From assembly GCF_937873615.1 (NCBI RefSeq), contig NZ_CALMYP010000017.1:186001-250000 (forward strand): 64,000 nt of DNA, read 5' to 3'. The stretch comes from an uncultured Paracoccus sp. GTDB taxonomy: Bacteria; Pseudomonadota; Alphaproteobacteria; Rhodobacterales; Rhodobacteraceae. Positions 1 through 64,000 of this stretch are shown here, one piece after another. Within the stretch, counting starts at the first letter, position 1. Every line of letters begins with the position of its first letter. The notes beneath the pieces were generated by a model, which did not search any database, was not told the origin of the DNA, and saw nothing but the letters and a program-made list of their open reading frames with translations. The translations under genes and the position numbers were made by a program.

Positions 1-157
1 GAAGCGCCAGCATCGCCCCCAGCACGGTCGGGAAGAACCCCGGCCCCATGGCGCGCAGGGTGCCGAAATCCAGCCGCAGCCCGGCATTGATGGCCACGCC
101 CAGCCCCAGCAGGGCCAGCACGGCCCCGCCGCAGATATCCGCCCAGTCCCGGTTCAT
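1..157 (-). CDS. TctB-family small membrane subunit of a tripartite tricarboxylate transporter (partial)
   Basis: Only the first 52 codons are present; the gene runs off the left edge. The translation starts MNRDWADICGGAVLALLG and continues with a Gly/Ala/Leu membrane segment and a GPGFFP motif, which is typical of the N-terminus of TctB (DUF1468) proteins. These are four-helix inner-membrane subunits that pair with a large TctA permease and a periplasmic TctC binding protein to import carboxylates. It lies 4 nt downstream of the tctC-like gene in the same orientation, so the two are almost certainly co-transcribed, and a tctA gene is expected just outside the window. The family call rests on a short fragment plus context. 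Confidence 0.75.
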   Translation of the reverse strand, partial: MNRDWADICGGAVLALLGLGVAINAGLRLDFGTLRAMGPGFFPTVLGAMLAL

Positions 158-161
158 CGGC

Positions 162-1133
162 TTATTTCGCGGCCTCGATCCTGTCGATCACCGCGCCCCA
201 CATGGCGGTATCCGCGCCGATCCGCGCCGCCAGATCATCAGCCGAGCCGCCCGCCGCCTGCCAGCCCATGTCGAGCAGTTTCTGCTGAACGGTCTCGTCG
301 GAAAGAATGGCGTTGATCTCGGTATTCAGCCGCTCGATCACCGCCGGATCGGTGCCGGCGGGGGCGATGAAGGCGTTCCACAGCTCGGCCTTGAAATCGC
401 CGGGCACGCCGGCATTGCCGGCGATCACCGGCACATCGGGGACCTGCGCGAAAGGCTCGGCCGAGGTCACGCCCAGCATCCGCATCTTGCCGGCCTCGAC
501 CTGCGGCATGGCGGCAGAGGGGGCCATGAAACCGGCGTCGATCTCGTGCCCGATGATCGAGGTGGTGACCTCGGCATAGGAGGTGAAGGGGATATGCAGC
601 ATCTCGACCCCGGCTTCGGCGTCGAAAAGTTCCGCCGTCAGATGCGCGCCCGAGCCCTGCCCGACGGAGCCATAGGAAAGCGCGCCGGGTTCCGCCTTGG
701 CCAGATCGACGAAGCCCTGCAGATCGGCGGCCTCGCTGTCGGCGGCCACGGCCAGAACCAGCGGCGAGGTGGCGACAAGCGCGATGGGCGCAATATAGGC
801 GGCCACGTCATAGCCGAGATCCGGCACCAGCCGGGGCGAGGTGGTCAGCGGCCCGTTGATCGATGTGCCGATGGCATGACCCCCTTCGGCATTGGCCAGC
901 ATCTGCTGAATGCCGATGACGCCGCCGGCGCCGGGCTTGTTTTCGACGACGATGGGCTGGCCCAGCTTCTCGGCCAGCGGCTCGGTCACGATCCGGGCCA
1001 GCAGATCGGGCGAGGAACCGGCGGGGAAGCCGACATAGACATGCACGGGCTCGGTTGGCCAGTCCTGCGCGAAAGCAGGGGCGGCGAAAGCGGCGGCACT
1101 CAGCGCAAGGATCGCGCGGCGGGTGATGGTCAT
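162..1133 (-). CDS. TctC/Bug-type periplasmic substrate-binding protein
   Basis: A 323-residue secreted solute-binding protein. An N-terminal signal peptide (Arg-Arg followed by a hydrophobic stretch ending APAFAQ, cut near residue 23) precedes the fold. The sequence has the hallmark features of the Bug/TctC family: a PVHVYVGFPAGSSPD segment near the N-terminus, ENKPGAGG around residue 65, and a YGSVGQGSG segment in the middle. Family members deliver carboxylates or aromatic acids to a TctA-TctB permease. The GGAGG ribosome site before the ATG supports this start. It follows an SDR gene by about 30 nt and precedes tctB by 4 nt. The ligand cannot be read from the sequence. Confidence 0.9.
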   Translation of the reverse strand: MTITRRAILALSAAAFAAPAFAQDWPTEPVHVYVGFPAGSSPDLLARIVTEPLAEKLGQPIVVENKPGAGGVIGIQQMLANAEGGHAIGTSINGPLTTSPRLVPDLGYDVAAYIAPIALVATSPLVLAVAADSEAADLQGFVDLAKAEPGALSYGSVGQGSGAHLTAELFDAEAGVEMLHIPFTSYAEVTTSIIGHEIDAGFMAPSAAMPQVEAGKMRMLGVTSAEPFAQVPDVPVIAGNAGVPGDFKAELWNAFIAPAGTDPAVIERLNTEINAILSDETVQQKLLDMGWQAAGGSADDLAARIGADTAMWGAVIDRIEAAK

Positions 1134-1163
1134 GGTATCCTCCTGGTCGGTCGTTCTTGTCGG

Positions 1164-1913
1164 TTAGTCTTGGCGCAGGGCCGGAAGCCCGACGCCGGTG
1201 GCATCGAAACCGCCATCGGCGGCAATGGTCTGGCCGGTCACATAGCTGGCCTTGTCGGAACAGAGGAAGACGATCACCTGCGCGATCTCGTCCTCGGTGC
1301 CGTATCGGTTCAGCGGGATGGCATCGTGATAGGCGGCGCGGATTTCCGGGCTGTGCACCGCCAGCGCCAGCTTGGTATCGACCGGGCCGGGGGCGACGCA
1401 ATTGGCGCGGATACCGAGTTCCCCAAGTTCCGCCGCCTGCTGGCGGGTCAGGTGGATGACGGCGGCCTTGGAGGTGCCGTAAGCCACCCTGAGCGTCGAG
1501 GCCCGTAGCCCGCTGATCGAAGCGATATTGACAATGGCCCCGCCCCCGCGCGTCATGCGCGGGATCACCGCCTGCGAGGTGATGAACACCCCGTCCAGAT
1601 TGGTTGCCATGACAGTGCGCCAGATCTGCAACTCGGTCTGGTCCAGGAGCCGGAAATCGGCCACGCCGGCATTGTTCACAAGCGCGTCGATGCTGCCGAA
1701 GGCGTCGGCCACCTGCGCCACCATCGCCGCCACCTGCGCCTCGACCGAGACATCGCAGGTGATCGGCAGGACATTGTCCAGCCCCGCCGCCGCCCGCGCC
1801 AGTTCCTCGCCGTCGCGGTCGATCATGGCGACGCGGCGGCCTTCCTTCAGGAACAGTTTCGTGGTGGCAAGCCCGATGCCGCGCGCGGCGCCGGTGACGA
1901 TGGCGTTTTTCAT
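1164..1913 (-). CDS. SDR-family NAD(P)-dependent oxidoreductase
   Basis: A 249-residue classical short-chain dehydrogenase. It has the TGAARGIG nucleotide-binding loop near residue 8, NNAGVA around residue 83, a catalytic Ser in NIASIS, and the YGTSK motif (Tyr and Lys of the active site). The closing YVTGQTIAADGG segment is typical of FabG-like members. Its ATG lies 1 nt past the stop of the TRAP large permease, with GGGAGG upstream, so it belongs to the transporter operon. It probably oxidises or reduces the hydroxy or keto acid imported by the neighbouring transporters, which is inference from position only. Confidence 0.9.
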   Translation of the reverse strand: MKNAIVTGAARGIGLATTKLFLKEGRRVAMIDRDGEELARAAAGLDNVLPITCDVSVEAQVAAMVAQVADAFGSIDALVNNAGVADFRLLDQTELQIWRTVMATNLDGVFITSQAVIPRMTRGGGAIVNIASISGLRASTLRVAYGTSKAAVIHLTRQQAAELGELGIRANCVAPGPVDTKLALAVHSPEIRAAYHDAIPLNRYGTEDEIAQVIVFLCSDKASYVTGQTIAADGGFDATGVGLPALRQD

Positions 1914-1914
1914 C

Positions 1915-3240
1915 TCAGCCTCCCATCAGGCGGACAAGGAACAGGGACATCTCGGGGAAGACCGCCACGCCGATCAGCCCGACAAGGCTGGCCAGCAGGA
2001 AGGGCAGCGCGCCCTTGGCCACCTTCTCGATGGAAAGCTTCGTCACATTGGCGGCGACGTAAAGGTTGATACCCACGGGCGGCGTGATCAGCCCGATGGC
2101 GAGGTTGACCATCAGCAGCACCCCGAACCAGACCGGGTCCCAGCCCAGTTGATGCACCACCGGCATGAAGATCGGCAGCGAGATGAACATCACCGTCACC
2201 GCATCCATGAACATGCCGGCAATCAGCAGGATCAGCATGATGACGATCAGGATCACCGCCGAATTGTCGGACAGGCCCAGAAGGGCGGTGGAATAGCTGC
2301 CGACCAGATCCTCGACCGTGACCACCCAGCCGAACAGGCTCGCATAGGCCACGACCATCATCACCACGGCGGAAGACGCCGCCGCATCGGACAGCGATTC
2401 GTAAAGCCCCCGGACGGTCAGCGTGCCATAAGCCAGCCAGCCCACGGCAAGCGCATAGACGGTGGCGACAAGGGCGGCCTCGGTCGGCGTGAAGACGCCC
2501 GAATAGATCCCGCCGAGGATCACCACCGGCGTCATCAGCCCCCAGAAACTGTCGATGAAGCTGCGGCCAAGGCGGTCCAGATACGTCCCCGCGTAAGGAT
2601 CGGGGCTGATCCGGTCGAGTGCCGCGCGCCCCTGCCCGCGCCGGGCAAAGGGCAGCACGGCCAGCATCATCGCGCCCATGAAGATGCCGGGAATGATTGC
2701 GGCGATGAACAGATCGGAAATCGAGGTTTCCGCGATCACCCCATAGATCACCAGCCCGATCGAGGGCGGGATGACGATGGAAAAGGCCGCCCCCGTCGCC
2801 ACCAGCCCGGCGGCGAAGGCGCGGCTATATCCATCCTCCTCCATCGCGCGGATCAGCATCGGGCCGATGGCGGCGACCGATGCGGGGCCGGAGCCAGAGA
2901 CCGCGCCCCAGAACAGGCACACGACCGTGCCGACGACGCCCATGCCGCCGGGCAGGCTGCCGATCAGCACCCGGAAGAAGCGGATCATGCGCTCGGCGAT
3001 GCCCAGGGATCCCATCAGCGAGCCGGCGAGGATGAAGAAGGGAATGGCCAGCAGCGAATATTTCGCGATCCCGGCGGCGATCAGGTCGCCCGCCAGATCG
3101 AAGCCGAAGCCGATCAACCACATGGCGTAAAGCGCCGAAAGGCCGAGCGAGAACGCCACCGGCACGCCAAGCGCCATCAGCAGGAAGAAGGCCAGCACCA
3201 TCTGCGTGCCGGCGGGGATCTGCGCCAGCAGGTCAGACAT
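1915..3240 (-). CDS. dctM: TRAP transporter large permease (DctM type)
   Basis: A 441-residue very hydrophobic protein of about 12 membrane segments. It has the DctM-type motifs VPVAFSLGLSAL near the N-terminus, PFFILAG around residue 65, and PPVGINLYVAA near the C-terminus. DctM is the sodium-coupled transport channel of tripartite ATP-independent periplasmic transporters, which work with a DctP binding protein and a DctQ small subunit. The start overlaps the end of the dctQ gene by 8 nt, which indicates translational coupling. Length and motifs are standard for the family. Confidence 0.95.
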   Translation of the reverse strand: MSDLLAQIPAGTQMVLAFFLLMALGVPVAFSLGLSALYAMWLIGFGFDLAGDLIAAGIAKYSLLAIPFFILAGSLMGSLGIAERMIRFFRVLIGSLPGGMGVVGTVVCLFWGAVSGSGPASVAAIGPMLIRAMEEDGYSRAFAAGLVATGAAFSIVIPPSIGLVIYGVIAETSISDLFIAAIIPGIFMGAMMLAVLPFARRGQGRAALDRISPDPYAGTYLDRLGRSFIDSFWGLMTPVVILGGIYSGVFTPTEAALVATVYALAVGWLAYGTLTVRGLYESLSDAAASSAVVMMVVAYASLFGWVVTVEDLVGSYSTALLGLSDNSAVILIVIMLILLIAGMFMDAVTVMFISLPIFMPVVHQLGWDPVWFGVLLMVNLAIGLITPPVGINLYVAANVTKLSIEKVAKGALPFLLASLVGLIGVAVFPEMSLFLVRLMGG

Positions 3241-3718
3241 CGGGGACCTCGTGCGGGGCGCGACCCTTCAGCATCTGCAGCGCATATTGCAGATAGCGGA
3301 CAATGATCAGCGCAAAGCCGAAGGGCACACCCGCCTGATAATACCAGGCCGGGATCTGCAGCGCATAGGATTTCATGCCGTTATTCAACAGGTTCACCAG
3401 TGCCTGCCACGAGAACCAGGCCGACATGGCCAGAAGCAGCACGCTCAGCGCGACCGACAGCAGGAAGACCGCGCAGCGCAGCGGGCGCGGCAGCAGGTAG
3501 GTCAGCAGGGTGACGGCCAGATGCTCGCCCCGCCGCGCCGCGATGGCGGCACCGAAGACGGTCAGCAGCAGGAAGCCGTAGGTCAGCAGTTCCTCGGTCG
3601 CGGCCAGAGAGTAATGCGTCAGGTAGCGCGCGCAGACATTGGCGAAGCCGACCGCGGTCATGCCCAGGAAGATCACCGCGCAGACGATCTTTTCGGCCTC
3701 GTTCAGGATGAAGCGCAT
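3233..3718 (-). CDS. dctQ: TRAP transporter small permease (DctQ type)
   Basis: A 161-residue inner-membrane protein with four predicted helices. It has the family pattern of an N-terminal helix followed by NVCARYLTHYSLAATEELLTY, resembling the R-Y-x-F/L-x-x-x-x-x-W/T-x-E-E signature of DctQ proteins. It bridges the periplasmic DctP receptor and the DctM channel. It sits about 50 nt after dctP and overlaps dctM, completing a three-gene TRAP transporter. Confidence 0.9.
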   Translation of the reverse strand: MRFILNEAEKIVCAVIFLGMTAVGFANVCARYLTHYSLAATEELLTYGFLLLTVFGAAIAARRGEHLAVTLLTYLLPRPLRCAVFLLSVALSVLLLAMSAWFSWQALVNLLNNGMKSYALQIPAWYYQAGVPFGFALIIVRYLQYALQMLKGRAPHEVPDV

Positions 3719-3769
3719 GGCGGTCCCCGGTTGCGGCGGCGGGTCGGGACGGCCCGCCGCGCCAGTGCT

Positions 3770-4765
3770 TTACTGCGCCGAAGCGACGGCGTCCTGGAAG
3801 CTTTTCACCAGATCCGGGCCGACCTTGGCCGCCCAGGTATCGAAGGCGGGCTGTGTCGCCTCGCGGAAGGCGGCCAGTTCCTCGGGCGTGGGCTCGTAGA
3901 TTTCCATGCCCTGCTCCGTCAGGAAGGCGACGCCGCTATCGGTCGCCTCGCGGCTGATCTGGCGCTGATAGGCCATGGCCTCGGTCGCGGCCTCCTGGAA
4001 CTTGGCCTGGGTCTCGGCATCGAGGCTGTCCCATTTCGCCTGCGACACGCCGAGGAACAGCGGGTCATAGGAATAATGCCAGGTGGTCAGGTATTTCTGC
4101 ATCTCATAGACCTGCTGCGGGATGATCACCGCGCCGATCGGGTTTTCCTGCCCGTCGACCACGCCCTGTTGCAGCGCCGTGAGCGTCTCCGACCATTGCA
4201 TCTGCTGGGGATTGGCACCGAGCGCGTTCATCACGTCGATATACATCGGCCCGGCCACACGGATATTCATGCCCTTCATGTCCTCGGGCGATTTCACCGG
4301 CTTGGAGTTGTTGGTCAGCTCGCGGAAACCGTTCTCGCCCCATGCCAGCACCTTGATGCCCTTGCTGGCGAGGATGTCTTCCAGCGGTTTGACCGCATCG
4401 CCCTGCGTGGTGGCATCGACCTGCGCGTAATCGGCATACATATAGGGCAGCGAGAAGACCGCCATTTCCGGCACCAGGGGCGTCACGTTGATGGCCGAGG
4501 TCACGACCAGATCCAGCGCCCCGCGTCCGACCATCTCGGCCTGCTTCATCTGATCGCCGCCCGACAACTGGGCATTGGGGAAGACGCGCACGTCATAGGC
4601 GCCATCGGTCTTCTCGGACAGAAGTTCGCCGAATTTCTCGGCCCCTTTCTGCCAGGTGGTGGTATCGCCGACATTATGCGACAGGCGCAGCGTTTCGGCC
4701 TGCGCGGCCACGGCCAGAACGGCGCTGGCGGCAAGGGCTGCAAGGCTGGTGCGGAAAATGTTCAT
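3770..4765 (-). CDS. dctP: TRAP transporter periplasmic binding protein (DctP type)
   Basis: A 331-residue secreted receptor with a signal peptide ending near AAQAE (about residue 24). It shows DctP features: LRLSHNVGDTTTW at the start of the mature chain, FPNAQLSGGDQMKQ around residue 63, and a GMNIRVAGPMYIDV segment carrying the Arg that normally forms a salt bridge to the ligand carboxylate. It is the first gene of the operon, with GGGAGG upstream of the ATG. The 84 nt between it and fghA must hold the promoter. On the minus strand that gap contains TTGTATGCAG, vaguely like a GntR-type site, but I do not call an operator. Confidence 0.93.
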   Translation of the reverse strand: MNIFRTSLAALAASAVLAVAAQAETLRLSHNVGDTTTWQKGAEKFGELLSEKTDGAYDVRVFPNAQLSGGDQMKQAEMVGRGALDLVVTSAINVTPLVPEMAVFSLPYMYADYAQVDATTQGDAVKPLEDILASKGIKVLAWGENGFRELTNNSKPVKSPEDMKGMNIRVAGPMYIDVMNALGANPQQMQWSETLTALQQGVVDGQENPIGAVIIPQQVYEMQKYLTTWHYSYDPLFLGVSQAKWDSLDAETQAKFQEAATEAMAYQRQISREATDSGVAFLTEQGMEIYEPTPEELAAFREATQPAFDTWAAKVGPDLVKSFQDAVASAQ

Positions 4766-4849
4766 CGGAATCCTCCCTTATCCGTTATGCGCGCGCAAGA
4801 TGGACCGAAGACGGACCTGCATACAAGGCGTATTTCCGATAAACCGCCC

Positions 4850-5677
4850 CTAGCGCAATCGCGCCGAATGCCAGCGGATATGGTCGCCGATGAAGCTCTG
4901 GACGAAGAAATAGCTGTGATCATAGCCTTTCTGCATCCGCATGACCGACGCCTGCCGGCGCGCCGCCATGGCATCTGCCAGCGCCTCGGGGCGCAGCAGG
5001 TCGAGGAACTGGTCGGCGGTGCCCTGGTCGATCAGCACCTCTCCGGGATAGCCGCGATCACGCATCAAGAGCGTGGCGTCATGCCCGGCCCATGCCGCCG
5101 GATCAGGGCCGAGATAGGCCGACAATTGCTTGCGGCCCCAGTCGGATTCGCTCGGGTTGGCGATCGGCGCGAAAGCCGAGACGCTACGATAGGTCTCGGG
5201 CAGCGTCATGGCGATGGTCAGCGCGCCATGCCCGCCCATGGAATGCCCGGTGATGCCCTGCGCCGCGCGCATCAGCGGAAAGGCGTCAAACACCACCCCC
5301 GGCAGGTCGCGGGTGATGTAATCCCACATGCGGAAATGCGGCGCCCAGGGCTTTTGCGTGGCATCGACATAAAACCCCGCCCCCTGCCCGAGATCGTAGG
5401 CCTCGTCATCCGCCACCCCCTCGCCACGCGGCGAGGTGTCGGGGAAGATCAGCGCGATCCCTTCGCGCGCGGCATGTTCCTGCGCGCCGGCCTTGGTCAT
5501 CGCATTCTCATGCGTGCAGGTCAGGCCCGAGAGATACCACAGCACCGGCACCGGCCCCGCCTCGGCTGCGGGCGGCAGATAGACCGCGAAGGTCATGTCG
5601 GTGCCGGTCGCCCCGGATGCGTGGCGATAGACGCCCTGCACGCCCCCGAAGCTGCGGTTCTCGCTGACGACCTCCAT
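4850..5677 (-). CDS. fghA: S-formylglutathione hydrolase
   Basis: A 275-residue esterase-D-family alpha/beta hydrolase. It hydrolyses S-formylglutathione to glutathione and formate, the second step of glutathione-dependent formaldehyde oxidation. The nucleophile elbow is GHSMGGHGA, PVLWYLSGLTCTHEN matches the conserved N-terminal part, and the His of the triad is in KGYDHSYFF near the C-terminus. The ATG at 5677 shares its A with the TGA of the upstream dehydrogenase gene (TGATG), so the pair is translationally coupled. A longer reading frame extends upstream but only as a frame shadow inside the dehydrogenase gene. Confidence 0.96.
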   Translation of the reverse strand: MEVVSENRSFGGVQGVYRHASGATGTDMTFAVYLPPAAEAGPVPVLWYLSGLTCTHENAMTKAGAQEHAAREGIALIFPDTSPRGEGVADDEAYDLGQGAGFYVDATQKPWAPHFRMWDYITRDLPGVVFDAFPLMRAAQGITGHSMGGHGALTIAMTLPETYRSVSAFAPIANPSESDWGRKQLSAYLGPDPAAWAGHDATLLMRDRGYPGEVLIDQGTADQFLDLLRPEALADAMAARRQASVMRMQKGYDHSYFFVQSFIGDHIRWHSARLR

Positions 5678-6810
5678 CAATAGACCACGACCGAGCGGAT
5701 CGACTTGCCGGCATGCATGAGGTCGAACCCCTCGTTGATCTGATCGAGCTTGAGCTTGTGGGTGATCATCGGGTCGATCTCGATCTTGCCGTCCATATAC
5801 CAGTCGACGATCTTCGGCACATCGGTCCGGCCGCGCGCACCGCCGAAAGCCGTGCCTTTCCAGATCCTTCCGGTAACAAGCTGGAAAGGTCGGGTGCTGA
5901 TCTCGGCCCCTGCGGGCGCCACGCCGATGATGATCGACTGGCCCCAGCCGCGATGGGTGCATTCCAGCGCGTCGCGCATCACCTTCACATTGCCGGTGCA
6001 GTCGAAGCTGTAATCCGCCCCGCCGATCTGGTCGAAGGGGGTTTTCGTCAGATTGACGATCTCCTGCACGACATTGTCGGTGTTCTTCGGGTTGATGAAA
6101 TGGGTCATGCCGAAATGCTCGGCCATCGGCTTCTTGTCGTCGTTCAGATCGACGCCGATGATCATGTCGGCACCGGCCAGCCGCAGCCCCTGCAGCACGT
6201 TCAGCCCGATCCCGCCGAGACCGAAGACCACGGCCTTGGCGCCGATTTCCACCTTGGCGGTGTTGATGACCGCGCCGATCCCGGTCGTCACGCCGCAGCC
6301 GATATAGCAGATCTTGTCGAAAGGCGCGTCCTCACGCACCTTGGCCAAGGCGATTTCCGGCAGCACGGTGTAATTCGAGAAGGTCGAGCAGCCCATGTAA
6401 TGATGGATCGGCGTGCCGTCGAGCATCGAGAAGCGCGAGGTCCCGTCCGGCATCAGCCCCTGCCCCTGCGTGGCCCGGATCGCGGTGCAGAGGTTCGTCT
6501 TACCCGACAGACACGACGCGCATTGCCGGCATTCTGGCGTGTAAAGCGGGATGACGTGATCGCCGGGCTTCACGCTGGTCACGCCCGGCCCGACCTCGAC
6601 CACCACGCCCGCGCCCTCATGGCCGAGGATCGACGGGAAGATCCCTTCCGGGTCGGCGCCGGACAGGGTGAATTCGTCGGTATGGCAGATGCCGGTGGCC
6701 TTGATCTCGACCAGCACCTCGCCCGCCTTCGGACCGTCGAGATTGACCTCCATCACTTCCAGCGGCTTTCCGGCTTCAAGGGCGACTGCGGCGCGGGTTC
6801 TCATCGGCAT
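5677..6810 (-). CDS. adhC: S-(hydroxymethyl)glutathione dehydrogenase / class III alcohol dehydrogenase
   Basis: A 377-residue zinc alcohol dehydrogenase that oxidises S-hydroxymethylglutathione, formed from formaldehyde and GSH, to S-formylglutathione with NAD. It carries the catalytic zinc motif GHEGAGVV, the structural zinc cysteine cluster [15 protein letters not shown], the class [13 protein letters not shown] segment, and the [12 protein letters not shown]ossmann loop. It is called flhA in Paracoccus and frmA or adhC elsewhere. AAGGAG lies 7 nt upstream of the ATG. Together with fghA it forms the complete detoxification pair. Confidence 0.97.
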
Positions 6811-6957
6811 CTCCTTCGCTTTGGGCCAATTTCGGGCAGGATCGGGGCCGGGTCAAGCATCGGGGTCCGTTAATCCTTTGGGCGAATAGCGATTGCCCGG
6901 CGCGGCAGGCTCTGGCAAGCTCGGCGGCGTATCCTTTTCACCTGTCTGGGGGACGTC

Positions 6958-9900
6958 ATGCGCAGCTCGGCTTTCGCCGCAATCGGGGCGATCTGCCTTT
7001 GGCTCGGCATGATCGGGGCCGTTTCGGCACAGAACGCAATTCCCGAACGGCGCATACCCCTGCAGAACGGCTTCGATATGCCGGGCGGCGATCTCGGCCC
7101 GATTTTCGACATCAACCAGACCGCCTGCCTGCAATCCTGCCTGAAGAACGACGCCTGCACCGCCGTCACCTATAATGCCGGGGCGCGGGCCTGTTTTCCG
7201 AAGGCCAATCCAGAACCACCGATCCGCTTCGACGGGGCGCTGTCGGGCACCGTGCTGCGCGCCGATCCCGAGGTGGTCGCGCGCGCCGAAGAACGCCGGA
7301 ACGCGGCGGGCGACTGGCTGCGGGACTCGGATATCGCCGCCGCCCGGTCGCAGGCCGCGAGCCTGAGCGAGACCTACCCGAATTATGGGCAAAGCGTTCT
7401 GGACCTGCGCGAGACCTTGCGGGGTTGGGTCAACTCTACCAGCAATTCGAAGATTCGTGTCCAATCCATGCTGACAGCCGAAACCGATGCGGCCGAGGAT
7501 TGGGCGGCGCTGTCGCGGGTGCTGACCGCCAATGCCAGGGATGCCGACGACGCCAGCGAAAAGCGCCGGCTGGCGCTGTCGGCGGCGACCAATGCCTGGC
7601 TGCGCGCCCCGGGCGATATCTCGACCTATCTGGCGCTCTGGGCGCAGGCGGCGGAACAGATGGACCGGGGCCGCGACGGATTGGGTGCCCTGCGCAGCGG
7701 CGATCCAGCTGCCCCGGAGATCGCCGCGCTGATGGACGAATTCGAAGGCCGCTACGGTTTCCGCGTGCAGGACAGCGAGGTTCGCGCCGAAGGGCCCGAT
7801 CCGCGCTTCTGCGTGCAATTCTCGGACCGGCTGGCGCGCAATGCCGATCTGCGGCCCTTTGTCGGCCTGCCCGAGCAGACCCTGGGGATCGAGGCCAATG
7901 GCAGCGAGCTTTGCGTGACCGGCATGGAACGCGGCACCGATCTCACCGTGACGATGCGCGCCGGAATGCCCTCGGAAGACGGCGACAAGCTGGCCCGCGA
8001 AGTCCAGCAGAGCGCCTATATCCCCGACCGCAGCCCGGCGGTCCGTTTCCCGGGCCGGGCCTATGTGCTGCCGGCCTCGGGCGATCTCGGGCTGACGCTT
8101 TACACGGTCAATACCGACGAAGCCGCACTGACGCTTTACCGCATGTCCGACCGCAATCTGGTGCAGGCCCTGCGTGACGAGATGTTCGGCACGCCGCTGG
8201 ACGGCTGGCGCGCGAACCGCTTCACCTCGGAACTGGGCAACGAGGTCTGGACCGGATTTGCCAGCGTCGCGCCGCCGCCGGGCGGCGGCAGTCATCCGGT
8301 CAATGCCGAGGTGGCGACCCGGCTCGACCTGCGCCATGAGGCCGGCCCGCTGGAGCCGGGGATCTATGCGCTGTCGGCGGCCCTGCCAAATGTGGACCAG
8401 GACGAGGCGCCGGCGGCGACGCAATGGTTCATGGTCTCGGATCTGGGCCTGTCCAGCTTTTCGGGCACCGACGGGCTGACCGTCGCGGTGCGCGGCCTCT
8501 CGGACGCCGCCGCGCGGGCGGGGGTCGAGGTCGCGCTGATCTCGCGCGGGAATGCGGTTCTGGGCAAGACCATGACCGATGCGGACGGATTCGCGCATTT
8601 CGACGCCGGGCTGACTCGTGGCCGCGCGGCGGCGGAACCGGCGCTGATCACCGCCTCGCGTCTCGACGGCGAGACAGTCGCGGATTTCAGCATCCTGTCG
8701 CTGATGGATCCCGAATTCGACCTGTCGGATCGCGGGGTCGAGGGCAATCCGCCGGCCCCGCCCGTCGATGTCTTCGCCACGCTCGACCGTGGCGCCTATC
8801 GCGCCGGCGAAACCGCCCATGCCACCATCCTGACCCGCAACGGGCTGGCCGAGGCGATCGAGGGGCTGCCGCTTTCCGCCACCGTCCTGCGCCCCGATGG
8901 CGCAGAATATGCCCGGCTGATGCCGGTCCCGGCCCCGGCTGGCGGCTATGTGCTGGATTTCCCGGTCCCCGCCACCGCACCGCGCGGCGCCTGGCAGATC
9001 GAGCTGCGCGTCGAGGAAGACGGGCCGGCGCTTGCCAGCCTGCGGATGCTGGTCGAGGATTTCCTGCCCGAGCGGATAGATTTCGATCTCGACCTGCCCG
9101 ACGCGCCGCTGCCCCTGTCGCAGAAGGTGACCGCCGATATCGCCGCACGCTGGCTTTACGGCGCCCCTGCCGCCGATCTGCCGGTCGAGGGTGAATTGAC
9201 GCTCAGCCCGGCGCGCAGCCTGCCGGGCTGGGAGGGCTATGTCTTCGGCCGCCATGACGAGACCCAGCCGCAGGGCGCAGGCATGCTTGCCGGCACCACC
9301 GATGCGGAGGGCGTCTATCATCTGGAGGCCGGATTGCCGCCGGCCATGGCGCAGGCGACCCGGCCCTGGAACCTGACGGTCCGGCTCGACGTGTTGGAAG
9401 GTGCCGGCCGCCCGGTCGAGCGCACCGATACCGCGCTGATCCTGCCCGCCGCCGGGCACATTGGGATCAAGCCCGATTTCGCCGATCTGACCGTGCCCGA
9501 AGGCGGCGCGGCGGCGTTTTCGGTCGTGGCGCTCGGCCCCGATCTGCAGCCGGTCGCGGGCGATTACAGCTGGCAGCTGAACCGGGTCGAATCGGATTAC
9601 CAATGGTATTCCATCGACGGCGACTGGCAGTGGGAGGCGATCACCCATCGCAGCGCCGTGGCCTCGGGCAAGGTCACCCTGAACGGCGCCGGGCCGGGCA
9701 AGATCGAAGCCGCCGTCGAATGGGGCGAATTCGAACTGGTCGTGCACGCCCCGAACGGGGCCGAAAGCTCGATCCTCTTCTATGCCGGCTGGGGTTCGGC
9801 CAGCGGCGCGCAGGACAGTCCCGACCGGCTGCGCGTGACGCTGGACAAGCCCGCCTATCGCCATGGAGAGACCGCGACCGTCACCTTCGAAGCGCCCTCG

Positions 9901-12450
9901 GACGGGGCAGCGCTGATCTCGGTCATGTCGAACCGGCTGGTCGCGATGCAGGCGGTCGAGGCGAAGGCCGGCGTCAATACGGTCGATCTGCCGGTGACCG
10001 ACGAATGGGGTGCGGGCGTCTATGTCGCGGTCAGCGCCATCCGCCCGGTGGGTGAGGATGCCGGTCATGCGCCGATGCGCACGCTCGGCCTTGCGCCGGC
10101 CATGGTCGATCCGGGCGAGCGCCGGCTGGACGTGGCCCTGAGCGCGCCGGAACAGACCGATCCGCGCCAGATGGCCGAGGTCACGCTGAGCGTGACCGGC
10201 GCGGCTGCGGGCGAGACGGTGAACGCGACCATCTGGGCGGTGGATCAGGGCATCCTGAACCTGACCCGCTATCAGCCGCCCTCGGCCACCGATCACTATT
10301 TCGGCCAGCGTCGTCTGGGCGTCGGGCTGCGCGACCTTTATGGCCGGCTGATCCTGGCCTCGGGCGCGGCTGACGGCGCCATCCGTTCGGGCGGGGATGC
10401 CGGCGCCAGTGCCACTGCCGCGCCGCCGCCGACCGAGAAGCTGATGTCCTGGTTCTCGGGCCCGGTGACGCTGGATGCGTCTGGCAAGGTCACCGTCGCG
10501 GTGCCGCTGCCCGATTTCAACGGCGAGGTGCGGCTGATGGCCGTGGCCTGGACCGCCAAGGCCGTCGGTCAGGCCGACCGGACCATGCTGGTGCGCGACC
10601 CGGTGGTGATGACCGTCACCGCCCCGGCCTTCCTGTCGCCGGGCGACACCGCCACGGCCCAGATCGCATTGGCCCATGTCTCGGGCCCGCCGGGCGAGGT
10701 AGCACTTTCGGTCGAGCCGCAGGGCAACGGCCCGGCCATCGGCACCGCCAACCTGCCCGCCACGGTCACCCTGACCGAGGGCGAGCGGCTGCCGCTTTCG
10801 CTCTCGCTCAGCGCACCGCCGATCGAGGGGCCGGCCGGGCTGCGCGTCTCGGCCAGGCTGCCGGACGGGCGCACGGTCACCAAGGACCTGCAGATCCCGA
10901 TCATCGTCAATGACGAGCCGGTGACCCGCGCCCTGCGCCTGACCCTTGCGCCGGGGCAGAGCCTCAGCCCGGATCTGTCCTCGCTCGGCAGTTTCCAGCC
11001 CGGCTCGGGCCGGCTGACCGCCTCGGTCGGGGCCTATGCGCTGCTCGATATCCCGGCGGCGCTGACCCTGTTGCGGCGCTATCCCTATGGCTGCACCGAA
11101 CAGCTGACCTCGGCGGCCATGCCGCAGCTTTATCTGGGCAATCTGATGCCCGACAATGCACCGCCGATGCCGGGCGATCTGCCGCGCGGCATCGACGATG
11201 CGATCGAGCAGATCCTGACCCGGCAGACATCCCCGGGCGGTTTCGGCATGTGGAGTGCGGCCTATGGCAGCGAGCCTTGGCTCGACGCCTATGCGACGGA
11301 TTTCCTGTCGCGCGCGCGCGCCGCCGGCCATGACGTGCCCGAGGCGAATTTCCGCCGCGCGCTCGCCAATCTGCAGAACCGGCTGAACGCCGCCTCCGAG
11401 GCGCAATATGCCGAACCGGACGAGGCCGCCGCCATGGCCTATGCCGCCTATGTGCTGGCGCGCGAACGCGCGGCGGTGGTCAGCGACCTGCGTTATTATG
11501 CCGATACCGGCCGCGAAAGTTTCGCCACGCCGATGGCGGCCGCCCAGCTTGGCGCGGCACTTGCCTTCCTGGGCGATCAGCCCCGCGCCGACCGCATGTT
11601 CGCCCATGCCGCCCATCTGCTGGAAAAAGACACCGACCGGCCCGGCCTGCGCCGCGATTTCGGCACCGATCTGCGCGACAGCGCGGCGGTGCTGACGCTG
11701 GCGGCCGAGGCCGGATCGCAGCAGATCGACCGTAACCGGCTGGCATCGGGCATGGCCCGCCAGATCGCCACCCGCGACCGCGGCACCCTGTCGACGCAGG
11801 AGGCGCTCTGGACCGTGCTGGCCGGACAGGCGCTTGTCGCCGGCGACGATCCCGGTCAGGGCGTGACCCTGGGCGGCGCGGCGCTGAACGCACCGGTGGC
11901 CGATCTGGGGGATGCCTCGGCGCCGCTGGCGCTGCCCATCGCCAATATCGGCAACCGCCCGGTCGATGTCACCATCTCGGCCACCGCCGTGCCGGTCGAT
12001 GCGATCACGGCGGGCGGCACCGCCTACAGCATCACCCGGCGCTATTTCACCCCCGAGGGCGAGCCGCTGGACCCCGGCCTGATGGCGCAGGGTCAACGGC
12101 TGGTGGCGGTGCTGGAAATCCAGCCCTTCGACGAAAGCGGCGGGCGGCTGATCGTCACCGATCCGCTGCCGGCGGGGTTCGAGATCGACAATCCGAACCT
12201 GATCGAAGCCGGCGAGTTGTCCGGCCTCGACTGGCTGGAAAATGCCGCCTCGACCGAAATGACCGAGTTCCGGGCCGACCGTTTCGCGGCCTCGGTCGAA
12301 TGGAGCGGGACTTCCTCGTTCCAGCTGGCCTACCGGCTGCGGGCGGTCACGCCGGGGCAGTTCCACCACCCGGCGGCGACGGTTTCGGACTTCTACCGCC
12401 CGGAACGCCGGGGCTGGACCGACAGTGCGACCGCAAGCATCGTCCCCTGA
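6958..12450 (+). CDS. Bacterial alpha-2-macroglobulin with thioester site
   Basis: An 1830-residue exported protein. A signal peptide ends near VSAQ (residue 25) with no lipobox, so it is probably soluble in the periplasm, unlike the lipoprotein form in E. coli. A small cysteine-rich PAN/Apple-like region follows (Cys residues within about residues 44-70), then macroglobulin-type beta domains. The reactive thioester motif YGCTEQ has Cys1379 and Gln1382, inside the alpha/alpha thioester domain. Such proteins are thought to trap proteases that breach the outer membrane. The 3' end overlaps pbpC by 26 nt, matching the known pairing of this protease trap with a peptidoglycan repair enzyme. Confidence 0.93.
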   Translation: MRSSAFAAIGAICLWLGMIGAVSAQNAIPERRIPLQNGFDMPGGDLGPIFDINQTACLQSCLKNDACTAVTYNAGARACFPKANPEPPIRFDGALSGTVLRADPEVVARAEERRNAAGDWLRDSDIAAARSQAASLSETYPNYGQSVLDLRETLRGWVNSTSNSKIRVQSMLTAETDAAEDWAALSRVLTANARDADDASEKRRLALSAATNAWLRAPGDISTYLALWAQAAEQMDRGRDGLGALRSGDPAAPEIAALMDEFEGRYGFRVQDSEVRAEGPDPRFCVQFSDRLARNADLRPFVGLPEQTLGIEANGSELCVTGMERGTDLTVTMRAGMPSEDGDKLAREVQQSAYIPDRSPAVRFPGRAYVLPASGDLGLTLYTVNTDEAALTLYRMSDRNLVQALRDEMFGTPLDGWRANRFTSELGNEVWTGFASVAPPPGGGSHPVNAEVATRLDLRHEAGPLEPGIYALSAALPNVDQDEAPAATQWFMVSDLGLSSFSGTDGLTVAVRGLSDAAARAGVEVALISRGNAVLGKTMTDADGFAHFDAGLTRGRAAAEPALITASRLDGETVADFSILSLMDPEFDLSDRGVEGNPPAPPVDVFATLDRGAYRAGETAHATILTRNGLAEAIEGLPLSATVLRPDGAEYARLMPVPAPAGGYVLDFPVPATAPRGAWQIELRVEEDGPALASLRMLVEDFLPERIDFDLDLPDAPLPLSQKVTADIAARWLYGAPAADLPVEGELTLSPARSLPGWEGYVFGRHDETQPQGAGMLAGTTDAEGVYHLEAGLPPAMAQATRPWNLTVRLDVLEGAGRPVERTDTALILPAAGHIGIKPDFADLTVPEGGAAAFSVVALGPDLQPVAGDYSWQLNRVESDYQWYSIDGDWQWEAITHRSAVASGKVTLNGAGPGKIEAAVEWGEFELVVHAPNGAESSILFYAGWGSASGAQDSPDRLRVTLDKPAYRHGETATVTFEAPSDGAALISVMSNRLVAMQAVEAKAGVNTVDLPVTDEWGAGVYVAVSAIRPVGEDAGHAPMRTLGLAPAMVDPGERRLDVALSAPEQTDPRQMAEVTLSVTGAAAGETVNATIWAVDQGILNLTRYQPPSATDHYFGQRRLGVGLRDLYGRLILASGAADGAIRSGGDAGASATAAPPPTEKLMSWFSGPVTLDASGKVTVAVPLPDFNGEVRLMAVAWTAKAVGQADRTMLVRDPVVMTVTAPAFLSPGDTATAQIALAHVSGPPGEVALSVEPQGNGPAIGTANLPATVTLTEGERLPLSLSLSAPPIEGPAGLRVSARLPDGRTVTKDLQIPIIVNDEPVTRALRLTLAPGQSLSPDLSSLGSFQPGSGRLTASVGAYALLDIPAALTLLRRYPYGCTEQLTSAAMPQLYLGNLMPDNAPPMPGDLPRGIDDAIEQILTRQTSPGGFGMWSAAYGSEPWLDAYATDFLSRARAAGHDVPEANFRRALANLQNRLNAASEAQYAEPDEAAAMAYAAYVLARERAAVVSDLRYYADTGRESFATPMAAAQLGAALAFLGDQPRADRMFAHAAHLLEKDTDRPGLRRDFGTDLRDSAAVLTLAAEAGSQQIDRNRLASGMARQIATRDRGTLSTQEALWTVLAGQALVAGDDPGQGVTLGGAALNAPVADLGDASAPLALPIANIGNRPVDVTISATAVPVDAITAGGTAYSITRRYFTPEGEPLDPGLMAQGQRLVAVLEIQPFDESGGRLIVTDPLPAGFEIDNPNLIEAGELSGLDWLENAASTEMTEFRADRFAASVEWSGTSSFQLAYRLRAVTPGQFHHPAATVSDFYRPERRGWTDSATASIVP

Positions 12451-14578
12451 GGGCGACGCGCGGCGGCGCGACCCCGCCCGCCGCGCCGGTCGCCGGATCA
12501 TCGCCGCAGCCCTGGCGCTTGGCCTGATCGCGGCGGCGGCGGATGGCGCGCGCGCGGCCTTCTGGCGCTGGATCGACGCCACCCCCCTGCCGCTGCTGGC
12601 GGTCGAGACCGGGACCGAGGTTCTGGCCCGCGACGGCAGCCTGCTGCGCGCCTTTCAGGTCGGGGACGGGCTGTGGCGGCTGGCGCCCCCCGCCGCCGGC
12701 GTCGATCCGCGCTTCCGGCAGATGCTGATCGCCTGGGAAGATCGGCGCTTTTCCGAACATGCGGGCGTCGATCCGCGCGCCGTGATCCGGGCCGGTGCGC
12801 AGGCGCTGCGCCATGGCCGCGTGATCTCGGGCGCCTCGACCCTGTCGATGCAGACGGCGCGGCTGCTGGAACGCGGCCCGACCGCCGATTGGGGCGGCAA
12901 GCTGCGTCAGGCGCGGCTGGCCATGGCGCTGGAACGCCGCATCGGCAAGACCGGGATCATGGCGCTGTACCTGCGCCTCGCGCCCTATGGCGGCAATACC
13001 GAAGGGGTGCGCGCCGCAAGCCTGATGTGGTTCGGCAAGGAACCGACGCGGCTGACCCCGGCAGAGGCTGCGCTTCTCGTGGCCCTGCCGCAAGCGCCCG
13101 AGGCCCGGCGCCCCGACATCCCCGCCCGGCGCGCGGAGGCGCTGATCGCGCGCAACCGCGTCCTCGACCGGGCCGAGGCGGAAGGCATCCTCGATGCCGA
13201 AGCGGCCGATCTGGCCCGCGCAGCCCCGATGCCCACGACGCGGCGCCCCTTCCCGAACCATGCCGCCCTTCTGGCCGAGCGCCTGCGCCGCGAAAACCCC
13301 GGTGCCCTGCGCATCGAGACCACCATCGACCCGCAGTTGCAGCGCGCCGCCGAAGGGCTGATCGCGCGGGCGGTGGCCGGCCAATCCGACCGCGTCTCAG
13401 CCGCCGCGATCCTCGCCGATCATAGCAGCGGCGAGATTCTGGCCGAAATCGGGACCGCCGCTTATGGCGACACCCCGCGCGACGGTTTCGTGGACATGAC
13501 CCGGGCCCTGCGCTCGCCCGGATCGACGCTGAAACCCTTCGTCTATGCGCTCGGCTTCGATGACGGGCTGATCCATCCCGAAACCCTGATCGAGGATCGT
13601 CCCGCCATCTTCGGCCGCTGGCAGCCGCAGAATTTCGACCGCCATTTCCGTGGCACCGTCACCATCCGCCGGGCGCTGCAGGATTCGCTGAACATCCCCG
13701 TGGTCCGCGTGGCCGAGGCGCTTGGCCCGGCGCGGATCATGGCCACGCTGCGCCGCGCCGGGATGCAGGTCGAGGTGAAGGGCGGCACCCCGGGACTGGC
13801 CCTGGTGCTGGGCGGGGCCGGGGTTTCGCTTTACGATCTCGTCGGCGGCTATGCGGCACTGGCCGAGGGCGGGCAGACGGTCGCCCTGCACGAGACCCAC
13901 AGGCAGGGCGAACCCGGGGCGCAGTCGCGGCTGGTCGGCCGCGCCGCCGCCTGGCAGATCGGCCATATCCTGTCGCGCCTGCCGCCGCCACAAGGCCGCC
14001 CGGCGGGCCGCGTCGCCTACAAGACCGGCACCAGCTATGGCCATCGCGACGCGCTTGCCATCGGCTATGACGGGCGCTTCGTGGCCGGGGTCTGGCTGGG
14101 CCGGGCCGATGGCACGCCGGTGCCCGGGGCCTTCGGCGGCGATCTGGCGGCACCGGTGCTGTTCGATCTGTTCGACATGCTGGGCGCGCGCCGCAAGGCG
14201 CTGCCGCCGCCGCCGCCCGAAACGCTGATCGTCGCCAATCCGAACCTGCCCGCGCCCCTGCGCCGCTTCACCCCGGCGGGCAGCACCAGTGCCGCAACCG
14301 CCGCCGCCGGCCTGACCATGAACGGCCAGGCCGATCCCCTGACCATCGTCTTTCCACCCGACGGGGCCGAGCTGGAACTGTCCTCGGGCAGTCGCATCCC
14401 GGTGCGGCTGCGCGGCGGCGTGCCGCCCTATACCTGGCTTCTGAACGGCGCGCCCGCCGCCATCGCCTCGCCCGAGCAGATGACACAGATCACCGGCACG
14501 CCCGGCCTGTCGGAACTGACGGTGACCGATTCGACCGGCACCACGCGCCGCGCCCGGCTGCGGATGATCCGCCCCTGA
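12425..14578 (+). CDS. pbpC: Penicillin-binding protein 1C
   Basis: A 717-residue bifunctional peptidoglycan synthase with one N-terminal membrane helix. The glycosyltransferase (GT51) domain has the catalytic WEDRRF motif and GASTLSMQTARLLE. The transpeptidase domain has SxxK at S367-T-L-K370, SLN in DSLNIPVV, and KTGTSYG. The C-terminal roughly 90 residues form the beta-rich BiPBP_C domain typical of PBP1C. A GTG at 12425, inside the end of the macroglobulin gene, is the best available start, and the overlap indicates coupled translation. It likely repairs peptidoglycan together with the adjacent alpha-2-macroglobulin. Confidence 0.93.
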   Translation: MRPQASSPEGDARRRDPARRAGRRIIAAALALGLIAAAADGARAAFWRWIDATPLPLLAVETGTEVLARDGSLLRAFQVGDGLWRLAPPAAGVDPRFRQMLIAWEDRRFSEHAGVDPRAVIRAGAQALRHGRVISGASTLSMQTARLLERGPTADWGGKLRQARLAMALERRIGKTGIMALYLRLAPYGGNTEGVRAASLMWFGKEPTRLTPAEAALLVALPQAPEARRPDIPARRAEALIARNRVLDRAEAEGILDAEAADLARAAPMPTTRRPFPNHAALLAERLRRENPGALRIETTIDPQLQRAAEGLIARAVAGQSDRVSAAAILADHSSGEILAEIGTAAYGDTPRDGFVDMTRALRSPGSTLKPFVYALGFDDGLIHPETLIEDRPAIFGRWQPQNFDRHFRGTVTIRRALQDSLNIPVVRVAEALGPARIMATLRRAGMQVEVKGGTPGLALVLGGAGVSLYDLVGGYAALAEGGQTVALHETHRQGEPGAQSRLVGRAAAWQIGHILSRLPPPQGRPAGRVAYKTGTSYGHRDALAIGYDGRFVAGVWLGRADGTPVPGAFGGDLAAPVLFDLFDMLGARRKALPPPPPETLIVANPNLPAPLRRFTPAGSTSAATAAAGLTMNGQADPLTIVFPPDGAELELSSGSRIPVRLRGGVPPYTWLLNGAPAAIASPEQMTQITGTPGLSELTVTDSTGTTRRARLRMIRP

Positions 14579-14657
14579 TCCCCACCCATTGCCACGCGAT
14601 TTGACGATCCGTCACTTGCCGGGACCTCCTGCCGCACCCATTTCCGACAGAAACAGT

Positions 14658-14686
14658 TTGACAACCGGCGCCCCGCCTGATGAAAA
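14658..14686 (+). promoter_or_regulatory. Possible sigma-70 promoter before the imelysin gene
   Basis: A perfect TTGACA lies at 14658-14663. After 17 nt comes only a weak -10 candidate (TGAAAA, 14681-14686), 35 nt before the start codon. No convincing Fur, Irr or iron-rhodo box is visible by eye, although the downstream genes suggest iron control. Confidence 0.35.
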
Positions 14687-14720
14687 CACTAGGAAATAAG
14701 AATCCAGCCAAGGAAACCCC

Positions 14721-15983
14721 ATGCTGCGCAAGACCATGACCGCAATGACGCTCGCCCTGATGGCCTCTGCGGCCCATGCGGCCCATGCGGCAACGCCCGA
14801 TGAGGTCGTCACGCATTACGCCGACATCGCGGAAGCCGCCTATGGCGACAGCCTGACCACGGCCGAGGCCCTGCGCGCAGCCATCGGCGCCCTGGTCGAG
14901 GCCCCGTCCGAGGAAACCCTTGCCGCCGCCCGCGCCGCCTGGACCGCCGCCCGCGTCCCCTATCAGCAGACCGAGGCCTATCGCTTCGGCAACCCGATCG
15001 TCGACGACTGGGAAGGCCGGGTGAATGCCTGGCCGCTGGACGAGGGGCTGATCGACTATGTCGCCGAGGACACCCCCTCGGCCGAGGATAACGAGTTGGC
15101 GCAACTGAATGTCATCGCCACCCCCTCGCTGGATCTGGGGACCGAGGTTCTGGACGCCGCCACCATCACCCCGGACACGATCCGCGCCCTGCACGAGGCC
15201 GGCGGGATCGAGGCCAATGTCGCCTCGGGCTATCACGCCATCGAATTCCTGCTCTGGGGTCAGGACCTGAACGGCACCGGCCCGGGCGCAGGCGACCGGC
15301 CCTATACGGATTATGTGCAGGGCGAGGGCTGCACCGGCGGCAATTGCGACCGCCGCGCCGCCTATCTGGTCGCGGCCTCTGACCTGCTGATCGAGGATCT
15401 TCACGAAATGGTCGGCGCATGGGGCAAGGACGGGGCCGCGCGCAAGACCGTCACCGCTGACCCGCAGGCCGGGCTGAGCGCCATGCTGACCGGCATGGGC
15501 AGCCTGTCTTACGGCGAACAGGCGGGAGAGCGGATGAAGCTCGGCCTGATGCTGAACGACCCCGAGGAAGAACACGACTGTTTCTCGGACCAGACCCATT
15601 TCAGCCATTACTATGACGGGCTGGGCATCCAGAACGTCTATCTGGGCCGCTATACCCGCACCGATGGCACCGAAATCACCGGCCCGTCGCTGTCGGATCT
15701 GGTGGCCGAAAAGGACGCCTCGGTCGATACGGCGCTGAAGACCGATCTCGATGCGACCATGGCGGCCCTTGGCGCGCTGCGCGACAAGGCCGAGGGCGGC
15801 ATGGCCTATGACCAGATGCTGGCACCGGGCAATGCCGAGGGCGAGGCCGTCATCACCGCCGCCATCGACGGGCTGGTCAAGCAGACCCAGGCGATCGAGC
15901 GGGCCGTCGCCGTGCTCGGCCAGGACGGCATCGAATTCGAGGGTTCCGACAGCCTCGACAACCCCGAGGCGGTTTTCCAGTAA
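14721..15983 (+). CDS. Imelysin-family (M75-like) periplasmic iron-uptake protein
   Basis: A 420-residue exported protein with a signal peptide ending around HAAHAA (about residue 27). The family motif GxHxxE is present as G170-Y-H172-A-I-E175, followed by FLLWGQD. Imelysin proteins (IrpA/ICMP-like) bind iron at the cell surface or in the periplasm; the old peptidase assignment is not supported by a clear protease site. The second half contains a matching helical-bundle repeat with CFSDQTHFSHYYDG. A bacterioferritin-associated ferredoxin, bacterioferritin and a di-heme DUF1111 protein follow. DUF1111 is a known partner of imelysin in marine and alphaproteobacterial iron operons. Confidence 0.9.
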   Translation: MLRKTMTAMTLALMASAAHAAHAATPDEVVTHYADIAEAAYGDSLTTAEALRAAIGALVEAPSEETLAAARAAWTAARVPYQQTEAYRFGNPIVDDWEGRVNAWPLDEGLIDYVAEDTPSAEDNELAQLNVIATPSLDLGTEVLDAATITPDTIRALHEAGGIEANVASGYHAIEFLLWGQDLNGTGPGAGDRPYTDYVQGEGCTGGNCDRRAAYLVAASDLLIEDLHEMVGAWGKDGAARKTVTADPQAGLSAMLTGMGSLSYGEQAGERMKLGLMLNDPEEEHDCFSDQTHFSHYYDGLGIQNVYLGRYTRTDGTEITGPSLSDLVAEKDASVDTALKTDLDATMAALGALRDKAEGGMAYDQMLAPGNAEGEAVITAAIDGLVKQTQAIERAVAVLGQDGIEFEGSDSLDNPEAVFQ

Positions 15984-16019
15984 GCCGCCTCAAGGATCAG
16001 AGAAACAAGGATTTTTGTC

Positions 16020-16271
16020 ATGATCGTCTGCCACTGCAACCAGATCACCGACCACGATATTCGTGCCGCGGTCGGCTGGATGCGCGCTGCCGACCCTGAT
16101 ACCATCGTCACGCCGGGCAAGATCTATCACGCGCTCGGCAAGCGCGCCGATTGCGGCGGCTGCATGAAGTTGTTCGTCGCCCAGATGCGCGCGGCGGACG
16201 GGTTCGCTGTCGGCGAGGCTCAGCCTGTGCCGGCAGTATTGACAGGTCTGCGCCGGACGGCGGCAGGCTGA
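16020..16271 (+). CDS. bfd: Bacterioferritin-associated ferredoxin
   Basis: An 83-residue cytoplasmic [2Fe-2S] protein with the BFD ligand pattern: C4-x-C6 near the N-terminus and C45-x-x-C48 in CGGC. It docks on bacterioferritin and donates electrons for iron release. The spacing between the cysteine pairs is longer than in the 64-residue E. coli Bfd because of a small insertion. It starts with MIVCHCNQ, has AAGGA upstream, and lies 16 nt before bfr, so the two form an operon. Confidence 0.93.
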
Positions 16272-16287
16272 CAGGAAAGGAATTGGA

Positions 16288-16773
16288 ATGAAGGGCGACG
16301 CAAAGGTTATTGAATACCTGAACGCAGCTTTGCGGTCGGAACTGACCGCCGTCAGCCAGTATTGGCTGCATTACCGGCTGCAGGAGGACTGGGGTTACGG
16401 CCGCATCGCCGACAAATCCCGCGCCGAATCGATCGAGGAGATGAATCACGCCGACCGGCTGATCCAGCGCATCATCTTTCTGGAAGGGCATCCGAACCTG
16501 CAGAAGCTCGACCCGCTGCGCATCGGCCAGAACGTCAAGGAGACGATGGAGGCCGATCTGGCCGGCGAGCATGACGCCCGCACGCTGTATATCGAGGCGC
16601 GCGACCATTGCGAGAAGGTCGGCGATTACGTCTCGAAGGCGTTGTTCGAGGATCTGATCGCGGATGAGGAAGGCCATATCGACTTCCTCGAAACCCAGAT
16701 CGCGCTGCATGACGAAATCGGCGCGCAGAATTTCGGCCTGCTGAACGCGAAACCGGCGAACGAAGCCGAATAA
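16288..16773 (+). CDS. bfr: Bacterioferritin
   Basis: A 161-residue four-helix ferritin of normal length that stores iron as a 24-mer cage. The di-iron ferroxidase ligands are visible: Glu18 ([10 protein letters not shown]), Glu51 and His54 (EEMNHADR), Glu94 in the AGEHDAR region, and Glu127/His130 ([10 protein letters not shown]). Met52 between the ligands is the usual heme b axial ligand. AAAGGAA precedes the ATG. Next to bfd it forms the iron storage and release pair. Confidence 0.97.
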
Positions 16774-16780
16774 GACTTCC

Positions 16781-16804
16781 GGCGGGCGACATCAGCCGCC
16801 CGCC
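16781..16804 (+). terminator. GC-rich hairpin after bfr
   Basis: Perfect 8-bp arms (GGCGGGCG and CGCCCGCC) are separated by 8 nt, starting 8 nt after the bfr stop. No T-run follows, so it is either a weak or factor-assisted terminator or an mRNA-stabilising hairpin ahead of the DUF1111 gene. Confidence 0.4.
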
Positions 16805-16839
16805 CAATCCCGGCCCCCGGCCACAACCCGCTGATTGCC

Positions 16840-18405
16840 ATGAAAATTCATCCTGTTTCCGCCTTCGCATCCGCCGGAGGGGCGGGTATCCTTGCGCTTG
16901 CCCTGACCGCCCTGCCCCCCATGGCCGCCGCGCAGGAGGCCCTGCCCGACTGGCAGAGCGAGCCGCATCTGAACATTATCCCGCGCGACGCCGAGGAAAG
17001 CGCGCGCATCGCCCGCGTCACCGCCCCGCCACAGGATTTCACCGCGCCCGAGACATTCGAGCAGAACCCTGCCGGTGCCGCGACCACGCGTTTCACCGAC
17101 AATGCCGACGCGTTCTCGCAATTCTCGCCCAATATGCCCCGCACCAGCGAGATGGAGTTCAAGCTGGGCAATGGCATCTTCCGCAAGCTCTGGGTCGGCG
17201 CGCCGTCCTCGACCAAGGGCAGCGACGGGCTCGGGCCGCTATACAATGCGCGGGCCTGCCAGAACTGCCACATCAAGGACGGGCGCGGCCATATGCCGGA
17301 CAGCCCCGATGACAGCCGCGTATCCGCCTTCCTGCGCCTGTCGGTGCCGGGCGGCGATCCGCAGCCGGCGATCCCGGATTACATCCCGACCAGCCCCGAT
17401 CCCGTCTATGGCGGGCAATTGCAGGATCTGGCGCTTGAAGGCTATCTGGCCGAGGCGAAGATGGGCATCCGCTGGACCGAGATCCCGGTCACGCTGGCCG
17501 ATGGCAGCACGGTTTCGCTGCGCGCGCCCGATTATGCGCTGGAAAACCCGGCTTACGGCGACCCGCATGAGGGGCTGATGCTGTCGGCCCGGGTGGCGCC
17601 GCAGATGATCGGGCTGGGCCTGTTGGAGGCCGTGCCGGTCGCCGATGTCCTGGCGCTTGCCGATCCCGAAGATACCGATGGCGACGGCATTTCCGGTCGT
17701 CCGCAGATCGTCTGGTCGGCCGAGTTCGACCGCCCGATGCTGGGCCGCTTCGGTCACAAGGGCGGCAATGCCACCATCCGCGCCCAATCGGCCGGTGCGC
17801 TTGCCGGCGATATGGGCCTGTCGAACCCGCTGGCCCCCGACCCGTCCGGCGAATGCACCGCAGCCCAGGCCGATTGCCGCAAGGCCCCCGCCGGGCAGGA
17901 AGACGGCATTCGCGACGGGCTGGAACTCGACGGCAAAAGCCTCGATCTCATCACCTTCTATTCGCGCAACCTCGCCGTGCCGGAGCGCCGCAAACTCGAC
18001 GACCCGCAGGTGCTGCGCGGCAAGGAGATCGCCTATACGGTCGGCTGCACCTCCTGCCACAATCCGAAATTCGTCACCCACCGCCTGAACGATCAGCCCG
18101 AGCAGAGCTTTCAGCTGATCTGGCCCTATACCGACCTGCTGCTGCACGACATGGGCGAAGGGCTGGCCGATAACCGCCCGGAATCCCGCGCGACGGGGCG
18201 CGAATGGCGCACCGCGCCGCTCTGGGGGGTTTCGCTGAACGCTCAGGTGACCGGCGTCGAAAGCTATCTGCACGATGGCCGCGCGCGCACGCTGCTGGAA
18301 GCGATCCTCTGGCATGGCGGAGAGGCAGAAACTGCGCGCGACGCGGTGATCACCCTGCCGACCGAGGACCGCGAGGCGCTGATCGCCTGGCTGCAATCGC
18401 TATAG
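16840..18405 (+). CDS. Di-heme DUF1111 (thiol oxidoreductase-like) cytochrome of the imelysin locus
   Basis: A 521-residue exported protein with a signal peptide ending near MAAAQ. It has two c-type heme motifs, CQNCH at residues 140-144 and CTSCH at 403-407, in the arrangement of the DUF1111 family, which is related to MauG/cytochrome c peroxidase. FGHKGGNATIRAQSAGA and the C-terminal YLHDGRARTLLEAILWHGGEA segment are characteristic. It is probably a periplasmic redox partner in iron acquisition, as it commonly occurs beside imelysins. The ribosome site before the ATG is poor, so a slightly different start is possible. Confidence 0.88.
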   Translation: MKIHPVSAFASAGGAGILALALTALPPMAAAQEALPDWQSEPHLNIIPRDAEESARIARVTAPPQDFTAPETFEQNPAGAATTRFTDNADAFSQFSPNMPRTSEMEFKLGNGIFRKLWVGAPSSTKGSDGLGPLYNARACQNCHIKDGRGHMPDSPDDSRVSAFLRLSVPGGDPQPAIPDYIPTSPDPVYGGQLQDLALEGYLAEAKMGIRWTEIPVTLADGSTVSLRAPDYALENPAYGDPHEGLMLSARVAPQMIGLGLLEAVPVADVLALADPEDTDGDGISGRPQIVWSAEFDRPMLGRFGHKGGNATIRAQSAGALAGDMGLSNPLAPDPSGECTAAQADCRKAPAGQEDGIRDGLELDGKSLDLITFYSRNLAVPERRKLDDPQVLRGKEIAYTVGCTSCHNPKFVTHRLNDQPEQSFQLIWPYTDLLLHDMGEGLADNRPESRATGREWRTAPLWGVSLNAQVTGVESYLHDGRARTLLEAILWHGGEAETARDAVITLPTEDREALIAWLQSL

Positions 18406-18411
18406 GAACAA

Positions 18412-18429
18412 GCGCCGCAATCGCGGCGC
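18412..18429. terminator. Shared hairpin between convergent genes
   Basis: GCGCCGC and GCGGCGC pair perfectly around an AATC loop, 7 nt after the DUF1111 stop and 22 nt before the end of the convergent pyc gene. Short T-rich sequence follows on the plus strand. It is a likely bidirectional terminator. Confidence 0.55.
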
Positions 18430-18450
18430 CTGCTTCTCACTTCTACGCGC

Positions 18451-21400
18451 TCATTCCAACTCGATCAGCAGGTCCTTGGCGTCGATCTGCTGGCCGGGGC
18501 CGACATGGACGGCTTTTACCATGCCCTCGCGGTCGGCATGGATGGCGGTTTCCATCTTCATCGCCTCGATGGTCAGAAGCAGATCGCCGGCATTGACCTT
18601 CTGGCCGGCCACCGCCGCCACCGTCGCCACCACGCCCGGCATAGGCGCACCGATATGACCGGGATTGGCCGGGTCGGCCTTGGGTCGCGCGGCACTTGCG
18701 GCACCCTCGGCCCGGTTCGGGACACGGATATTGCGGGGCTGGCCGTTCAGGTCGAAGAAGACCTTCACCTCGCCCTTCTCGTCGGTTTCGCCGATGGCCT
18801 GCAGGCGGATTTCCAGCGTCTTGCCGGGGTCGATCTCGCAGGCGATCTGATCGCCGGGCTGCATCCCGTAGAAGAAGTTCCGCGTCGGCAGGGTGCGCAC
18901 GGGACCATAGGTTCGATGCCGACCCATGTAATCGAGGAAGACCTTCGGATACATCAGGTAACCGTTCAGATCCTCGTCATCGACCCTCTTGCCCTCCATC
19001 TGCGCCGACAGATCGGCGCGCGTCGCTTCCAGATCGACCGGGGCCATGGTGGCGCCGGGGCGCGCGGTGGAGGCGGCCTCGCCCTTGAGGATCTTCTTCT
19101 GCAGCGCCGGCGGCCAACCGCCCGGGGGCTGGCCGAGATTGCCCTTCATCATGTCCACGACGCTGTCGGGGAAGACCACGTCGACGCCCGGATCCTCGAC
19201 CTGGGCGCGGGTCAGGTTCTGGCTGACCATCATCAGCGCCATGTCGCCCACCACCTTCGAGGACGGCGTGACCTTCACGATATCGCCGAACATCCGGTTC
19301 ACATCGGCGTAAGCCTGCGCCACCTCGTGCCAGCGATCCTCCAGCCCGAGGGAACGCGCCTGCGCCTTCAGATTGGTGAACTGGCCGCCCGGCATCTCGT
19401 GCAGATAGACTTCCGAGGCCGGGGCCTGCAGGCCGGATTCGAAGGCCCGGTAATCCTCGCGCACACGTTCCCAATAGTTGGAAATCTCGCGGATCGCCCC
19501 GATATCCAGACCCGTATCGCGGTCCGAACGCGCCAGCGCCTCGACCACCGACCCCAGCGTCGGCTGCGAGGTATTGCCCGAGAGCGCATCCATGGCCCCG
19601 TCGACGATATCGACGCCTGCAGCGGCAGCGGCCAGATAAGACGCCCCACCCATGCCGGACGTATCATGGGTGTGGAAATGGATCGGCAAACCGACCTCTT
19701 CCTTCAGCGCCTTGACCAGCACACCGGCGGCACCGGGTTTCAACAGCCCCGCCATATCCTTCAGCCCGAGGATATGGGCGCCGCCGTCGCGCAACTCCTT
19801 ACCCATCGAAACGTAATATTTCAGGTCGTATTTCGACCGTGCCGGGTCCTGGATATCGCCGGTATAGCAGATCGCGGCCTCGCAGATCTTGCCGCTGTCG
19901 ACCACCGCATCCATGGCAACGCGCATGTTTTCGACCCAGTTCAGGCTGTCGAAGACGCGGAACACGTCGATGCCGGTTTCCGCCGCCTGCTTCACGAAGG
20001 CCTGCACGACATTGTCGGGATAATTGGTATAGCCGACCCCGTTCGAGGCCCGCAGCAGCATCTGAGTCAGCAGGTTCGGCATCGCCGCGCGAATGTCGCG
20101 CAGCCGCTGCCAGGGGCATTCCTGCAGGAAGCGATACGCCACGTCGAAGGTCGCGCCCCCCCAGCATTCGACGCTGAAGAGCTGCGACAGGTTGGCGGCA
20201 TAGGCCGGCGCCACCCGGATCATGTCGATCGACCGCATCCGGGTTGCCAGCAGCGACTGGTGGCCGTCGCGCATGGCGGTATCGGTCATCAGCAGCTTCG
20301 ACTGCGCCGCGACCCAATCGGCCACTGCCTGCGCACCCTTTTCCTCCAGCAATTGCCGGGTGCCGGGCGGCGGGGACGAGACGCGGGGCTTCGGCGCCAC
20401 GGCCGGGCGCACCTCGGCCGGCGGCGCGGCGCGGCCGGCGGTCTCGGGGTGCCCGTTCACGGTGATATCGGCCAGATAGGTCAGGATCTTCGTCGCCCGG
20501 TCGCGGCGGGCGCGGAACTCGAACAGGGCGGGCGTCGTGTCGATGAATTTCGTCGTATAGGTATTGTCGAGGAAGGTCGGGTGTTTCAGCAGGTTGATGA
20601 CGAAGTCGATATTCGTCGAGACCCCGCGCACCCGGAATTCGCGCAGGGCCCGGTCCATGCGGCGGATCGCCTGTTCCGGGGTCTGGGCCCATGCAGTGAC
20701 CTTCACCAGCAGCGAATCGTAGAAGCGGGTGATGACGCCGCCCGCGTAAGCCGTGCCCCCATCCAGACGGATGCCCATGCCCGTCGCGGTGCGATAGGCG
20801 GTGATGCGGCCGTAATCGGGGATGAAATTGTTCTGCGGATCCTCGGTCGTGACCCGGCATTGCACGGCATGGCCGGACAGGGTGACATCGGCCTGGGTCG
20901 GCGCGCCGGTCGCCTCGGCCAGGGTCTCGCCCTCGGCGATCCTGATCTGGGCCTGAACGATGTCGATGCCGGTGACTTCCTCGGTCACGGTATGCTCGAC
21001 CTGCACGCGGGGGTTCACCTCGATGAAATAGAAATGCCCGCTGTCCATATCCATCAGGAATTCGACCGTGCCGGCATTCTGATAGCCGACCGCCTGCCCG
21101 ATCTTCAGCGCCAGCCCGCAGACTTCCTGCCGCTGTTCATCGGTCAGGTAAGGCGCGGGCGCGCGTTCGACGACCTTCTGGTTGCGGCGCTGCACGGTGC
21201 AGTCGCGCTCGTAAAGGTGATAGAGGCCGCCATGCGTGTCGCCCAGCAACTGCACCTCGACATGGCGGGCGCGCAGGATCATCTTTTCCAGATAGCCCTC
21301 GCCATTGCCGAAGGCGGCCTCGGCCTCGCGCCGGCCCTCGCGGACCTTTTCGACCAGCTCGTCCGGGCCGTTGATCGGGCGCATCCCGCGCCCGCCGCCA

Positions 21401-21894
21401 CCCCAGCTGGCTTTCAGCATCAAGGGATAGCCGATCTCGGCGGCTTCACGCTTGATGGCGTCGAAATCCTCGCCCAGCACTTCGGTCGCGGGGATGACCG
21501 GAACATCGGCCTGAATGGCAACCCGGCGCGCGCTTGCCTTGTCGCCGAGCGCGCGCATGGTCGCGGCCTTCGGGCCGATGAAGATGATCCCCTCGCGTTC
21601 GCAGGCATCGACCAGTTCGGGGTTCTCGGACAGAAGGCCGTAACCGGGATGGATCGCATCGGCGCCGGATTCCTTGGCGACGCGGATGATCTCGGGGATC
21701 GACAGATAGGCCGCGACCGGGCCGAGGCCCTCGCCGATCCGGTAAGCCTCATCCGCCTTGAAACGGTGCAGGCCCAGCTTGTCTTCCTCGGCATAGACGG
21801 CGACCGTCTTCTTGCCCAGTTCGTTGGCGGCCCGCATGACGCGGATTGCGATCTCGCCGCGATTGGCGATCAGGATCTTGCGAATGTCGCGCAT
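18451..21894 (-). CDS. pyc: Pyruvate carboxylase
   Basis: A 1147-residue single-chain biotin enzyme that carboxylates pyruvate to oxaloacetate using ATP and bicarbonate. The domains are in canonical order: biotin carboxylase (residues 1 to about 450, with IANRGEIAIRV and the KASWGGGGRGM ATP loop), carboxyltransferase (about 530-800, with the metal-binding HTHDTSG), and a C-terminal biotinyl domain with the biotinylated Lys in EAMKMET. The ATG at 21894 is preferred over a TTG four codons upstream because GGGGGA is correctly placed before it. Length is normal. It stands alone, convergent with the iron operon. Confidence 0.97.
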   Translation of the reverse strand: MRDIRKILIANRGEIAIRVMRAANELGKKTVAVYAEEDKLGLHRFKADEAYRIGEGLGPVAAYLSIPEIIRVAKESGADAIHPGYGLLSENPELVDACEREGIIFIGPKAATMRALGDKASARRVAIQADVPVIPATEVLGEDFDAIKREAAEIGYPLMLKASWGGGGRGMRPINGPDELVEKVREGRREAEAAFGNGEGYLEKMILRARHVEVQLLGDTHGGLYHLYERDCTVQRRNQKVVERAPAPYLTDEQRQEVCGLALKIGQAVGYQNAGTVEFLMDMDSGHFYFIEVNPRVQVEHTVTEEVTGIDIVQAQIRIAEGETLAEATGAPTQADVTLSGHAVQCRVTTEDPQNNFIPDYGRITAYRTATGMGIRLDGGTAYAGGVITRFYDSLLVKVTAWAQTPEQAIRRMDRALREFRVRGVSTNIDFVINLLKHPTFLDNTYTTKFIDTTPALFEFRARRDRATKILTYLADITVNGHPETAGRAAPPAEVRPAVAPKPRVSSPPPGTRQLLEEKGAQAVADWVAAQSKLLMTDTAMRDGHQSLLATRMRSIDMIRVAPAYAANLSQLFSVECWGGATFDVAYRFLQECPWQRLRDIRAAMPNLLTQMLLRASNGVGYTNYPDNVVQAFVKQAAETGIDVFRVFDSLNWVENMRVAMDAVVDSGKICEAAICYTGDIQDPARSKYDLKYYVSMGKELRDGGAHILGLKDMAGLLKPGAAGVLVKALKEEVGLPIHFHTHDTSGMGGASYLAAAAAGVDIVDGAMDALSGNTSQPTLGSVVEALARSDRDTGLDIGAIREISNYWERVREDYRAFESGLQAPASEVYLHEMPGGQFTNLKAQARSLGLEDRWHEVAQAYADVNRMFGDIVKVTPSSKVVGDMALMMVSQNLTRAQVEDPGVDVVFPDSVVDMMKGNLGQPPGGWPPALQKKILKGEAASTARPGATMAPVDLEATRADLSAQMEGKRVDDEDLNGYLMYPKVFLDYMGRHRTYGPVRTLPTRNFFYGMQPGDQIACEIDPGKTLEIRLQAIGETDEKGEVKVFFDLNGQPRNIRVPNRAEGAASAARPKADPANPGHIGAPMPGVVATVAAVAGQKVNAGDLLLTIEAMKMETAIHADREGMVKAVHVGPGQQIDAKDLLIELE

Positions 21895-21990
21895 GGCGTC
21901 CCCCAAGTTTCTGCAACTGCGAAGAACAATAAACGATCATTAAGACTTGTAAACGCGGGATGACAGCTATCCGCGAATTAGAGGTTATGC

Positions 21991-22776
21991 CTATGCCGAC
22001 AAATCGACCCAAACCGGAACGTGATCCGAGGGCTTCTCGCCCGCACGGACATCCCGATCCACACCGCATTCATTCACGATGTCAGAGGCTTGCGGAGATA
22101 ACATCAGGTGGTCGATGCGGATGCCGTTATCGCGCCGCCAGGCCCCGGCCTGAAAATCCCAGAAGGTGAAGGGGCCGCGCCGACCGAACGGGTCGCGGAT
22201 GCGCAGCGCGTCGGTCCAGCCCTGCGCTGCGATGCGGCGAAAGGCGGCGCGGCTCTCGGGCAGGAACAGCGCGTCCTTCAGCCATTCGCCCGGCTCGGCG
22301 GCATCGCGCGGCTCTGGTATGATGTTGAAATCGCCCAGCATCACCACCGGCATCTCGGTTTTCAGAAGCTCGGCCGCGCGGGCGCGAAGGCGCTCCATCC
22401 AGGCCAGCTTGTAGTCGTATTTCGGCCCCGGAACCGGGTTGCCATTGGGCAGATAAAGGCCCGCGATGCGCACCGCGCGGTCACCCACCACGGTCGCCTC
22501 GATATAGCGGGCCTGCTCGTCTGCCTCATCCCCGGGCAGGCCGCGCATGACATCTTCCAGCGGCAGTTTCGACAGGATGGCGACGCCGTTGAACCCTTTC
22601 TGGCCATGGGTTTCGACATTATAGCCCATGTCCTCGAAATGCTGGGCCGGAAAGCCCTCATCGACGGTCTTGATTTCCTGCAGCACGACCAGATCGGGCT
22701 GTGCCTCGGTCAGCCAGGCGCTCAGCGCCTCGATCCGGGCCTTGATGCCATTGATATTGAAGCTTGCGATTTTCAT
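21991..22776 (-). CDS. xthA: Exodeoxyribonuclease III / AP endonuclease
   Basis: A 261-residue member of the exonuclease III family, acting in base-excision repair at abasic sites. Conserved motifs are MKIASFNINGIKAR at the start, the metal ligand Glu in LQEIKT, YLPNGNPV, GDFNI (Asp and Asn of the active site), WTDALR, RIDHLMLS and SDHVPVW. The ATG giving MKIASFN is chosen because homologues start there; an in-frame ATG 12 codons upstream gives an unconserved extension. Confidence 0.96.
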   Translation of the reverse strand: MKIASFNINGIKARIEALSAWLTEAQPDLVVLQEIKTVDEGFPAQHFEDMGYNVETHGQKGFNGVAILSKLPLEDVMRGLPGDEADEQARYIEATVVGDRAVRIAGLYLPNGNPVPGPKYDYKLAWMERLRARAAELLKTEMPVVMLGDFNIIPEPRDAAEPGEWLKDALFLPESRAAFRRIAAQGWTDALRIRDPFGRRGPFTFWDFQAGAWRRDNGIRIDHLMLSPQASDIVNECGVDRDVRAGEKPSDHVPVWVDLSA

Positions 22777-22852
22777 GGCCGGCATCATGTGCCGGGCCGG
22801 CGCGATTGGCAAGGCGATGCCGGGGGTCTAGACTGCCGTGAAGGAGGCCGCG

Positions 22853-23530
22853 ATGCGCCTTGCCCTTACCCTGATCCTGCTGCTTTGCGCGCCTGCCCTT
22901 CGGGCCCAGGATATGGCGCGCCCGCCCGCCGGCCTGATCCGCAACGACAGCGGTCTGCCCGCCACCCTGCCCCTGCAGGTGAAAAGCGAGGCCGGGCTGG
23001 ATCATGTCGTTTTCCTGACCGCCCCTGACGGCGCGGCCCCGGCGATGACCGGCTATATCCGTGGCGGCGAGTTCTTCCGGCTGCTGGTGCCGCCCGGCGA
23101 CTGGCGGATCGGCTTCGCCTCGGGGTCCGACTGGCAGGGGGAAGACGCGCTGTTCGGCCCCGCCACGCTTTACAGCGAATGGCCCGAAACCCTGCGCTTC
23201 TTCGCCGGGGACAGCGCGCTGCATGGCCATGTCCTGACCCTGTCCACGGATGGAGATACGGTCGAGATCGCCCATATCGGGCCGCGCACCATCTGCCGCG
23301 TCGCCTATTGGGCGCCCGACCTGTTTGATCGGCCCGGCGACAATGTGCAGGCAAACCGGACCGCCCTGCCCGAACGCATGGCCCCGCCCGAGCGGACCGA
23401 CCGGCTGACGCAGGACGACCCGTCACGGCTGAACCCGGCGCGGCCGGATCACCCGTTCGAGGATCGCATGGTGAATCCGCTTGGGCCGCGCCACGGCGCG
23501 GTCAGATTGCGGTCTGTGCTTTGCGAATAA
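22853..23530 (+). CDS. Hypothetical exported protein
   Basis: I do not recognise this 225-residue protein. It has a clear signal peptide (MRLALTLILLLCAPALRAQ), then a domain with short beta-type stretches such as GEFFRLLVPPGDWRIGFASG and a Pro/Arg-rich C-terminal region. It contains two cysteines apart from the signal (one in GPRTICRVAYW, one near the C-terminus). AAGGAGG 5 nt before the ATG supports this start over a GTG 15 nt upstream. It is divergent from xthA and is followed by two hairpins, so it is probably a single-gene transcript. Periplasmic location is likely; function is unknown. Confidence 0.75.
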   Translation: MRLALTLILLLCAPALRAQDMARPPAGLIRNDSGLPATLPLQVKSEAGLDHVVFLTAPDGAAPAMTGYIRGGEFFRLLVPPGDWRIGFASGSDWQGEDALFGPATLYSEWPETLRFFAGDSALHGHVLTLSTDGDTVEIAHIGPRTICRVAYWAPDLFDRPGDNVQANRTALPERMAPPERTDRLTQDDPSRLNPARPDHPFEDRMVNPLGPRHGAVRLRSVLCE

Positions 23531-23564
23531 ATCCAGGGACGGACAGATCAGCGCCGCTCAGCCC

Positions 23565-23612
23565 GGCTGCCACGCCAGTGGCAGCCACGCGCCTGCCCGC
23601 CCCATGGCGGGC
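23565..23612. terminator. Two tandem hairpins between convergent genes
   Basis: The first hairpin (23565-23586) has perfect 9-bp arms, GGCTGCCAC and GTGGCAGCC, around GCCA. The second (23595-23612) pairs GCCCGCC with GGCGGGC around CCAT. They lie in the 138-nt gap between the hypothetical gene and the convergent erpA. T-runs are absent, so termination strength is uncertain. Confidence 0.5.
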
Positions 23613-23668
23613 GCGTTCGCGCCCCCCCGGGCAGTCGCTCTCCGCTTAGCGCCGGCATCAGGCAAAAA

Positions 23669-23995
23669 TCAGATGGAAAACGAGGTCCCGCAACCGCAGG
23701 AGGACGCCGCATTCGGATTGTCGATAGTGAAACGCGCCCCGATCAACTCGTCGGCAAAGTCGATCACCGCACCGGCCAGAAACGGCAGCGAGACCGGATC
23801 GACCAGCACCCGCTGACCCTGACCTTCCAGGATCAGATCGTCCTCGGCCTCGGCATCCAGCCGGATGTCGTATTGGAAGCCCGAACAGCCGCCGCCCTCG
23901 ACCGCCACGCGCAGGGCCTGCGGGGCCTCGGCGCCGTCATTGATCTCGGCCAGCCGGGCAAAGGCGCGTTCGGTGACAGAAGGGGGCAGGTTCAT
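23669..23995 (-). CDS. erpA: A-type iron-sulfur cluster insertion protein
   Basis: A 108-residue HesB/IscA-family carrier. The three cluster-ligand cysteines are Cys37 in GGGCSGFQY and Cys100/Cys102 in SSCGCGTSF. It transfers Fe-S clusters to apo-enzymes in the cytoplasm. The ATG at 23995 begins MNLPPSVTERA; longer upstream readings are frame shadows of the opposite-strand dgt gene. ErpA and Dgt are divergent neighbours here, an arrangement I recall from other Rhodobacteraceae. IscA is an alternative name for the same family. Confidence 0.9.
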   Translation of the reverse strand: MNLPPSVTERAFARLAEINDGAEAPQALRVAVEGGGCSGFQYDIRLDAEAEDDLILEGQGQRVLVDPVSLPFLAGAVIDFADELIGARFTIDNPNAASSCGCGTSFSI

Positions 23996-24064
23996 GGGGC
24001 GTTCCTGTTTCGCAATTCCTTCCCGGAATATAGGGTTCGCCCGTAAGCCCTGCAAGGAACCCGC

Positions 24065-25213
24065 ATGACCGCGCCCTATGCCTGCCATCCCGAAGACAGC
24101 CGTGGCCGGCTTCACCCGGAAAACCTGTCGAGCTTCCGTTCCCCCTGGCAGCGCGACCGCGACCGGATCATCCATTCCAGCGCCTTCCGGCGGCTGAAGC
24201 ACAAGACACAGGTCTTCGTCGAACAGGAAGGCGACGCCTATCGCGGCGACTACTTCCGCACCCGGCTGACCCATACGATCGAGGTGGCGCAGGTCGCGCG
24301 CACCATCGCCGGGGCGCTGGATCTGAACACCGATCTGGCCGAAGCCGTGGCGCTTGCCCACGATCTCGGCCATCCGCCCTTCGGCCATACCGGAGAAGAT
24401 GCGCTCGCGGCCCTGATGGAGCCCTATGGCGGCTTCGATCACAACGCGCAGGCCCTGCGCATCGTCACCCGGCTGGAACGTCACTATGCCGGTTTCGACG
24501 GGCTGAACCTGACCTGGGAGACGCTGGAGGGCATCGCCAAGCATAACGGCCCGGTCGAGGCCCCCTATCCCTATGCCCTGGCCGAAGTGAACGCCCAATG
24601 GGATCTGGAACTGCACACCAATGCCAGTGCCGAGGCGCAGGTGGCGGCGGTGGCCGACGATATCGCCTATAACCATCACGACCTGCATGACGGCCTGCGC
24701 GCCGAGCTGTTCACCGAGGACGATCTGTCCGAACTGCCGGTCGTCGGCCCGGCCTTCGCCGAGGTCGATGCAAAGCATCCCGGCCTCGACCCCGACCGCC
24801 GCCGGCACGAGGCCCTGCGGCGCGTCTTCGGGGTCATGGTCGAGGATGTGATCGCCGTGGCCCAGAACCGGCTGACCTCGCTGCAACCGAAATCGGTGGA
24901 CGAGATCCGGCAGATGGACGGCCCGATCATCCGCTTCTCGAAGCCGCTTTATCAGAACCTGAAGGCGATCAAGCTGTTCCTGTTCACGCGCATGTATCGC
25001 GCGCCTTCCGTGGTGGTCGAACGCAAGCTGGTCACCGCCATGCTGAACGAGCTGTTTCCGCTGTTCATGTCCAATCCCGAGATGCTGCCCGAACATTGGC
25101 GCCCCGAGGCTTTCGCGGCCTCGGAAACCGAACGCGCGCGGATCGTCCTGGATTACACCGCCGGGATGACCGACCGCTTTGCCATGGCGGAATGGGAAAG
25201 GCTGTGCAGCTAG
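24065..25213 (+). CDS. dgt: Deoxyguanosinetriphosphate triphosphohydrolase-like HD hydrolase
   Basis: A 382-residue HD-superfamily enzyme that cleaves dNTPs to nucleosides and triphosphate. Metal-binding residues appear in HTIEVAQVAR and AHDLGHPPFGHTGE. The early RDRDRIIHSSAFRRLKHKTQVF block is diagnostic for the Dgt family of the shorter, non-enteric type. Its TAG stop overlaps the stop of the convergent transporter gene at a shared CTAG. Confidence 0.93.
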   Translation: MTAPYACHPEDSRGRLHPENLSSFRSPWQRDRDRIIHSSAFRRLKHKTQVFVEQEGDAYRGDYFRTRLTHTIEVAQVARTIAGALDLNTDLAEAVALAHDLGHPPFGHTGEDALAALMEPYGGFDHNAQALRIVTRLERHYAGFDGLNLTWETLEGIAKHNGPVEAPYPYALAEVNAQWDLELHTNASAEAQVAAVADDIAYNHHDLHDGLRAELFTEDDLSELPVVGPAFAEVDAKHPGLDPDRRRHEALRRVFGVMVEDVIAVAQNRLTSLQPKSVDEIRQMDGPIIRFSKPLYQNLKAIKLFLFTRMYRAPSVVVERKLVTAMLNELFPLFMSNPEMLPEHWRPEAFAASETERARIVLDYTAGMTDRFAMAEWERLCS

Positions 25214-26103
25214 CGCAGGAAGATCAGCCCCATGCCGATCACGGCAATGGCCGCGCCGGCCCAGCTGGTGGCGCTCGGCCGGGCGCCGGTGACGATCCAC
25301 AACCCGGGCAGGATGAAGACCGGCGACAGCGCCGAGAGCGTCGAGACGATGCCGACCTTGCCGCCCTGCAGCGCAAACAGCAGCAGCGACATGCCGATCA
25401 CCATGGCGAGGATGCCGGATCCGGCCAGCAGCAGGAACAGCCGCATGTCCAGCCGACCCTTGGGTTTCAGCGCCGGGATCGGCAGCGCCATCAGCACCGA
25501 CAGCCCGACGGCGGCGGTCGCCACCCGGATCATGCTGCCGGTGAAGGGGTCGAAGCCCTGCTCCATCACCGGGCGGGCGATCAGCGATCCGACCGCCTGC
25601 GCCAGTGCGGCGGCCACGCCCAGCAGGATGCCCATGCTCAGGCTGCCGCGCACGGCCTCGAACGCGTGGCCGCCGCTGCGCCCGGGCCGGCCCAGCACCG
25701 CCAGCCCCACGCCCGCCGCGCAAAGCAGCACGCCCAGCCAGGCCATCGGGCTGAGCGCCTCGTCCAGCACCGCCCAGCCGAGCACGGCCGCAATCGGCGC
25801 ATTCAGCGCGAACAGCGCCCCGGCCCGGCGCGGCCCGATCCGCGCGATTGAGGTGAACAGCACCGTATCGCCCAGGAAAATCCCGACAAAGCCCGACAGG
25901 ATCAGCGGCAGGACCTGCGCCCAGGTCGAGCCATGCCAGGACCCGCCAAGCCCGACGATCAGCGCCAGCACAAGCGCGGTAAAGCCCTGCCGGTAGAAAT
26001 TGAACGCAAAGGGCCCCAGCCGGGTCAGCGGCGGGGTGACCATCAACCCGGTCGCAGCCCAGGATATGGCCGCGCCGAGGGCGGCAAGCTCGTAAACGGG
26101 CAA
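25210..26103 (-). CDS. EamA/DMT-family transporter
   Basis: An integral membrane protein of about 297 residues with ten helices arranged as two EamA repeats. The first starts at LAALGAAISWAATGL and the second at SMGILLGVAAALAQAVGS. DMT proteins export or exchange metabolites; the substrate is unknown. I choose the TTG at 26103 because GGAGG lies 6 nt upstream and the hydrophobic first helix then starts at once. A frame extends 20 codons further upstream but encodes a non-hydrophobic leader. It overlaps the convergent dgt gene by 4 nt. Confidence 0.85.
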   Translation of the reverse strand: MPVYELAALGAAISWAATGLMVTPPLTRLGPFAFNFYRQGFTALVLALIVGLGGSWHGSTWAQVLPLILSGFVGIFLGDTVLFTSIARIGPRRAGALFALNAPIAAVLGWAVLDEALSPMAWLGVLLCAAGVGLAVLGRPGRSGGHAFEAVRGSLSMGILLGVAAALAQAVGSLIARPVMEQGFDPFTGSMIRVATAAVGLSVLMALPIPALKPKGRLDMRLFLLLAGSGILAMVIGMSLLLFALQGGKVGIVSTLSALSPVFILPGLWIVTGARPSATSWAGAAIAVIGMGLIFLR

Positions 26104-26222
26104 CAGGTTCCTCCGCGCCTCACATGGGTCGATTCGATGGACCCGCGTTTGCCCGGCCCCCATGGCTCGCGTTAAACGAGCTTCGGGCGATTACCAAGCC
26201 CGCTTCCGCCAATGGCGCAGCG

Positions 26223-27251
26223 TCACTGGGTTCGTGAAAGCGGTTGACCGGCACCGTCAAGCTGTTTCACCAGCCCGGCCGCGACCTCGCGGAAACGGGC
26301 AGCCTCGGGGCTGTCGGGGGCGGCGCGCAGGATCGGGGCGCCGGCATCGCCGGTTTCGCGCAGGGGACGGCTCAAAGGCAGGGCGCCAAGGAAGGGGATC
26401 CCGCGCGAGGCCGCCTCGGCCTCGCCGCCGCCATGGCCGAACACGTCATCCTCCTGCCCGCAGCGGGTGCAGATATGGCTGGACATGTTCTCGATCAGCC
26501 CGATCACCGGCACCCCGGTCTGCTCGAACAGGTCGATGGCGCGGCGGGCGTCGATCAGGGCCACGTCCTGCGGCGTGGTCACGATCACCGCCCCGGTCAG
26601 CGGCACCGTCTGGGCCAGCGTGATCTGCACATCGCCGGTGCCGGGCGGCAGGTCCACCACCAGCACATCCATCGGCGCCCAGATCACGTCATGCAGCAAT
26701 TGCCGGATCGCGGTGACCAGCATCGGCCCGCGCCAGACCAGGGCCTTGCCAGGGTCCATCAACATCCCCACCGACATGCAGCGGATACCATGGGCCGAGA
26801 GCGGCACGATCTTCTCCTCGCGGCCCACCGGGCGGCCGGTCGCGCCCAGCATGGTCGGCTGCGACGGACCATAGATATCGGCATCCAGCAGCCCGACCCG
26901 ATACCCCAGATCGGCAAGCGCCAGCGCCAGATTGGCCGCCACGGTCGATTTCCCGACCCCGCCCTTGCCCGAGCCCACGGCGACGATGGCCGCCACGCCC
27001 TCGATCCCCGCAGCTGCGGCGAATTCCGGTGCCGGCGCAGGCGCCGAAAGCCCGACCTTGACGGCGCGCACGCCCTCGATCCCGGCCACCGCCGCGCGGG
27101 CAAGATCGGCGGCGTTTTCCGGCAGCGGCACGTTTTCGGCGTCGAGCACGAAGCTCACCTCGCCCGCATTCACCTGCAGGGCGCGCAGCGCGCCGAGCGG
27201 GACGATTCCGGCCAGAGCGGCCTTCACCTCGGTTTCGATTCGGCGGTCCAT
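26223..27251 (-). CDS. Mrp/ApbC-type iron-sulfur cluster carrier ATPase
   Basis: A 342-residue P-loop ATPase. The N-terminal roughly 90 residues resemble a DUF59/MIP18-like domain, followed by the deviant Walker A GSGKGGVGKST near residue 107. VVDLPPGTGD and a C-terminal CTRCGQ motif supply the cysteines that bridge an Fe-S cluster between subunits. The family delivers Fe-S clusters in the cytoplasm. GAGGAGGAG precedes the ATG. The gene lies just upstream of, and divergent from, a block rich in Fe-S and heme proteins, which may be coincidence. Confidence 0.93.
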   Translation of the reverse strand: MDRRIETEVKAALAGIVPLGALRALQVNAGEVSFVLDAENVPLPENAADLARAAVAGIEGVRAVKVGLSAPAPAPEFAAAAGIEGVAAIVAVGSGKGGVGKSTVAANLALALADLGYRVGLLDADIYGPSQPTMLGATGRPVGREEKIVPLSAHGIRCMSVGMLMDPGKALVWRGPMLVTAIRQLLHDVIWAPMDVLVVDLPPGTGDVQITLAQTVPLTGAVIVTTPQDVALIDARRAIDLFEQTGVPVIGLIENMSSHICTRCGQEDDVFGHGGGEAEAASRGIPFLGALPLSRPLRETGDAGAPILRAAPDSPEAARFREVAAGLVKQLDGAGQPLSRTQ

Positions 27252-27422
27252 GCGCTCCTCCTCGATGATGCTTGCGACCTGTGAAGGACGATTTTGTCCC
27301 CGCGTCAACGGCTGCGAAACAAGGACATTATGTCGCAGTCGGGCGGACTGACAGCCGTTCTGCCAAATTGTCATGCGCCACCCCCACGGGAAGACGGGCT
27401 TTTTTCACGACGGTCCCGCAAC

Positions 27423-27439
27423 CCTGACATGATGTCAGG
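27423..27439 (+). promoter_or_regulatory. Perfect 17-bp palindrome, likely operator of the Met-rich/oxidoreductase cluster
   Basis: CCTGACAT and ATGTCAGG flank a single central G. The site lies in the 316-nt gap between the mrp-type gene and the first cluster gene, with its centre 33 nt upstream of a consensus -10 box. That spacing fits an activator binding near the -35 position. It does not match the FNR or CRP consensus. The rest of the gap is AT-rich (27440-27480) and otherwise holds nothing I recognise. Confidence 0.6.
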
Positions 27440-27463
27440 TCAAATTTTTCTCTAAATATTTGT

Positions 27464-27469
27464 TATAAT
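27464..27469 (+). promoter_or_regulatory. Consensus -10 box (TATAAT)
   Basis: A perfect TATAAT sits in an AT-rich stretch, about 100 nt before the first gene of the cluster. No good -35 hexamer stands 16-18 nt upstream (only CAAATT-like sequence), consistent with an activator-dependent promoter using the adjacent palindrome. The transcript would carry a leader of roughly 90 nt. Confidence 0.5.
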
Positions 27470-27567
27470 TAGATTTTGTCTAGGAATCAGCGCCGCAGCC
27501 GATATGTTCACCATGCCGGTTCGGGGGCATTCGGGCCTTTGACCGCGCTTATTCGAGAGGCATTTCC

Positions 27568-27873
27568 ATGATGATCCGGATTGTCGCCGCATTCGTTCTG
27601 GCCACCGCACCCGTGCTTGCCCAGGAGGTCGAGGCGCCCGCCGAACATACGGGCTTCATCGCCGGCACCGCCCCTTCGGCGCGGCCGCCCGAAGCCCCGG
27701 TCATCACCGAATATACCAAGGATGCAGCCTGGTTCCGGACGGCGCTTCACGGCGTGTCGCAGCCCTATCCCGACAGCCTGCACTTCCTTCAGGACCAGGG
27801 CGCCTGGTGGACGCCCTTCATCCATGCCGGGGCGCATCGCCCCTATGACATTCGCGGCTGGCACAACGACTAG
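27568..27873 (+). CDS. Small exported protein, first gene of the oxidoreductase cluster
   Basis: I do not recognise this 101-residue protein. A signal peptide (MMIRIVAAFVLATAPVLAQ) is followed by a mature part of about 82 residues with no cysteine and no heme motif. It is rich in aromatic and His residues toward the end (WFRTALHG, GAWWTPFIHAGAHRP). Start could be either of two adjacent ATG codons; GAGAGG lies upstream. It is the first gene after the promoter-like region and about 100 nt before the Met-rich protein, so it is probably exported to the same periplasmic compartment. The His/Trp-rich tail might bind metal, which is a guess. Confidence 0.7.
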   Translation: MMIRIVAAFVLATAPVLAQEVEAPAEHTGFIAGTAPSARPPEAPVITEYTKDAAWFRTALHGVSQPYPDSLHFLQDQGAWWTPFIHAGAHRPYDIRGWHND

Positions 27874-27921
27874 GCCGCATCACGGTTTCCGGCGCAGACC
27901 GCGTCGGAAGGCAGCGTTTGC

Positions 27922-27938
27922 CACGGGATGGGCCCGTG
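27922..27938 (+). repeat. Inverted repeat before the Met-rich gene
   Basis: CACGGG and CCCGTG flank ATGGG, 32 nt upstream of the Met-rich gene. It could be an mRNA hairpin that protects the 5' end of that transcript. It is short and could also be chance in GC-rich DNA. Confidence 0.3.
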
Positions 27939-27969
27939 CGAGACGCGTAACTCTAGGAGGATTAACGCG

Positions 27970-28821
27970 ATGACCAAGTTTCTGAAAACGACCCTCGCCG
28001 CGTTCCTTTGCACGGGCGCGCTGATGTCGGTCGCCGGTGCTCAGGGCATGTCGGGGATGTCCGGCATGGACGGCATGTCGGGAATGTCCGGCATGGGTGG
28101 CATGTCCGGGATGAGCGGCATGTCTGGAATGGGCGGCATGTCCGGCATGGGCGGCTCGACCGAAGTCGTCTGCGTTCAGTGGACCCATCCGGCCTATGCC
28201 AGCGCCCCCGCCGGGATGAGCGGCATGTCGGGGATGTCCGGCATGGGTGGCATGTCGGGGATGTCCGGCATGGGTGGCATGTCCGGGATGTCCGGCATGG
28301 GCGGCATGTCAGGGATGTCCGGCATGGGCGGCATGTCCGGGATGAGCGGCATGGGCGGCATGTCCGGGATGAGCGGCATGGATGGCATGTCCGGGATGAG
28401 CGGCATGGATGGCATGTCCGGGATGAGCGGCATGGACGGCATGTCGGGGATGTCCGGCATGGACGGTATGTCGGGAATGTCCGGCATGGGTGGCATGTCG
28501 GGAATGTCCGGCATGGGTGGCATGTCCGGGATGTCCGGCATGGGTGGCATGTCCGGGATGAGCGGCATGGGTGGCATGTCGGGGATGTCCGGCATGGGCG
28601 GTATGTCGGGGATGTCCGGCATGGGTGGCATGTCCGGCATGTCCGGCATGGGCGGTGATCAGGCCGGCTGGGTCTGCACCATCTGGAGCAACCCGGGCAT
28701 GGGCGGAATGTCCGGCATGGGTGGCATGTCGGGGATGAGCGGCATGGGTGGCATGTCGGGGATGTCCGGCATGGACGGCATGTCGGGAATGTCCGGCATG
28801 GACGGCATGTCGGGGAACTGA
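27970..28821 (+). CDS. Secreted Met-rich Gly-Met-Ser/Gly/Asp triplet-repeat protein
   Basis: A 283-residue protein unlike any named family I know. A signal peptide (MTKFLKTTLAAFLCTGALMSVAGAQ) precedes three blocks built wholly of Gly-Met-X triplets with X = Ser, Gly or Asp: residues 26-62, 82-229 and 243-283. In the long block the triplets form sixteen nine-residue units of the form MSGMSGM(G/D)G; four consecutive Asp units sit in its middle. By my count the mature chain of 258 residues holds about 74 Met. Two short inserts interrupt the array (63-81 and 230-242). They share VCVQWTHP and VCTIWSNP, so each carries one Cys. AGGAGG 9 nt upstream fixes the ATG. Met-rich motifs in CopA/PcoA-type proteins bind Cu(I), and Met can also be reversibly oxidised; either could be the role here. 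It is periplasmic or extracellular by its signal peptide. Confidence 0.85.
   Translation: MTKFLKTTLAAFLCTGALMSVAGAQGMSGMSGMDGMSGMSGMGGMSGMSGMSGMGGMSGMGGSTEVVCVQWTHPAYASAPAGMSGMSGMSGMGGMSGMSGMGGMSGMSGMGGMSGMSGMGGMSGMSGMGGMSGMSGMDGMSGMSGMDGMSGMSGMDGMSGMSGMDGMSGMSGMGGMSGMSGMGGMSGMSGMGGMSGMSGMGGMSGMSGMGGMSGMSGMGGMSGMSGMGGDQAGWVCTIWSNPGMGGMSGMGGMSGMSGMGGMSGMSGMDGMSGMSGMDGMSGN
28045..28818 (+). repeat. 27-bp tandem (minisatellite) repeat coding for Met-rich nonapeptides
   Basis: The coding array runs in three stretches (28045-28155, 28213-28656, 28696-28818). The basic unit is 9 nt (Gly-Met-X) within a higher-order unit of 27 nt. Units differ by synonymous changes (TCC or TCG or AGC for Ser, GGC or GGT or GGG for Gly) and by GGC/GAT/GAC at the variable position. 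The reading frame stays open throughout, which points to selection on the protein as well as expansion by slippage or unequal crossing-over. Array length may be hard to assemble correctly. Confidence 0.9.
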
Positions 28822-28847
28822 TCCCCACCATCTGTAAATGACCCTTG

Positions 28848-28868
28848 GGACGGCGGTCTCCGCCGTCC
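28848..28868 (+). terminator. Strong intercistronic hairpin after the Met-rich gene
   Basis: GGACGGCGG and CCGCCGTCC form perfect 9-bp arms around TCT, followed by TTCCTC. It lies 26 nt after the Met-rich stop and 31 nt before the cytochrome gene. It is probably a partial terminator or RNA-stabilising hairpin, allowing more of the Met-rich protein than of the downstream enzyme. The T-run is weak. Confidence 0.6.
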
Positions 28869-28899
28869 TTCCTCAGCCTTCGCCAGGGAAAGCAGGACA

Positions 28900-30519
28900 A
28901 TGAAGCGGCTTGAATCAGCCTTGGGCTATATCGCCTTTGCCTTGTTCACATCGACAGGGGTGCTCGCACTCTTCGTGATCGTCACCCTCATTGTCAGGGG
29001 ACCGGAGGAACTGCCGGAATTCGTCTCGACCGCTTCCGCCCGCACCACCGGGACCGAGAGCGCCGCCGAAACCGAAGGCGGCCCCGATCTCGGCACGGCG
29101 GCAGCCGCAGCCGCAGCCACCGACGCAGCCCCGACCGAAGCCGCCGCCGCGCCCGCAGCGACGCTGGATCTCGCGGCGGGCGAGAAGGTGTTCAAGAAAT
29201 GCGCCTCTTGCCATACCATCGACAAGGGCGGTGCCAACCGCGTCGGGCCGAACCTCTGGGGCGTGGTCAATCGCAGCACCGCCCATGCCGAGGGGTTCAA
29301 GTATTCCGACGCCATGCTGTCGCATGATGCCGAGACCTGGACGCCCGAACATCTGGACGAATACCTGGCCAAGCCGCGCGACGTGATCGCCGGCACCACG
29401 ATGAGCTTTGCCGGCCTGCCCAAGCCCGAGGACCGCCATAACCTGATCGCCTGGATGGCGGCGCAATCCGACAGCCCGGTCGCGGCCGAGGCCCTGCCCT
29501 TCGCGGTCGCTGCGGCAACCACGACCGAAACGGCGACCGATGCCACGGCCGAGGCCCCCGCTGACACGCCGGCAGACGCGCCAGCCGACACCGCCGAGGC
29601 ACCGGCCACCGATACCGCCGAGGCCAACAGCAGCGAGCCGGCCCAGATCCCCCATACCGACCCGCCGGGTTCGGATGCGGACGATTTCTCGGTCATCGCG
29701 GCGCGGATCGCGGCGCTGACCGCCGACAGCCGCGCGATGGATTACCAGCGGGCGCGCTTCCATCCGATCCATTTCCCGCCGCAGATCGAAACCGCGACCA
29801 ATGGCGAATGCCTGACCTGTCACCAGGAGGTGCTAGACCACCAGGTCCGCGCGGAATCGCCGGCCGGTCTGAAGGCCGATGAGGCGCTGGCATGGTATCA
29901 GACGCTGGACACCTATGTGCCCGAAGCCGGCACCGGCCAGTCGGATTTCCACTGGCGGCACCTCGACAGCCCGCTGGCGCAGAAGGTCATGAACCTGCAA
30001 TGCAACTTCTGCCATCGCGGCAATGACCCACGCGAGGAAAGCCCGGACATGATGCCGCTGCGCGCCGCCTTCAGCGCCGATCCGGCCACGCCAGAATTCA
30101 CCCTGCGCAAGATGGTGAACCCGTCCGAAACCTGCCTGCTCTGCCACGGTGCCATGCCCGACCCGGAGAACATCATGGGCCTCGGCGGTCCCTGGCCCGA
30201 GATCCGCGCCGATATGGAAGACCAGTCGAGCGACGATCCGACGCTGGCCAATGGCTGCCTGTCCTGCCACCAGGAACTGTTCCGCACCAACCGGCACAAC
30301 GTGACCTATCTGAAGGCCGCCGGGATCGAGGATCTCGCGCAAGCCGGATCGGACACCTGTTACGGCTGTCACGGTGGCCGCGCCTGGTATCGCATCAGCT
30401 ATCCCTATCCGCGCCATCCGTGGCCCGGCATGGATCCCGAGGTGCCGGAATGGGCGGCAGAGCGCCCGACCGCCAGCGACCCGCGCTTCCAGCGCACCGA
30501 CAACGCGCCTGCCCAGTAA
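28900..30519 (+). CDS. Membrane-anchored fused hexaheme cytochrome c (class I domain plus pentaheme domain)
   Basis: A 539-residue protein. One N-terminal helix (about residues 9-33) acts as an uncleaved anchor or signal. A class I cytochrome c domain follows, with CASCH at 101-105, GPNLWGVVNR and an M in TTMSFAGLP as likely axial ligand. A long Ala/Thr/Pro/Asp linker (about 200-250) leads to a C-terminal domain with five more CXXCH motifs starting at C304, C368, C412, C453 and C487. The layout suggests electron relay from a bc1-type donor or quinol dehydrogenase, across the periplasm, to the DmsA-like enzyme encoded 10 nt downstream. The pentaheme part is NrfB-sized, but I do not assign it to a named family. 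Confidence 0.85.
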   Translation: MKRLESALGYIAFALFTSTGVLALFVIVTLIVRGPEELPEFVSTASARTTGTESAAETEGGPDLGTAAAAAAATDAAPTEAAAAPAATLDLAAGEKVFKKCASCHTIDKGGANRVGPNLWGVVNRSTAHAEGFKYSDAMLSHDAETWTPEHLDEYLAKPRDVIAGTTMSFAGLPKPEDRHNLIAWMAAQSDSPVAAEALPFAVAAATTTETATDATAEAPADTPADAPADTAEAPATDTAEANSSEPAQIPHTDPPGSDADDFSVIAARIAALTADSRAMDYQRARFHPIHFPPQIETATNGECLTCHQEVLDHQVRAESPAGLKADEALAWYQTLDTYVPEAGTGQSDFHWRHLDSPLAQKVMNLQCNFCHRGNDPREESPDMMPLRAAFSADPATPEFTLRKMVNPSETCLLCHGAMPDPENIMGLGGPWPEIRADMEDQSSDDPTLANGCLSCHQELFRTNRHNVTYLKAAGIEDLAQAGSDTCYGCHGGRAWYRISYPYPRHPWPGMDPEVPEWAAERPTASDPRFQRTDNAPAQ

Positions 30520-30529
30520 GGAGGCCATG

Positions 30530-33088
30530 ATGACCCTGCAGAACCGCATTGCAGACTGGCTTCGCGCCGTCAGCCCGACCCGCCGGCAATTCCTGAAATC
30601 GGCCTCGGCCACGGCGGCCACGACCCTGGTGGTCGGCAGCCTGCCCCGCCGCGCCGGCGCCTTCGCCTATGAGCCCTATCCGACCGATGACGAGCTTGAG
30701 ACCGTCGTCACCTCCTGCGCGCATAACTGCGGCAGCCGGCACATGCTGGTCGCGCATAAGAAGGGCGACGTGATCGTGCGGCTGTCGACCGATAACGGCA
30801 CCTATCAAGGCGATGCCTATGGCACCGATACCGAGGAGAAGCCGCAACTGCGCGCCTGCCTGCGCGGGCGCTCCTATCGCTCGCGGCTCTACAGCCCGGA
30901 ACGGCTGCTTTACCCGATGAAGCGGGTCGGCGCGCGCGGCGAGGGCAAGTTCAAGCGCATCAGCTGGGATCAGGCCCTGACCGAGATCGCCCAGAGGATG
31001 ACCTATCTGAAGACGACCTACGGACCGACAGCACTTCTGGACCAGTCCTATGCCGGTGCCTCCTATGGCGTGCTGCACAAGTCGGACCAGATCGAGGGGC
31101 TTCTGGCCCGTTTCCTCGGCATGTTCGGCTGCCGGACCAACTCCTGGTCGGTGCCGTCCTATCAGGGCACGACATTCTCAAGCCGGATCACCTATGGCAC
31201 CATCGAGGATGGCAACGAGGACGACACCTTCGCCCATTCGAAGCTGATCGTCATGTGGGGCTGGAACCCGGCCTATACCTTCCACGGCGGCAATACCTTC
31301 TACTACATGCGCATGGCCAAGCAGCGCGGCTGCAAATTCGTGCTGATCGATCCGCAATATACCGACAGCGCCGCGGCCTATGACGCCTGGTGGATCCCGA
31401 TCCGCCCGAATACCGATGCCGCGATGATGGCCGGCATGGCCTATCACATCTGGGATCAGGGCTGGCACGATCAGGACTTCATCGACCGCTTCGTGCAGGG
31501 GATGGACCCCGGCACCATGCCCGACTGGGCCAAGGGACAGGAAAGCTTCCGCGATTACATCTTCGGCGTCAGCGACGGCGTCCCGAAAACCCCGGAATGG
31601 GCCGCCGAGATCTGCGGCGTCTCCGCCGAGGATATCAGGAAACTGTCCGAAATGTATGCCACGACCAAGCCCGCCGCGCTGAAGGCAAGCTGGGCGCCGG
31701 GCCGCAACGCTTACGGCGAGCAATATAACCGCATGGCCGCCGCCCTTCAGGCGATGACCGGCAATATCGGCGTGCTCGGCGGCTGTGCCGAGGGCGTCGG
31801 CAAGGCCTGGCACGCGGAAGGCGTGGCCTATCCCTATGACCAGAACGCGAACCTCTGGTGGGCCTCGATCAAGTCGGACCGTTGGGCGCATGTGGTGCTG
31901 AACTATCCCAATGTCACCCGGCAGGAGGCCGGGCTCTGGCCGCGTCAGGACCAGCTCGACGGGGTGATCCCGAATATCCGGGGGATCTTCTGGCAAGGCT
32001 CGGACTGGTTCAACCAGCTGACCAATATCAACAAGGAAATCGCCGCCATCCGCCGGCTCGACAGCTATGGCGAGGGCGAGAGCCTGCTGGTCTGCATGGA
32101 CAGCACCATCACGCCGACCGGCATCTGGGCCGATTACCTGCTGCCCATCGCCACCCATTTCGAGCGTCACGACGTGGCCCTGCCCTGGTACAAGGGACAT
32201 TACTACATCCACCGCCCGGTGGTGATCCAGCCGCTCGGAGAATCGAAGACCGATCTGCAGGTCTTTACCGAGCTTGCCTGGCGGCTGGGTTTCGGGCCGG
32301 GCTATAACCCCAAGGCCACGCGCGATTACTTCAACGACCCCACCGCCGTGGACGAGGCCTATCTTCAGGACTGGTGGCACAAGGTGCAGGATCACCAGGG
32401 CGCCGAGATCGACTGGGAAACCTTCAAGCAGCGCGGCGTCTACAAGTTCATCCTGCCCGAGCCGCATGTCGCCTTCCGCGCCCAGGTCGAACAGGGTGTG
32501 CCCTTCCAGACCGCCAGCGGCAAGATCGAGATCTTCTCGGGCCAGCTGGCCCAGATTACCGACTGGACGCGGACGCAATACGGCTATCCGATCCCGGCGA
32601 TCCCGAAATGGATCGAGCCCTGGGAAAGCCTCAATTCGCCCAAGACCGCGACCCATCCCTTCCACCTGATCAGCCCGCATCCACGCTGGCGGACGCATTC
32701 GATCTTCAACAACATCCCCTGGCTGCGCGAGACCTTCAGCCAGGAGGTGACGATGAACGCCTCGGACGCGAAGCGACTGGGGATCTCGATGGGCGATACG
32801 GTCGAGGTCTTCAACGATCGCGGCAGCTGCATCGTGCCGGTCTATGTGACCGAGCGCTGCATGCCCGGCGTGGCGGTGCTGCATGAGGGCGCCTGGATGG
32901 ATATCGACGGCAATGGCAAGGACCGCTCCGGCAACCCGGATTTCCTGACCCTGGACGAGCCGTCCCCGGCCGGCGCCTTCGCCTATAACACGGTGCTTTG
33001 CGACATTCGCAAGACCAATCTCGACCACCGCCCCGGATGGGACCAGCTCGCCACCGCGCGCAGCCATGTGTTCCGCCGGGATCTTTGA
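30530..33088 (+). CDS. Tat-exported DMSO-reductase-family molybdopterin oxidoreductase (DmsA-like catalytic subunit)
   Basis: An 852-residue enzyme of normal DmsA length with a Tat signal SPTRRQFLK at residues 15-23. Close to DmsA are LRACLRGRS, YPMKRVGARGEGKFKRISW, IDPQYTD and WWIPIRPNTDAA. The Fe-S motif is C63-x3-C67-x3-H71 with C110; DmsA has Cys where His71 stands. By alignment with DmsA, Ser210 in SVPSYQ is the probable molybdenum ligand. The family reduces S-oxides, N-oxides, selenate and related oxyanions; the substrate here is unknown. AAGGAGG at 30518-30524 favours the second of two adjacent ATGs. It is followed by its Fe-S subunit and TorD chaperone, but not by a DmsC anchor. Confidence 0.93.
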   Translation: MTLQNRIADWLRAVSPTRRQFLKSASATAATTLVVGSLPRRAGAFAYEPYPTDDELETVVTSCAHNCGSRHMLVAHKKGDVIVRLSTDNGTYQGDAYGTDTEEKPQLRACLRGRSYRSRLYSPERLLYPMKRVGARGEGKFKRISWDQALTEIAQRMTYLKTTYGPTALLDQSYAGASYGVLHKSDQIEGLLARFLGMFGCRTNSWSVPSYQGTTFSSRITYGTIEDGNEDDTFAHSKLIVMWGWNPAYTFHGGNTFYYMRMAKQRGCKFVLIDPQYTDSAAAYDAWWIPIRPNTDAAMMAGMAYHIWDQGWHDQDFIDRFVQGMDPGTMPDWAKGQESFRDYIFGVSDGVPKTPEWAAEICGVSAEDIRKLSEMYATTKPAALKASWAPGRNAYGEQYNRMAAALQAMTGNIGVLGGCAEGVGKAWHAEGVAYPYDQNANLWWASIKSDRWAHVVLNYPNVTRQEAGLWPRQDQLDGVIPNIRGIFWQGSDWFNQLTNINKEIAAIRRLDSYGEGESLLVCMDSTITPTGIWADYLLPIATHFERHDVALPWYKGHYYIHRPVVIQPLGESKTDLQVFTELAWRLGFGPGYNPKATRDYFNDPTAVDEAYLQDWWHKVQDHQGAEIDWETFKQRGVYKFILPEPHVAFRAQVEQGVPFQTASGKIEIFSGQLAQITDWTRTQYGYPIPAIPKWIEPWESLNSPKTATHPFHLISPHPRWRTHSIFNNIPWLRETFSQEVTMNASDAKRLGISMGDTVEVFNDRGSCIVPVYVTERCMPGVAVLHEGAWMDIDGNGKDRSGNPDFLTLDEPSPAGAFAYNTVLCDIRKTNLDHRPGWDQLATARSHVFRRDL

Positions 33089-33103
33089 GGGGAGGCGCGC
33101 ATC

Positions 33104-33772
33104 ATGGCCAACAAGCTGGACAAGGCCCGGATCAAGGAAAACGCCGCCCGCATCAAGCGCGAGGGCTATACGCCGGTCGTGCCCGACCTGCAGATGGGCT
33201 TCATCCACAACAATGTGGACTGCATCGGCTGCCGGGCCTGCGAAATGGCCTGCAAGGACAAGAACGGCCTGTCCGCCGGGCCGCGCTTCCGCCGGGTGCA
33301 GTATATCGAGGGCGGGGTCTTCCCGAATGTCTTCGCCTTCAAGATCAACATGTCCTGCAACCATTGCGCCGAACCGGCCTGCCTTCCGGCCTGCCCGACC
33401 GGCGCGATCTGGAAACGGCAGGATAACGGCGTCGTCGACATCGACTCGACGCTCTGCATCGGTTGCCGCAAATGCGAGGCCGCCTGCCCCTTCGGCGCGC
33501 CGCAATTCGACCCCGAGGACAACCTCGTCAAGAAATGCAACATGTGCATCGACGAGCTGGAGGCCGGGCGCAAACCCTATTGCGTCGCCGCCTGCATGAT
33601 GCGGGTGCTCGATGTCGGCCCCCTGTCCGAGATCGACGCCGGCACCTATGAGACCAAGGCCGTCGGCCCGAACGAGGATCTGGTCCGTCAGGTCCGCAGC
33701 ATGGCCGACCCGGATCTCACCAACCCGTCGATTCGCTTCGTGGCCCATAGCAAGGGCCGGGTCGATGAGTGA
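33104..33772 (+). CDS. DmsB-like four-cluster [4Fe-4S] electron-transfer subunit
   Basis: A 222-residue iron-sulfur protein with sixteen ligand cysteines in four groups: CIGCRACEMAC, CNHCAEPACLPACP, CIGCRKCEAACP and CNMCIDELEAGRKPYC followed by CVAAC-type spacing. This is the standard DmsB/NrfC arrangement. It has no signal of its own and should be exported by hitch-hiking on the Tat-borne catalytic subunit. It would pass electrons from the multiheme cytochrome to the Mo subunit. GGGGAGG precedes the ATG. It starts 16 nt after the catalytic gene and overlaps the chaperone gene by 8 nt. Confidence 0.93.
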   Translation: MANKLDKARIKENAARIKREGYTPVVPDLQMGFIHNNVDCIGCRACEMACKDKNGLSAGPRFRRVQYIEGGVFPNVFAFKINMSCNHCAEPACLPACPTGAIWKRQDNGVVDIDSTLCIGCRKCEAACPFGAPQFDPEDNLVKKCNMCIDELEAGRKPYCVAACMMRVLDVGPLSEIDAGTYETKAVGPNEDLVRQVRSMADPDLTNPSIRFVAHSKGRVDE

Positions 33773-34520
33773 AGCCGCGCCCCTCGCCCCCCTGCCTCCG
33801 GGCGCGGCCGAAATGCTGACGCCCGTGGCCGAGGGCATGGGCCTTCTGATCCGGCTTCTGGACCGGGAAGCCGATGCCGATCTGATCGCCGGGCTGAACT
33901 CCATGGGCGCGGGCGGCTTCTTCGCGGCCCTTCTGCCCGGCGAGACCGGGGCCGAGATCGCCCGCGTCCTCGATGCCACGCTTGCCGAGATCGAGGATCC
34001 CACCGATCCCGACATGCTGGACGAACTGGCCGCCGATTACGCCGATTGCTTCCTGACCCATGGCCGGCGGCTGTCGCCCAACGGTTCGGTCTGGATGACC
34101 GAGGAGCGGCTGGAGCGGCAGGAACCGATGTTCGCGGTGCGCGACTGGTATGCGCATTACGGGCTGGAAACCCCGAACTGGCGCATCCGCTCGGACGATC
34201 ACCTCGTGCATGAACTGCAATTCGTCCAGCACCTGCTGACGCTCGCCACGCCCGAGGCCAGCCATGACGCGGCCCATTTCATGGACCGGCACCTGCTGCC
34301 TTGGGCGCCGGAATTCGGTCGCCAACTGGCCAGCCGCGCCGCCACCCCGCTGATCGCGGTCAGCGGCGCGCTTCTGGACGATTATCTGCGGATGCTGCGC
34401 GAGCTTCTGACCGAAATCACCGGCATAGCCCCCGATATCGCGCCCCTGCCGGGCGACAAGCCCAATCCCAAGGCCCCCGAGCAACAGCTCTATATCCCCG
34501 GAGTCGCCGAAAGCTGGTAG
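33765..34520 (+). CDS. TorD/DmsD-family molybdoenzyme chaperone
   Basis: A 251-residue all-helical cytoplasmic protein of the TorD family. Such chaperones bind the Tat signal of a molybdoenzyme and hold it for cofactor insertion. DELAADYADCFLTHG and the E-P-M-F segment (RQEPMFAVRDWYAHYGL) match the conserved TorD core, and DHLVHELQFVQHLL gives the D-H-x-x-x-E-L motif. It starts inside the end of the dmsB-like gene (8-nt overlap), so its production is coupled to the enzyme. Confidence 0.88.
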   Translation: MSEAAPLAPLPPGAAEMLTPVAEGMGLLIRLLDREADADLIAGLNSMGAGGFFAALLPGETGAEIARVLDATLAEIEDPTDPDMLDELAADYADCFLTHGRRLSPNGSVWMTEERLERQEPMFAVRDWYAHYGLETPNWRIRSDDHLVHELQFVQHLLTLATPEASHDAAHFMDRHLLPWAPEFGRQLASRAATPLIAVSGALLDDYLRMLRELLTEITGIAPDIAPLPGDKPNPKAPEQQLYIPGVAESW

Positions 34521-35503
34521 ATCGCGCCCATCCCCTGCCAGAAATCGACCGCGCGGCCTGTATCCACAGCCTGTCGCCCTTGGCCGGCTGCGCCGATTGC
34601 ATTGCCGCCTGCCCGCATGACGCCCTGTCCTATGAAGCCGGCGGCATCGCGCTCGATGCGGGGGCCTGTTCCGGTTGCGGGGCCTGCGCCGGCATCTGCC
34701 CGGCCCGCGCCATCACACTGGACGCGCCCGAGCCGGTCACGGACGGCCGCCGCCTGATCGCGGTCTGCGCCCGCCATCCCGCCGCACGCGGCCGCCCGGC
34801 GCCGGTCTGCATCAACCGCGCCGGACTGAACGATTTCGCCGCCTGGGCGCTTGCCGGCATCCGCGAAATCGCCATCGCCACCGGCGATTGCGACACCTGC
34901 CCCGAAAGCACCCCGCGCCACCTCGCCAGCATGGCCGGGGATTTCGCCCCCCTCGCCCGCGCCCATGGCCTGCCCGGGATCGAGATCGTCGAGGCCGGCG
35001 CCCCCGACCTGAAGCTCTGGTCGCGCCGGGCCGAGGACGGCCCTGTTCCCGCCCGCCGCGCTTTGCTGCGCGCGATCACCGCGCCCCTGCGCGACGAAAG
35101 CGCCGCCACACCGCCATTGCAAAGCCTGCAAAGCCGCGATTCCGTCTTCGCCTTTGCCCCGGTCATCGACGCCAATGCCTGCAGCGGATGCGATGCCTGC
35201 GTGAACCTCTGTCCCGAGGGCGTTTTGACCCTGATCAACGACAGCGACGGAAAAATGCGCTATGGGACCGCTGCCGCAGCCTGCACGGGCTGCCTGCTCT
35301 GCGAAGATATCTGCGCCGATCACGCGGTCGAGGTTTCTGCCATGCATCCCAATCCGCCCGAGATTGCCCTTGTCGAATTCTCCTGCCGCGCCTGTGGCGT
35401 GAGCGCCCATGTTCCTGCCTCGGGCCGGCGCGCCGCATCCGGTCTCTGCCCGGTCTGCGCGGCGAGCGGGCATCACAAGAAGCTGTTCCAGGTCCTTCCT
35501 TGA
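34514..35503 (+). CDS. Cytoplasmic polyferredoxin with four [4Fe-4S]-type cysteine motifs
   Basis: A protein of about 329 residues without signal peptide. Four cluster motifs are present in two pairs: CADCIAACP and CSGCGACAGICP near the N-terminus, CSGCDACVNLCP and CTGCLLCEDIC near residues 220-265. A C-terminal zinc-ribbon-like pair (CRACG, CPVC) follows. The central part has further cysteines (CDTCPE) and is only weakly reminiscent of MvhD-like proteins. No ATG, GTG or TTG lies between 34302 and the first cysteine in this frame. The CTG at 34514, at the end of torD, is my tentative start; a TTG at 34301 would demand a long overlap. It may feed electrons to cofactor assembly or to a membrane donor. 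Confidence 0.8.
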   Translation: MVDRAHPLPEIDRAACIHSLSPLAGCADCIAACPHDALSYEAGGIALDAGACSGCGACAGICPARAITLDAPEPVTDGRRLIAVCARHPAARGRPAPVCINRAGLNDFAAWALAGIREIAIATGDCDTCPESTPRHLASMAGDFAPLARAHGLPGIEIVEAGAPDLKLWSRRAEDGPVPARRALLRAITAPLRDESAATPPLQSLQSRDSVFAFAPVIDANACSGCDACVNLCPEGVLTLINDSDGKMRYGTAAAACTGCLLCEDICADHAVEVSAMHPNPPEIALVEFSCRACGVSAHVPASGRRAASGLCPVCAASGHHKKLFQVLP

Positions 35504-37302
35504 CGGCTGGAAACGGCTTGATCGCGCGCTTGCAACAGCGCGTCTGGCTGCGCCTGATCCTGCTTCTGGGCGGGACGCTGATTGCCGTCTCGACGGTGCT
35601 TCTGCTGCTGGTCGTGGGCTTCTACACCAACCGCCTTCGGGCCGAGCAGGAACATGCGGCCTCCCAGGTCGGCAGCCTGCTTCATGCGGCGCTGGAAAAC
35701 GCCATGCTGAAGCGCGACATCCCCGGCCTGACCGCCATCGTGACCGGGCTGGGTCAACAGCCCAGCATCGACCGGGTGATGATCCTGAACCCGGCGCGCG
35801 AGATCCGCTTCGCCTCGGACCCGGCATTGATCGGGCAGATCCTGCCGCCCGATGCCGCGCCCGCGCGCGGCAGCAGCCGGTCCGAGGTCGCGGTGCCCAA
35901 TCGCGAAGCCTGCCGGTCCTGCCATGGCGAGGTGACCGAGCACCCGCTGAACGGGACGCTGGTGGTCGATTACGACGATCACGGCCTGTTTCGGCAGGCG
36001 CTGACCGGCGCCCTCGGGCTGGTCCTTCTGGGTGGGCTGGCGACGCTGGCGGCCTCGGTCGCACTTGCCTTCGGGCTGCGCCGGATCGTCGTGCGCCCGG
36101 TGGCCGAACTGGCTCGCGCCGCCGATGCCATGGCTTCGGGCGATCTGTCGGCGCGGGTCGCCCCCCGTGGCCGGGACGAGATCGCCGCTTTGGGCCACAG
36201 CTTCAACCGCATGGCCGGCCATATCGAGACCAGCCAGGCCGAGTTGATCCGGGCCGAGCGGATGTCGCAATCGCTGATCGACGCCATTCCCGACGGCATC
36301 CGCGTGATCGGCCCGGATTTCCGCATCCGCCGCGCCAATGCCGCCTATGCGGCGCAGGTGGGCCTGCCGCTCGATCAGATCGTCGGGCAGTTCTGCCACC
36401 GCTCCAGCCATGGCCGCGACACGCCCTGCCCCTGGACCATGGTCACCTGCCCGGTGGCCGAGATGAAGCAGACCGCCCGCCGCCTGACCTTCCGCGACCA
36501 GCACCGGCGCCCCGATGGCAGCGCCATGGCGGTCGAGGTCTCGGCCGCGCCCATGGACGGGCTGGTGGTCGAGGCGATCCGCGATCTGGACGAACAGGTC
36601 CGCGTCTCGCAGACCGAGCGGCTGTCGGAAATCGGCCTTCTGGCGACGGGCGTGGCCCACGAGATCCACAACCCGCTCAGTTCCATCGCGCTGACGCTGT
36701 CGACGCTGAACCGCGATCTGGCGCAGGACCGGACCGACCGGGCGCTGCAATATCTCGATCTGATCCGCGCCGAGATCGACAAGAGCCTGCAGATCACCGA
36801 CAGCCTGCTGCGCCTCGGCAGCCCGGCCAGCGGAGAGCCGCAACTGATCGACCTCGCCCCCGCCATCGGCGCGGTGACGCGGCTGCTGGATTTTCAGGCC
36901 CAGACCATGCAGGTCCGTATCGAGATCGACATTCCCGCCGATCTGCGCGTGCTCATCGCCGATTCCGACCTGCGCATGGCAGTCACCAATCTGGTGCTGA
37001 ACGCCTTCCACGCCATGCCCGAAGGCGGGCTGCTGACGCTTTCGGCCCGGCGCGCGGGCGAACGGGTCGAGCTTGCGATTACCGATACCGGCCTCGGTAT
37101 CGCGCCGGAAAACCTGCAGAACATCTTCATGCCCTTCTGGTCGCGCCGCGCCGACCGGTCCAGCGGGCGCGGCCTCGGCCTTGCCATCACCCGCGCCATC
37201 GCCGAGCGCGCCCATGCCAGCCTGTCGGTGCAAAGCACGCTTGGCCAAGGCAGCCGCTTCACCCTGTCCTTCCCTGACCCGGACCATGCCCATGTGCCCT
37301 GA
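35500..37302 (+). CDS. Sensor histidine kinase with a c-type heme motif in the periplasmic domain
   Basis: A 600-residue kinase. TM1 (about 17-41) and TM2 (about 166-190) bracket a periplasmic domain carrying C138-R-S-C141-H142, a c-type heme attachment site. A HAMP segment follows, then a PAS domain with a Cys/His cluster (FCHRSSHGRDTPC and TCPV), the phospho-acceptor His387 in GVAHEIHNPLSS, and a HATPase domain ending SSGRGLGLAITRAI. It probably senses redox state or a heme ligand outside the cytoplasm. It starts at a TTG overlapping the ferredoxin stop (TTGA); a second TTG 18 nt downstream is an alternative. It pairs with the next gene. Confidence 0.9.
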   Translation: MTAGNGLIARLQQRVWLRLILLLGGTLIAVSTVLLLLVVGFYTNRLRAEQEHAASQVGSLLHAALENAMLKRDIPGLTAIVTGLGQQPSIDRVMILNPAREIRFASDPALIGQILPPDAAPARGSSRSEVAVPNREACRSCHGEVTEHPLNGTLVVDYDDHGLFRQALTGALGLVLLGGLATLAASVALAFGLRRIVVRPVAELARAADAMASGDLSARVAPRGRDEIAALGHSFNRMAGHIETSQAELIRAERMSQSLIDAIPDGIRVIGPDFRIRRANAAYAAQVGLPLDQIVGQFCHRSSHGRDTPCPWTMVTCPVAEMKQTARRLTFRDQHRRPDGSAMAVEVSAAPMDGLVVEAIRDLDEQVRVSQTERLSEIGLLATGVAHEIHNPLSSIALTLSTLNRDLAQDRTDRALQYLDLIRAEIDKSLQITDSLLRLGSPASGEPQLIDLAPAIGAVTRLLDFQAQTMQVRIEIDIPADLRVLIADSDLRMAVTNLVLNAFHAMPEGGLLTLSARRAGERVELAITDTGLGIAPENLQNIFMPFWSRRADRSSGRGLGLAITRAIAERAHASLSVQSTLGQGSRFTLSFPDPDHAHVP

Positions 37303-38632
37303 CCGCGCCCATACGATCCTGATCGTCGAGGATGACCGCACCCTGAACCGGCTGATCTGCGACCAGCTGGGCGATCTTGGCCATCATGCCGTGGGCGTCG
37401 GCTGCCGCGCCGATGCGCTGGAACAGCTGGGGCATCTGGCGCCGGATCTGGCGCTGCTGGATATGCGCCTGCCCGATTGCGACGGGCTGACCTTCCTGCC
37501 GGAACTGCGCGAATATTGCCCGGTGATCGTGCTGACCGCCTATGGCTCCATCGACCAGGCGGTCGAGGCGGTGAAGCGCGGGGCCAGCGAATACCTGCTG
37601 AAGCCGATCACCGCCGAAGGCCTGCAGATGGCACTGTCCAAAGTGTTCGAGACCGCCGCCCTGCGCCGCGATCTGGCCTTCTGGCAGGCCGAGGCGCAGC
37701 GCCGCAACCGGCCCGAACTGGTCGGCGACAGCCCCGGGATGAAGGAGTTGCGGCGCATGGTCGAACTGCTTTCGGCCTCGGATGCGCCGGTGCTGATCCA
37801 GGGCGAATCCGGCACCGGCAAGGGGGTGGCGGCGGCCGCGATCCACGCGCAGGGGCCGCGCGGCAATGGCCGCATCGTCGCCGTCGAATGCCATGCCGAG
37901 ATGCTGGAATCCGAACTTTTCGGCAAGGTCCGCGACGGCAGGCTGATCGAAGGGCTGATCGCCGCCGCCGGTCCCGGCACGCTGGTTCTGAACGATATCG
38001 ACCAGTTGTCCGGCGCCGTTCAGGGCCGGCTTCTACGCCTGATCGAGCAGCAAAGCTATCGCCCGCATGGCTCGACCGCCGAGATCCATTCCAGCGCTCG
38101 CATCATCGCCACCAGTGCCGCGGACATGGAGGCAGCGGCACTGGCCGGCAGCTTCAGGCCGCAGCTTTATTACCAGTTCTCGGGCTTCACCCTGCACCTG
38201 CCGCCGCTGCGCCAGCGGATCGAGGATCTGCCCGCCCTGGTCGAGTTCCTGCTTGCCGACCGCAGCTTCCAGCGCGGCGTGGCCAAGGAACTGACCCCCG
38301 ACGCGATGGAGGCGATGCGCAGCTATGATTGGCCCGGCAATATCCGAGAGCTTGCCAATGCCGTGGACCGGGGCGTGATGATGTCGGCGGGCGAAACCCG
38401 GATCACCGCCGCGCATCTGGGGCTGGCGCCGCGCACGGCGGGCGATGCCTCTGGCCGCAGCGTGAGCCTGCGTTTCGCAGATACGCCGACACTGGAAGCC
38501 CTGCGCGACGCCTATATCCAACTGCTTCTGGACCGCTTCGAGGGCAATCGCCAACGCACGGCAGCGGCGCTAGGCATCTCGGAGCGTAACCTCTACCGAT
38601 TGTTGAAATCCGGGGGCGAGGACAGTTCCTGA
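37286..38632 (+). CDS. NtrC-like response regulator with degenerate AAA+ domain
   Basis: A 448-residue regulator. The receiver domain has D16/D17, phospho-acceptor Asp59 in LLDMRLPD, and Lys106. The AAA+ domain has Walker A GESGTGKG (173-180), but the Walker B reads LVLNDI where NtrC proteins have LFLDEI, and the GAFTGA loop that contacts sigma-54 is missing: ELFGK runs straight into a short linker. The C-terminus has a Fis-type helix-turn-helix (RTAAALGISERNLYRLL). It therefore probably works with sigma-70, as Rhodobacter capsulatus NtrC does. It overlaps the kinase gene by 17 nt. Likely targets are the palindromes upstream of the cluster or of the next gene. Confidence 0.9.
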   Translation: MPMCPDRAHTILIVEDDRTLNRLICDQLGDLGHHAVGVGCRADALEQLGHLAPDLALLDMRLPDCDGLTFLPELREYCPVIVLTAYGSIDQAVEAVKRGASEYLLKPITAEGLQMALSKVFETAALRRDLAFWQAEAQRRNRPELVGDSPGMKELRRMVELLSASDAPVLIQGESGTGKGVAAAAIHAQGPRGNGRIVAVECHAEMLESELFGKVRDGRLIEGLIAAAGPGTLVLNDIDQLSGAVQGRLLRLIEQQSYRPHGSTAEIHSSARIIATSAADMEAAALAGSFRPQLYYQFSGFTLHLPPLRQRIEDLPALVEFLLADRSFQRGVAKELTPDAMEAMRSYDWPGNIRELANAVDRGVMMSAGETRITAAHLGLAPRTAGDASGRSVSLRFADTPTLEALRDAYIQLLLDRFEGNRQRTAAALGISERNLYRLLKSGGEDSS

Positions 38633-38653
38633 CAGAAGGCACCAGCCACCGCT

Positions 38654-38669
38654 TTGCAGCGATCTGCAA
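38654..38669 (+). promoter_or_regulatory. Inverted repeat TTGCAG-N4-CTGCAA
   Basis: Perfect 6-bp arms flank CGAT, 22 nt after the regulator stop and just upstream of a promoter-like sequence. It is a candidate binding site for the Fis-type domain of the adjacent regulator. This is inferred from position and symmetry only. Confidence 0.4.
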
Positions 38670-38671
38670 TC

Positions 38672-38700
38672 TTGTCAATACAACCATAAAGTGATACCCT
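38672..38700 (+). promoter_or_regulatory. Possible sigma-70 promoter for the outer-membrane gene
   Basis: TTGTCA at 38672-38677 and TACCCT at 38695-38700 are separated by 17 nt. The -35 matches consensus at five of six positions; the -10 is weak. No sigma-54 -24/-12 pair was seen nearby. Confidence 0.35.
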
Positions 38701-38710
38701 TTCCGGAAAG
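38699..38710 (+). promoter_or_regulatory. Perfect 12-bp palindrome CTTTCCGGAAAG
   Basis: It overlaps the putative -10 region upstream of the outer-membrane gene. A related TTCCGG-N5-CCGGAA inverted repeat occurs at 39967-39983 upstream of the octaheme gene, so both genes could share a regulator. Confidence 0.4.
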
Positions 38711-38823
38711 TCGCGTCATGTGGGCTGCTTGTGACGCAGAACCTGCCGCGCGCTTCCGTCCGGCAGCGGTGTTCCAGATTGTCGCGGTTAACCCACCTTC
38801 CCGATCAGCGTGAAAGGACCGCC

Positions 38824-39807
38824 ATGACACAGATGAGACAGGGGGCCAAATTCCGCCATGCGGGCCGCCGGGCCGGCATGGTCCTTGCCGCCGGAATGCT
38901 GGCCAGCGGCATGGCCGGGCAGGCGCTCGGCGCTGAAGGCGGGGTCGGCTTCTATATCCTTGGCAGCCGGACCATCAATGCCGGGATCGTGCCGCCGCCC
39001 GGCACCTATCTGCAATTCTCGACCTATGGATTTTCCGGCTATTCCAATGTCGCCACGCCGCAGAACGGACGGATCAATCTGGGCCTTTCGGGCGATGCGC
39101 TGATCGGGCTTTATACGGCTGTCTGGTCGCTCGACAGCGAACCCGTTCTGGGCGGCCAACCCTATCTGGCCGCGACTTTGCCGATCGGCTGGAAGAAGAC
39201 GACGCTGGACGGGCAACTGGCCCGACCGGGCGGCAATATCGTCTCGGGCAGCCGCGACAAGGACAGCTACCTGATCGGCGATCCGGTGATCGGCGGCGGC
39301 ATCGGCTGGGGCGAAGGGCCGTGGTTCACCTCGCTCAACCTGCTCATCAATATTCCCGCCGGCGATTACGAGACCGGCCGGCCGACCAATGTCTCGTTCA
39401 ACCGCTGGGGCGCCGATCTGACCGGCGGCATCACCTGGATGAATGCGAATGGCTGGCAGGTCAGCGGCGCGCTCGGCCTGACCGTGAACGGCGAGAACGA
39501 CGATACCAATTACAATACCGGCAACGAGCTGCATCTGGAAGGCGCGGTCGCCAAGACCACCGGCAGCTGGACGCTCGGTCTGGCCGGCTATCACTACAAT
39601 CAGGTCAGCGGCGACAGCAGCGAGACCCCGCTTCTGGGCGAGTTCAAGGGCCGCGTCAGCGGCATCGGCCCGGTGATCGGCTGGTCGGGCATGTGGGGTC
39701 AGCAGCCGGTCAGTCTGGATGCGCGCTTCTATCACGAATTCGACGCCAAAAACCGGGTCGAGGGCAATACGGTTCTGTTCAACCTGACCATCCCGCTTGG
39801 CGGGTAA
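38824..39807 (+). CDS. SphA/MetA-pathway-like outer-membrane beta-barrel protein
   Basis: A 327-residue exported protein with a signal peptide ending GQALGAEG (about residue 38). The rest is beta-rich with alternating hydrophobic residues, starting GVGFYILGSRTINAGIVPPPG and closing VEGNTVLFNLTIPLGG, as in the Phenol_MetA_deg/COG4313 family of outer-membrane proteins often annotated as transporters. It may let a substrate across the outer membrane to the periplasmic reductase. AAAGGA precedes the ATG. It has its own upstream regulatory palindromes, so it may be a separate unit within the cluster. Confidence 0.8.
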   Translation: MTQMRQGAKFRHAGRRAGMVLAAGMLASGMAGQALGAEGGVGFYILGSRTINAGIVPPPGTYLQFSTYGFSGYSNVATPQNGRINLGLSGDALIGLYTAVWSLDSEPVLGGQPYLAATLPIGWKKTTLDGQLARPGGNIVSGSRDKDSYLIGDPVIGGGIGWGEGPWFTSLNLLINIPAGDYETGRPTNVSFNRWGADLTGGITWMNANGWQVSGALGLTVNGENDDTNYNTGNELHLEGAVAKTTGSWTLGLAGYHYNQVSGDSSETPLLGEFKGRVSGIGPVIGWSGMWGQQPVSLDARFYHEFDAKNRVEGNTVLFNLTIPLGG

Positions 39808-40330
39808 CGAGGCGGAACACGGCATAAGGAAAAGCTATTTTTAGCATCTTTCGAAGGATTGATCGGGTTTCGGGATCTGCCACGGCTCCGGGCCAGGGGC
39901 CCCGCCCTGCGGGGGCACGCTTTCGGCCCACCGGCGCGACAGTTTGGCGCAGGACGGAAATGCACCTTCCGGTCAGGCCGGAACCGAAGCATTTGACGGT
40001 CGTTCGCGGCACGTGCGGGCGTCGAATGACAACCTATGCGTGAATATCCTGAAAATGCGAAAATCGGCGGAACCTGACCTTACGTAAAATAAACCGTGTC
40101 CACCCTATTTTCCTACGCGATGCAATCGAAGCCCGTCTGCGCATTATATGCTGCCCATCCAAGGGCGGTTTCATAATGTCATATGATAAATCAGGACTCG
40201 CCCCGGTCTTTCCGACCATATTGTAAATCCGGGAGCTGAAACGGATCAGGTCGCGAACCTGTCCTTGCGCCGGTGCCTCCGATGCGGCAGGGCATGAACA
40301 GCGACCGCCGAATGCCAGACTGGAGCCAGA
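39808..40330. other. 523-nt intergenic region with inverted repeat and AT-rich segment
   Basis: No credible gene is present. Near 39829-39850 AAAGCTATTTTTAGC could form a weak hairpin after the outer-membrane gene. At 39967-39983 TTCCGG and CCGGAA flank TCAGG. From about 40030 to 40230 the DNA is AT-rich for this genome, with several TATA-like strings (for example near 40144 and 40219), but no clear -35/-10 pair. The promoter of the octaheme gene should lie in this AT-rich part. Confidence 0.5.
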
Positions 40331-42262
40331 ATGTTCAGATCCCTCGCCGCCCTCGCGCTGATCTTTTCGACCACGGTCGCCGCCGCTCAGGAGGTGCCGG
40401 CCTATATCGGCTCGGCCAAATGCGCGACCTGTCACGAAGCCCAGGCAGAGGCATGGAACGGCTCGGACCACCAACTCGCCTGGACGGAGCCTTCGGCCGA
40501 TACGGTCAAGGCGGGTTTCGATGGGACCGCGTTCCAGAATGACGATATCTCGGTCGCCTTCTCGCAGGATGACGCAGGCTATCACGCCACGATCACCGAA
40601 TCCGATGGCACGACCACGACCCGCGACCTGCATTCCGTGGCCGGGGTCGAACCACTTCAGCAATATCTGTTCGAGACCGAACCGGGCAAGCTGCAAAGCT
40701 TCGATGTCGTCTGGGATACCGAGGAGGGGCTCTGGTATCATCTTTATCCAGACCAGTCGCTGCCGCTGGGCGACGGGATGCACTGGACCGGGCCTTACAA
40801 GAACTGGAACGCCCGCTGCGCCGAATGCCACGCGACCGGGTTCGAAAAGAATTACGACCCGGCGACCCGCAGCTATCAATCCACCGAGGCCGAGATCGGC
40901 GTCGGCTGCGAGGCCTGTCACGGCCCCGGCGAAAAGCACCTCGAATGGGCCGAGAACCGGCAGCCGGTGACGATGGCGGGGCTGGACAGCCTCGGCTTCA
41001 CCATGCCGACCGGGGCCGAAACCGAAGCCTGGATGCAGCAATGCGCCGGCTGCCATTCCCGGCGCGAGGCTTTTGGCGACGGCAACCCCCTGCCCGGCAC
41101 GCCTTATCACGACGCCTATCGGCTGGCGATGCTGACGCCGGATCTCTATTTCCCCGACGGCCAGATCCGGGAAGAGGTCTATGTCTACGGCTCTTTCCTG
41201 CAATCGAAGATGTATGCCAAGGGCGTCGGCTGCCAGAACTGCCACGACCCCCACAGCACGAAACTGCGTGCCGAGGGCAATGCCGTCTGTGCGCAATGCC
41301 ATTCGCCCGCCGGCAACCCCGACTTCCCCAGCCTGCGCAAGGCCGAATATGACAGCCCCGCGCATCACTTCCATGCCGAGGGCTCGGAAGGTGCGCAGTG
41401 CAAGAACTGCCATATGGTCGAGCGCGCCTATATGGGCGTGGACGAACGCGCCGATCACAGTTTCCGGATTCCCCGCCCGGATCTGGCCGCCGCAACCGGC
41501 GCGCCGGATGCCTGCACCGCCTGCCACGGCGACAGGACCCCGGATTGGGCGGCGGACCAGATCGCCGCCCGGTATCCCGATTCCCCCCATCGCGGCCCGC
41601 ATTTCGGCACAACCTTCGCCCAGGCGGCCAGCGATCCGGCAGGCGCCCTGCCCGGGCTTCTGGGCATTGCCGGCGACGAGACCGAGGCCGATCTGGTCCG
41701 CGCGACGGCGCTTTACCTGATGGCCGGTGCCGGCGATGCGAAACTCGCTGACGATACGGCGAAATTCCTTGCCGACGACAGCCCGCTTCTGCGCAGCGCC
41801 GCCGTCAGGTTGCAGCGCAATGCCGATCCGCAGCTCCGGGTGCAGCGCCTGCTGCCGCTTCTCAGCGACCCGGTGCGGATGGTGCGGATGAGCGCCGTGC
41901 CCGACATGCTCGGCGCGCCGATCGCGCATCTGCCGGCGAAGATCGCCGAGACACTGCGCCGGGCGGCGGATGAATGGCAGCAATCGCTGTCGAACCGGCT
42001 GGATTTCCCGGAAACCCATCTGGTGCTGGGCGGCACGGCGCTGACCATGCGCAACCTGCCCGCCGCCGCCGGCGCCTTCCGCACGGCGGTGACGCTGGAC
42101 CCGCAGCGCGCCGAGGCCTGGGTGATGCTAGTCCGGCTGGAGGCAACGCTGAACGGGCGCGAAGCGGCGGAAAAAGCCGTCGCCGATGGCCTTGCCGCCA
42201 TTCCCGGCCAGCCCGATCTGGAAGCGATGAAGGCGGAACTCGACCAGCTTCCGGTTGAGTAA
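40331..42262 (+). CDS. Periplasmic octaheme cytochrome c with C-terminal TPR/HEAT-like region
   Basis: A 643-residue exported protein with a signal peptide MFRSLAALALIFSTTVAAAQ. Eight CXXCH motifs start at C31, C163, C193, C238, C301, C320, C357 and C395; the arrangement recalls cytochrome c554-like multiheme proteins, with spaced His residues as likely second ligands. Residues about 440-640 are helical, with HEAT-like and then TPR-like repeats (AAGAFRTAVTLDPQRAEAWVML). It may be an electron carrier or enzyme docked to a partner by its repeats. It belongs to the same redox neighbourhood as the DmsA-like cluster and ends at a strong terminator. I do not assign a reaction. Confidence 0.85.
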   Translation: MFRSLAALALIFSTTVAAAQEVPAYIGSAKCATCHEAQAEAWNGSDHQLAWTEPSADTVKAGFDGTAFQNDDISVAFSQDDAGYHATITESDGTTTTRDLHSVAGVEPLQQYLFETEPGKLQSFDVVWDTEEGLWYHLYPDQSLPLGDGMHWTGPYKNWNARCAECHATGFEKNYDPATRSYQSTEAEIGVGCEACHGPGEKHLEWAENRQPVTMAGLDSLGFTMPTGAETEAWMQQCAGCHSRREAFGDGNPLPGTPYHDAYRLAMLTPDLYFPDGQIREEVYVYGSFLQSKMYAKGVGCQNCHDPHSTKLRAEGNAVCAQCHSPAGNPDFPSLRKAEYDSPAHHFHAEGSEGAQCKNCHMVERAYMGVDERADHSFRIPRPDLAAATGAPDACTACHGDRTPDWAADQIAARYPDSPHRGPHFGTTFAQAASDPAGALPGLLGIAGDETEADLVRATALYLMAGAGDAKLADDTAKFLADDSPLLRSAAVRLQRNADPQLRVQRLLPLLSDPVRMVRMSAVPDMLGAPIAHLPAKIAETLRRAADEWQQSLSNRLDFPETHLVLGGTALTMRNLPAAAGAFRTAVTLDPQRAEAWVMLVRLEATLNGREAAEKAVADGLAAIPGQPDLEAMKAELDQLPVE

Positions 42263-42281
42263 TCCCCCGATCCGGCAAAGA

Positions 42282-42313
42282 AAACGGGCCGCTGCACCGG
42301 CAGCGGCCCGTTT
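42282..42313. terminator. Strong bidirectional terminator
   Basis: Perfect 14-bp arms AAACGGGCCGCTGC and GCAGCGGCCCGTTT enclose ACCG. With A-runs before and T-runs after the stem it serves both the octaheme gene (plus) and the convergent sulfatase gene (minus). It is the best terminator in the window. Confidence 0.9.
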
Positions 42314-42332
42314 CCTTCATGTCACCCCGGAG

Positions 42333-43838
42333 TTACTGTTTCGGGGTGAAAGAGCCCGCTTCCTGACGCTGCGGATATTCCTCGAAGGTCGCCATGAAAT
42401 CGGCCACGACACCGCCGACCGGGCCGAAGGCCCACATCCGGCGCAGCTGCCATTCGTCGTAATGCGAGGAATCCGCCGGCGCCGTCTCGAACGGATCGGC
42501 TTTCAGGTCGATCAGCAGCGGCGCTTTCAGCGGCACCTGACCACGGCGCCAGGCATCCATGCCCTCGTGTTCCTGAACGCTGAAATGCGCCTTCATCCGA
42601 CCATAGCGGACCGCGCCAAGGCTGCCATCGTCGACGAAGGCGAAGAATTCCTGACGCGGCCAGTCGCCGGCATCGGCGGCCCCGGTCAGGTTCGGCAGCA
42701 GGTTATAGCCGTCGATATGGACGTTGAAGCTTTTGTCGCCGGCCTGATAGCCGTCCAGCAGTTCCTGCTTGATATTGCTGTCGCCCGCCGCCGCGATCAG
42801 GGTCGGGAACATATCTTCCAGCGACAGGATCTCGTTATTGACCTGCCCGCCTTCGATATGGCCCGGCCACTTGATCAGGAAGGGCACGCGGATGCCGCCT
42901 TCCCAGGTGGTCGCCTTCTCGCCCCGGAAGGGCGAGGTGCCGCCATCCGGCCAGGTGAATTTCTCGGCCCCGTTATCGGTGGTGTAGATGACGATGGTGT
43001 TGTCCGCCGCGCCGATTTCGTCGAGCTTGTCGAGAAGCTGGCCGACCATGCCGTCATGCTCGACCATGCCATCGGCATAGACCCCGAGGCCGGTCGCCCC
43101 GTTCGAGGCATCCTTCAGATGGGTGAAGATGTGCATCCGGGTGGTGTTATACCAGACGAACCACGGGGTATCGGCGTCTTCCTGACGCTGGATGAAGTCG
43201 ATGGCGGCGGTCAGGAATTCTTCGTCCACCGTCTCCATCCGCTTCTTGGTCAGCGGGCCGGTATCCTCGATCTGGCCGTCCGCCGAGGACTTGATGACCC
43301 CGCGCGGACCGTATTTTTCGCGGAAGGCGGCATCCTTCGGATAGTCCGGGTTTTCCGGCTCTTCCTCGGCATTCAGGTGGTAGAGATTGCCGAAGAACTC
43401 GTCGAAGCCGTGATTGGTCGGCACGTATTCGTCGCGGTCGCCAAGGTGGTTCTTGCCGAACTGGCCGGTGGCATAGCCCATCGGCTTGAGGATCTCGGCA
43501 ATGGTCGGATCCTCGGGCTGCAGACCCAGCGGATCGCCGGGCATACCGATCTTCAGAAGGCCGGTGCGCTTGGGCGACTGGCCGGTGATGAAGGCGGCCC
43601 GTCCGGCGGTGCAGCTTTGCTGGCCGTAAGCGTCGGTAAAGCGGATCCCGTCTTCGGCGATGCTGTCGATATTGGGCGTGCGATAGCCCATCATGCCGCT
43701 GTTATAGGCACTGGTGTTGAACCAGCCGATATCGTCGCCCATGATGACAAGGATATTCGGCTTCTCCGCCGCGTCCTGCGCCATGGCCATGCCCGAGGCC
43801 ATGACCAGCACCAATGTGCATCCCAGTTGTCGGAACAT
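42333..43838 (-). CDS. Exported arylsulfatase-family hydrolase A (CTAGR type)
   Basis: A 501-residue sulfatase with signal peptide MFRQLGCTLVLVMASGMAMA. Metal ligands appear in ILVIMGDDIG (D35/D36), and TDNGAEKFTW carries the second Asp/Asn pair. The residue to be converted to formylglycine is Cys76 in QSCTAGR with Arg80; position +2 is Ala rather than the usual Pro. It cleaves sulfate (or possibly phosphonate or phosphate) esters in the periplasm; the substrate is unknown. It is a paralogue of the divergent gene at 44169, sharing NILVIMGDDIG, QFGKNHLGDRDE and NHGFDEFFGNLYHLNAEEEP. No formylglycine-generating enzyme lies in this window. Confidence 0.9.
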   Translation of the reverse strand: MFRQLGCTLVLVMASGMAMAQDAAEKPNILVIMGDDIGWFNTSAYNSGMMGYRTPNIDSIAEDGIRFTDAYGQQSCTAGRAAFITGQSPKRTGLLKIGMPGDPLGLQPEDPTIAEILKPMGYATGQFGKNHLGDRDEYVPTNHGFDEFFGNLYHLNAEEEPENPDYPKDAAFREKYGPRGVIKSSADGQIEDTGPLTKKRMETVDEEFLTAAIDFIQRQEDADTPWFVWYNTTRMHIFTHLKDASNGATGLGVYADGMVEHDGMVGQLLDKLDEIGAADNTIVIYTTDNGAEKFTWPDGGTSPFRGEKATTWEGGIRVPFLIKWPGHIEGGQVNNEILSLEDMFPTLIAAAGDSNIKQELLDGYQAGDKSFNVHIDGYNLLPNLTGAADAGDWPRQEFFAFVDDGSLGAVRYGRMKAHFSVQEHEGMDAWRRGQVPLKAPLLIDLKADPFETAPADSSHYDEWQLRRMWAFGPVGGVVADFMATFEEYPQRQEAGSFTPKQ

Positions 43839-44168
43839 CTATGCTTCTCCTGAAATGAAAACGAGTTGCGAGACATTATAGCATATCCCGGCAGCATGAA
43901 CGGTTAACAACGTCCCGCCTCGAACCGAATTTGTCGCCGCGCATCCGTTTCTGCACGAACCGTGGCGAATAACGGCGACATGCCAACGAAAAAATGGCTG
44001 GCAATGGACAAAAGCCGCGACTTCCGCGCGACCGCTTTCAGGACGGCGAAGAAGATTGAAGCCAAACGCGACAATTTTGCGCATTTTCGGCAGAGCCGAT
44101 AGCGCCCTTCGGTTGAACAGTGTTAGACTGTTCTCGCAGAATCAATTTCTTAACCGGGAGAAACAGAC
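43839..44168. other. 330-nt divergent promoter region between the two sulfatases
   Basis: No gene is credible here. On the minus strand a TATAAT lies about 45 nt before sulfatase A (within 43870-43890), without a good -35 hexamer. On the plus strand TTGAAC (44113-44118) and CAGAAT (44137-44142) form a weak promoter for sulfatase B, with an inverted repeat between them (listed separately). Confidence 0.5.
44115..44133 (+). promoter_or_regulatory. Inverted repeat operator GAACAGT-N5-ACTGTTC
   Basis: Perfect 7-bp arms flank GTTAG, 36 nt upstream of sulfatase B and lying across its putative -35 to -10 interval. That position suits a repressor. No similar site is evident on the sulfatase A side. 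Confidence 0.55.
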
Positions 44169-45749
44169 ATGTTTCGCTTAGCAAGCTGCACATTGGTAAT
44201 GGTAACGATTTCAGGCCTGGCCATGGCGCAGGACGCACCGGCTACTTCGGAAGGTAGCGCCACACAGCCCAACATCCTTGTCATCATGGGCGACGATATC
44301 GGTCAGGGCAATATTTCAGCCTATACCAGGGGGCTGATGGGCTATACCACGCCCAATATCGACAGCATCGCCAATGACGGTGCGATCTTCACCGATTACT
44401 ATGCCGAGCAAAGCTGCACCGCCGGCCGCTCGACCTTCATTACCGGCCAGTCGACCTTCCGCACCGGCCTGTCCAAGGTCGGTCTTCCGGGTGCCAATGC
44501 CGGGCTTCAGGATGTCGACGTGACCCTGGCCTCGGCGTTGAAGGATCATGGCTATGCCACCGGTCAGTTCGGCAAGAACCACCTCGGCGACCGCGACGAA
44601 TTCCTGCCGATCAATCACGGCTTCGACGAGTTCTTCGGCAACCTCTATCACCTCAATGCCGAGGAAGAGCCGGAGAACTTCAACTATCCGCAGGACCCCG
44701 CCTTCCGCGAGCAGTTCGGCCCGCGCGGCGTCATCAAGGCGTCTGCCGATGGCCAGATCGAGGATACCGGCCCGCTGACCCGCAAGCGGATGGAAACCGT
44801 CGACGACGAGACCTCGGCTGCGGCCATCGACTTCATGAAGCGTCAGGTCGATGCCGGCACGCCCTTCTTCGTCTGGATGAACACCACCCGGATGCACTTC
44901 CGCACCCATGTCCGCGACGAACATCGCAGCGAGCCCGGCCTGAGCGCGCGGACCGAATATGCCGATGGCATGGTCGAACATGACAACCTGATCGGCACGC
45001 TGCTGCAATCGCTGGACGATATGGGCGTCGCCGACAATACCATCGTCGTCTACACCACCGATAACGGGCCGCACCAGAACTCCTGGCCGGATGCGGGCAC
45101 CACCCCCTTCCGCAGCGAGAAGAACACCAGCTGGGAAGGCGCCTACCGCGTTCCGGCGATGATCAAATGGCCGGGCCATATCGAGCCGGGTTCGGTCGCC
45201 AATGACATCATGTCGGGCCTCGACTGGTTCCCGACGCTGCTGGCCGCCGTCGGCGATACCGACATCAAGGACCGGCTGCTGACCGGCACCACCATCGACG
45301 GCAAGGAATACAAGAACCACCTCGACGGGTATAACCAGTTGCCCTACCTGACCGGCGAACAGCCCGAGGGCGCCCGTAACGAGTTCTTCTATTTCAACGA
45401 CGATGGCGAAATCGTCGCGCTGCGTTACGAGAACTGGAAGATCGTCTTCGCCGAACAGCGCATGAAAGGCACCATGGCCGTCTGGGCCGAGCCCTTCACC
45501 AAGCTGCGCGTGCCGAAGCTGTTCGACCTGCGCTCGGACCCGTACGAGCGCGCCGATATCACCTCGAACACCTATTGGGACTGGATCCTCGATCACTCCT
45601 ATATCGTGGCCCCGGCCAGCGTCGAAGTCGGCAAGTTCCTGGCAACCTTCGAGGAATTCCCGCCGGCTCAGCGCCCGGACAGCTTCTCGATCGACCAGGT
45701 CCAGGAAGAGATCAACAAGTCGCTTGAGAACATGGCCGGCGGCCAGTGA
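44169..45749 (+). CDS. Exported arylsulfatase-family hydrolase B (CTAGR type)
   Basis: A 526-residue sulfatase with signal peptide MFRLASCTLVMVTISGLAMA. Catalytic residues match sulfatase A: NILVIMGDDIGQG, Cys83 in QSCTAGR with Arg87, NTTRMHF, and TDNGPHQNSW. It is clearly a paralogue of the divergent gene; even the signal peptides resemble each other, indicating duplication with inversion. The C-terminus is longer, ending in a charged helix. Substrate is unknown. A perfect hairpin follows, separating it from the HAD gene, though both could still be regulated together. Confidence 0.9.
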   Translation: MFRLASCTLVMVTISGLAMAQDAPATSEGSATQPNILVIMGDDIGQGNISAYTRGLMGYTTPNIDSIANDGAIFTDYYAEQSCTAGRSTFITGQSTFRTGLSKVGLPGANAGLQDVDVTLASALKDHGYATGQFGKNHLGDRDEFLPINHGFDEFFGNLYHLNAEEEPENFNYPQDPAFREQFGPRGVIKASADGQIEDTGPLTRKRMETVDDETSAAAIDFMKRQVDAGTPFFVWMNTTRMHFRTHVRDEHRSEPGLSARTEYADGMVEHDNLIGTLLQSLDDMGVADNTIVVYTTDNGPHQNSWPDAGTTPFRSEKNTSWEGAYRVPAMIKWPGHIEPGSVANDIMSGLDWFPTLLAAVGDTDIKDRLLTGTTIDGKEYKNHLDGYNQLPYLTGEQPEGARNEFFYFNDDGEIVALRYENWKIVFAEQRMKGTMAVWAEPFTKLRVPKLFDLRSDPYERADITSNTYWDWILDHSYIVAPASVEVGKFLATFEEFPPAQRPDSFSIDQVQEEINKSLENMAGGQ

Positions 45750-45799
45750 CGGCGCAATCGGGGGGCTGCTTCTGGGCCGCCCCTCGTTCATCATGATCG

Positions 45800-45834
45800 C
45801 GCATCCCGGCCCTTGCAACCGGGATGCGTCTTCC
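45800..45834 (+). terminator. Hairpin terminator after sulfatase B
   Basis: CGCATCCCGG and CCGGGATGCG form perfect 10-bp arms with a 9-nt loop, followed by TCTTCC and, further on, TTT. It lies 50 nt after the sulfatase stop and 17-22 nt before the HAD gene. Confidence 0.7.
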
Positions 45835-45850
45835 TTTGATCGGAGCGGCC

Positions 45851-46849
45851 ATGTTCATCGCAAAATCCATTCTTCCCGCCCTTGCCCTTCCCGCCCTTGC
45901 CCTCGCCGGCCTTGCCCTGCCGGCCTTTGCCGATCCGCTGCCCTCGTGGAATGACGGCGCGGCAAAAACGGCGATCATCGACTTTGTCGAAAGCGTGACC
46001 GACCCGGCGTCGGAACAGTTCGTCCCCGAGGCCGACCGCATCGCCACCTTCGACAATGACGGCACCCTCTGGGCCGAACAGCCGCTTTACTTTCAGGGTC
46101 TCTACGCGCTCGACGTGCTCAAGGCGAAGGCCGAGACCGATCCCTCGATCCTCGACAGCGACGCGCTGAAAGCCGCCGCTGCGGGCGATGTGGATGGCGT
46201 GATGGCCGGCGGGATGGAGGGGCTGCTTTCCGTCCTCAATGTGTCTCATTCCGGCATGACGGTCGAGGATTTTCAGGATGATGCCGCCGCATGGGTGTCC
46301 ACGGCGACGCATCCGACCAAGGGCATGACCTATGCCGACATGACCTATCAGCCGATGCTGGAACTGCTCGGCTATCTGCGGGACGAAGGTTTTTCGACCT
46401 ATATCGTCTCGGGCGGCGGGGTGCATTTCATCCGCGCCATCTCGGAAGATGCCTATGGCATTCCGCCCCAGCAGGTCGTCGGCACCGAGGGCAACACGAA
46501 GTATGAAGAGCTGGACGGCAAGCCGGTGCTGATGAAGCATGGCGGCGTCAGCTTCATCGACGACAAGGACGGCAAGCCGGTGGGCATCGACCGCCATATC
46601 GGCAAGCGCCCGATCTTCGTCGCCGGCAATTCCGACGGCGATTTCGCCATGCTGGAATATGCCTTTGCCGGCGAGGGGCCGCATTTCGGCCTGATCGTTC
46701 ATCACACTGATGCCGACCGCGAATTCGCCTATGACCGCGACAGCCATGTCGGCGCGCTGGATCGCGGGCTGGACGAGGCGGCGGCCCGCGGCTGGCTGCT
46801 GGTCGACATGAAGAACGACTGGGCGCGCGTCTGGTCGGGCGGGCAGTAA
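45851..46849 (+). CDS. Exported HAD-superfamily phosphatase-like protein
   Basis: A 332-residue protein with a signal peptide rich in Ala/Leu ending ALPAFADP (about residue 27). HAD motif I is D68-N-D70-G-T-L, motif II is the Ser in YIVSGGG, and motif IV is in FVAGNSDGDFAML. This is the HAD group often exported and found near sulfatases; it may remove phosphate from a periplasmic substrate. GGAG 6 nt upstream and the terminator position favour this ATG over one 27 nt upstream. It ends 3 nt before the moxR-like gene, so it probably leads that operon. Confidence 0.85.
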   Translation: MFIAKSILPALALPALALAGLALPAFADPLPSWNDGAAKTAIIDFVESVTDPASEQFVPEADRIATFDNDGTLWAEQPLYFQGLYALDVLKAKAETDPSILDSDALKAAAAGDVDGVMAGGMEGLLSVLNVSHSGMTVEDFQDDAAAWVSTATHPTKGMTYADMTYQPMLELLGYLRDEGFSTYIVSGGGVHFIRAISEDAYGIPPQQVVGTEGNTKYEELDGKPVLMKHGGVSFIDDKDGKPVGIDRHIGKRPIFVAGNSDGDFAMLEYAFAGEGPHFGLIVHHTDADREFAYDRDSHVGALDRGLDEAAARGWLLVDMKNDWARVWSGGQ

Positions 46850-46852
46850 GCC

Positions 46853-47860
46853 ATGGCCGAGACGGACACCAGCGACACCCGCGCCCGGATCGAGGATCTG
46901 CGCAGCCGCATGGGCGGCTCGATCATTGGGCAGCGCGAGGTGATCGAGCGCCTCATCATCGGCCTTCTGGCCAATGGCAACCTGCTGGTCGAAGGCATGC
47001 CCGGCCTCGCGAAAACCCGCGCGATCAAGGCCCTGGCGAAGAATGTCGATGCCAGTTTCAGCCGCATCCAGTTCACGCCCGACCTTCTGCCCTCGGACGT
47101 GACCGGGACCGAGGTCCTCTATAAATCCGGGGACGAGACCGAGTTCCGCTTCTCGCCCGGACCGATCTTCGCCAATATCGTGCTGGCGGACGAGATCAAC
47201 CGCGCCCCCGCCAAGGTGCAGGCGGCGCTGCTGGAGGCGATGGAGGAACGTCAGGTCACCGTCGCCGGCAAGACCCACCGGATGGAACCGCTGTTCATGG
47301 TCATGGCGACCCAGAACCCGGTCGAGCAGGAAGGCACCTATCCCCTGCCCGAGGCGCAGATGGACCGTTTCCTGATGCATGTGAACATCACCTACCCACC
47401 GGTCGAGGACGAGGTCGAGGTGATCCGCCTTGTCCGGGGCGAAGAAATCGCGGCCATCCATGAACGCGACGGCGCCCCCGCCGCCGAACCGCCGGCGCCG
47501 ATCCCGCAGGATGTGGTCTTCGCCGCCCGGCGCGAGATCGCGGCGATCCAGGTCGCCCCGGCGGTCGAACGCTACATGGCCGATCTGGTCAACGCGACCC
47601 GCATCCCGACCCAGTTCGGCGAGGATCTGAAACGCTGGATCGAGATCGGCGTTTCGCCCCGCGCCTCGCTGGCGCTGGATCGCTGCGGGCGCGCCCATGC
47701 CTGGCTGAAGGGCCGCGACTATCTCGACCCCGAGGATGTGCGCGCGGTGCTGCCCGACGTGTTCCGCCACCGCCTCGCGCTCAGCTTCGAGGCGCAGGGC
47801 GAGGGCATCGCCCCCGATCAGGTCAGCGCCGAGATCGTGAGGCAGGTCGCCCTGACCTGA
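46853..47860 (+). CDS. MoxR-family AAA+ ATPase
   Basis: A 335-residue AAA+ protein with a Walker A of the form GMPGLAKTR, Walker B VLADEINRAP, sensor 1 ATQNP, and a C-terminal lid. MoxR proteins act as chaperones or metal-insertion ATPases working with VWA-domain partners. Here it opens a run with DUF58, DUF4381, two VWA proteins and BatD, the classical aerotolerance-type (Bat) organisation. Gene spacing of 3 nt upstream and 7 nt downstream supports one operon. Confidence 0.95.
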   Translation: MAETDTSDTRARIEDLRSRMGGSIIGQREVIERLIIGLLANGNLLVEGMPGLAKTRAIKALAKNVDASFSRIQFTPDLLPSDVTGTEVLYKSGDETEFRFSPGPIFANIVLADEINRAPAKVQAALLEAMEERQVTVAGKTHRMEPLFMVMATQNPVEQEGTYPLPEAQMDRFLMHVNITYPPVEDEVEVIRLVRGEEIAAIHERDGAPAAEPPAPIPQDVVFAARREIAAIQVAPAVERYMADLVNATRIPTQFGEDLKRWIEIGVSPRASLALDRCGRAHAWLKGRDYLDPEDVRAVLPDVFRHRLALSFEAQGEGIAPDQVSAEIVRQVALT

Positions 47861-47867
47861 CCCGCCC

Positions 47868-48854
47868 ATGAAGGACCAGGCCGCCCGCATCCGCACCGGA
47901 ACCGCCACGCCCGTCCCCCCATCGGGCAGCAGCGACCCGCGAATCGGCGTCGACCTGTCGCATCTGCGCCGGCTGGAGGCGCGGGCCAAGCGCATCAGCT
48001 TCCTGCCGCGCCAGCCCTCGGGCAGCGTGCTGAACGGTCGCCATGCCTCGCGCCTGCGCGGGCGCGGCCTGAATTTCGAGGAATTGCGCGACTACCTGCC
48101 CGCCGACGACATCCGCAGCATCGACTGGAAGGTGACGGCGCGCACCGGCACCCCCCATGTCCGCGTCTATACCGAGGAACGCGACCGCCCGACGCTGATC
48201 GTGGTCGATCAGCGCATGTCGATGTTCTTCGGCTCGGTCCTGAACATGAAATCGGTGACGGCGGCGGAATGCGCGGCGCTTGCCGCCTTCCGCATCTTCG
48301 ATCAGGGCGACCGGGTCGGCGGCATCGTCTTCGGCGATCAGATGCTGGCCGAGATCCGGCCCGCCCGCTCGCGCCACGCGCTGACCTCGTTCCTGACCGC
48401 GCTTGCCGATGCCAACGGGCTGCTGCACGCCGACGCCCCCCCGGTCGCGCCGATCGGCATGAACCGGGTGCTGCAATCGGTGGCGCGGCTGGCCCCGCGC
48501 AATCATCTGGTGCTGGTCTTCAGCGATTTCGACATTGTCGACGACACCACAGAACGCCTGATCGCCGGGCTGTCGCGGCGCAACGATCTGGTTCTGGGGC
48601 TGGTCTGGGACCCGTTCTCGCAACAGATCCCCGCCGGGCAAAGGCTGGTCGTCTCGGACGGGCAGCTACAGGCCGAGATCGACACCGGCGATCAGAAGAC
48701 CTTTCGCGCGATCAGCGATTTCTCGACCGGGCGGCTGGCCGAGATCCGGGACTGGCAGCGCCGCTTCGGCATCCCGGTCCTGCCGCTCAGCGCGGCCGAG
48801 GACAGCGTGACCCAGATGCGCCGGCTGATGGGGCTGGCGGGGGCGCGGCGCTGA
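47868..48854 (+). CDS. DUF58 domain protein of the MoxR/Bat operon
   Basis: A 328-residue cytoplasmic protein with the DUF58 core RGLNFEELRDYLPADDIRSIDWKVTA split over residues around 64-90, and ERDRPTLIVVDQRMSM, which resembles a degenerate VWA MIDAS strand. These proteins always accompany MoxR ATPases and are thought to be their partners or substrates. Its TGA overlaps the ATG of the next gene by one base (TGATG). Confidence 0.93.
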   Translation: MKDQAARIRTGTATPVPPSGSSDPRIGVDLSHLRRLEARAKRISFLPRQPSGSVLNGRHASRLRGRGLNFEELRDYLPADDIRSIDWKVTARTGTPHVRVYTEERDRPTLIVVDQRMSMFFGSVLNMKSVTAAECAALAAFRIFDQGDRVGGIVFGDQMLAEIRPARSRHALTSFLTALADANGLLHADAPPVAPIGMNRVLQSVARLAPRNHLVLVFSDFDIVDDTTERLIAGLSRRNDLVLGLVWDPFSQQIPAGQRLVVSDGQLQAEIDTGDQKTFRAISDFSTGRLAEIRDWQRRFGIPVLPLSAAEDSVTQMRRLMGLAGARR

Positions 48855-49336
48855 TGGAACAGGATGCGGCCCAGCCGGTCGACAATGACAGCCTGATCGG
48901 GCTGATCGAGCAGCTGACCGAACCGGCCGAGCCGCCGCCGATCCCGATGATCCCGCAGACCTGGGGCTGGGCGGTGCTGGCGGCACTTGTGCTGGCAGCG
49001 CTTGCCCATGCCGTCCGGCGCTGGATCCGCCACCGCCGCGCCAATGCCTATCGCCGCGCCGCGCTCGCAATGCTGGACGGCGCCGGCGACGATCCGGCCC
49101 GCCTTGCCGCGATCCTGCGCCGCACCGCACTTGCCGCCTATCCGCGCGTCACGGTGGCCTCGCTCAGCGGGCAGGAATGGCTGCAATTCCTTGACGCGCA
49201 GGTGGGCGGCACGGCCTTCTCGACCGGCGCGGGGCGCGGGCTGGCGCGCGAGCCTTACCGCCCGAATGGCCCCGACCCGCAGCTTCGCCCGCTGGTCGCC
49301 GACTGGATCCGCAAGCATCGCGGGGGGCCGGCATGA
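48854..49336 (+). CDS. DUF4381-family membrane protein of the MoxR/Bat operon
   Basis: A 160-residue protein with one membrane helix (TWGWAVLAALVLAALAHAV) after an N-terminal Pro-rich stretch and a helical cytoplasmic part with LRRTALAAYPR and SGQEWLQFLD, matching DUF4381. Its start overlaps the DUF58 stop and its end overlaps the next ATG by 4 nt. Function is unknown beyond association with Bat proteins. Confidence 0.88.
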   Translation: MEQDAAQPVDNDSLIGLIEQLTEPAEPPPIPMIPQTWGWAVLAALVLAALAHAVRRWIRHRRANAYRRAALAMLDGAGDDPARLAAILRRTALAAYPRVTVASLSGQEWLQFLDAQVGGTAFSTGAGRGLAREPYRPNGPDPQLRPLVADWIRKHRGGPA

Positions 49337-50319
49337 TCTCGCTCGGCTTTCCATGGGCCTTGCTGGCCCTGCCCCTGCCGCTGCTGATCTGGTGGCTGGT
49401 GCCGCCGCACAAGCAGCAGGTTCCGGCGCTGCGTTCGCCCTTCTTTCGCCGCGTCGTCGATGTCAGCGGTGCCAGTGCCGCCGAGGGCGCCGTGGTCATG
49501 CGGCGCGGGCGGATGCAGATGGCCGCCGCCCTGCTGGTCTGGCTGCTGCTGATCCTGGCCATGGCCCGGCCCGAACGCGTCGGCGCGCCCATCGAACAGC
49601 AGCGCGCGGCGCGCGACGTGGTGCTCTCCATCGACATTTCCGGCTCGATGGATGCGAAGGATTTCCACGCCCCCGATGGATCGGTTCAGCAGCGCCTGCA
49701 GGGTGTGCGTCAGGTGGTGGACGGCTTCATCGCCGGGCGCGACGGCGACCGGATGGGACTGATCGTCTTCGGTTCCCGCGCCTATGTGCAATCGCCGCTG
49801 ACCACCGATCTGCGCACCATCCGCGACCTTCTGGACCAGACCGAGGTCGGCATGGCCGGCCCCCATACCGCGCTTGGCGATTCCATCGGCCTTGCCATCC
49901 GCACCTTCGAAGCCAGCGAGATCGAACAGCGCCTGCTGATCCTTCTGTCCGACGGCACCGATACCGCCAGCCGGATGAGCCCGCTGAACGCCGCCGAGAT
50001 CGCCCGTGACCGCGAGATCGAGATCTATACCATCGGCGTCGGCAACCCCGATGCCACCGGCGAAGAAAAGGTGGACCTGCAGACGCTTGAGGACATCGCC
50101 GGCCGCACCGGCGGGCGTTATTTCTATGCCGAGGATCAGGCCGGGCTGGAGGAGGTTTATCGGCGCATCGACGCCCTCGCCCCGCGGGTGACGGAAACGC
50201 TGTCCTATCGGCCCCGGCAGGCATTGGCATGGCTGCCGCTGCTGCTGGCGGCACTGATCGGAACGCTGTCGACCGGGCTGCTGGCGCTGCGCAACCGTCG
50301 CGAAAGGGCGCGGGCATGA
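49333..50319 (+). CDS. batA: VWA-domain membrane protein, BatA-like
   Basis: A 328-residue protein with N-terminal helices (about 5-22 and 58-76), a von Willebrand A domain with intact MIDAS (SIDISGSMD), and a C-terminal helix (WLPLLLAALIGTLSTGLLAL). The domain should face the periplasm. BatA proteins are inner-membrane partners of MoxR and other Bat proteins. It overlaps the upstream and downstream genes by 4 nt, so production is tightly coupled. Confidence 0.92.
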   Translation: MISLGFPWALLALPLPLLIWWLVPPHKQQVPALRSPFFRRVVDVSGASAAEGAVVMRRGRMQMAAALLVWLLLILAMARPERVGAPIEQQRAARDVVLSIDISGSMDAKDFHAPDGSVQQRLQGVRQVVDGFIAGRDGDRMGLIVFGSRAYVQSPLTTDLRTIRDLLDQTEVGMAGPHTALGDSIGLAIRTFEASEIEQRLLILLSDGTDTASRMSPLNAAEIARDREIEIYTIGVGNPDATGEEKVDLQTLEDIAGRTGGRYFYAEDQAGLEEVYRRIDALAPRVTETLSYRPRQALAWLPLLLAALIGTLSTGLLALRNRRERARA

Positions 50320-51833
50320 GCGATCTGACCCTGACCTTTGAGTTGTTCCATTTCCTGCGGCCCTGGCTGCTGGTGCTGCTGCCGCTGATCGGGCTGATCT
50401 GGTGGTCCGCGCGCCGCCGCGCCGGCAGGGCCAGCCCGCCAGATGCCCATATCGCCCCGCATCTGGCGCAGGCGCTGATGGTCGGCAAGCCGCGCGGCGG
50501 CCGGCTTCTGCCCATCGACGGGGTGGCCCTGGTGCTGGCCCTCGCCTGCCTTGGTGCCGCCGGCCCGACCTGGTCGCGGGTGCCCGATCCTTTCGTGGCC
50601 CAGACCGCGCCCCTGGTCATCGCGCTGAAGGTGACCCCCTCGATGGAGAACCGCGATGTCGCGCCCTCGCGGCTCGAACGCTCGCGCCAGAAGATCCGCG
50701 ACCTGCTGGCGCTTCGGACCGGCGCACGCTCGGCGCTGATCGCCTATGCCGGCACCGCGCATTCGGTGGTGCCGATGACCGAGGACCCGAATGTCCTTCT
50801 GCCCTATCTGGAGGGGTTGGAAATCGACGTGATGCCCGACGAAGGTAATGCCACAGGTGCTGCACTGGATCTGGCGGCGGCGATCATGGCCAAGGAAAGC
50901 GCGCCGGGGGGGATCCTGTTTGTCACCGACGACATCGCCGGGCCCGACGTGGCGGCGCTGAATGCGTTTCAGGAGGCGAGCCTTGCCGTGCTCGCCCCCC
51001 TGCCCGAAGGCACCGGCAGCGCCGGGATCGACGCGCTCGGCATTCCGGTGCGGCAGGTCACGGTGGACGACACCGACATCAATCAACTGAACCGGCAGCT
51101 GAACACCGCCTATCGCCGCGCTCTGGCCGAGGATGGCGACCAGCCCTGGGACGATCGCGGCTGGCTTCTGGCCTTTCCGGCGGCGCTGCTGGCACTGATC
51201 TGGTTCCGGCGCGGCTGGACCATGCGTTGGGCGGCCCCGGCTCTGGCGGCACTGATGCCGATGCTGATGCCGGCCCCGTCCCGGGCCGAAGGCGCGGCCG
51301 ACTGGTTCCTGACCCCCGACCAGCAGGGCCAGATTGCCTATGACAGGCACCGCTTCGAACGCGCGGGCGAGTTGTTCCTCGATCCCATGCACAAGGCCCA
51401 TGCGCTCTATCGCGACGGCCAATATGACGCCGTAGTCGAGACGGTGGCAGGGCTCGACACGCCCGATGCCGCCTTCATCGCCGGCATGGCCCATATCAAG
51501 AGCCGCGCCTATCGCGATGCCATCGAGGATTTCCAGACGGCGCTGGAGCGCGACCCGGATTTTCCCGGCGCGGCGCAGAATCTGGAACTGGCGCGGAAGA
51601 TCCTCGATTACGTCGAAGACGCGCGGGTGCAATCCGATACCGGCGAGGATCAGGGCATCGGCGCCGACGAGGTCGTCTTCGACAACAAGGATGCGAAGGG
51701 CGCCGATACCCAGATCGAGGCTGAACAGGAAGGCTCGGGCCTGCTGACGGCGGATCAGTGGATGAATACGGTCGACACCAATACCGGCGATTTCCTGCGT
51801 CAGCGCTTCGCCATCGAGGCGGCGCAGAAATGA
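50316..51833 (+). CDS. VWA-TPR fusion protein, BatB/BatC-like, with degenerate MIDAS
   Basis: A 505-residue membrane protein. The VWA domain (about 90-300) has lost the MIDAS Asp-x-Ser-x-Ser: ALKVTPSMENRD replaces the usual ALDVSxSM. Two helices follow (around 285-325), then a C-terminal TPR region (FQTALERDPDFPGAAQNLELAR) as in BatC. It may bind partners rather than a metal. Overlaps of 4 nt with both neighbours show strict operon structure. Confidence 0.88.
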   Translation: MSDLTLTFELFHFLRPWLLVLLPLIGLIWWSARRRAGRASPPDAHIAPHLAQALMVGKPRGGRLLPIDGVALVLALACLGAAGPTWSRVPDPFVAQTAPLVIALKVTPSMENRDVAPSRLERSRQKIRDLLALRTGARSALIAYAGTAHSVVPMTEDPNVLLPYLEGLEIDVMPDEGNATGAALDLAAAIMAKESAPGGILFVTDDIAGPDVAALNAFQEASLAVLAPLPEGTGSAGIDALGIPVRQVTVDDTDINQLNRQLNTAYRRALAEDGDQPWDDRGWLLAFPAALLALIWFRRGWTMRWAAPALAALMPMLMPAPSRAEGAADWFLTPDQQGQIAYDRHRFERAGELFLDPMHKAHALYRDGQYDAVVETVAGLDTPDAAFIAGMAHIKSRAYRDAIEDFQTALERDPDFPGAAQNLELARKILDYVEDARVQSDTGEDQGIGADEVVFDNKDAKGADTQIEAEQEGSGLLTADQWMNTVDTNTGDFLRQRFAIEAAQK

Positions 51834-53077
51834 TCCGGCTGGCCCTCATCCTGCTGATCCTGATGGCCGCGCCGCTGCGCGCGCAGGAGGCCCCGGCCCC
51901 GATTGTCGAGACCGAGCTTGACGCGACCGAGGTCGTGCCGGGCCAGTCGGTGACGCTGCGCCTGAACATCCTCGTGCCAAGCTGGATGCCGAAGCCGCCC
52001 GACCTGCCCTCGTTCGAGACCGCGAACCTGCGCGTGCGCCGCCCCGCCAATGGCTCGACCGCGATCAGCCGCAGCGTGGATGGCGACACCTGGTCCGGGG
52101 TCTCGCGCCGCTATCTGCTGACGCCAATGGTGCCGGGGCAATTCGTGCTGCCGCCGCAACCCATCCCGCTGACCTATATCGGCCCCGACGGCACCACCCC
52201 CATTGCAACCACGGTCCAGACCGAGCCCATCGCGCTGACCGGCATCCTGCCCGAAGGCGCCGAGGGTCTGGACCCGTTCATCGCCGCCGAAAAGCTGGAG
52301 CTGACGCAGGAACTTTCCGGACCGAGCACCGATCTGGCCCCCGGCGCAAGCGTCATCCGCACGGTGACGGCGCGGGTCGACGGCGCCTCGCCCATCGTAC
52401 TGCCAGAGCTTCTGCCCCCGGTCGAGATCCCGGCCCTGCGCGTCTATCCCGACAGTCCGCAGGTGGTTGAGGAAGATGACGGCAAGACCCTGTCCGGCAG
52501 CCGCATCGAAAGCGAGACCTTCATGGCCCTTGGCGGCGGCACCGGCACCGTGCCTGCGGTGCATCTCGACTGGTTCAACCTTGCGACCGGCCAGATCGAA
52601 AGCGCCGAGGTGCCGGGCTTCGACATCTCGGTCACCGGCCCGCCTGTGCGCACGGAAGGGACACGCGATATGTACGACTGGCGCCTGCTTTTGGCACTGG
52701 CCGTGGCGGCACTGGCGCTGGCTCTGATCCTGCGCCGGCTGCTGCCGCGTCTGCGGCAGGCGCTGCGCGACCGCCGCGCGGCACATCTGGCCAGCGAGGC
52801 CTATGCCCGCCAGATGCTGCTTCGGGTGATCGCGCGTCGCGACTATCCGGCGGTGACGCATTGGCTGGCCGAATGGCGCGCGCGGCTGACGCAGCCGGAA
52901 CCCGCCGACATCCCCGACCTGATGGCCCGCCTCGGGGCCAGCATCTATGGCAAGGCCCCCCAGCCCCCGGCCGCGCCGGAATGGGAGGCACTTGCCCGCA
53001 CCATCCGCGCCACCGCGCAGCGCAAGGCGGGTCGTGCCGCCACCCTGCCCGCACTGAACCCGCAGGGCCGCGCCTGA
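51830..53077 (+). CDS. batD: BatD-family exported protein
   Basis: A 415-residue protein with signal peptide MIRLALILLILMAAPLRAQ, two immunoglobulin-like beta domains (opening VVPGQSVTLRLNILVPSWMPKPPDLP), a membrane helix near residue 285 (LLLALAVAALALALILRRLL) and a basic cytoplasmic tail. It ends the MoxR/Bat operon. The convergent SulP gene ends only 6 nt away. Bat proteins are linked to oxidative or envelope stress in other bacteria; the actual role here is unknown. Confidence 0.9.
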   Translation: MIRLALILLILMAAPLRAQEAPAPIVETELDATEVVPGQSVTLRLNILVPSWMPKPPDLPSFETANLRVRRPANGSTAISRSVDGDTWSGVSRRYLLTPMVPGQFVLPPQPIPLTYIGPDGTTPIATTVQTEPIALTGILPEGAEGLDPFIAAEKLELTQELSGPSTDLAPGASVIRTVTARVDGASPIVLPELLPPVEIPALRVYPDSPQVVEEDDGKTLSGSRIESETFMALGGGTGTVPAVHLDWFNLATGQIESAEVPGFDISVTGPPVRTEGTRDMYDWRLLLALAVAALALALILRRLLPRLRQALRDRRAAHLASEAYARQMLLRVIARRDYPAVTHWLAEWRARLTQPEPADIPDLMARLGASIYGKAPQPPAAPEWEALARTIRATAQRKAGRAATLPALNPQGRA

Positions 53078-53083
53078 CAGACC

Positions 53084-54829
53084 CTATTCCGCCGCCTGTT
53101 CCGGCCTGTCCGAAGCCCCAGTCGCCGTCAGCGCCCGCCAGGCATCGTATTGCGACAGGAATACCTCGCCGGTCATCTCATCCAGGAAATGCGAACGTTT
53201 CAGGCGATCCATCACCGGCCCCTTGACCTCTGAAAGATGCAGCCGGATTCCCATGTCGCGCAGCCGGAAGTTGATCGCCTCAAGGCTTTCCAGCGCCGAG
53301 TAATCGACCGCATTCACCGCCGAGAACATCAGCACCACGTCGTGAATCCTGCAGCCCTCGGTCACACGGTTCTGAATCAGCGCCTCCAGAAAGCGGGCAT
53401 TGGCGAAATAGAGGCTCTCGTCCACGCGCAGGGTCAGAAGGCCGGGATCGGTTTTCACCTCGTGGCGCAGGATATTGCGGAAATGCTGGGTGCCGGGGAC
53501 CAGCCCGACCTCGGCCACATGCGGGCGCGAGGTCTTGAAGATCTGCAACAGCACCGAGATGCCGACGCCCGCGGCCACGCCGATCTCGACCCCCATGGTC
53601 AGGGTCAGCAGGATGGTGGCCGCAACGGCCAGAAAATCCGAGCGCGAATAGGCCCAGGTCTTCTTGAGGATCGACAGATCGACAAGGCTCAGCACCGCCA
53701 CCACGATGGTCGCGGCCAGCGTCGCATTGGGCAGGAAATAGACCAGGGGCGTCAGCGCAACGGCGGCAATGGCCAGTCCCACGGCGGTAAAGATGCCTGC
53801 GGCAGGGGTCTCGGCACCGGCATCGAAATTCACCACCGAACGGGCAAAGCCGCCGGTCACCGGATAGCCGCCGGTGAAGGCCGCGCCGATATTGGCCGCA
53901 CCAAGGCCGATCAGTTCCTGATCCGGGTCGATCCGCTGGCGGCGCTTGGCGGCCAGCGTCTGCGCGACCGAGACGCTTTCGACAAAGCCGATGACCGAAA
54001 TCAGGATCGCGGGCAGAAGAAGCGTGCCCAGAAGGTCGGGCGACAGGTCGGGCATGGTCAGGGGCGGCAGGCTTTGCGGGACTGCGCCCACGATCTTCAC
54101 ACCCTTGTCGACAAGACCGAGGCCAGCCACCGCCAGTGTCGAGACGATCACCGCCGCGACGGGGCCGGCCTTGGCAAGAATATCGGCCAGAAGCGGCGGC
54201 GCACCGAGTCGCTTCAGCAATGGCTTCAACCCTCGCCGCGCCCAGAACAGGAAGCCGGTCACGCCAAGCCCGATGGTCAGCGTGATCGGATTGGTCTCGG
54301 GCAGGTTTCGCAGGATCGCGGCCAGCATTTCGGGCAGGTTATGGCCGCCGGCCTCGATCCCCAGCAGATGCTTGAGCTGGCTGGTGGCGATCAGGATACC
54401 CGAGGCGCTGATGAAGCCCGCAATCACCGGATGGCTCAGGAAATTCGCCAGAAACCCCAGCCTCAGAACCCCGAGCGCCAGCAGGAACAGCCCCGAGAGC
54501 AACGCCAGCGTCAGCGCCGCCATGGCATAGCCGGCCGTGCCCTGCTGCGCCACCTGCCCCACCGCCGAGGCGGTCAGAAGCGAGACCACCGCCACCGGCC
54601 CCACTGCCAGCGCCCGGCTGGTGCCGAAGATCGCATAAAGCACCAGCGGCGCGATAGAGGCATAGATCCCGGCCTCTGGCGGAAGCCCCGCCAGCATCGC
54701 ATAGGCAAGCGATTGCGGGATCAGCATGATGGTCACGATGACCGCCGCCACCAGATCGTTCAGCAGCGCCGAACGGTCATAGCGGCGGCCCCAATCGAGA
54801 ATGGGGAAATAGCGGCTCAGGCGCGGCAT
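53084..54829 (-). CDS. SulP-family anion permease with STAS domain
   Basis: A 581-residue inner-membrane transporter with 10-12 helices and a cytoplasmic C-terminal STAS domain (from about residue 440; DESLYFANARFLEALI and FSAVNAVDYSALESL). SLAYAMLAGLPPEAGIYAS near residue 40 is the SulP signature. Members move sulfate, bicarbonate or other anions. Co-orientation with a persulfide dioxygenase-like gene and sulfur transporters suggests sulfate or sulfite movement, but substrate cannot be proven from sequence. Confidence 0.95.
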   Translation of the reverse strand: MPRLSRYFPILDWGRRYDRSALLNDLVAAVIVTIMLIPQSLAYAMLAGLPPEAGIYASIAPLVLYAIFGTSRALAVGPVAVVSLLTASAVGQVAQQGTAGYAMAALTLALLSGLFLLALGVLRLGFLANFLSHPVIAGFISASGILIATSQLKHLLGIEAGGHNLPEMLAAILRNLPETNPITLTIGLGVTGFLFWARRGLKPLLKRLGAPPLLADILAKAGPVAAVIVSTLAVAGLGLVDKGVKIVGAVPQSLPPLTMPDLSPDLLGTLLLPAILISVIGFVESVSVAQTLAAKRRQRIDPDQELIGLGAANIGAAFTGGYPVTGGFARSVVNFDAGAETPAAGIFTAVGLAIAAVALTPLVYFLPNATLAATIVVAVLSLVDLSILKKTWAYSRSDFLAVAATILLTLTMGVEIGVAAGVGISVLLQIFKTSRPHVAEVGLVPGTQHFRNILRHEVKTDPGLLTLRVDESLYFANARFLEALIQNRVTEGCRIHDVVLMFSAVNAVDYSALESLEAINFRLRDMGIRLHLSEVKGPVMDRLKRSHFLDEMTGEVFLSQYDAWRALTATGASDRPEQAAE

Positions 54830-54871
54830 GAAGGCAGGACTCCGGTCATCGAGGCAGGCAAGGCGGGCGAA

Positions 54872-55756
54872 TTACAACCCGTTGATCGGCACCTTCAGCA
54901 TCGGCCTGCCATCTTTGTCCTTCGGCACTTCGCCTGCGCGCATGTTCACCTGCAGCGAGGGAATGATGAGTCTGGGCATGTCCAGCGTCGCGTCACGCTC
55001 GGTCCGGAACTTGATGAACTCCTCGCGCGTCTTGCCGCCGCCGACATGGATGTTCTGCGCCTTCTCTTCGCCCACGGTGGTTTCCCAAAGGATCTCTCGG
55101 CCATTGGGGGCATAGTCGTGGCACATGAACAGCCGCATTTCGTCCGGCAGGGCCAGGACTTTCTGAATGCTGTCATAGAGTGTGCCGGCATCCCCGCCCG
55201 GAAAATCGGCCCGGGCAGAGCCGCCATCGGGCATGAACAGCGTGTCACCGACAAAGGCCGCGTCGCCCATCACATGGGTCATGCAGGCCGGCGTATGGCC
55301 GGGCGTATAGATGGCGAAGGCCGGCATATTGCCGATCATGTAGGTATCGCCATCCTCGAACAGCCGGTCGAACTGGCTGCCGTCGCGCTGGAACTCGGTG
55401 CCTTCGTTGAAGATCTTGCCGAACGTGTCCTGCACGACCAGGATCTTCGCGCCGACACCGATCTTGCCCCCCAGTTGCTGCTGGATATAGGGCGCGGCGG
55501 ACAGGTGATCGGCATGGACATGGGTCTCGATGATCCATTGCAGGTCGAGGCCCTGTTCACGCACCGCCGCAATCATCGCATCTGCGTGGTCATAGGTGAT
55601 GCGCCCGGCGGCATAGTCGATGTCCATGACACTGTCGACGATGGCGCAGGCGTTCGAACTCGGATCCTTCACGATATAGGAAATCGTGTTGGTGGCCTCG
55701 TCGAAGAAGGCCTGAACATCGGGATGCAAGGACATGTCGATCGGATGGGTGGTCAT
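54872..55756 (-). CDS. MBL-fold metallohydrolase, persulfide dioxygenase-like
   Basis: A 294-residue metallo-beta-lactamase-fold protein with the HVHADHLSAAPY metal motif, CMTHV and GDTLF strands, and CHDY near the C-terminus. This pattern fits ETHE1/Blh-type persulfide dioxygenases, which oxidise glutathione persulfide to sulfite using one iron. GGAGAGACGAG before the ATG supports the start MTTHPIDM; an upstream codon would add a short unconserved extension. It lies 16 nt after two YeeE genes. A glyoxalase II-like function is an alternative. Confidence 0.88.
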   Translation of the reverse strand: MTTHPIDMSLHPDVQAFFDEATNTISYIVKDPSSNACAIVDSVMDIDYAAGRITYDHADAMIAAVREQGLDLQWIIETHVHADHLSAAPYIQQQLGGKIGVGAKILVVQDTFGKIFNEGTEFQRDGSQFDRLFEDGDTYMIGNMPAFAIYTPGHTPACMTHVMGDAAFVGDTLFMPDGGSARADFPGGDAGTLYDSIQKVLALPDEMRLFMCHDYAPNGREILWETTVGEEKAQNIHVGGGKTREEFIKFRTERDATLDMPRLIIPSLQVNMRAGEVPKDKDGRPMLKVPINGL

Positions 55757-55772
55757 CTCGTCTCTCCTTCGA

Positions 55773-56201
55773 TCAGGTGGCGGGTGCAAGGCGCCGGGAC
55801 CGCAGCAGCCGTTGCAGCCAGATCCCGACGATTACCGCACCCAGGAACAGTGCGACCTCCCAACGGCCGGTGCCGAGCGCGGGAATGGCGGCACCCGGGC
55901 AGAAGCCGGCAATGCCCCAGCCGATGCCGAACAGTGCCGAGCCGCCGACCAGACGCGCGTCTATGGCGGTGGCGGTGGGAATCTGGAAACGCTCGGCAAA
56001 GACCGGCGTGCCACGCTTCCAGACCAGCCGGTAGCCGATGAAGGCCACGATCAGGGCGCCGCCCATGACGAAGGCAAGGCTCGGATCCCAGCTTCCGGCG
56101 AGGTCGAAGAAATTCAGCACCTTGGCCGGGTTCATCATCCCCGAAATGGCGATACCGACACCGAAGACCAGGCCGGTCAGAAGGGCGTATAGGGGTTTCA
56201 T
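55773..56201 (-). CDS. YeeE/YedE-family half transporter (PmpB-like)
   Basis: A 142-residue membrane protein of about four helices. It has GFCPGAAIPALGTG, the conserved Cys motif of the second YeeE half. The full-length YeeE/TsuA protein imports thiosulfate; split pairs such as this one move sulfur-containing species in sulfide-oxidising gene sets. It follows the other half by 3 nt. Confidence 0.9.
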   Translation of the reverse strand: MKPLYALLTGLVFGVGIAISGMMNPAKVLNFFDLAGSWDPSLAFVMGGALIVAFIGYRLVWKRGTPVFAERFQIPTATAIDARLVGGSALFGIGWGIAGFCPGAAIPALGTGRWEVALFLGAVIVGIWLQRLLRSRRLAPAT

Positions 56202-56204
56202 CGC

Positions 56205-56636
56205 TCAGCCTCCGAAGACATGGCGGATCAGATAGACAGTCAGCGCAGCCGTGGCCATGAAGGTCGGCACCGCGACGATGGAGCGCCGCGACAGCCGCGC
56301 CAGACCGCAAATGCCGTGGCCGGAGGTGCAGCCGGACCCGAGGCTGGCGCCGAAGCCAACGATCACGCCGCCAATCGCGATCATGGCCGGGCTGACCGGC
56401 ACATCGAGCGCGGGCCAGTTGCCGCTGACCAGAAAGACCAGCCCCGGCGCCAGAACCATGCCGAGCACCATGGCCGCGCGCCAGGAAAACTCCTCGGCAT
56501 CAGCAGGAAAGGCGAGGCCCGAAAGAATGCCCGTCGCCCCGAGGATACGACCGAGGCCGAGCATCAGAAGCACCGCGCCAAGCCCGATCAGAAGCCCGCC
56601 GCCAAAGGACGCGAAAGGGGTGAATGCCGTGACCAT
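56205..56636 (-). CDS. YeeE/YedE-family half transporter (PmpA-like)
   Basis: A 143-residue membrane protein of about four helices with GSGCTSGHGICGLARLS, the conserved Cys signature of the first YeeE half. With the following gene it should form one sulfur-compound transporter. The 3-nt spacing on both sides indicates one transcript. Confidence 0.92.
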   Translation of the reverse strand: MVTAFTPFASFGGGLLIGLGAVLLMLGLGRILGATGILSGLAFPADAEEFSWRAAMVLGMVLAPGLVFLVSGNWPALDVPVSPAMIAIGGVIVGFGASLGSGCTSGHGICGLARLSRRSIVAVPTFMATAALTVYLIRHVFGG

Positions 56637-56639
56637 CGC

Positions 56640-56852
56640 TTATCTCCGACAGGTCTTGACGCCGAAGATGGAATAAAGCGGGCAGACGCGCATCGCCGCC
56701 GTCACCAGCATGACGACACCCACAAGGGCCGCGCCGTATTTCAGGAACCCTCCGGCAAAGGCGGGAATGCCGCTGAAAAAGGCGAGGTAGAGCAGCACGA
56801 TCCCCAGAACCACCCGCAGAATTCGGTCGAGATTTCCAACATTGACAGACAT
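56640..56852 (-). CDS. DUF2892 (YgaP-like) small membrane protein
   Basis: A 70-residue protein with two helices and the DUF2892 pattern NVGNLDRILRVVLG at the start. In larger proteins this domain is fused to rhodanese (YgaP). Here it is free and is the first gene of the sulfur operon, immediately downstream of the promoter/operator region. Confidence 0.88.
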   Translation of the reverse strand: MSVNVGNLDRILRVVLGIVLLYLAFFSGIPAFAGGFLKYGAALVGVVMLVTAAMRVCPLYSIFGVKTCRR

Positions 56853-56883
56853 CTTGCCCTCCGGGCTTTATGAAACTGTCCTC

Positions 56884-56924
56884 AATGTAGCGCGACCGAC
56901 CCGCCGTTTAAGTGATATTGTCAC
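56884..56924 (-). promoter_or_regulatory. Promoter and possible Crp/Fnr-type operator of the sulfur operon
   Basis: On the minus strand GTGACAATATCAC (56924-56912) has half-sites GTGA and TCAC with 5 nt between; standard CRP/FNR sites have 6. It abuts TTAAAC (56911-56906), then 16 nt to TACATT (56889-56884), a plausible -35/-10 pair. It stands between the regulator gene and the operon it probably controls. Confidence 0.35.
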
Positions 56925-56954
56925 GCTCGGCGCCGATTTCGGGGGTGACGCCGT

Positions 56955-57620
56955 TCAGCTTTGTGCCAGCGCCACGAGCGCCGGCTTGTCGCTCAGTGTG
57001 ATCCGTCCGCGCGATTGTGCGATCAGCCCGCGCTTCTGGAAATCCTGCAACACGCGCGAGATCACCTCGCGCGCGGTGCCAAGCTCGCTGGCAAGTTGCT
57101 GATGGGTGGCCGAAAGCTCCTTCATCGGGCCGGCCAGCGTCAGCAGCCGCTCGGCAAGGCGCACGTCGATCCGACCGAAGGCAACATCGTCGACCACGCG
57201 CAAGAGGTCGATCAGCCGGCGCGAATAGGCCGCGAAGACAAAGGAGCGAAAGGCGTCCTCCTCGGCCAGAAGACGTTCAAAGGAATGCTTGGGCAGCATC
57301 ACCACGGTGACATCGGTTTCGGCGATGCCCTCGGCATTATAGGCTTCTTCGGCCAGCATGCAGGCGGTGGTCAGCACACAGCTTTCGCCGGCATCGACAC
57401 GGTAAAGCACGATGTCGCGCCCGCTGCCCGAGCTTTGCGAGACCCGGATCGTGCCCTCGGACAGAAACAGCAGGCTGTCGGGAATGTTCGAAGGTCCGAA
57501 AACCTGCCGGCCCTTCGCCACTTTCCGAACCCGCCCGACCGCAAGCAGCCGGTCCCGCACCGCGCGCGGCAGGTTGCGGGTGCCCTGAAACTGCTCGGTC
57601 CAGTCCTTCGCAATGGTCAT
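56955..57620 (-). CDS. Crp/Fnr-family transcriptional regulator with two cysteines
   Basis: A 221-residue regulator with an N-terminal cyclic-nucleotide-binding-type beta barrel, a long dimer helix and a C-terminal winged helix (LASELGTAREVISRVLQDFQKRG). It lacks the N-terminal Cys cluster of FNR. The only cysteines are C81 and C87 in GESCVLTTACML, inside the effector domain. Given the sulfur genes that follow, these may form a thiol or persulfide switch, which is inference. GGGAGG precedes the ATG at 57620. It is separated from the operon by 102 nt with an operator-like site. Confidence 0.88.
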   Translation of the reverse strand: MTIAKDWTEQFQGTRNLPRAVRDRLLAVGRVRKVAKGRQVFGPSNIPDSLLFLSEGTIRVSQSSGSGRDIVLYRVDAGESCVLTTACMLAEEAYNAEGIAETDVTVVMLPKHSFERLLAEEDAFRSFVFAAYSRRLIDLLRVVDDVAFGRIDVRLAERLLTLAGPMKELSATHQQLASELGTAREVISRVLQDFQKRGLIAQSRGRITLSDKPALVALAQS

Positions 57621-57633
57621 TGCGTCCTCCCTG

Positions 57634-58140
57634 TCAGCGCCGGGTGATCCCCTCGATCGGCGCAGGGGGAACCGGGCGCGTGACCAGATGGCTCTTGCGC
57701 TTCTCGTAGAAGGCATTTCCGCCGGTCACCAGAACGTAATGCATGTTATCATAAGGGAAGCTGTAGCCGGCGGTATGAAAGAACATCGCATTGGCGACCA
57801 GCGGATGCCGCTCTCCTCGCAGGACGGCGCGGGCGGCTTCCTCGATCATCGGCATGGAGCGCGAATTCATCTTCCGGGTCATCACCCCCTTGGCGAACTG
57901 GTTCTTCTGCCCGACCACGCCGCAGACCGTATTCGGGAACTTGTCCGATTCCACCCGGTTCATGACCACGCTGCCGACCGCGATCATGCCATCGCGGCTG
58001 GAACGGTTGGATTCGAAATACATCGCCCGTTCCATGCATTCCAATTCGCTGTGACGACCGCCGATAGAGCATCCCGCCAAAAGCGCAATGCCCGCGACCG
58101 AGGCGATGGCGGACCATCGCGCAGGCTGGGGAAGTTTCAT
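57634..58140 (-). CDS. SleB-like cell-wall hydrolase lipoprotein
   Basis: A 168-residue lipoprotein: the signal ends in the lipobox LLAGC with Cys24. The rest matches the SleB/Hydrolase_2 family, which cleaves peptidoglycan; the likely catalytic Glu is in RAMYFESNRSS and the fold includes VVMNRVESDKFP and GVVGQKNQF. It lies 13 nt upstream of the Crp/Fnr gene, so read-through is possible. Family members act in spore germination or in cell-wall turnover in non-sporulating bacteria. Confidence 0.9.
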   Translation of the reverse strand: MKLPQPARWSAIASVAGIALLAGCSIGGRHSELECMERAMYFESNRSSRDGMIAVGSVVMNRVESDKFPNTVCGVVGQKNQFAKGVMTRKMNSRSMPMIEEAARAVLRGERHPLVANAMFFHTAGYSFPYDNMHYVLVTGGNAFYEKRKSHLVTRPVPPAPIEGITRR

Positions 58141-58293
58141 CCTGAAGTCCTCGTGCTGCTCGTGTTTTTTGTTCTTTGTCCGTCAGAGGCTAACAGCAGC
58201 AGGGCCTGCATTTCAACTGCGCCAAGCTGACAGATCGGCTGATGGCCCGACACATCCTTGTTACGCAAAGAGGCTGACAGGAGGTCAATCGAC

Positions 58294-58443
58294 GTGGGTA
58301 TGAAGAACCGTCCGGCCCGCCCTGACATCCATGCTTCAGCCTTGCTTCGACCGATGCGCGACCCTTGCCGAGCCGGGCAGATCGTGACAGATGAATGGCG
58401 GCTCGGTCGACGGGCCGCCTGCAACGGACCATGCCAAAAATGA
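58294..58443 (+). CDS. Possible small protein overlapping the ackA start
   Basis: A 49-codon frame opens at GTG with AGGAGG 9 nt upstream and ends with TGA inside the ATGA that also starts ackA. This 4-nt overlap is typical of translational coupling. The product is basic, soluble and unlike any family I know; it contains three Cys. It may be a real small protein or an upstream reading frame that adjusts ackA translation. Coding potential is not otherwise supported. Confidence 0.35.
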   Translation: MGMKNRPARPDIHASALLRPMRDPCRAGQIVTDEWRLGRRAACNGPCQK

Positions 58444-59624
58444 CCGAAGCCGTCCTGACCCTGAATGCCGGGTCTTCCTCCTTGAAAGTGGCGCTGTTTC
58501 CGGCCTCGGGCGATCAGCCAATGGTCACCGGCTTGGTCGACAGCATCGGCCCGAATGCCGCCCTGAAGCTGAAGAATGAACGCGGCGAGGCCATCGCCCC
58601 CGTCCCCGGCGACATGAGCACCCATGCCGGGGCCATGCAGACCGTGGTCGCGAGCCTCCGTCGCGCCTATCCCGACCTGGACCTTGTCGCGATAGGTCAT
58701 CGTGTCGTTCATGGCGGCGACCGCCATACTGCCCCGGCCCTGGTGGATGCGGCGGAACTACAGGCGCTGGACGCGCTGTCGCCCTTCGCGCCGCTGCATC
58801 AGCCCCATAACCTCGCCGGGATCCGCGCCGCGATGGAGAGCTTTCCCGGCGTGCCGCAGGTGGCCTGTTTCGACACCGCCTTTCACCGCAACCATCCCTG
58901 GGTGAACGACACCTTCGCCTTGCCACGGTCCTTTTATGACGAGGGCGTGCGCCGCTATGGCTTTCACGGCCTCAGCTATGACTATGTCTCGGGCGAGTTG
59001 GCGCGCACTGCCCCGCAACTGGCCGAGGGGCGGGTGGTGATCGCCCATCTCGGGAACGGCGCTTCGATGTGCGCCCTTCAGGATGGCCGCTCAATGGCCT
59101 CGACCATGGGGTTTTCGGCGCTTGACGGGCTGCCGATGGGCACGCGTTCGGGCCAGCTCGATCCGGGCGTCCTGCTGTATCTGATGGATCAGCGCGGGAT
59201 GAGCGCGGCCGAAATCTCGGACCTGCTCTACAAGAAATCGGGGCTTCTGGGCCTGTCGGGCCTGTCGAATGACATGCGCAAGCTGGAAGCGGCAGGCACG
59301 CCCGACGCCGCGCAGGCCATCGACTATTTCGTCTTTCGCGCGCAGCGCGAGGTCGGGGCCATGGCAGCAGCCCTTGGCGGCATCGACGCACTGGTCTTCT
59401 GCGGCGGCATCGGCGAAAACTCCCGCCTGATCCGCGCCCGCATCTGCGAAAGGCTGGACTGGATGGGGATCGAGATCGACCATCAGCGCAATGCCGCCAA
59501 TGACCGGGTCATCTCCTCTGAAATGGCACGGACCACGGTGATGATCATTCCCACGAACGAGGAACTGGTGATCGCCCGCGCCGCGCGCAAGGCGGCAGAT
59601 CTCAACAAAAGCAATCAATTGTAA
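58440..59624 (+). CDS. ackA: Acetate kinase
   Basis: A 394-residue enzyme that interconverts acetate plus ATP and acetyl phosphate plus ADP. Motifs are VLTLNAGSSSLKV at the start, GHRVVHGG around residue 80, ACFDTAFH, HLGNGAS, and CGGIGENS. I prefer the ATG at 58440 because of the ATGA overlap with an upstream frame; an ATG 9 nt earlier is possible. No pta gene is adjacent in the window, so its partner must be elsewhere. Confidence 0.95.
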   Translation: MTEAVLTLNAGSSSLKVALFPASGDQPMVTGLVDSIGPNAALKLKNERGEAIAPVPGDMSTHAGAMQTVVASLRRAYPDLDLVAIGHRVVHGGDRHTAPALVDAAELQALDALSPFAPLHQPHNLAGIRAAMESFPGVPQVACFDTAFHRNHPWVNDTFALPRSFYDEGVRRYGFHGLSYDYVSGELARTAPQLAEGRVVIAHLGNGASMCALQDGRSMASTMGFSALDGLPMGTRSGQLDPGVLLYLMDQRGMSAAEISDLLYKKSGLLGLSGLSNDMRKLEAAGTPDAAQAIDYFVFRAQREVGAMAAALGGIDALVFCGGIGENSRLIRARICERLDWMGIEIDHQRNAANDRVISSEMARTTVMIIPTNEELVIARAARKAADLNKSNQL

Positions 59625-59651
59625 GAAACTATTCTGAGCCATGCGCTGCTG

Positions 59652-59668
59652 CCGGAAGGCACTTCCGG
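59652..59668 (+). terminator. Hairpin after ackA
   Basis: CCGGAAG and CTTCCGG pair around GCA, 28 nt downstream of the ackA stop. No T-run follows. From here to the leader ORF at 59888 I see nothing further that I can name. Confidence 0.45.
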
Positions 59669-59887
59669 ATGTCAGCCCTATGTCTGGCAGGCTCAAAGTG
59701 ATCGTATGATCGGCCTTCTTGTCGAGCCGGGCCGCGGCACGCCCCAAGGCTGTGGGCAACCGGCCAGAAAGGTGAGACGCATGGTCGCGGAGAGATGATT
59801 GCTGTTCAAAACCTCAGGCTGCGGGATTAGTCATTAAAGCAAACGCGGCTCGACGGCATAAGCTGTCGGGGCGACAGGGAGGGGAAA

Positions 59888-59944
59888 ATGACAGTCCAGA
59901 CCACGCCAAGCCACCACCTGCCTGCCAAGCCGGCATGGCACTGA
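59888..59944 (+). CDS. Putative 18-codon leader peptide upstream of nnrS
   Basis: ATG is preceded by GGGAGGGG with good spacing and opens MTVQTTPSHHLPAKPAWH, then TGA, ending 10 nt before the nnrS ATG. The nnrS start itself has only a weak ribosome site. Together these suggest translational coupling or attenuation through a leader peptide. It is too short for any homology argument. Confidence 0.35.
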   Translation: MTVQTTPSHHLPAKPAWH

Positions 59945-59954
59945 GCGGCACCTG

Positions 59955-61139
59955 ATGGCCGAGGTTGCAAAGCGCATCCGCGAATGGCAGGGCCCCGCGC
60001 TGTTTTCATATGGGTTCCGACCGTTCTTTCTCTCAGCCGGACTTTGGGCGGTTCTGGCCATGGTCCTGTGGCTGCTGTTTCTGACCGGGCATCTGGACCT
60101 GCCCGGCCCCTTCGACCCGACAAGCTGGCACGCGCATGAGTTTCTGTTCGGCTATACCGGTGCGGTGATCGGCGGCTTCGTTCTGACGGCGGTCCCGAAC
60201 TGGACCGGACGGCTTCCGGTAACCGGCTGGCCGCTGGCGGGACTGTCCGGGCTTTGGCTTCTGGGCCGGATCGCGGTCATGAGTCCGCTCGACTGGTGGC
60301 TGATCCTCGTTCTCGACCTGTCCATGCCTGTGGCATTGGTCGCCGTAATCCTGCGCGAAGTCCTTGCCGGGCGGAACTGGCGCAACCTGCCGGTGGCCGG
60401 GCTGATCGCGGTCTTTGCCCTGTCGAACGGCCTGTTCCATATCGAGGCGGCAAGGGGGATTGCGGCCTCAAGCGGTCTCGGGATGCGCCTCGGGCTGGCG
60501 GCCGTGCTGATGCTGATCGCATTGATCGGTGGGCGCATCATCCCCAGCTTCACCCGCAACTGGCTTGCGGCGCGGGGCGCGACCGCCCTGCCCGTCCCTT
60601 TCGGGCGGGCCGACAGGCTGGTGCTGGCCGTTACCGCGCTGACGCTTCTGGCCTTTTTCGCCGGACCCGGGTGGCCGTTCACGGCGTGGTTGTTCCTGAT
60701 CTGCGGGCTGGCCCATGTCTGGCGCCTCTCGCGTTGGCGTGGGTTGGCTACCGGCGCCGAGCCATTGGTCTGGGTGCTTCATATGGCCTATGCGCTGCTG
60801 GCCCTAGGCTTCCTGACCGAAGGCCTCGCAGGGCTGGGCCTCGCCCCCGAACCTGCCGCCCGCCATGTCCTTATGGCTGGCGCCATCGGGATGACGACCC
60901 TCGCGGTGATGAGCCGTGCCAGCCTTGGCCATACCCGCCGCACACTTCACGCCGGGCCGGGACTGAGCGCCTGCTATATTTCGCTGGCGCTGTCCGTTTT
61001 CGCGCGTCTGGCCGCCGGGTTCTGGCCGGATGCGACTGCATTGCTGCACATATCGGCGACTCTCTGGATCATGGCCTATGGCGGCTTTTGCCTTCTCTAC
61101 TGGCCAATCCTGACCCGACCGCCGCTTCCAAGAGGCTGA
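59955..61139 (+). CDS. nnrS: NnrS-family membrane protein
   Basis: A 394-residue protein with about 12 helices. Features typical of NnrS are LFSYGFRPFFLSAGLWA at the N-terminus, HAHEFLFGYTGAVIGGF, and RIIPSFTRNWLAARG. NnrS is a heme- and copper-containing inner-membrane protein that protects against nitric oxide stress and is usually controlled by NNR/FNR. I do not see an obvious NNR box upstream. No denitrification gene is in this window. An 18-codon leader ORF lies just upstream. Confidence 0.93.
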   Translation: MAEVAKRIREWQGPALFSYGFRPFFLSAGLWAVLAMVLWLLFLTGHLDLPGPFDPTSWHAHEFLFGYTGAVIGGFVLTAVPNWTGRLPVTGWPLAGLSGLWLLGRIAVMSPLDWWLILVLDLSMPVALVAVILREVLAGRNWRNLPVAGLIAVFALSNGLFHIEAARGIAASSGLGMRLGLAAVLMLIALIGGRIIPSFTRNWLAARGATALPVPFGRADRLVLAVTALTLLAFFAGPGWPFTAWLFLICGLAHVWRLSRWRGLATGAEPLVWVLHMAYALLALGFLTEGLAGLGLAPEPAARHVLMAGAIGMTTLAVMSRASLGHTRRTLHAGPGLSACYISLALSVFARLAAGFWPDATALLHISATLWIMAYGGFCLLYWPILTRPPLPRG

Positions 61140-61185
61140 CCGCGCCCCTGACCCGAACCGATACCGTCCGGCTCGGGCCTTGGCG

Positions 61186-62100
61186 TCATGCCGTCTCGCC
61201 CGTGGGCAGCCGCAGCCGCACCCGCTTCACCCGGCGCGGATCGGCATCGACGACCTCGAATTCGGCGCCGCTGTCATGGGGGATCACCTCGCCGCGCACC
61301 GGAACCCGGCCGGTCAGCATGAAGATCAGCCCGCCGAGCGTATCGACATCCTCGTCTTCCTCGCCCGGCACCAGGCGCAGCCCGGTTTCCTGTTCCAGTT
61401 CATCCAGCGGCGCACGGGCCTGGATCAGCCATTGACCCGGCTTTTCCTCGACCCAGAGGCCGCCTTCGACCTCGTCATGCTCGTCCTCGATTTCGCCGAT
61501 CACCTGTTCGATCAGATCCTCGATGGTCACCAGCCCGTCGACGCCGCCATATTCGTCGATGACGAGTGCCATGTGGATGCGGTCCTTCTGCATCTGCTGC
61601 AGGAGCACGCCGATGGGCATCGAGGGCGGCACATAAAGCAGCGGTCGCAACATCGGGCGCAGGCTGAACTTGCCGGCGGGCTTGGCGCCAAAGCCGTGTT
61701 TCAGCGCCAGATCCTTGAGATGGATCAGCCCCAGCGGGCTGTCCAGCGTGCCCCGAAAGACCGGGATGCGCGAAAAGCCATGCTCGCGGAACATCTCGAC
61801 CAACTCGTCGAGCTTTGCCGTGATCGGTGCCGCGGCGATCTCGACCTTGGGAATGGCCACATCGTCGACCCGCATCCGCCTGAGGTTGAGCATACCCGGC
61901 ACCGCCGGCTCGGGCGCGCGGTGTTCCTCGGGGATGGCATTGGCATCTTCGCCGCTAGAAAAGGCGCCGAACAGACGGCCCAGGAACCCGCGCGATGCAG
62001 GCAGGTCGCGCCCCTCGCTGCCGACACCGTCTGCCCATCCGGCTGGATCGGCACCGATATCGGCGGGGGGCGCGGGACTTCGCGATGGGTCGCTGTTCAT
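61186..62100 (-). CDS. corC: CorC/HlyC-type CBS-domain protein
   Basis: A 304-residue cytoplasmic protein lacking the DUF21 membrane domain. It has paired CBS domains (with [12 protein letters not shown] and [14 protein letters not shown]) and a C-terminal CorC_HlyC domain (about residues 215-300). CorC proteins are linked to magnesium/cobalt efflux or transport. The ATG overlaps the ybeY stop by 4 nt. Order phoH-ybeY-corC is conserved in many proteobacteria; an lnt gene, frequent next, is replaced here by convergent nnrS. Confidence 0.93.
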
Positions 62101-62585
62101 GTTTCCTTCTCCAGATAGGGGTCTTCTATGCCAAGCGGGCCAAGGATCGCGCGTTCGGCATCCTCCATGGTCTTCGCATCAGCGTCATTCAGATGGTCAT
62201 AACCGGCCAGATGCAAAATGGCATGGACCAGCAAATGCGTGACATGGGCATCGAACCGCTTGTGTTGCGCCTGTGCCTCAGCCGCGCAGGTCTCGTAGGC
62301 GATGGCGATATCGCCCAATTCCTCCGTGTCCGGGCGCGGCGGATGGGCGCCGGGGGTGTGGGCCACATGCTCGACCGCCGGCCAGGACAGGACATTGGTC
62401 GGCTGCGGCTTGCCGCGGAAATCGGCGTTCAGATCGGCGATGCGGGCATCGTCGCAGCCCATCACCACGATATCGGCATCCATCCCCAGCCAGTCCAGCA
62501 CCGCGCGCCCGGCCCGTTCGGCCAGAGCCTCAAGCCCCGCCGCGCCCCATCGGTCATCCTCGATGACGGTGTCGATCTCAGCCAT
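62097..62585 (-). CDS. ybeY: Endoribonuclease YbeY
   Basis: A 162-residue single-strand endoribonuclease that matures 16S rRNA and acts in ribosome quality control. The zinc site is in HAILHLAGYDH (three His residues). LNADFRGKPQPTNVLSWP matches the family's conserved centre. The ATG at 62585 overlaps the phoH stop by 8 nt; an upstream in-frame extension is a shadow of phoH. Confidence 0.95.
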   Translation of the reverse strand: MAEIDTVIEDDRWGAAGLEALAERAGRAVLDWLGMDADIVVMGCDDARIADLNADFRGKPQPTNVLSWPAVEHVAHTPGAHPPRPDTEELGDIAIAYETCAAEAQAQHKRFDAHVTHLLVHAILHLAGYDHLNDADAKTMEDAERAILGPLGIEDPYLEKET

Positions 62586-63738
62586 CGGCCTGATTCCGCG
62601 CGCTTCCCGGCGTCCGGCGCGGCGGGTAATTGCCGCGCGAATTGTCTTCGCCCCGCGCCAGTGCCGCCGCATCGTCGGCATCGTAAGCCTCAATCACCCG
62701 GGCGACGAGCGGGTGGCGCACCACATCCTTGGCGGTGAAATAGTTGAAGCTGATCCCCTTCACATGGCCGAGGATCCGCTCGGCATCGACCAGCCCCGAT
62801 TGCGTCCCGCGCGGCAGGTCGATCTGGGACCGGTCGCCGGTAATGACCATGCGAGAGCCTTCGCCGAGACGGGTCAGGAACATCTTCATCTGCATGGTCG
62901 AGGCATTCTGCGCCTCATCGAGCACCACGAAGGCATTGGACAGCGTGCGCCCGCGCATGAAGGCCAGGGGCGCGATCTCGATGCGCTTTTCCTCCATCAG
63001 CTTGGCGAGTTGCTTGCCGGGCAGGAAGTCGTTCAGCGCGTCATAGAGCGGCTGCATGTAGGGATCGACCTTCTCCTTCATGTCGCCGGGCAGAAAACCC
63101 AGACGCTCGCCCGCCTCGACCGCCGGGCGCGACAGGATGATGCGATCCACATGGCCGCCGATCAGCATGGTCACGCCGACCGCGACGGCGAGATAGGTCT
63201 TGCCGGTGCCGGCCGGGCCGATGCCGAAGGCCATTTCATGGGCAAAGAGGTTGCGGACATAGTCCTTCTGCGCATCGGTGCGCGGCTCGACCGTCTTCTT
63301 GCGGGTGCGCAGCTCGATCGGGCCCTTGCCGAACATCTCCAGCTGCTCGTCGGGCGACAGCGAGGCGGGCTCGGCATCGGGGCCCATGCGCAGAGCGGCG
63401 TCGATTTCGGCCGGCGAGACCGGGCGCCCCTGTTCGAGCCGCGCATAAAGCGCCTGCAGAAGCTGGGCGGCATCGGTGCGGGCGGTCTCGGGGCCGACTA
63501 GGGCCAGAAGGTTGCCCCGGCGCAGGATATGCATGCCAAGCGCCGTCTCGATCTGGGCGAGATGCGCATCGGCGGGGCCGCAAAGCTCGATCAGCAGCCG
63601 GTTGTCGGGAAATTCCAGAAGCGTCTCGCCCTGCGAGGCGGCGGGTGGCGCGGCGGTATCGGGTGCGGTCGGGGTCAGGCCCAATGAGGTCTCCGGGTTT
63701 TCAATCACCCCATGGTGGGGCGCATAAGGCAATTGCAC
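62578..63738 (-). CDS. phoH: PhoH-family ATPase
   Basis: A 386-residue cytoplasmic P-loop ATPase with Walker A GPAGTGKTYLA, PAVEAGERLGFLPGD, Walker B VVLDEAQNA and TGDRSQIDLP. PhoH is often encoded before ybeY and is implicated in RNA metabolism. The start is uncertain: a GTG at 63738 gives the longest frame, and a GTG ten codons downstream is as good. Roughly 45 residues of Pro/Ala-rich sequence precede the conserved domain. Confidence 0.93.
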   Translation of the reverse strand: MQLPYAPHHGVIENPETSLGLTPTAPDTAAPPAASQGETLLEFPDNRLLIELCGPADAHLAQIETALGMHILRRGNLLALVGPETARTDAAQLLQALYARLEQGRPVSPAEIDAALRMGPDAEPASLSPDEQLEMFGKGPIELRTRKKTVEPRTDAQKDYVRNLFAHEMAFGIGPAGTGKTYLAVAVGVTMLIGGHVDRIILSRPAVEAGERLGFLPGDMKEKVDPYMQPLYDALNDFLPGKQLAKLMEEKRIEIAPLAFMRGRTLSNAFVVLDEAQNASTMQMKMFLTRLGEGSRMVITGDRSQIDLPRGTQSGLVDAERILGHVKGISFNYFTAKDVVRHPLVARVIEAYDADDAAALARGEDNSRGNYPPRRTPGSARNQADG

Positions 63739-63794
63739 AAGGGTTTGCGGATAAAACTGCGCATCTGTCGCAAAAATTTCACAGGATCGGGCTT

Positions 63795-64000
63795 TCAGGG
63801 CCGCCAGATGCCACGAATGAAGTCATGCAGATGCGGCTCGTGCGCCGCTTCCATCGCGGCCACGTCGCCCTGCCAGACGACACCGCCGCCCGACAGCATG
63901 GCGACACGGTCGGCGACGCGGCGCACGGTGGTCATGTCATGGGTGATGGTGATGGCGGTCGCGCCGGTTTCAGTGACGATGTCGCGGATCAGCGCATTGA
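63795..64000 (-). CDS. ABC transporter ATP-binding protein, MlaF-like (partial)
   Basis: The last 67 or so codons of an ABC ATPase; the 5' part is beyond the right edge. The visible part includes the H-loop in TITHDMTTVRRVADRVAML and ends DFIRGIWRP. The His-switch context and C-terminus resemble the MlaF/Ttg2A family, which drives phospholipid or solvent-related transport across the envelope. It is oriented with phoH but separated by 56 nt. Confidence 0.8.
   Translation of the reverse strand, partial: NALIRDIVTETGATAITITHDMTTVRRVADRVAMLSGGGVVWQGDVAAMEAAHEPHLHDFIRGIWRP

What the first reader, a model, noticed from the sequence alone, without database searches (positions are those of the whole stretch)
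27970..28821. A secreted protein made almost entirely of Gly-Met-X triplets
After a clear signal peptide, the mature chain is three blocks of Gly-Met-(Ser/Gly/Asp) triplets, with about 74 Met in 258 residues by my count. I know of no characterised family with this composition. Met-rich motifs in CopA/PcoA bind Cu(I); surface Met can also act as a reversible oxidant sink. Lying first in an operon with a DMSO-reductase-family enzyme, the protein could be a periplasmic copper store, an oxidant sink, or even a protein substrate whose methionine sulfoxides are reduced by the neighbouring enzyme. The last idea is speculation.
Basis: partly seen in the sequence, partly recalled or inferred. Interest (0 to 1): 0.93.

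Follow-up and report, generated by a model that had tools for sequence, protein, structure and literature searches.

The report
Rechargeable methionine sponge beside molybdenum enzyme
A bacterial protein predicted to be exported and built almost entirely of Gly-Met-X repeats is encoded beside one distinct DmsA-like molybdenum enzyme across many proteobacteria, and it likely soaks up oxidants on its dozens of methionines so that the enzyme would turn them back, a recycling system that has not been tested at the bench.

Summary
In detail: window 27970-28821 encodes a 283-aa protein with a likely signal peptide and 74 Gly-Met-X triplets. In three overlapping samples of whole genomes (101, 385, 398), long Gly-Met-X arrays occur in exactly the genomes that carry one discrete clade of DmsA-like enzymes (5, 3, 5; 9 distinct). 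Of 86 distinct loci of the clade, 74 show the gene; with at least 2 kb of upstream sequence it is 49 of 50, and the exception's genome has it at a second locus. None of 18 loci of the next-nearest enzymes has it. In 3615 array triplets Met gives way to Ile or Leu only 4 times and never to Val, while the third residue varies freely, which points to thioether chemistry. No copper gene turned up among the neighbours scanned. Best reading (0.5): a periplasmic methionine sink, oxidised to sulfoxide and recycled by the adjacent Mo/Fe-S enzyme through a multihaem cytochrome. It would work like MrpX-YedYZ, with an unrelated repeat and enzyme. The sulfoxide chemistry is inferred; nothing here shows it.

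The parts
27568..27873 (+). sp101: 101-aa protein with a likely signal peptide (by eye), no Pfam or NCBIfam hit; first gene of the block here
   Evidence: no hit at E 0.01; homologue in 43 of 44 distinct loci with at least 3 kb upstream of MoA, not in L071; in a few loci (L158, L096, L112) it lies between GMX gene and enzyme; G33, G62, W80, Y93, R96 invariant in 48 rows
27970..28821 (+). Gly-Met-X repeat protein (GMX), 283 aa with likely Sec signal peptide
28045..28155 (+). first GMX array
   Evidence: sequence; boundaries approximate
28156..28212 (+). first insert, STEVVCVQWTHPAYASAPA, predicted strand at residues 65-71
28213..28653 (+). central GMX array
   Evidence: boundaries approximate
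28654..28695 (+). second insert, GDQAGWVCTIWSNP, predicted strand at residues 233-239
28696..28818 (+). third GMX array
   Evidence: boundaries approximate
28900..30519 (+). c-type cytochrome with an N-terminal hydrophobic stretch (by eye): class I cytochrome c domain (residues about 65-189) fused to a region with five further CXXCH motifs
   Evidence: Pfam PF00034, PF14522, PF22113; best PDB matches 3m97 (cytochrome c-552) and 9fks; 5 or 6 CXXCH in 85 of 86 homologue rows, a few rows duplicate
30527..33088 (+). MoA: DmsA-like molybdopterin oxidoreductase, 853 aa, twin-Arg leader
   Evidence: PF00384, PF01568 over cut-off, TAT_signal 21.2 bits just under its 22.7; TIGR02166 604 bits, below its cut-off of 777.7; R19-R20 in 88 of 88 rows
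33104..33772 (+). DmsB-like 4Fe-4S subunit
   Evidence: PF13247; TIGR02951 189 bits, below its cut-off of 214.1
33762..34520 (+). TorD-family chaperone
   Evidence: PF02613
34586..35503 (+). polyferredoxin (start approximate)
   Evidence: PF00037, PF12838
35500..37302 (+). sensor histidine kinase with a CXXCH motif at residue 138, ahead of its HAMP domain (start approximate)
   Evidence: PF00672 at 193-243, PF00512, PF02518; motif position; a CXXCH motif in 55 of 55 homologue rows
37298..38632 (+). NtrC-type response regulator lacking the GAFTGA loop
   Evidence: PF00158, PF00072

Best explanation
This protein of 74 Gly-Met-X triplets, predicted to be exported, is the constant genomic partner of one clade of DmsA-like molybdenum enzymes and likely acts as a periplasmic methionine sink, whose side chains would be oxidised to methionine sulfoxide and then reduced back by that enzyme. 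Shown here: the repeat, the co-occurrence with the enzyme clade, the conserved gene block, and the near absence of Ile, Leu and Val at the Met position. Predicted from homology: Sec export of the repeat protein, Tat export of the Mo/4Fe-4S pair, electron supply through the multihaem cytochrome, and control by a kinase with a haem-c motif. Inferred and untested: that the Met are oxidised in the cell, by which oxidant, and that this Mo enzyme reduces protein-bound methionine sulfoxide. The chain is predicted to be unfolded, with each Met after a Gly and mostly before a small or polar residue, which would expose the sulfurs to solvent and to an active site.
For: Phylogenetic profile: long GMX arrays and MoA in the same 5 of 101 genomes of the genus, the same 3 of 385 of the class, the same 5 of 398 of the phylum; 9 distinct positive genomes. 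The 20 further phylum genomes with a more distant relative of MoA (450 bits or less) have no ten-triplet array. Synteny: GMX gene in 74 of 86 distinct loci; 73 of 79 with at least 1 kb upstream, 53 of 54 with 1.7 kb, 49 of 50 with 2 kb; the exception's genome carries sp101 and GMX at a second locus. The block also sits on a conjugative Rhodobacter xanthinilyticus plasmid. Control: 0 of 18 loci of the next-nearest enzymes have a GMX array within about 8 kb. Thioether requirement: position 2 of 3615 array triplets is Met in 3361, Ile 3, Leu 1, Val 0, while position 3 takes 17 residue types. Ser211, the Mo-ligand position (recalled), is Ser in 88 of 88 clade rows and 19 of 19 controls, as expected of an S-/N-oxide reductase. 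Precedents: MrpX-YedYZ, MXKDX protein with MsrQP, DorA reducing MetO in proteins and preferring the peptide QWGAGM(O)QAEED, a Gly-Met context.
Against: No oxidation, reduction or binding was measured. The enzyme's substrate is unknown and it falls below the DmsA/YnfE cut-off. Within the wider family BisC and TorZ/MtsZ do not reduce MetO in proteins (PMC7402097 passage), and the authors on Haemophilus influenzae DmsABC conclude that methionine sulfoxide is probably not its main substrate (PMC8340005 passages). The genus already has MsrP: over the cut-off in 78 of 101 genomes and in 4 of the 5 GMX genomes, so general repair does not need this system. I saw no oxidant-producing enzyme in the block. 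Short GMX tracts also hang on NapC-like, CcoP, cytochrome c, DsrE, OmpA and IalB proteins, whose neighbours I did not see. The invariant His72 at an Fe-S ligand position is unexplained.
Confidence: 0.5

Rival explanations
1. Scaffold or condensate former: the low-complexity Gly-Met chain, broken by short strand-like inserts, would gather the Mo enzyme and cytochromes in the periplasm, possibly in a redox-dependent way as the Met-rich domain of yeast ataxin-2 (Pbp1) does.
For: Arrays are predicted disordered (mean pLDDT 44); aromatic inserts recur in most alphaproteobacterial and gammaproteobacterial forms but differ between them; GMX tracts occur as tails on several cytochromes; Pbp1 precedent (PMC8394241 passages).
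Against: A purely cohesive role should tolerate Leu, Ile or Val at the Met position, yet only 4 of 3615 triplets have them.
Confidence: 0.15
2. Soft-metal ligand: the MxxM spacing would bind Cu(I) or Ag(I) as a periplasmic store or buffer.
For: Met every third residue resembles MxxM copper motifs (recalled); Met is kept.
Against: No copper gene among the nine block genes or the three most frequent neighbour clusters (rarer clusters were not scanned); constant partnership with a Mo enzyme; His is rare and most gammaproteobacterial forms have no Cys.
Confidence: 0.12
3. Product binder: the Mo enzyme would reduce a metalloid or chalcogen oxyanion and the GMX protein would coat the insoluble product, as SefA is reported to do for selenium (recalled; one search gave a listing only).
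For: Nearest curated subfamily is named DMSO/selenate reductase; thioethers bind soft elements (established chemistry).
Against: I saw no metalloid gene in the block; carriers include animal symbionts, Thiothrix, Rhodovulum and Paracoccus (titles), not an obvious metalloid niche.
Confidence: 0.12
4. Collagen-like surface protein: the Gly-X-X periodicity forms a triple helix used in adhesion.
For: Pfam Collagen 64.4 bits, over its cut-off of 27.2.
Against: No Pro in any of the 74 triplets; curated collagen-like adhesin models score far under cut-off; constant redox-enzyme neighbourhood. One relative (G244) does have Pro at some X positions.
Confidence: 0.02

Closest known systems
MrpX with YedYZ (MsrPQ), Azospira suillum; BcrXQP is a relative
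   Same: Exported methionine-rich repeat protein encoded beside a periplasmic molybdenum enzyme; MrpX is oxidised by hypochlorite and re-reduced (PMC5748585, PMC8315932 passages).
   Different: Repeat is Gly-Met-X, not MXKDX; enzyme is DMSO-reductase family with a 4Fe-4S subunit, not MsrP; electron path is likely a multihaem c cytochrome; a two-component system, not an ECF sigma/anti-sigma pair, lies in the block.
DmsABC / YnfEFGH DMSO and selenate reductases
   Same: Homologous catalytic and Fe-S subunits and TorD-type chaperone; Ser at the Mo-ligand position.
   Different: Catalytic subunit 29-35% identical to those of the control loci; clade members score 1624 bits or more on the clade model, the next relatives 450 or less; below curated cut-offs; no membrane anchor DmsC among the block genes; His instead of the third N-terminal Cys; GMX partner.
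DorA DMSO reductase, Rhodobacter sphaeroides
   Same: Periplasmic DMSO-reductase family enzyme shown to reduce protein-bound methionine sulfoxide (PMC7402097).
   Different: Monomeric; no dedicated Met-rich substrate protein in the parts I read.
Pbp1 (yeast ataxin-2) Met-rich domain
   Same: Met-rich low-complexity chain whose reversible Met oxidation has a function (PMC8394241 passages).
   Different: Eukaryotic and cytosolic, reset by Msr enzymes; no Gly-Met-X periodicity that I know of (recalled).

Membership tests
MrpX / MXKDX-repeat system | MXKDX pentapeptide repeat | tested here: not met
   Repeat is GMX; NCBIfam scan at E 0.01 lists only three collagen-like adhesin models
MrpX / MXKDX-repeat system | Adjacent MsrP (YedY) enzyme with MsrQ | tested here: not met
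   Neighbouring enzyme is PF00384/PF01568; MsrP is on another contig, C45
MrpX / MXKDX-repeat system | Exported Met-rich protein encoded with a periplasmic Mo enzyme | tested here: met
   (export of both is predicted)
MrpX / MXKDX-repeat system | Sacrificial Met oxidation and enzymatic re-reduction | not testable with these tools
   needs mass spectrometry and enzyme assay
DmsABC/YnfEFGH | DmsA/YnfE subfamily score (TIGR02166 cut-off 777.7) | tested here: not met
   604 bits; three of the 19 control enzymes scanned score 1124, 1361 and 1380
DmsABC/YnfEFGH | N-terminal CX3CX3C...C cluster ligands | tested here: not met
   C64, C68, H72, C111 in 88 of 88 rows (two rows duplicate); Cys at position 72 in 19 of 19 controls
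DmsABC/YnfEFGH | DmsC membrane anchor | tested here: not met
   none among the nine block genes scanned
DMSO reductase superfamily | Molybdopterin oxidoreductase and dinucleotide-binding domains, Ser at Mo-ligand position | tested here: met
   (ligand identity by alignment and recall)
Collagen-like proteins | Pfam Collagen over gathering score | tested here: met
   64.4 bits against 27.2
Collagen-like proteins | Pro-rich X positions stabilising a triple helix | tested here: not met
   X = Ser, Gly, Asp only
Copper store or resistance protein | Genetic link to copper genes | tested here: not met
   nine block genes and three neighbour clusters scanned; rarer neighbours not scanned
Copper store or resistance protein | Cu(I) binding | not testable with these tools
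   needs purified protein

The most novel reading that the evidence does not exclude
A protein-bound respiratory battery: the GMX protein is charged to a poly-sulfoxide in air and discharged in anoxia as an electron acceptor inside the cell's own periplasm, taking up to about 150 electrons per chain through the multihaem cytochrome and the Mo enzyme, under control of a haem-c sensor kinase.
Probability: 0.12. Interest if true: 0.93.

Novelty: new variant of a known kind. Interest (0 to 1): 0.77.

Why it matters
If right, oxidant sinks made of methionine and reset by a molybdenum enzyme arose at least twice, with unrelated repeats and unrelated enzymes, and a widespread clade of DMSO-reductase-like enzymes (in animal symbionts, Thiothrix, Rhodobacterales and others) has a protein, not DMSO, as its natural substrate. 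The question is directly testable because the proposed substrate and enzyme are encoded in one block. Even if the chemistry is wrong, the profile identifies a constant partner of a molybdoenzyme clade, described in none of the papers that my searches listed (titles and abstract starts).

Tried and rejected
A homology search with the repeat itself returned 110 proteins (only the 7994 candidates sharing most words were scored). Of the about 30 sequences I read, most are unrelated proteins with short GMX tracts; P0002 (OmpA fusion) shares both Cys segments. Copper linkage was looked for and not found. The Cys segments as an essential motif were rejected: the Trp-x-Cys-Thr-Gln motif is mostly alphaproteobacterial (related Cys forms in L050, L102, L108), most other gammaproteobacterial forms use YFKITPQGQIFFYPAS without Cys, and several forms, mostly betaproteobacterial, have neither. 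Ser/Gly/Asp at X as essential was rejected: G244 has Tyr, Pro, Arg, Trp. A sigma-54 promoter was sought with a recalled consensus; no match at up to two mismatches lies upstream of the block. Replacement of MsrP by this system was tested and not supported. Structure prediction of the GMX protein gave disorder and of sp101 a low-confidence model, so no fold search was run. Literature: the string GMSGMSGM is in 0 held papers; searches listed nothing whose title or abstract start describes this gene pair; only the open-licence library was searched. Melnyk 2015, the primary MrpX paper, is not held, so I rely on later papers.

Full report
What is there. Window 27970-28821 (+) encodes a 283-residue protein. 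After a Sec-type signal peptide, judged by eye, 258 residues hold 74 Met and 96 Gly in 74 Gly-Met-X triplets, X being 49 Ser, 18 Gly and 7 Asp. Two short segments, with Cys68 and Cys236, part the arrays. At the DNA level the arrays are not a fresh expansion: Gly third positions are mixed, 17 of 22 27-base units are distinct, and no Met codon deviates.

The block. Upstream lies sp101 (27568-27873), a 101-aa secreted-looking protein without a family. Downstream come a c-type cytochrome with six CXXCH motifs, a DmsA-like molybdenum enzyme with a twin-Arg leader (MoA), a DmsB-like 4Fe-4S protein, a TorD chaperone, a polyferredoxin, a histidine kinase and an NtrC-type regulator. The first domain of the cytochrome best matches cytochrome c-552 structures, which I recall as the membrane-bound kind of Paracoccus. 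Of 86 homologue rows, 66 have five motifs, 19 six and 1 four. All 55 kinase homologue rows have a CXXCH motif (53 distinct).

Does the repeat protein always go with this enzyme? Three samples of whole genomes were searched for both. Genus, 101 genomes: MoA in 5; five-triplet DNA matches in 6, namely the same 5 with 45 to 79 matches each and one other genome with a single match. Class, 385 genomes: MoA at E 1e-140 in 3; matches in 32, namely those 3 with 47, 62 and 84 and 29 others with at most 6. The second place found in the window's own genome lies at the C-terminal end of a GroEL-like gene (name by recall). Phylum, 398 genomes: 25 have some relative at E 1e-80, but only 5 are of the clade (1624 bits or more; the next is 450), and ten-triplet arrays occur in exactly those 5 and in none of the other 20. 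The samples overlap; the positives are 9 distinct genomes. Such a coincidence by random placement would have a probability of about 1e-7 or less in each sample, though genomes are not independent. The exact DNA pattern would miss forms whose arrays are often interrupted.

Synteny. The GMX gene was seen in 74 of 86. By length of upstream sequence: 73 of 79 at 1 kb or more, 53 of 54 at 1.7 kb, 49 of 50 at 2 kb, 37 of 38 at 6 kb. Eleven of the 12 without it have 1698 bp or less upstream, so the 1.7 kb line is a choice made after seeing the data. Many contigs end inside the array, as repeats make assemblies break. The remaining one, L085 (Ca. Sedimenticola endophacoides), goes straight from sp101 to the cytochrome, but its genome has a second kinase-regulator-sp101-GMX locus at a contig end. 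A further copy of the whole block, sp101 included (46% identical), is on the conjugative plasmid pEJ01 of Rhodobacter xanthinilyticus, where the GMX gene is annotated as hypothetical. As a control, 18 loci that hold 19 of the 30 more distant places have no GMX array within about 8 kb (3 kb on one side at L207); three of these enzymes were checked and belong to the DmsA/YnfE subfamily. The 266 more distant relatives were not examined.

What is conserved in the protein. Inserts differ by lineage: Trp-x-Cys-Thr-Gln-Trp/Tyr in most Alphaproteobacteria, YFKITPQGQIFFYPAS and QWVWVPS in most Gammaproteobacteria, only Gln-Lys or Gln-Gln breaks in most betaproteobacterial and some other forms (lineage from record titles). 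In G244 the third residue has drifted to Tyr, Pro, Arg and Trp and the gene is doubled. I took runs of five or more Gly-x-x triplets with Met in at least half: of 3615 triplets from 74 loci or genes the second position is Met in 3361 and Ile in 3, Leu in 1, Val in 0; the commonest other residue is Gln (115), from breaks; the third position takes 17 kinds. This points to selection for the thioether rather than for hydrophobicity. AlphaFold2 leaves the arrays disordered (mean pLDDT 44) and makes strands only of the two Cys segments, residues 65-71 and 233-239.

The enzyme. MoA is a discrete clade: 29-35% identical to the enzymes of the control loci; it and its Fe-S partner fall below the curated Dms cut-offs. 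In 88 aligned rows (two duplicate) C64, C68, H72 and C111 are invariant; 19 of 19 control rows have Cys at position 72. Ser211, which aligns with the molybdenum ligand of DMSO reductases (recalled), is invariant in both sets. The Ser ligand suits an oxygen-atom transfer from S- or N-oxides.

How it likely works. Inferred: the exported, unfolded chain presents dozens of exposed methionines; oxidants turn them into sulfoxides in place of other envelope proteins; MoA-DmsB, fed by the cytochrome, reduces them. Two facts from print make this credible: MrpX and YedYZ form such a methionine cycle (PMC5748585, PMC4623255, PMC8315932, passages), and DorA, a DMSO reductase, reduces methionine sulfoxide in proteins, about three-fold faster on QWGAGM(O)QAEED than on TTPGYM(O)EEWNK (PMC7402097, abstract and section 3.3). 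The same paper notes that BisC and TorZ/MtsZ do not act on proteins, and that DmsA takes the R and DorA the S sulfoxide, so activity of MoA cannot be assumed.

Results that weigh against it. MsrP, the usual periplasmic repair enzyme, is over the cut-off in 78 of 101 genomes of the genus and in 4 of the 5 GMX genomes, so the block is an addition and not a replacement. Work on Haemophilus influenzae concluded that its DmsABC probably does not have methionine sulfoxide as main substrate (PMC8340005, passages). I saw no oxidant source in the block. GMX tracts occur on NapC-like, CcoP, cytochrome c, DsrE, OmpA and IalB proteins from other sources. Neither oxidation nor enzyme activity was measured.

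Verdict. The protein is real, striking and, in what I could test, a constant partner of one molybdoenzyme clade. As a kind of system it is most like MrpX-YedYZ, but it fails defining features of that family and of DmsABC, so it is best called a new variant of a known kind. I give the methionine-sink reading 0.5.

Noticed in passing
window 27568-27873 and homologues: sp101, an unnamed small secreted-looking protein, is almost as constant in the block as the GMX gene (43 of 44 distinct loci with 3 kb or more upstream) and has no known function.
   Followed up: partly
window 30527-33088, residue 72: An invariant His replaces the third Cys of the N-terminal Fe-S motif in all 88 clade rows, which may shift the cluster's potential.
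   Followed up: partly
window 35500-37302: The sensor kinase has a CXXCHG motif ahead of HAMP; all 55 homologue rows have a CXXCH motif, suggesting a haem-c sensor.
   Followed up: partly
window 37298-38632: The NtrC-type regulator lacks the GAFTGA loop; 9 of 11 ORFs caught in related loci by a simple motif filter have GAFTG.
   Followed up: partly
window 27423-27439: Inverted repeat CCTGACA-TGA-TGTCAGG followed by a T-rich stretch in the gap upstream of sp101; terminator-like or an operator.
   Followed up: no
P0005, P0016, P0033, P0088, P0027, P0006, P0036, P0013: GMX tails or heads on NapC/NrfH-like cytochromes, a CcoP, DsrE/F-like proteins and an IalB protein: a reusable module.
   Followed up: partly
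P0002: GMX array with both Cys segments fused to an OmpA domain, which would anchor it to the cell wall.
   Followed up: partly
G044: Carries a second GMX array on the other strand (21 forward matches beside 56 reverse); not located.
   Followed up: no
L078, L110 and relatives: A thioredoxin-NHL protein cluster is found in 17 of the fetched loci and a monohaem cytochrome c cluster in 12; those listed are mostly symbiont Gammaproteobacteria.
   Followed up: partly
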